Assembly: GCA_958424475.1 (NCBI GenBank) | Contig: CATZTY010000046.1 | Span: 1-7,438, forward strand | DNA: 7,438 bases | DNA from: an uncultured Collinsella sp. | GTDB lineage: Bacteria > Actinomycetota > Coriobacteriia > Coriobacteriales > Coriobacteriaceae | Direction: 5' to 3' | Translations under genes and position numbers: made by a program | In this document: piece after piece, positions 1 through 7,438 of the stretch | Layout: each line of letters starts with the position of its first letter | Position numbering within the stretch: position 1 is the first letter of the stretch | Notes under the pieces: model-generated | Database searches by the model: none | Seen by the model: only the letters and a program-made list of their open reading frames with translations | What the model was told of the DNA's origin: nothing

Positions 1-597
1 GCAGCAGACAAAGAATACCCAGAACAGGTTGAAGTAGTTGAGCTTGATGTAGCCCTCGCCGGTTTCATCGCGCCCGAGCATGCCCTCGGCGGCGGCGTCG
101 CGGTCGAGCATCTCCTGCAGGCGGCGCTGCAGCTCGCGCTCCTGGCGCAGTGTGGGGTCGACGGTGGCCGAAAGCGCGACGAGGATGCCGAGCTGGATGG
201 CAGGGCGCAGCAAGAAGGGCCCGATGCCCTGGAGCATCACGTCAACCAAAAGCTCGACGACGGTAAACGCGATAAGGATATAGGACAGACGGGCGGCATT
301 GCGGCGCTGGTTCTTGATGAGGTCCAGGCCAAAGATGATCAAGATGACGGCACTGGCAGCCGAGAGCATGATGCCGGCGACAATCAGTCCGACCGCGACG
401 AGCGTGTTGTCGCCGAGCTTGGCGGCGGCGTTGCCGTTGATGAGCGCGGTGATGACCTGCCACATAAAGGCGCCGACCGAAGGGAGCGTGCCCACGCCGG
501 ACAGGATGCACAGGACGGCGTACACCTTAATGATGAGGGGGATCTTCTTGACCTCCGTGGCGCTGGGGACGCTGGGGTCGAGTTCGTTTCGATCCAT
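1..597 (-). CDS. Multi-pass membrane protein, N-terminal part (runs off left edge)
   Basis: The minus strand is open from an ATG at 597 down to base 1, giving 199 codons with no stop, so the C-terminus lies outside the window. The start is supported by a GAAAGG ribosome site (604-609) six bases upstream. Hydrophobic stretches lie at about residues 20-44, 64-91, 104-122 and 126-145. A charged, probably cytoplasmic linker follows (148-182, rich in Arg, Glu and Asp), then a new hydrophobic segment starting near residue 188 (LNYFNLFWVFFVCC). This makes at least four membrane helices plus the start of a fifth. The segment at the edge resembles the beginning of CmpB-like putative ABC transporter permease domains, but that is recall-based and weak. 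The function is unknown. It is transcribed divergently from purF, and nothing links it to purine synthesis apart from position. Confidence 0.85.
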   Translation of the reverse strand, partial: MDRNELDPSVPSATEVKKIPLIIKVYAVLCILSGVGTLPSVGAFMWQVITALINGNAAAKLGDNTLVAVGLIVAGIMLSAASAVILIIFGLDLIKNQRRNAARLSYILIAFTVVELLVDVMLQGIGPFLLRPAIQLGILVALSATVDPTLRQERELQRRLQEMLDRDAAAEGMLGRDETGEGYIKLNYFNLFWVFFVCC

Positions 598-891
598 ACA
601 TAACCTTTCTCGTTTTGCTGTAGGTACAAGGATACGCCGCCGACCTGCCAAAAGACAGGACGAACGTCCCAATTGCAACAATGCAAGCCCCGACGGCGGG
701 CGAGACGCGTCGCAACGGAAGTATGCGGGATCGTCGGCCCCGAGGCGGTTGCCCAATAAAATGTTTGGCTGCAAAACGGATTATAAGCTCGGTGGGCTTT
801 TAAAAAGCGCTGTTCATGCGCGGGAGTGCTTGTCTTGCCGTGCGTATAATAGGGCAGGTAACGCCAAATAACGAGGCTCTGAGGGGATGCC
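598..891. other. Divergent intergenic region between the membrane protein gene and purF
   Basis: This 294-bp gap holds the start signals of two divergent genes. The right end carries the purF -10 box and ribosome site. The left end carries the GAAAGG site of the minus-strand gene. Near 643-669 there is an 11-base match (ACCTGCCAAAA) to the hairpin behind purF, followed by GACAGG and a small GGAC/GTCC palindrome; this may be a decayed repeat. I see no tRNA, no purine riboswitch core and no good promoter for the minus-strand gene. Confidence 0.5.
845..850 (+). promoter_or_regulatory. Probable -10 box of the purF promoter
   Basis: A perfect TATAAT lies 41 bases before the purF ATG, predicting a transcript start near 857 and a leader of about 35 bases. 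No recognisable TTGACA-like -35 stands 16-18 bases upstream. A 7-bp imperfect inverted repeat (805-811 with 825-831, one G-T pair) lies where the -35 would be and could be an operator, but it may also be chance. Confidence 0.5.
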
Positions 892-2562
892 ATGTCTCAA
901 GAAACCATCCGCGCGGCCGAGCATGCCGCGGGACAGGTGAAGACCATGTCGACGTATGATCTGGACTCCGACCAGCTGCATGAGGAATGCGGCATTTTTG
1001 GTGTGTGGGCACCCGATCGCGATGTGGCTCGACTGACGTACTTTGGTCTGCGCGCGCTGCAGCATCGCGGCCAGGAATCGGCGGGAATCGCCGTGGGTGA
1101 TGGCGGCACGGTTATGGTCCGCAAGGATCTGGGCCTGCTCGACCGCGTGTTCTCCAACGCCGACCTGTCGACACTCTCCGGCCAGCTGGCCGTGGGCCAC
1201 GTGCGCTATGGCACTGCCGGTGCCAAGAGCTGGGAAGCCTCGCAGCCGCATCTTTCTACCATCAACAGCGTCATTATCGCGCTCGCGCACAACGGTACCC
1301 TCGTCAACACCGACGAGCTGCGCCGCCAGCTGATCGAGCTGGGCGTGCCGTTCCTTTCCAATTCGGATTCCGAGGTCGCGACCAAGCTTATCGGCTACTT
1401 TACCCAGCGTACGGGTCATCTGCGTGAGGGCATTCGCAAGACCATGGAGCTCGTGCGCGGCGGCTACGCCATGACGCTCATCAACGAGCAGGCGCTCTAC
1501 GCATTCCGCGATCCGCACGGCATTCGCCCGCTCGTGCTGGGCAAGCTGGTGGACGAGGGTCTGGACCAGGCCGATGCCGCATCCGTTTCGCAGCTGCCCT
1601 CGCAAGACGGCGCCGCGACGGTCGACTCCGCCGTCCGTGTCACGCGCGCCGGCGGCTGGGTCGTTGCCTCTGAGACTTGCGCGCTCGATATCGTGGGCGC
1701 CGAGTACGTCCGTGACGTCCGTCCCGGCGAGATCTTGCGCATCAGCGCCGAGGGTCTGGTATCCGAGCAGGGCGTGCCTGCAGCCGAAGAGCCCGCAAAC
1801 TGCATCTTTGAGCAGGTCTACTTTGCCCGCCCCGACTCCATCATGAACGGCAAGAGCGTCTATGCCTGCCGTTATGACATGGGTCGTCAGCTGGCACACG
1901 AGGAGCCCGTCGAGGCCGACCTGGTCATCGGCGTGCCCGACTCCGGCCTGCCGCCCGCGGAGGGCTATTCGCACGAGAGTGGCATTCCCTTTGGCGAGGG
2001 CCTCATCAAGAACCGCTATGTGGGCCGTACGTTTATCGAGCCTACGCAGGAGCTGCGTGCCATGGGCGTGCGTATGAAGCTCAACCCGCTGCGTGACAAC
2101 ATCGAGGGCAAGCGCCTGGTCGTCATCGACGACTCCATCGTGCGCGGCACCACCATGGTGCAGCTCGTCAAGATGCTGCGCAACGCCGGCGCCAAGGAGA
2201 TTCATATCCGCATCAACTCGCCCGAGGTCATCTGGCCGTGCTTCTACGGTATCGATACCGACGTGCAGTCGCAGCTTATCAGCGCCAACAAGACGGTCGA
2301 CGAGATTTGCGAGTATATCGGCGCCGATTCGCTGGCCTTCCTTTCGGTCGAGGGCCTGCTTAAGGTCATGCCCAAGGGCGGTTACTGCGATGCGTGCTTT
2401 ACCGGCCGCTACCCCGTGGCGATTCCCGAGAGCTTTGGCCGCGACAAGTTCATGGAGGGCTTTAAGCCCCGCAACCTGGATAAGCCGCTGCACTTTGATG
2501 ACGACGCCGTGGTCGAGAAATACGACGATCGCAGCTGGGAAGAGGAACACGGCGAGGCCTAA
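892..2562 (+). CDS. purF: Amidophosphoribosyltransferase (PurF)
   Basis: Catalyses the first committed step of purine synthesis, converting PRPP and glutamine to 5-phosphoribosylamine. The 556-residue product has an N-terminal Ntn glutamine amidotransferase domain with the nucleophile Cys33 (EECGIFGVW), followed by LQHRGQESAGI, GHVRYGTAG, AHNGTLVN and SNSDSE. The C-terminal phosphoribosyltransferase domain has the PRPP loop VVIDDSIVRGTT (residues 410-421). Cys304, Cys450, Cys499 and Cys502 match the four 4Fe-4S ligands of the Bacillus-type enzyme, so an oxygen-sensitive, propeptide-processed form is expected. It is longer than the B. subtilis enzyme, partly because of about 30 extra residues between RPLVLGKL and GGWVVASE (about 220-253). 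The start at 892 has GAGGGG at 881-886. A second in-frame ATG at 946 has AGGTGA at 935-940 and would leave a 14-residue propeptide, so the true start is open. The stop codon lies inside a repeat hairpin. Confidence 0.97.
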   Translation: MSQETIRAAEHAAGQVKTMSTYDLDSDQLHEECGIFGVWAPDRDVARLTYFGLRALQHRGQESAGIAVGDGGTVMVRKDLGLLDRVFSNADLSTLSGQLAVGHVRYGTAGAKSWEASQPHLSTINSVIIALAHNGTLVNTDELRRQLIELGVPFLSNSDSEVATKLIGYFTQRTGHLREGIRKTMELVRGGYAMTLINEQALYAFRDPHGIRPLVLGKLVDEGLDQADAASVSQLPSQDGAATVDSAVRVTRAGGWVVASETCALDIVGAEYVRDVRPGEILRISAEGLVSEQGVPAAEEPANCIFEQVYFARPDSIMNGKSVYACRYDMGRQLAHEEPVEADLVIGVPDSGLPPAEGYSHESGIPFGEGLIKNRYVGRTFIEPTQELRAMGVRMKLNPLRDNIEGKRLVVIDDSIVRGTTMVQLVKMLRNAGAKEIHIRINSPEVIWPCFYGIDTDVQSQLISANKTVDEICEYIGADSLAFLSVEGLLKVMPKGGYCDACFTGRYPVAIPESFGRDKFMEGFKPRNLDKPLHFDDDAVVEKYDDRSWEEEHGEA

Positions 2563-2602
2563 AACCTGCCAAAAAGGGACAGGTTTATTTTGGTAGGTTT
2601 TA
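2560..2602 (+). repeat. Constant-loop hairpin repeat behind purF (copy A)
   Basis: Left arm TAAAACCTGCCAAAA (2560-2574) pairs with right arm TTTTGGTAGGTTTTA (2588-2602) over 15 bp with a single G-U pair. The 13-base loop AGGGACAGGTTTA (2575-2587) matches the loop of the copies near 7102 and 7140. The first arm base is the T of the purF TAA stop. There is no clean downstream T-run (only TTTT at 2610-2613), so a simple intrinsic terminator is not evident, although the structure could affect purF 3' end stability or purF-purM coupling. Confidence 0.8.
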
Positions 2603-2623
2603 CCTGCTGTTTTGTTGATATGA

Positions 2624-2650
2624 CGGCGCGCGTTGTTATGGCGCGCGCCG
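2624..2650 (+). promoter_or_regulatory. GC-only hairpin in the purF-purM gap
   Basis: CGGCGCGCG (2624-2632) pairs perfectly with CGCGCGCCG (2642-2650) around a 9-base loop. It is a 9-bp stem of G-C pairs only, followed by AAATGAACGC and no T-run. It could be a transcript stabiliser, a pause site or part of an attenuator ahead of purM. Its function is not shown by the sequence. Confidence 0.5.
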
Positions 2651-2670
2651 AAATGAACGCAACTATGAGC

Positions 2671-2699
2671 ACCGTTTGGCGCCCGGGCGGCGCCACGGT
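2671..2699 (+). promoter_or_regulatory. Second hairpin just upstream of the purM ribosome site
   Basis: TGGCGCC (2677-2683) pairs with GGCGCCA (2689-2695) around the loop CGGGC. ACCG (2671-2674) pairs with CGGT (2696-2699) across a 2-base bulge, giving 11 bp in all. The stem ends about ten bases before the GAGAGGAAGG ribosome site of purM, so folding could influence purM translation. The regulatory role is inferred. Confidence 0.45.
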
Positions 2700-2719
2700 A
2701 GTGGGAGAGGAAGGCTCAG

Positions 2720-3823
2720 ATGAGCGACAGCAAGCATGTGACGTATGAGGATGCCGGCGTCGATACCGCCGAGGGCGGCCGCGCCGTTGACGCTATTAAG
2801 CAGATGGTTAAGGACACCAACCGTCCCGAGGTCATCGGCGGCATCGGTGGCTTTGGTGGCCTGTTCTCGGCTGCCGCGCTTAAGGATATGGAAGACCCGA
2901 TTCTGATTAGCGGTACCGACGGCGTGGGCACCAAGCTCGTGCTCGCCCAGATCATGGACCGTCACGAGACGGTGGGCCAGGACCTGGTTGCTATGTGCGT
3001 CAACGACATTCTGGCTTCGGGTGCCGAGCCGCTGTTCTTCCTGGACTACGTTGCCATCGGCCACATCGAGGCCGAGCACATGGCAAAGATCATCAAGGGT
3101 GTGGCCGACGGCTGCAAGCTCGCGGGCTGCGCGCTCGTGGGCGGCGAGATGGCCGAGCACCCCGGCGTCATGGCTCCTGCCGACTACGACCTTGCCGGAT
3201 TTACCGTGGGCGTCGTCGACCGTCCCAAGATGCTCGACCCCGCGAATGTCCGTCCCGGCGACGTGATCCTGGGCCTGCCTTCCACCGGCGTGCACTCCAA
3301 CGGCTACTCGCTCGTGCGTAAGGTCATTGGCGTCGACGGTATTAAGCCGGGCACGCCCGAGGCCGCCGCTAAGGCCGAGGAGCTGAGCCGTCCGCTCGAG
3401 GAACTCGGCGGCGCATCGCTGGCAGACGCCCTGTTGGCCCCCACGCGCATCTATGTCAAGCCGATTCTGGAGCTGCTGCGCGGTGGCGCTCCGGTGCACG
3501 CCATCGCCCACATCACCGGCGGCGGCATCACCGAGAACCTCAACCGCGCGCTCGCCGACGACGTCGACGCCGTGGTCACCCGCAACGGCGCCGAGATGGG
3601 TTGGGACGTTCCGCCCGTCATCACCTACGTGTCGCGCCAGGCCGAGCTCGCGCCCAACGAGGCATGCAAGACCTTCAACATGGGCGTTGGCCTGTGCCTG
3701 ATCGTCGCCCCCGAGGACGAGGCTGCCGTGACCGAGGCCCTGGTCGCGCTGGGCGAGAAGCCGTTCCGCGTGGGCGAGTGCGTCGAGGGCTCCGGTAAGG
3801 TCGTGTACTCCGATGAGCGCTAA
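2720..3823 (+). CDS. purM: Phosphoribosylformylglycinamidine cyclo-ligase (AIR synthetase, PurM)
   Basis: Closes the imidazole ring: FGAM plus ATP gives AIR, the fifth step of IMP synthesis, in the cytoplasm. The 367-residue protein is close to the usual family length (about 345), with the extra residues mostly at the N-terminus and in loops. Family hallmarks are all present: GVDTAEGGRAVDAIK near the start, the nucleotide loop SGTDGVGTKL (residues 64-73), VAMCVNDILASGAEPLFFLDY spanning Asp96, GCALVGGEMAEHPG, PSTGVHSNGYSLVRK and HITGGGITENLNRAL (from residue 264). The start has a GAGAGGAAGG ribosome site (2705-2714). It lies 157 bases behind purF in a gap with three hairpins, and its last 11 bases overlap purN, so purM and purN are almost certainly cotranscribed. 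No broken motif or unusual codon use is seen. Confidence 0.97.
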   Translation: MSDSKHVTYEDAGVDTAEGGRAVDAIKQMVKDTNRPEVIGGIGGFGGLFSAAALKDMEDPILISGTDGVGTKLVLAQIMDRHETVGQDLVAMCVNDILASGAEPLFFLDYVAIGHIEAEHMAKIIKGVADGCKLAGCALVGGEMAEHPGVMAPADYDLAGFTVGVVDRPKMLDPANVRPGDVILGLPSTGVHSNGYSLVRKVIGVDGIKPGTPEAAAKAEELSRPLEELGGASLADALLAPTRIYVKPILELLRGGAPVHAIAHITGGGITENLNRALADDVDAVVTRNGAEMGWDVPPVITYVSRQAELAPNEACKTFNMGVGLCLIVAPEDEAAVTEALVALGEKPFRVGECVEGSGKVVYSDER

Positions 3824-4514
3824 CGAGCAGATGGCTGCTGCCGCGAGCCTGGGCTTTGTGCCCTACACCCGTCCGACCGGCACCGATACGGCCGAGCCGC
3901 TCAAGATCGGTGTGCTCATCAGCGGTTCGGGTACCAACCTGCAGGCGCTGATCGATCTGATCGCCGCCGGCAAGCTCAACGCTTCGATTGAGCTTGTGGT
4001 GTCGAGCCGTCCTTCGGCTAAGGGTTTGCAGCGCGCTGAGCGCGCGGGCATCCAGACGCTCACGCTGTCCAAGGATGTCTATGCCGACCCCATCGCCGCC
4101 GACGAGATCATCGCGCACGAGCTGCTCGAGCGCGGCTGCGAATATGTGGTCATGGCCGGTTACATGCGCATGGTGCACACGCCGCTGCTGGCGGCGTTTC
4201 CCAACCGCGTGGTCAACTTGCATCCGGCACTGCTGCCGAGCTTTACCGGCGCGCATGCGATCGACGATGCCTTTGCGCGCGGCGTCAAGGTAACCGGTGT
4301 GACCGTGCACTTTGCCAACGAGATCTACGACAACGGCCCCATCATCGCCCAGCGCGCGCTGGCTGTCGAGGAAGGTTGGGATGTCGACACGCTCGAGGAG
4401 CACATCCACGCGATTGAGCACGTGCTGTATCCCGAGGTCGTGCAAATGCTCGCCGACGGCCGCGTCCACGTGCTGGAGAGCGGCAAGGTCGCAATTGACG
4501 CGCCTCGCGGCTAG
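3813..4514 (+). CDS. purN: Phosphoribosylglycinamide formyltransferase (GART, PurN)
   Basis: Transfers a formyl group from 10-formyltetrahydrofolate to GAR, giving FGAR, the third step of purine synthesis. The Rossmann-type formyltransferase core begins near residue 30 with LKIGVLISGSGTNLQ. The catalytic triad of E. coli PurN (Asn106, His108, Asp144) is matched by Asn135, His137 (VVNLHPALLPSF) and Asp173 (EIYDNGP), with the same 36-residue His-Asp spacing. At 233 residues it is longer than the E. coli protein (212) because of a 29-residue low-complexity N-terminal extension. The chosen ATG overlaps the purM stop by 11 bases, as in coupled translation. An in-frame ATG at 3831 would shorten the extension but has no better ribosome site. 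It is the last purine gene before the terminator. Confidence 0.96.
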   Translation: MSANEQMAAAASLGFVPYTRPTGTDTAEPLKIGVLISGSGTNLQALIDLIAAGKLNASIELVVSSRPSAKGLQRAERAGIQTLTLSKDVYADPIAADEIIAHELLERGCEYVVMAGYMRMVHTPLLAAFPNRVVNLHPALLPSFTGAHAIDDAFARGVKVTGVTVHFANEIYDNGPIIAQRALAVEEGWDVDTLEEHIHAIEHVLYPEVVQMLADGRVHVLESGKVAIDAPRG

Positions 4515-4544
4515 CGGCGCACAGTACAATTTAGCCGAGTAGTC

Positions 4545-4589
4545 AGGGTGGTCATTGGCGCCAAGGCGCGCGTGGCCACCTTTTGTTTT
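4545..4589 (+). terminator. Intrinsic terminator after purN
   Basis: Bases 4545-4555 pair with 4572-4582 (core GGTGGTC with GGCCACC, including G-U pairs). The loop itself holds a small GCGC/GCGC hairpin. The tract TTTTGTTTT follows at 4581-4589. This fits a Rho-independent terminator closing the purFMN unit. Confidence 0.75.
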
Positions 4590-4666
4590 GGGTAGTCATC
4601 GGGAACGGTCTTTAACGACTGGTCATTCAAGAACGTCGCAGGTGACTAGATGAGAGAGGTGAGCGC

Positions 4667-5131
4667 ATGGCGGATAACGAAGCGCTGTTTACGCCTGAGC
4701 TAGTGTTTTTTGATTGGGAGTGTGCAACGCCGGATGAGGTGTTTGCGCGGCTCGAGGGCGAGCTTGCACCACGTGGCTGCATTGCGTCCGGTTGGCTCGA
4801 CGCCGTTCGCGCGCGCGAGGATGCCTATCCCACGGGTCTTGCCATGCCGGCGGCAAACATTGCCATTCCGCATGCCGATCCGGGGTTTGTGGCCAAGCCC
4901 TATATCGCGGTGGTGAAGCCCGCCGCGCCCGTGACATTTAACGCTATGGCTGGCATGGGCGCTCCGGTGCCGGCGCAGATCGTCATCAATCTGGGCATCG
5001 CCGAGCCGGGCGGCCAGGTCGAGGCCCTGCAGGCGCTCATGAACATCTTTATGGACGCCGATGCCGCAGCCGACGTGCTCGGCCAGACCACGCCCCAGGG
5101 CATGGTCGACGCCATCCGCCGTCACTTCTAA
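4667..5131 (+). CDS. PTS EIIA component, fructose/mannitol/galactitol type (PTS_EIIA_2)
   Basis: A 154-residue cytoplasmic protein of the PTS EIIA type 2 fold. These proteins take a phosphoryl group from HPr on a histidine and pass it to an EIIB domain. The predicted phospho-site is His69 in NIAIPHADPGF, preceded by the usual YPTGLAMPAA stretch and followed by KPYIAVVKPAAPVTF. The length and the PHADP context resemble GatA-like galactitol EIIA more than the fructose type, but the substrate cannot be assigned. The ribosome site AGAGGTGA (4655-4662) stands four bases from the ATG. No EIIB, EIIC or sugar-metabolism gene is adjacent, so it may work with PTS parts encoded elsewhere or serve as a regulatory phosphocarrier. 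It has its own transcription unit after the purN terminator, with no clear promoter visible. Confidence 0.88.
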   Translation: MADNEALFTPELVFFDWECATPDEVFARLEGELAPRGCIASGWLDAVRAREDAYPTGLAMPAANIAIPHADPGFVAKPYIAVVKPAAPVTFNAMAGMGAPVPAQIVINLGIAEPGGQVEALQALMNIFMDADAAADVLGQTTPQGMVDAIRRHF

Positions 5132-5141
5132 GGTGGGGCGG

Positions 5142-5176
5142 AGCCGGCACTTGGGGACTGTCCCTAACTGCCGGCT
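5142..5176 (+). repeat. Constant-loop hairpin repeat behind the EIIA gene (copy B)
   Basis: Arms AGCCGGCACTT (5142-5152) and AACTGCCGGCT (5166-5176) pair over 10 of 11 positions, with one C-C mismatch. The loop GGGGACTGTCCCT (5153-5165) is again 13 bases and starts GGGGAC, but its second half is replaced so that the loop is itself nearly palindromic. It begins 10 bases after the EIIA stop codon. There is no T-run, so it is not a standard terminator. Confidence 0.65.
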
Positions 5177-5183
5177 GCCAGAG

Positions 5184-5234
5184 CTGTCCCCTTTGCACCA
5201 AAATGGTGCAGATTAACCTGTCCCCAATGCACCA
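5184..5234 (-). repeat. Compound repeat with two CTGTCCCC cores and three TGCACCA arms (copy C)
   Basis: On the plus strand the order is CTGTCCCC (5184-5191), TGCACCA (5194-5200), AAA, TGGTGCA (5204-5210), GATTAAC, CTGTCCCC (5218-5225), AA, TGCACCA (5228-5234). Read on the minus strand, one unit is TGGTGCATT, the loop GGGGACAGGTTAA, then TCTGCACCA, which is the same plan as copies A and D. The first TGCACCA/TGGTGCA pair also forms a tight hairpin with a 3-base loop. The left core lacks its second arm and abuts copy B. Confidence 0.7.
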
Positions 5235-5254
5235 AGCGTGCCGCGGGGGCTGCG

Positions 5255-5266
5255 TTGTGACACAAT
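5255..5266 (+). promoter_or_regulatory. Possible promoter or operator of the foldase gene
   Basis: TTGTGACACAA (5255-5265) is a perfect 11-base palindrome. CACAAT (5261-5266), a plausible -10, overlaps it 36 bases before the foldase ATG. There is no convincing -35. A repressor site over a promoter is possible, but this is only a weak pattern match. Confidence 0.25.
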
Positions 5267-5301
5267 GGCGTTTGTTCGATTCGTTATGCGAAAGGCCAAC
5301 T

Positions 5302-6522
5302 ATGGCAAATAAGAAAAAGAACTCCGGGGTCGCGCCGACGCCCGAGCAGCAGGCCCGCGCTGCCTCCAGCTCTCGCAAGAAGCAGCGCAAGACGTACGTG
5401 TCTAAGACCGTCAAGATCGTCCTGGTGGTCATCGGCGTGCTGGCAATGCTGCTTTCCGTCTCGGCCATGGCGTGCTCCGGCCTTATGTCGCAGGCCGAGG
5501 ACACCTCGGGCTACAAGCTGACCGGCGGTGTTGCTGCAACTATCAACGGCACCAACCTCACCGAGGACACCGTGACCAAGCAGATCATGAGCATGCGCAC
5601 GTCCTACGGCTACACCAAGGATAAGGATTGGGCGCAGTATCTGGTTGACAACGACCTCACGCCCAAGAAGTACCGCAAACAACTCATCGACTCCTACACG
5701 CAGCAGATTCTGCTTCAACAGGCACAGAAGGAGAACGGCGTGACGGTGTCGGACGAGGAGGTCGAGAAGGCTTGGAAGGACGCGTGCAAGAGCGCAGGCG
5801 GTGCCAAGGCCTTTAAGAAGACCCTCAAGACCTACGGCTATACCGAGGACACCTACAAGGACTCGCTCAAGGAGAGTCTGGCGCAACAGAAACTCAAGGA
5901 TGCCGTCGCGCCCACGAGCAAGCCCAAGGACAGCGAGATTGTCGATTACATCAACGAGAACCTGTCCAGCTACAACGACGCCCGCCGCTCGTCGAACATC
6001 CTGATCAAGGTTGATTCCGACGCTTCCGACGAGGACAAGGCCGCCGCCAAGGCCAAGGCGCAGGAGTGCCTGGACAAGATCAACTCCGGTGAGCTGAGCT
6101 TTGAGGACGCCGTAAAGCAGTACTCCGAGGACACCGGTTCCAAGGAGAAGAAGGGCGATGTGGGCTGGGATAAGCTCACCACTTTCGTCGACAGCTACCA
6201 GACGGCGCTCGAGGGGCTCAACAAGGGCGACGTGAGCGAAGTCGTCGAGTCGACCTATGGCTACCACATCATCAAGTGCACCGACTACTTCCATGTCGAT
6301 AATCAGGTTGATGACATCAACCAGGTACCCAAGGACATCAAGAAGTACGTTTCTAATGTGGTGAAGACGCAGGCGGCCAGCACCGCGTACAGCGAGTGGC
6401 TGGAGCAGTACAAGAAGGATGCCGACATCACCGTCAACCCCATGCCCAAAGACGTACCCTATAACGTGAGTCTGAAGGGTGTCACCAAGAGTTCGACCGA
6501 CGATTCGTCGACGACTGAGTAA
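5302..6522 (+). CDS. Membrane-anchored parvulin-type peptidyl-prolyl isomerase / foldase, PrsA-like
   Basis: The predicted role is folding of secreted proteins outside the membrane. The ATG at 5302 has a GAAAGG ribosome site (5290-5295). Upstream in-frame ATGs near 5203 fall inside repeat DNA and are rejected, leaving 406 residues. Residues 1-36 are Lys/Arg-rich and cytoplasmic, and 37-57 form one hydrophobic helix. Cys58 follows in SAMAC, a poor lipobox, so a transmembrane anchor is as likely as a lipid anchor. A SurA/PrsA-like helical chaperone region covers about 75-225. The parvulin domain runs from about 228 to 328, from NILIKV to GDVGW, FVDSYQTALEGLNKGDVSEVV and TYGYHIIKC. The His usual in the first motif (HIL) is Asn232 here, while the late His322 remains, so isomerase activity is uncertain. 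The tail is Ser/Thr/Asp-rich. Confidence 0.9.
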   Translation: MANKKKNSGVAPTPEQQARAASSSRKKQRKTYVSKTVKIVLVVIGVLAMLLSVSAMACSGLMSQAEDTSGYKLTGGVAATINGTNLTEDTVTKQIMSMRTSYGYTKDKDWAQYLVDNDLTPKKYRKQLIDSYTQQILLQQAQKENGVTVSDEEVEKAWKDACKSAGGAKAFKKTLKTYGYTEDTYKDSLKESLAQQKLKDAVAPTSKPKDSEIVDYINENLSSYNDARRSSNILIKVDSDASDEDKAAAKAKAQECLDKINSGELSFEDAVKQYSEDTGSKEKKGDVGWDKLTTFVDSYQTALEGLNKGDVSEVVESTYGYHIIKCTDYFHVDNQVDDINQVPKDIKKYVSNVVKTQAASTAYSEWLEQYKKDADITVNPMPKDVPYNVSLKGVTKSSTDDSSTTE

Positions 6523-6527
6523 TCATG

Positions 6528-6553
6528 GGGCGGTGCTCGCGCGAGTGCCGCCC
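6528..6553 (+). promoter_or_regulatory. GC-rich hairpin between the foldase gene and yqeY
   Basis: GGGCGGTGCTC (6528-6538) pairs with GAGTGCCGCCC (6543-6553) over 11 bp with two G-U pairs and a 4-base loop GCGC. ACACTATTGAGG follows, not a T-run, so it is not a clear terminator. It ends ten bases before the yqeY ribosome site and may modulate readthrough, RNA stability or translation. Confidence 0.5.
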
Positions 6554-6576
6554 ACACTATTGAGGAGGATTTGCAG

Positions 6577-7020
6577 ATGACCAACGAAGAGCTGCAGAAG
6601 GAAATGATTGCGGCCATGAAGGCCAAGGACAAGGTTCGCCTGTCCATCATTCGCCAGGTTAAGGCCGAGGTGAAGAATATCGAGGTCAATGAGCGCCGCG
6701 ATGTGACCGAGGAAGACGTCAACAGCATGATCAAGCGTCTGATCAAGCAGACGAGCGAGACGCTGGAGATGTCCATCAAGGCCGGCACCGACCAGGAGCG
6801 TACCGACAACCTGACCGAGCAGGTCAAGATTCTGGAGAGCCTGCTGCCCGCGCAGGTTTCGGGCGAGGAGCTCGAGGCCCTGATCGAGCAGGTTATCGCC
6901 GAGCTGGGCGCCACGTCCAAGAAGCAGATGGGCCAGGTTATGGGCGCACTCGGCAAGGCCACCGGTGGCAACTTCGATAAGCCGGCCGCGGCAAAGATCG
7001 TCGGAGCCAAACTCGCGTAG
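6577..7020 (+). CDS. yqeY: GatB/YqeY domain-containing protein
   Basis: A 147-residue protein of the YqeY family, a stand-alone relative of the tail domain of GatB (the amidotransferase subunit that makes Gln-tRNA or Asn-tRNA). The biochemical role of the free-standing protein is not established, so function beyond a tRNA-related guess is open. The family pattern is complete: an N-terminal helical part (EMIAAMKAKDKVRLSIIRQVKAEVKN), the charged centre EEDVNSMIKRLIKQ, LLPAQVSGEEL, and the C-terminal KKQMGQVMGAL and GNFDKPAAAKIVGAKL. AGGAGG (6563-6568) is eight bases from this ATG. A TTG at 6571, only two bases from it, is a poor start. It lies 54 bases behind the foldase gene with a hairpin between, and a strong terminator follows it. 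Confidence 0.93.
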   Translation: MTNEELQKEMIAAMKAKDKVRLSIIRQVKAEVKNIEVNERRDVTEEDVNSMIKRLIKQTSETLEMSIKAGTDQERTDNLTEQVKILESLLPAQVSGEELEALIEQVIAELGATSKKQMGQVMGALGKATGGNFDKPAAAKIVGAKLA

Positions 7021-7047
7021 GGGCCGAGCGGTACATAGTTGATGTTT

Positions 7048-7082
7048 AGGGGGGCGTGGCCGTCATGGTCGCGCCCCTTTTT
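7048..7082 (+). terminator. Intrinsic terminator after yqeY
   Basis: GGGGCGTGGCC (7051-7061) pairs with GGTCGCGCCCC (7067-7077) over 11 bp with two wobble pairs around GTCAT. TTTTT (7078-7082) follows, and further A/G-T pairs can extend the base of the stem. It is a textbook Rho-independent terminator and separates yqeY from the ABC ATPase gene. Confidence 0.88.
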
Positions 7083-7088
7083 GCTGGG

Positions 7089-7127
7089 CTGGGCACTCAT
7101 TGGGGACAGGCTTAAATGAGTGCCCGG
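7089..7127 (+). repeat. Constant-loop hairpin repeat behind yqeY (copy D1)
   Basis: GGGCACTCATT (7091-7101) and AATGAGTGCCC (7115-7125) are perfect 11-base inverted arms, extendable by a wobble and a C-G pair. The 13-base loop GGGGACAGGCTTA (7102-7114) differs from the loop of copy A at only two positions, although the arms are unrelated. Confidence 0.85.
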
Positions 7128-7131
7128 GCTA

Positions 7132-7202
7132 CGCTCATTGGGGACGGGCTTAAATGAGTGCCCAATGAGCAGGTACTCATTTAAGTCTGTCCCCAATGAC
7201 TA
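7132..7202. repeat. Pair of opposed constant-loop repeats (copies D2 and D3)
   Basis: D2 has arms CGCTCATT (7132-7139) and AATGAGTG (7153-7160), with one wobble, around the loop GGGGACGGGCTTA (7140-7152). D3 lies in reverse, with the loop GGGGACAGACTTA read on the minus strand (7182-7194) and short arms CTCATT and AATGAC. D2 and D3 together form an inverted repeat of 23 bases (7140-7162 with 7172-7194) around a 9-base spacer. All three imperfections are G-T, so the plus-strand RNA can pair along the full 23 bp. Confidence 0.8.
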
Positions 7203-7265
7203 GGTGGAAGGTTGCGGGTTCTTTACGGGAATGTAGTGTGGGCTGCGGAAACGTGATTCTTTCCG

Positions 7266-7271
7266 TACAAT
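7266..7271 (+). promoter_or_regulatory. Candidate -10 box for the ABC ATPase gene
   Basis: TACAAT lies 35 bases before the ATG at 7307, behind the yqeY terminator and the D repeats, so a new promoter is needed here. No good -35 is seen at the expected distance. Confidence 0.35.
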
Positions 7272-7306
7272 AGTTCAACTCGTGTAAACGCAGGGAAGGG
7301 ACATTC

Positions 7307-7438
7307 ATGGCAGACATGATCGAGATCAAGCATCTCAACAAGTACTTTGGCGACCTGCATGTGCTCAAAGATATCAATCTCACCGTCAAGCGCGGCGAGA
7401 AGCTCGTAATGATCGGGCCCTCCGGTTCGGGTAAGTCG
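7307..7438 (+). CDS. ABC transporter ATP-binding protein, N-terminal part (runs off right edge)
   Basis: The first 44 codons of an ABC-type ATPase. The ATG at 7307 has GGGAAGGG (7293-7300) six bases upstream. The sequence shows the usual opening strand ([20 protein letters not shown]), then [21 protein letters not shown], in which GPSGSGKS is the Walker A motif that binds ATP phosphates. The wording of both segments is typical of polar amino-acid uptake ATPases (GlnQ family), which work with a membrane permease and a binding protein. The Q-loop, signature motif and Walker B lie outside the window, so the subfamily is probable rather than shown. It is the first gene of a new transcription unit. 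Confidence 0.9.

Follow-up and report, generated by a model that had tools for sequence, protein, structure and literature searches.

Hairpins with a common GGGAC loop and family-specific arms in Collinsella: probable terminal repeats of small Y1 transposase genes

The 7,438-nucleotide stretch of DNA that we analysed (hereafter the window) contains six hairpins that form four families with one common loop and differing stems, namely family A at yqeY, family B at purF, and families C and D at the EIIA gene. With a probability of roughly 0.7, we regard these hairpins as dispersed copies of the repeats at the ends of small Y1 transposase genes, characterized by a GGGAC loop common to most such genes examined and by arms private to each transposase clade; the transposase likely spread them, reading both elements. 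Families A and B are end repeats of such genes in related genomes, and families C and D would have the same origin.

Hairpins of the window

The family B copy behind purF (2560-2602, forward strand) comprises arms at 2560-2574 and 2588-2602, which form 15 pairs including one G-T, and the core AGGGACAGGTTTA at 2575-2587. Behind the EIIA gene, a family D copy (5143-5175, forward strand) has the arms GCCGGCA (5143-5149) and TGCCGGC (5169-5175), the core GGGGACTGTCCCT at 5153-5165 and a self-complementary centre. The same locus harbours a family C copy on the reverse strand (5204-5234), with TGGTGCA and TGCACCA arms and the core GGGGACAGGTTAA at 5213-5225, as well as a partial C copy (5179-5201, reverse strand) made of the arm TGGTGCA and the core GGGGACAGCTCTG, without a matching right arm. 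Three family A copies are found at yqeY. Copy 1, behind the gene (7091-7125, forward strand), has GGGCACTCATT and AATGAGTGCCC as arms and the core GGGGACAGGCTTA at 7102-7114; copy 2 (7132-7160, forward strand) has CGCTCATT and AATGAGTG with the core GGGGACGGGCTTA at 7140-7152; and copy 3, which is inverted (7174-7202, reverse strand), has imperfect arms, TAGTCATT and AATGAGTA, with the core GGGGACAGACTTA at 7182-7194. Finally, the stretch 4585-4660 (no strand assigned), which precedes the EIIA gene on its upstream side, reads like two degenerate copies, in inverted orientation, of a related family, E (GTCATTGGGGACGTTCTTAAACGAC).

All six cores are present where the sequence-only reading had placed them. 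Its claim that the arms pair at each locus was borne out when the dyad was fixed on core base 7 and the right flank of each hairpin was shuffled 2000 times. The observed complementarity was reached by no shuffle for the cores at 2575 and 7102, by one each for 5153 and 5213 (reverse strand), by seven for 7140 and by 17 for 7182 (reverse strand). Folding as single-stranded DNA supports pairing for four of the six hairpins, which lie below their shuffles (z of -4.5, -5.9, -2.1 and -5.7), while those at 7140 and 7182 do not stand out from theirs (z of -0.5 and +0.7). Within so short a window, the core is only weakly above chance, with seven matches at up to three mismatches versus a mean of 2.2, a number reached by 2 of 200 shuffles. 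The loop had been described as constant. The core is indeed common to the copies, but that at 5153 is self-complementary (GGGACTGTCCC) and thus differs from the asymmetric loop of the others.

In the nearest related genome examined, the core occurs in 54 places with at most one mismatch, versus three for the reversed pattern. We read 30 of these places with their flanks, and 22 have a stem of at least five pairs. Simple arm rules assign 13 of the 30 to family A, 14 to family B and three to neither. The arms are therefore not specific to each locus, as had been proposed, since the same ones recur genome-wide. Similarly, conservation of the loop alone holds between families, because each transposase clade has its own arms, but a family's arms are copied along with its loop. 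Neither of the outcomes that the sequence-only reading had named as contrary to it, flanks no better than shuffled ones or a single arm sequence throughout, appeared.

Y1 transposase genes and their ends

The sequence-only reading had suggested REP-like elements moved by Y1 (RAYT) transposases as the nearest known class and Y1 genes flanked by the core as the place to look. Such genes were found in related genomes for both family A and family B, which are their terminal inverted repeats (TIRs). Family A borders a 282-residue Y1 gene in genome G001 and the Y1 genes of loci L044, L051, L052 and L058. It forms TIRs in seven of the eight closest named Collinsella loci, the eighth (L066) having scored none. 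Family B borders both sides of a 322-residue Y1 gene in G004 and of a gene in G050 that is a 97% copy of it; G027 has a decayed copy, which makes 3 of 43 genomes. B units of the purF type are present on both sides of the Y1 transposase genes of L053 and L300. In an exact-pattern search of the transposase loci examined, which come from genomes other than the window's own, C, D and F arms turned up at no Y1 gene. Family E also has copies elsewhere than in the window, but among these loci it occurs only beside a different, IS200-like gene, which adjoins an E pair.

A motif-free TIR scan of 73 Y1 loci, taken from the best 80 of the matches listed and including seven near-identical A loci, revealed TIRs in 69 of them. 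In this set, GGGAC is present in both TIR copies of 55 of the 69 loci (versus 3.4% by chance) and is not in both for the other 14, and a stem of at least six pairs surrounds 42.7% of 199 cores, versus 4.2% with right flanks swapped. A count of base composition is not evidence, since the GGGAC positions were fixed by selection; the motif-free scan provides the unbiased figure. In a second set of Y1 loci, 19 of 29 have TIRs, 13 of which contain GGGAC in both copies; the corresponding numbers for another set are 11 of 17 and 8 of 11. Three of eight plasmid Y1 loci are devoid of a TIR, and two of the five with a TIR show no stem at the axis. A widespread Collinsella group of Y1 genes is likewise without TIRs. 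Of the Coriobacteriia Y1 genes of this kind examined here, the majority possess such ends, and their arms vary from gene to gene.

The geometry of these ends is regular. Of 85 stems, 77 have their dyad on base 7 (9.1 of 18.9 in the control) when self-complementary cores are counted on both strands; with those cores left out, the dyad falls on the base following GGGAC in 47 of 55 stems (control, 4.1 of 12.8). The ends are oriented inward, the GGGAC strand reading toward the gene, in 30 of 33 loci. Arm identity is 0.83 between the left and right ends of the same gene (n=53) versus 0.39 between genes (n=1424). Y1 domains at least 85% identical go with similar arms, and those less than 65% identical rarely do. 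As a purely descriptive observation, short stems on the same axis were also seen in Acetoanaerobium and Pseudoalteromonas.

A Y1_Tnp domain was detected in all 11 aligned members of the transposase family. The Escherichia coli TnpA_REP protein (4er8) ranks first both by sequence profile (E=3.3e-4) and by predicted fold (E=3.2e-6). An HTH_23 domain was found in four of the 11 members at E<=0.1 (best, 2.8e-5), the family A protein falling below the Pfam cut-off, and C-terminal helices are predicted. A C-terminal helix-turn-helix (HTH) as the reader of the arms was favoured on 31 loci and then dropped: on 41 of 43 loci, the HUH and HTH parts are equal in tracking the arms.

Copies across the genus and origin of the arms

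Of 43 genomes of the genus, 22 contain A-type units, at 8-31 places each, and 19 of 39 contain family B, at 16-37 places each. Copies of both are scattered through a single portion of the genus, and few of the genomes there yielded a close copy of the B gene. The B copy at purF is kept in 18 of 19 orthologous loci, i.e. in all 18 that could be aligned. The D copy behind the EIIA gene is missing from 4 of 19 orthologous loci and accompanied by further units in others, and the C copy is kept in the 19 aligned loci, with a decayed core in some. At yqeY, an extra 38-bp unit corresponding to A copy 1 or 2 occurs in none of the 18 aligned orthologues; copy-number changes were also seen at the EIIA and L003 sites. 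At the three solitary G001 copies searched (L004, L014 and L003), no clean empty site was found: intergenic DNA has been replaced around L004, and only the loop or whole units have changed at L014 and L003. From six genomes, 109 of 114 B units fall in flank-matched groups, one of which, with 10 members, mixes several sites; judging from these groups, most family B copies look to be shared by descent. In a single genome, G013, the site of the B transposase looks like the scar of a deletion that joined AACCTG repeats.

One could imagine that the arms are made locally. Template switching at quasi-palindromes would then provide a conserved core with new matched arms again and again. Three observations are in line with this idea. 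At L333, 19 bases of the left flank are identical to the reverse-complemented right flank, a match reached by none of 1000 shuffles, and 13 orthologues score 5-9. At L343, the same orthologous site, the loop is inverted between kept arms. Lastly, the two inverted yqeY cores agree in 12 of 16 genomes, eight in the common state AGA and four in three other states. However, left and right arm variants of family B combine at random in six genomes (P from 0.24 to 0.83), and orthologous B sites show no excess of two-sided changes (three versus a control mean of 3.4). Arms are also common to whole families and track the transposase. Self-templated rewriting, an earlier proposal, is thus clear at one orthologous site but is no general rule and is absent in family B, and as the source of the hairpins we judge it quite unlikely. 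Another proposal, that a core was inserted into a pre-existing palindrome at each locus, appears highly improbable. It drew on a comparison of three loci and is consistent with the L014 site, where two different loops occupy the same arms in different species. Nevertheless, the same arms and core recur together at many unrelated loci, which means that unit and arms move together, and the orthologous sites that we read showed no coreless arms.

An unlikely reading, although slightly less so than self-templating, is that the hairpins are host elements, chiefly bidirectional terminators behind genes, whose common loop would reflect a host factor. The position of family B at the purF stop codon in all aligned orthologues, the A and T runs that border its arms, and a family F hairpin behind an HD-domain gene, with long stems, T tails and a compensatory arm change, agree with it. 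In contrast, the same units bracket Y1 genes in inward orientation, with arms that differ around one loop according to the Y1 clade; this disfavours host terminators, which would predict neither the bracketing nor the clade-specific arms. Moreover, B is missing from 20 of 39 genomes and A from 21 of 43. A terminator pattern scan of the window gave seven sites versus 5.4 in shuffles and says little either way, because it covers loops of 3-8 bases and is blind to 13-base loops. One of its sites, 2591-2609, overlaps the B copy but on another stem.

Proposed working of the ends and known systems

If the hairpins are dispersed ends of Y1 genes, the arms would pair into a stem once the DNA is single-stranded, on the lagging strand or in an extruded cruciform, and the HUH enzyme would recognize its private address by binding this stem. 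Within the loop, the asymmetric GGGAC would set strand and register and is a predicted nick or guide site; its role may be that of GTAG at the foot of classical REPs. Solitary hairpins would represent non-autonomous ends, and tandem or inverted sets would result when whole units are gained or lost next to one already present, as with the extra 38 bp in the window. A single template switch at a palindrome may suffice to rewrite an arm or flank. Arm homogenization and spacer inversion, as at L333 and L343, resemble the mutations at quasi-palindromes treated in PMC8794818 and PMC8604942; this would be a mutational process acting on the hairpins here and not the source of them.

A broader proposal is tentative and, in our estimation, has the odds against it. 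The hairpins might be lock-and-key addresses in single-stranded DNA, with a GGGAC tag common to a whole Y1 subclass across phyla, adjacent to the dyad and nicked in the loop like other HUH hairpin origins, and with a stem reinvented in each lineage, template switching rewriting both arms to create new families while the tag is kept. If so, new address families could arise without loss of the tag. A layout with the tag in the loop and private arms was not found in the literature searched. From the rule described here (GGGAC one base from the dyad, private arms, inward tag strand), a hairpin substrate is expected for every such gene whose ends are recognizable, and the rule offers a way to pair orphan repeat families of gut Coriobacteriia with their transposases. 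It may also explain palindrome families that have a common core yet seemingly unrelated stems.

The left and right ends of IS200/IS605 elements are distinct and not inverted copies, whereas the two ends here consist of the same unit in inverted orientation. In IS608 and ISDra2, members of that group, single-strand hairpins are read by a Y1 HUH transposase, with the guide outside the hairpin (PMC6006769). The resemblance to REP/RAYT systems, such as E. coli TnpA_REP, includes short dispersed palindromes as singles, pairs and arrays, one family per Y1 gene and inverted around it, and a Y1 fold closest to 4er8; families A and B, each paired with one Y1 gene, conform to this. In classical REPs, the loop is short and GTAG or GTRG lies 0-2 bases from the 5' foot, as described in PMC6006769. 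In contrast, the tag here is GGGAC inside a loop of ~13 bases, and flanks read by eye show no GTAG or GTRG at the 5' foot, on the GGGAC strand, of any of the six window hairpins.

The system is of the known TIRYT kind (Di Nocera 2013, PMC3733652), in which a Y1 gene lies between inverted repeats with a common GGGGWSAS, some families being dispersed as singles, dimers and clusters (PMC3733652, PMC6006769). According to the same two sources, the repeats are partly self-complementary in some cases, the transposase has a C-terminal HTH, and the TIRs are unrelated to GTAG REPs. TIRYTs, or TIRtrons, correspond to TnpA_Y1 subclass 2.1 of Quentin 2018. The passages of PMC6006769 on this subclass present it as the second largest RAYT-like one in the 2018 classification, with no REP-like sequence nearby, so far without a defined DNA substrate, and calling for further analyses. 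We found no biochemistry for subclass 2.1 in the literature searched, and among the matches listed the term TIRYT occurs only in these two papers. Families A and B share with TIRYTs the inverted repeats of one unit on both sides of a Y1 gene. They differ in that the TIR here is a hairpin whose loop holds the tag, whose dyad has a fixed position and whose arms are private to a clade, and in that dispersed Collinsella families are paired with genes. In the window, GGGGWSAS is matched by the A copy at 7102 and by C (GGGGACAG), and is one base off in the A copy at 7140 (GGGGACGG) and in B (AGGGACAG). In the D core, the two strands read GGGGACTG and AGGGACAG, respectively.

Hairpin families in the window and in the genus

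Re-reading the window confirmed the six 13-base cores that the sequence-only reading had placed at 2575-2587 behind purF, at 5153-5165 and, on the minus strand, 5213-5225 by the EIIA gene, and at 7102-7114, 7140-7152 and, on the minus strand, 7182-7194 by yqeY (gene names, like those of purM, purN and the PrsA-like gene of the window, are by sequence reading). With the dyad, i.e. the symmetry axis, held on base 7 of the core, the arms indeed pair better than with shuffled right flanks at all six hairpins, 0 to 17 of 2000 shuffles equalling the real score. When the hairpins are folded as single strands of DNA, four do better than shuffles and two do not.

The arms had also been taken to be locus-specific, and this has to be given up, as they recur in families. 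The core GGGGACAGNYTTA (at most one mismatch) occurs at 54 places in G001, versus 3 for the reversed pattern; G001 is the nearest genome compared, with 50% of the 31-letter words sampled from the window in common. Sorted by simple arm rules, 27 of the 30 G001 places read belong to one of two families, 13 with arms of the yqeY type (family A) and 14 with arms of the purF type (family B). The repeats at the EIIA gene represent two more families, C and D. Genus-wide, 22 of 43 genomes contain the A pattern (at most two mismatches), each at 8 to 31 places, counts that include some places with the related loop GACGTACTTA. The B pattern (at most one mismatch) was found in 19 of 39 genomes at 16 to 37 places each, and all 19 also have A. 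The reversed controls of both patterns gave no matches across the genus.

Upstream of the EIIA gene, positions 4585-4660 appear to hold a decayed inverted pair of a related family, E. The edge of the B unit contains a TAA that, at 2560-2562 of the window, is the stop codon of purF; the same layout is present at other copies (L016, L027 and L030). It can be likened to that of GTAG REPs, which have been reported to supply stop codons.

Transposase genes bracketed by families A and B

Repeats moved by Y1 transposases had been named as the nearest known class, and A and B units were both found to bracket Y1 genes. A Pfam search gave Y1_Tnp matches in 14 of 21 genomes. Inverted A units lie on both sides of a 282-aa Y1 gene in G001 and of its relatives, and B units bracket a 322-aa Y1 gene in G004. 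Families A and B are therefore the terminal repeats of Y1 transposase genes. These genes encode a Y1 HUH enzyme, and Escherichia coli TnpA_REP ranks first in comparisons of both its profile and its predicted fold.

The B-type gene is present in three of 43 genomes: G004, G050, where the copy is 97% identical, and G027, where it is decayed. No close copy was found in 17 of the 19 B-carrying genomes. Units are dispersed both where a close copy of the gene is present and where there is none. In three genomes (G011, G005 and G028; loci L453, L454 and L455), the A element has an internal deletion and retains both ends; one inner breakpoint is identical in all three, and the other falls within about 20 bases. 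This derivative is a small non-autonomous element. At the B transposase site, G013 (L336), compared with L053 and L330, has a short scar such as a deletion between the AACCTG of the left arm and that of the right core would leave.

A Y1 gene between inverted repeats, as in A and B, resembles the TIRYT/TIRtron systems of Di Nocera and colleagues, in which the flanking terminal inverted repeats (TIRs) share GGGGWSAS, and some repeats are dispersed and some partly self-complementary (PMC3733652). Quentin and colleagues assigned most TIRYT proteins to subclass 2.1, whose members have a C-terminal HTH, and they found no REP-like sequence alongside this subclass (PMC6006769). Titles and abstracts of the accessible literature, a scope outside which most subscription papers fall, yielded no description of the present layout or of the Collinsella families.

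Arms, loop tag and orientation across Y1 loci

The main locus set comprised the 80 best of the matches listed when GTDB contigs were scanned with an alignment of these proteins; 73 had both flanks. TIRs scoring above all 50 shuffles were found in 69 of the 73 loci, which are not independent because seven are near-identical A loci. The TIR search used no motif, and GGGAC or its complement is present in both TIR copies in 55 of the 69, compared with 3.4% of random same-length flank pairs. The locus sets overlap in part, and the second and third are less rich in TIRs: 19 of the 29 loci in the second set have them, 13 of these with GGGAC in each copy, and so do 11 of the 17 non-plasmid loci in the third, 8 of them with GGGAC in each copy. 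Eleven loci (L039-L042, L318, L319, L322 and L325-L328) have no detectable end repeats; they apparently form one Collinsella Y1 group, with frames of 274-348 aa, most of 344-348.

Stems of at least 6 surround 42.7% of 199 GGGAC cores (57 loci), versus 4.2% with swapped right flanks. Where distinct units have stems of at least 7, the dyad lies exactly on the base after GGGAC in 77 of 85, a count that takes self-complementary cores on both strands (swapped control, 9.1 of 18.9). With such cores left out, it does so in 47 of 55 (control, 4.1 of 12.8); units of this kind, with a non-self-complementary core and the dyad right after GGGAC, occur in 30 of 37 arm types. When the cores are non-palindromic, the GGGAC strand runs toward the gene in 30 of 33 loci, outward in two, and is mixed in one. 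Arm sequence varies from one Y1 gene to another: 83% of ten arm bases are common to the left and right ends of one gene (n=53), versus 39% between different genes (n=1424). In a comparison of 41 of 43 proteins, arms resemble each other at Y1-domain identities of 85% or more (mean 0.91, 15 pairs) and seldom do so below 65% (0 to 2% alike; 784 pairs, four bands). Arms go with the Y1 clade, an asymmetric GGGAC loop is held in common, the dyad is fixed, and the orientation is inward.

Other HUH enzymes that act on hairpin origins nick them within the loop. TnpA_REP recognizes a single-stranded hairpin in a strand-specific manner, its GTAG tag picking the cut (PMC8266576). In the present hairpins, the stem would act as the address of the transposase and the loop tag, probably at the nick or adjoining it, would set strand and register. 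The layout yields a testable substrate rule.

Beyond Coriobacteriia, the reading covered eight of 13 plasmid records that encode a related protein. End repeats exceed shuffles in five, barely so in Sporomusa, and all five contain GGGAC or GGGTC; none were found in the other three (two Skermanella, one Nostoc). Acetoanaerobium has an apparent short stem of 5 pairs, and Pseudoalteromonas one of 4 pairs, on the same axis as in the main set. The centre of the Rhodospirillum repeat is self-complementary, and the Iodobacter and Sporomusa repeats have no stem at the axis.

Possible arm rewriting and gain or loss of units

Self-templated rewriting of the arms, another earlier proposal, shows signs at a few sites and was not found in family B. 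Taken one by one, six genomes show random combination of the two inner positions at which B arms vary (P 0.24 to 0.83; 136 copies among the matches listed, many orthologous between genomes). In 28 flank-matched B groups, which hold 109 of the 114 units taken from six genomes, 3 two-sided Watson-Crick changes were counted, against a control mean of 3.4. Elsewhere, at L333, the left flank is replaced by the reverse complement of the right, with 19 matches running (0 of 1000 shuffles), whereas 13 orthologues of the site score 5 to 9. The hairpin concerned belongs to a related family, F (AAACCACCACAAAGGGGACAGGCACCTTTGTGGTGGTTT; L331-L346), located behind an HD-domain gene in 14 of 15 loci read; its arms are CCGCC/GGCGG in three genomes and CCACC/GGTGG in the others, a compensatory change, and in one genome (L343) the loop is inverted and the arms are retained. 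The two inverted cores at yqeY agree in their state in 12 of 16 genomes, eight in the common state and four in three others. The inner left arm at purF reads AAAA in the window, as it does in three relatives; the remaining 15 have ATGT, ATTT or ATAT there. Template switching at quasi-palindromes, described as homogenizing arms and inverting spacers (PMC8604942, PMC8794818), could explain these few templated-looking changes.

Units are also gained or lost. An extra 38-bp A unit at yqeY is specific to the window; among the 18 of 19 relatives that could be aligned, 16 have two cores and two have one. The D unit is missing from four of 19 orthologous loci, and some others have more than one. Among the orthologous sites examined, none qualified as a clean empty site for a solitary copy. 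A 42-bp unit is present at two of four alignable sites corresponding to L003. At the L014 site (L251-L254), the same arms enclose the loop GGGGACAGACTTA in G001 and GGGGACGTTCTTA in G008 and G046, which suggests that loop types can be exchanged between hairpin families.
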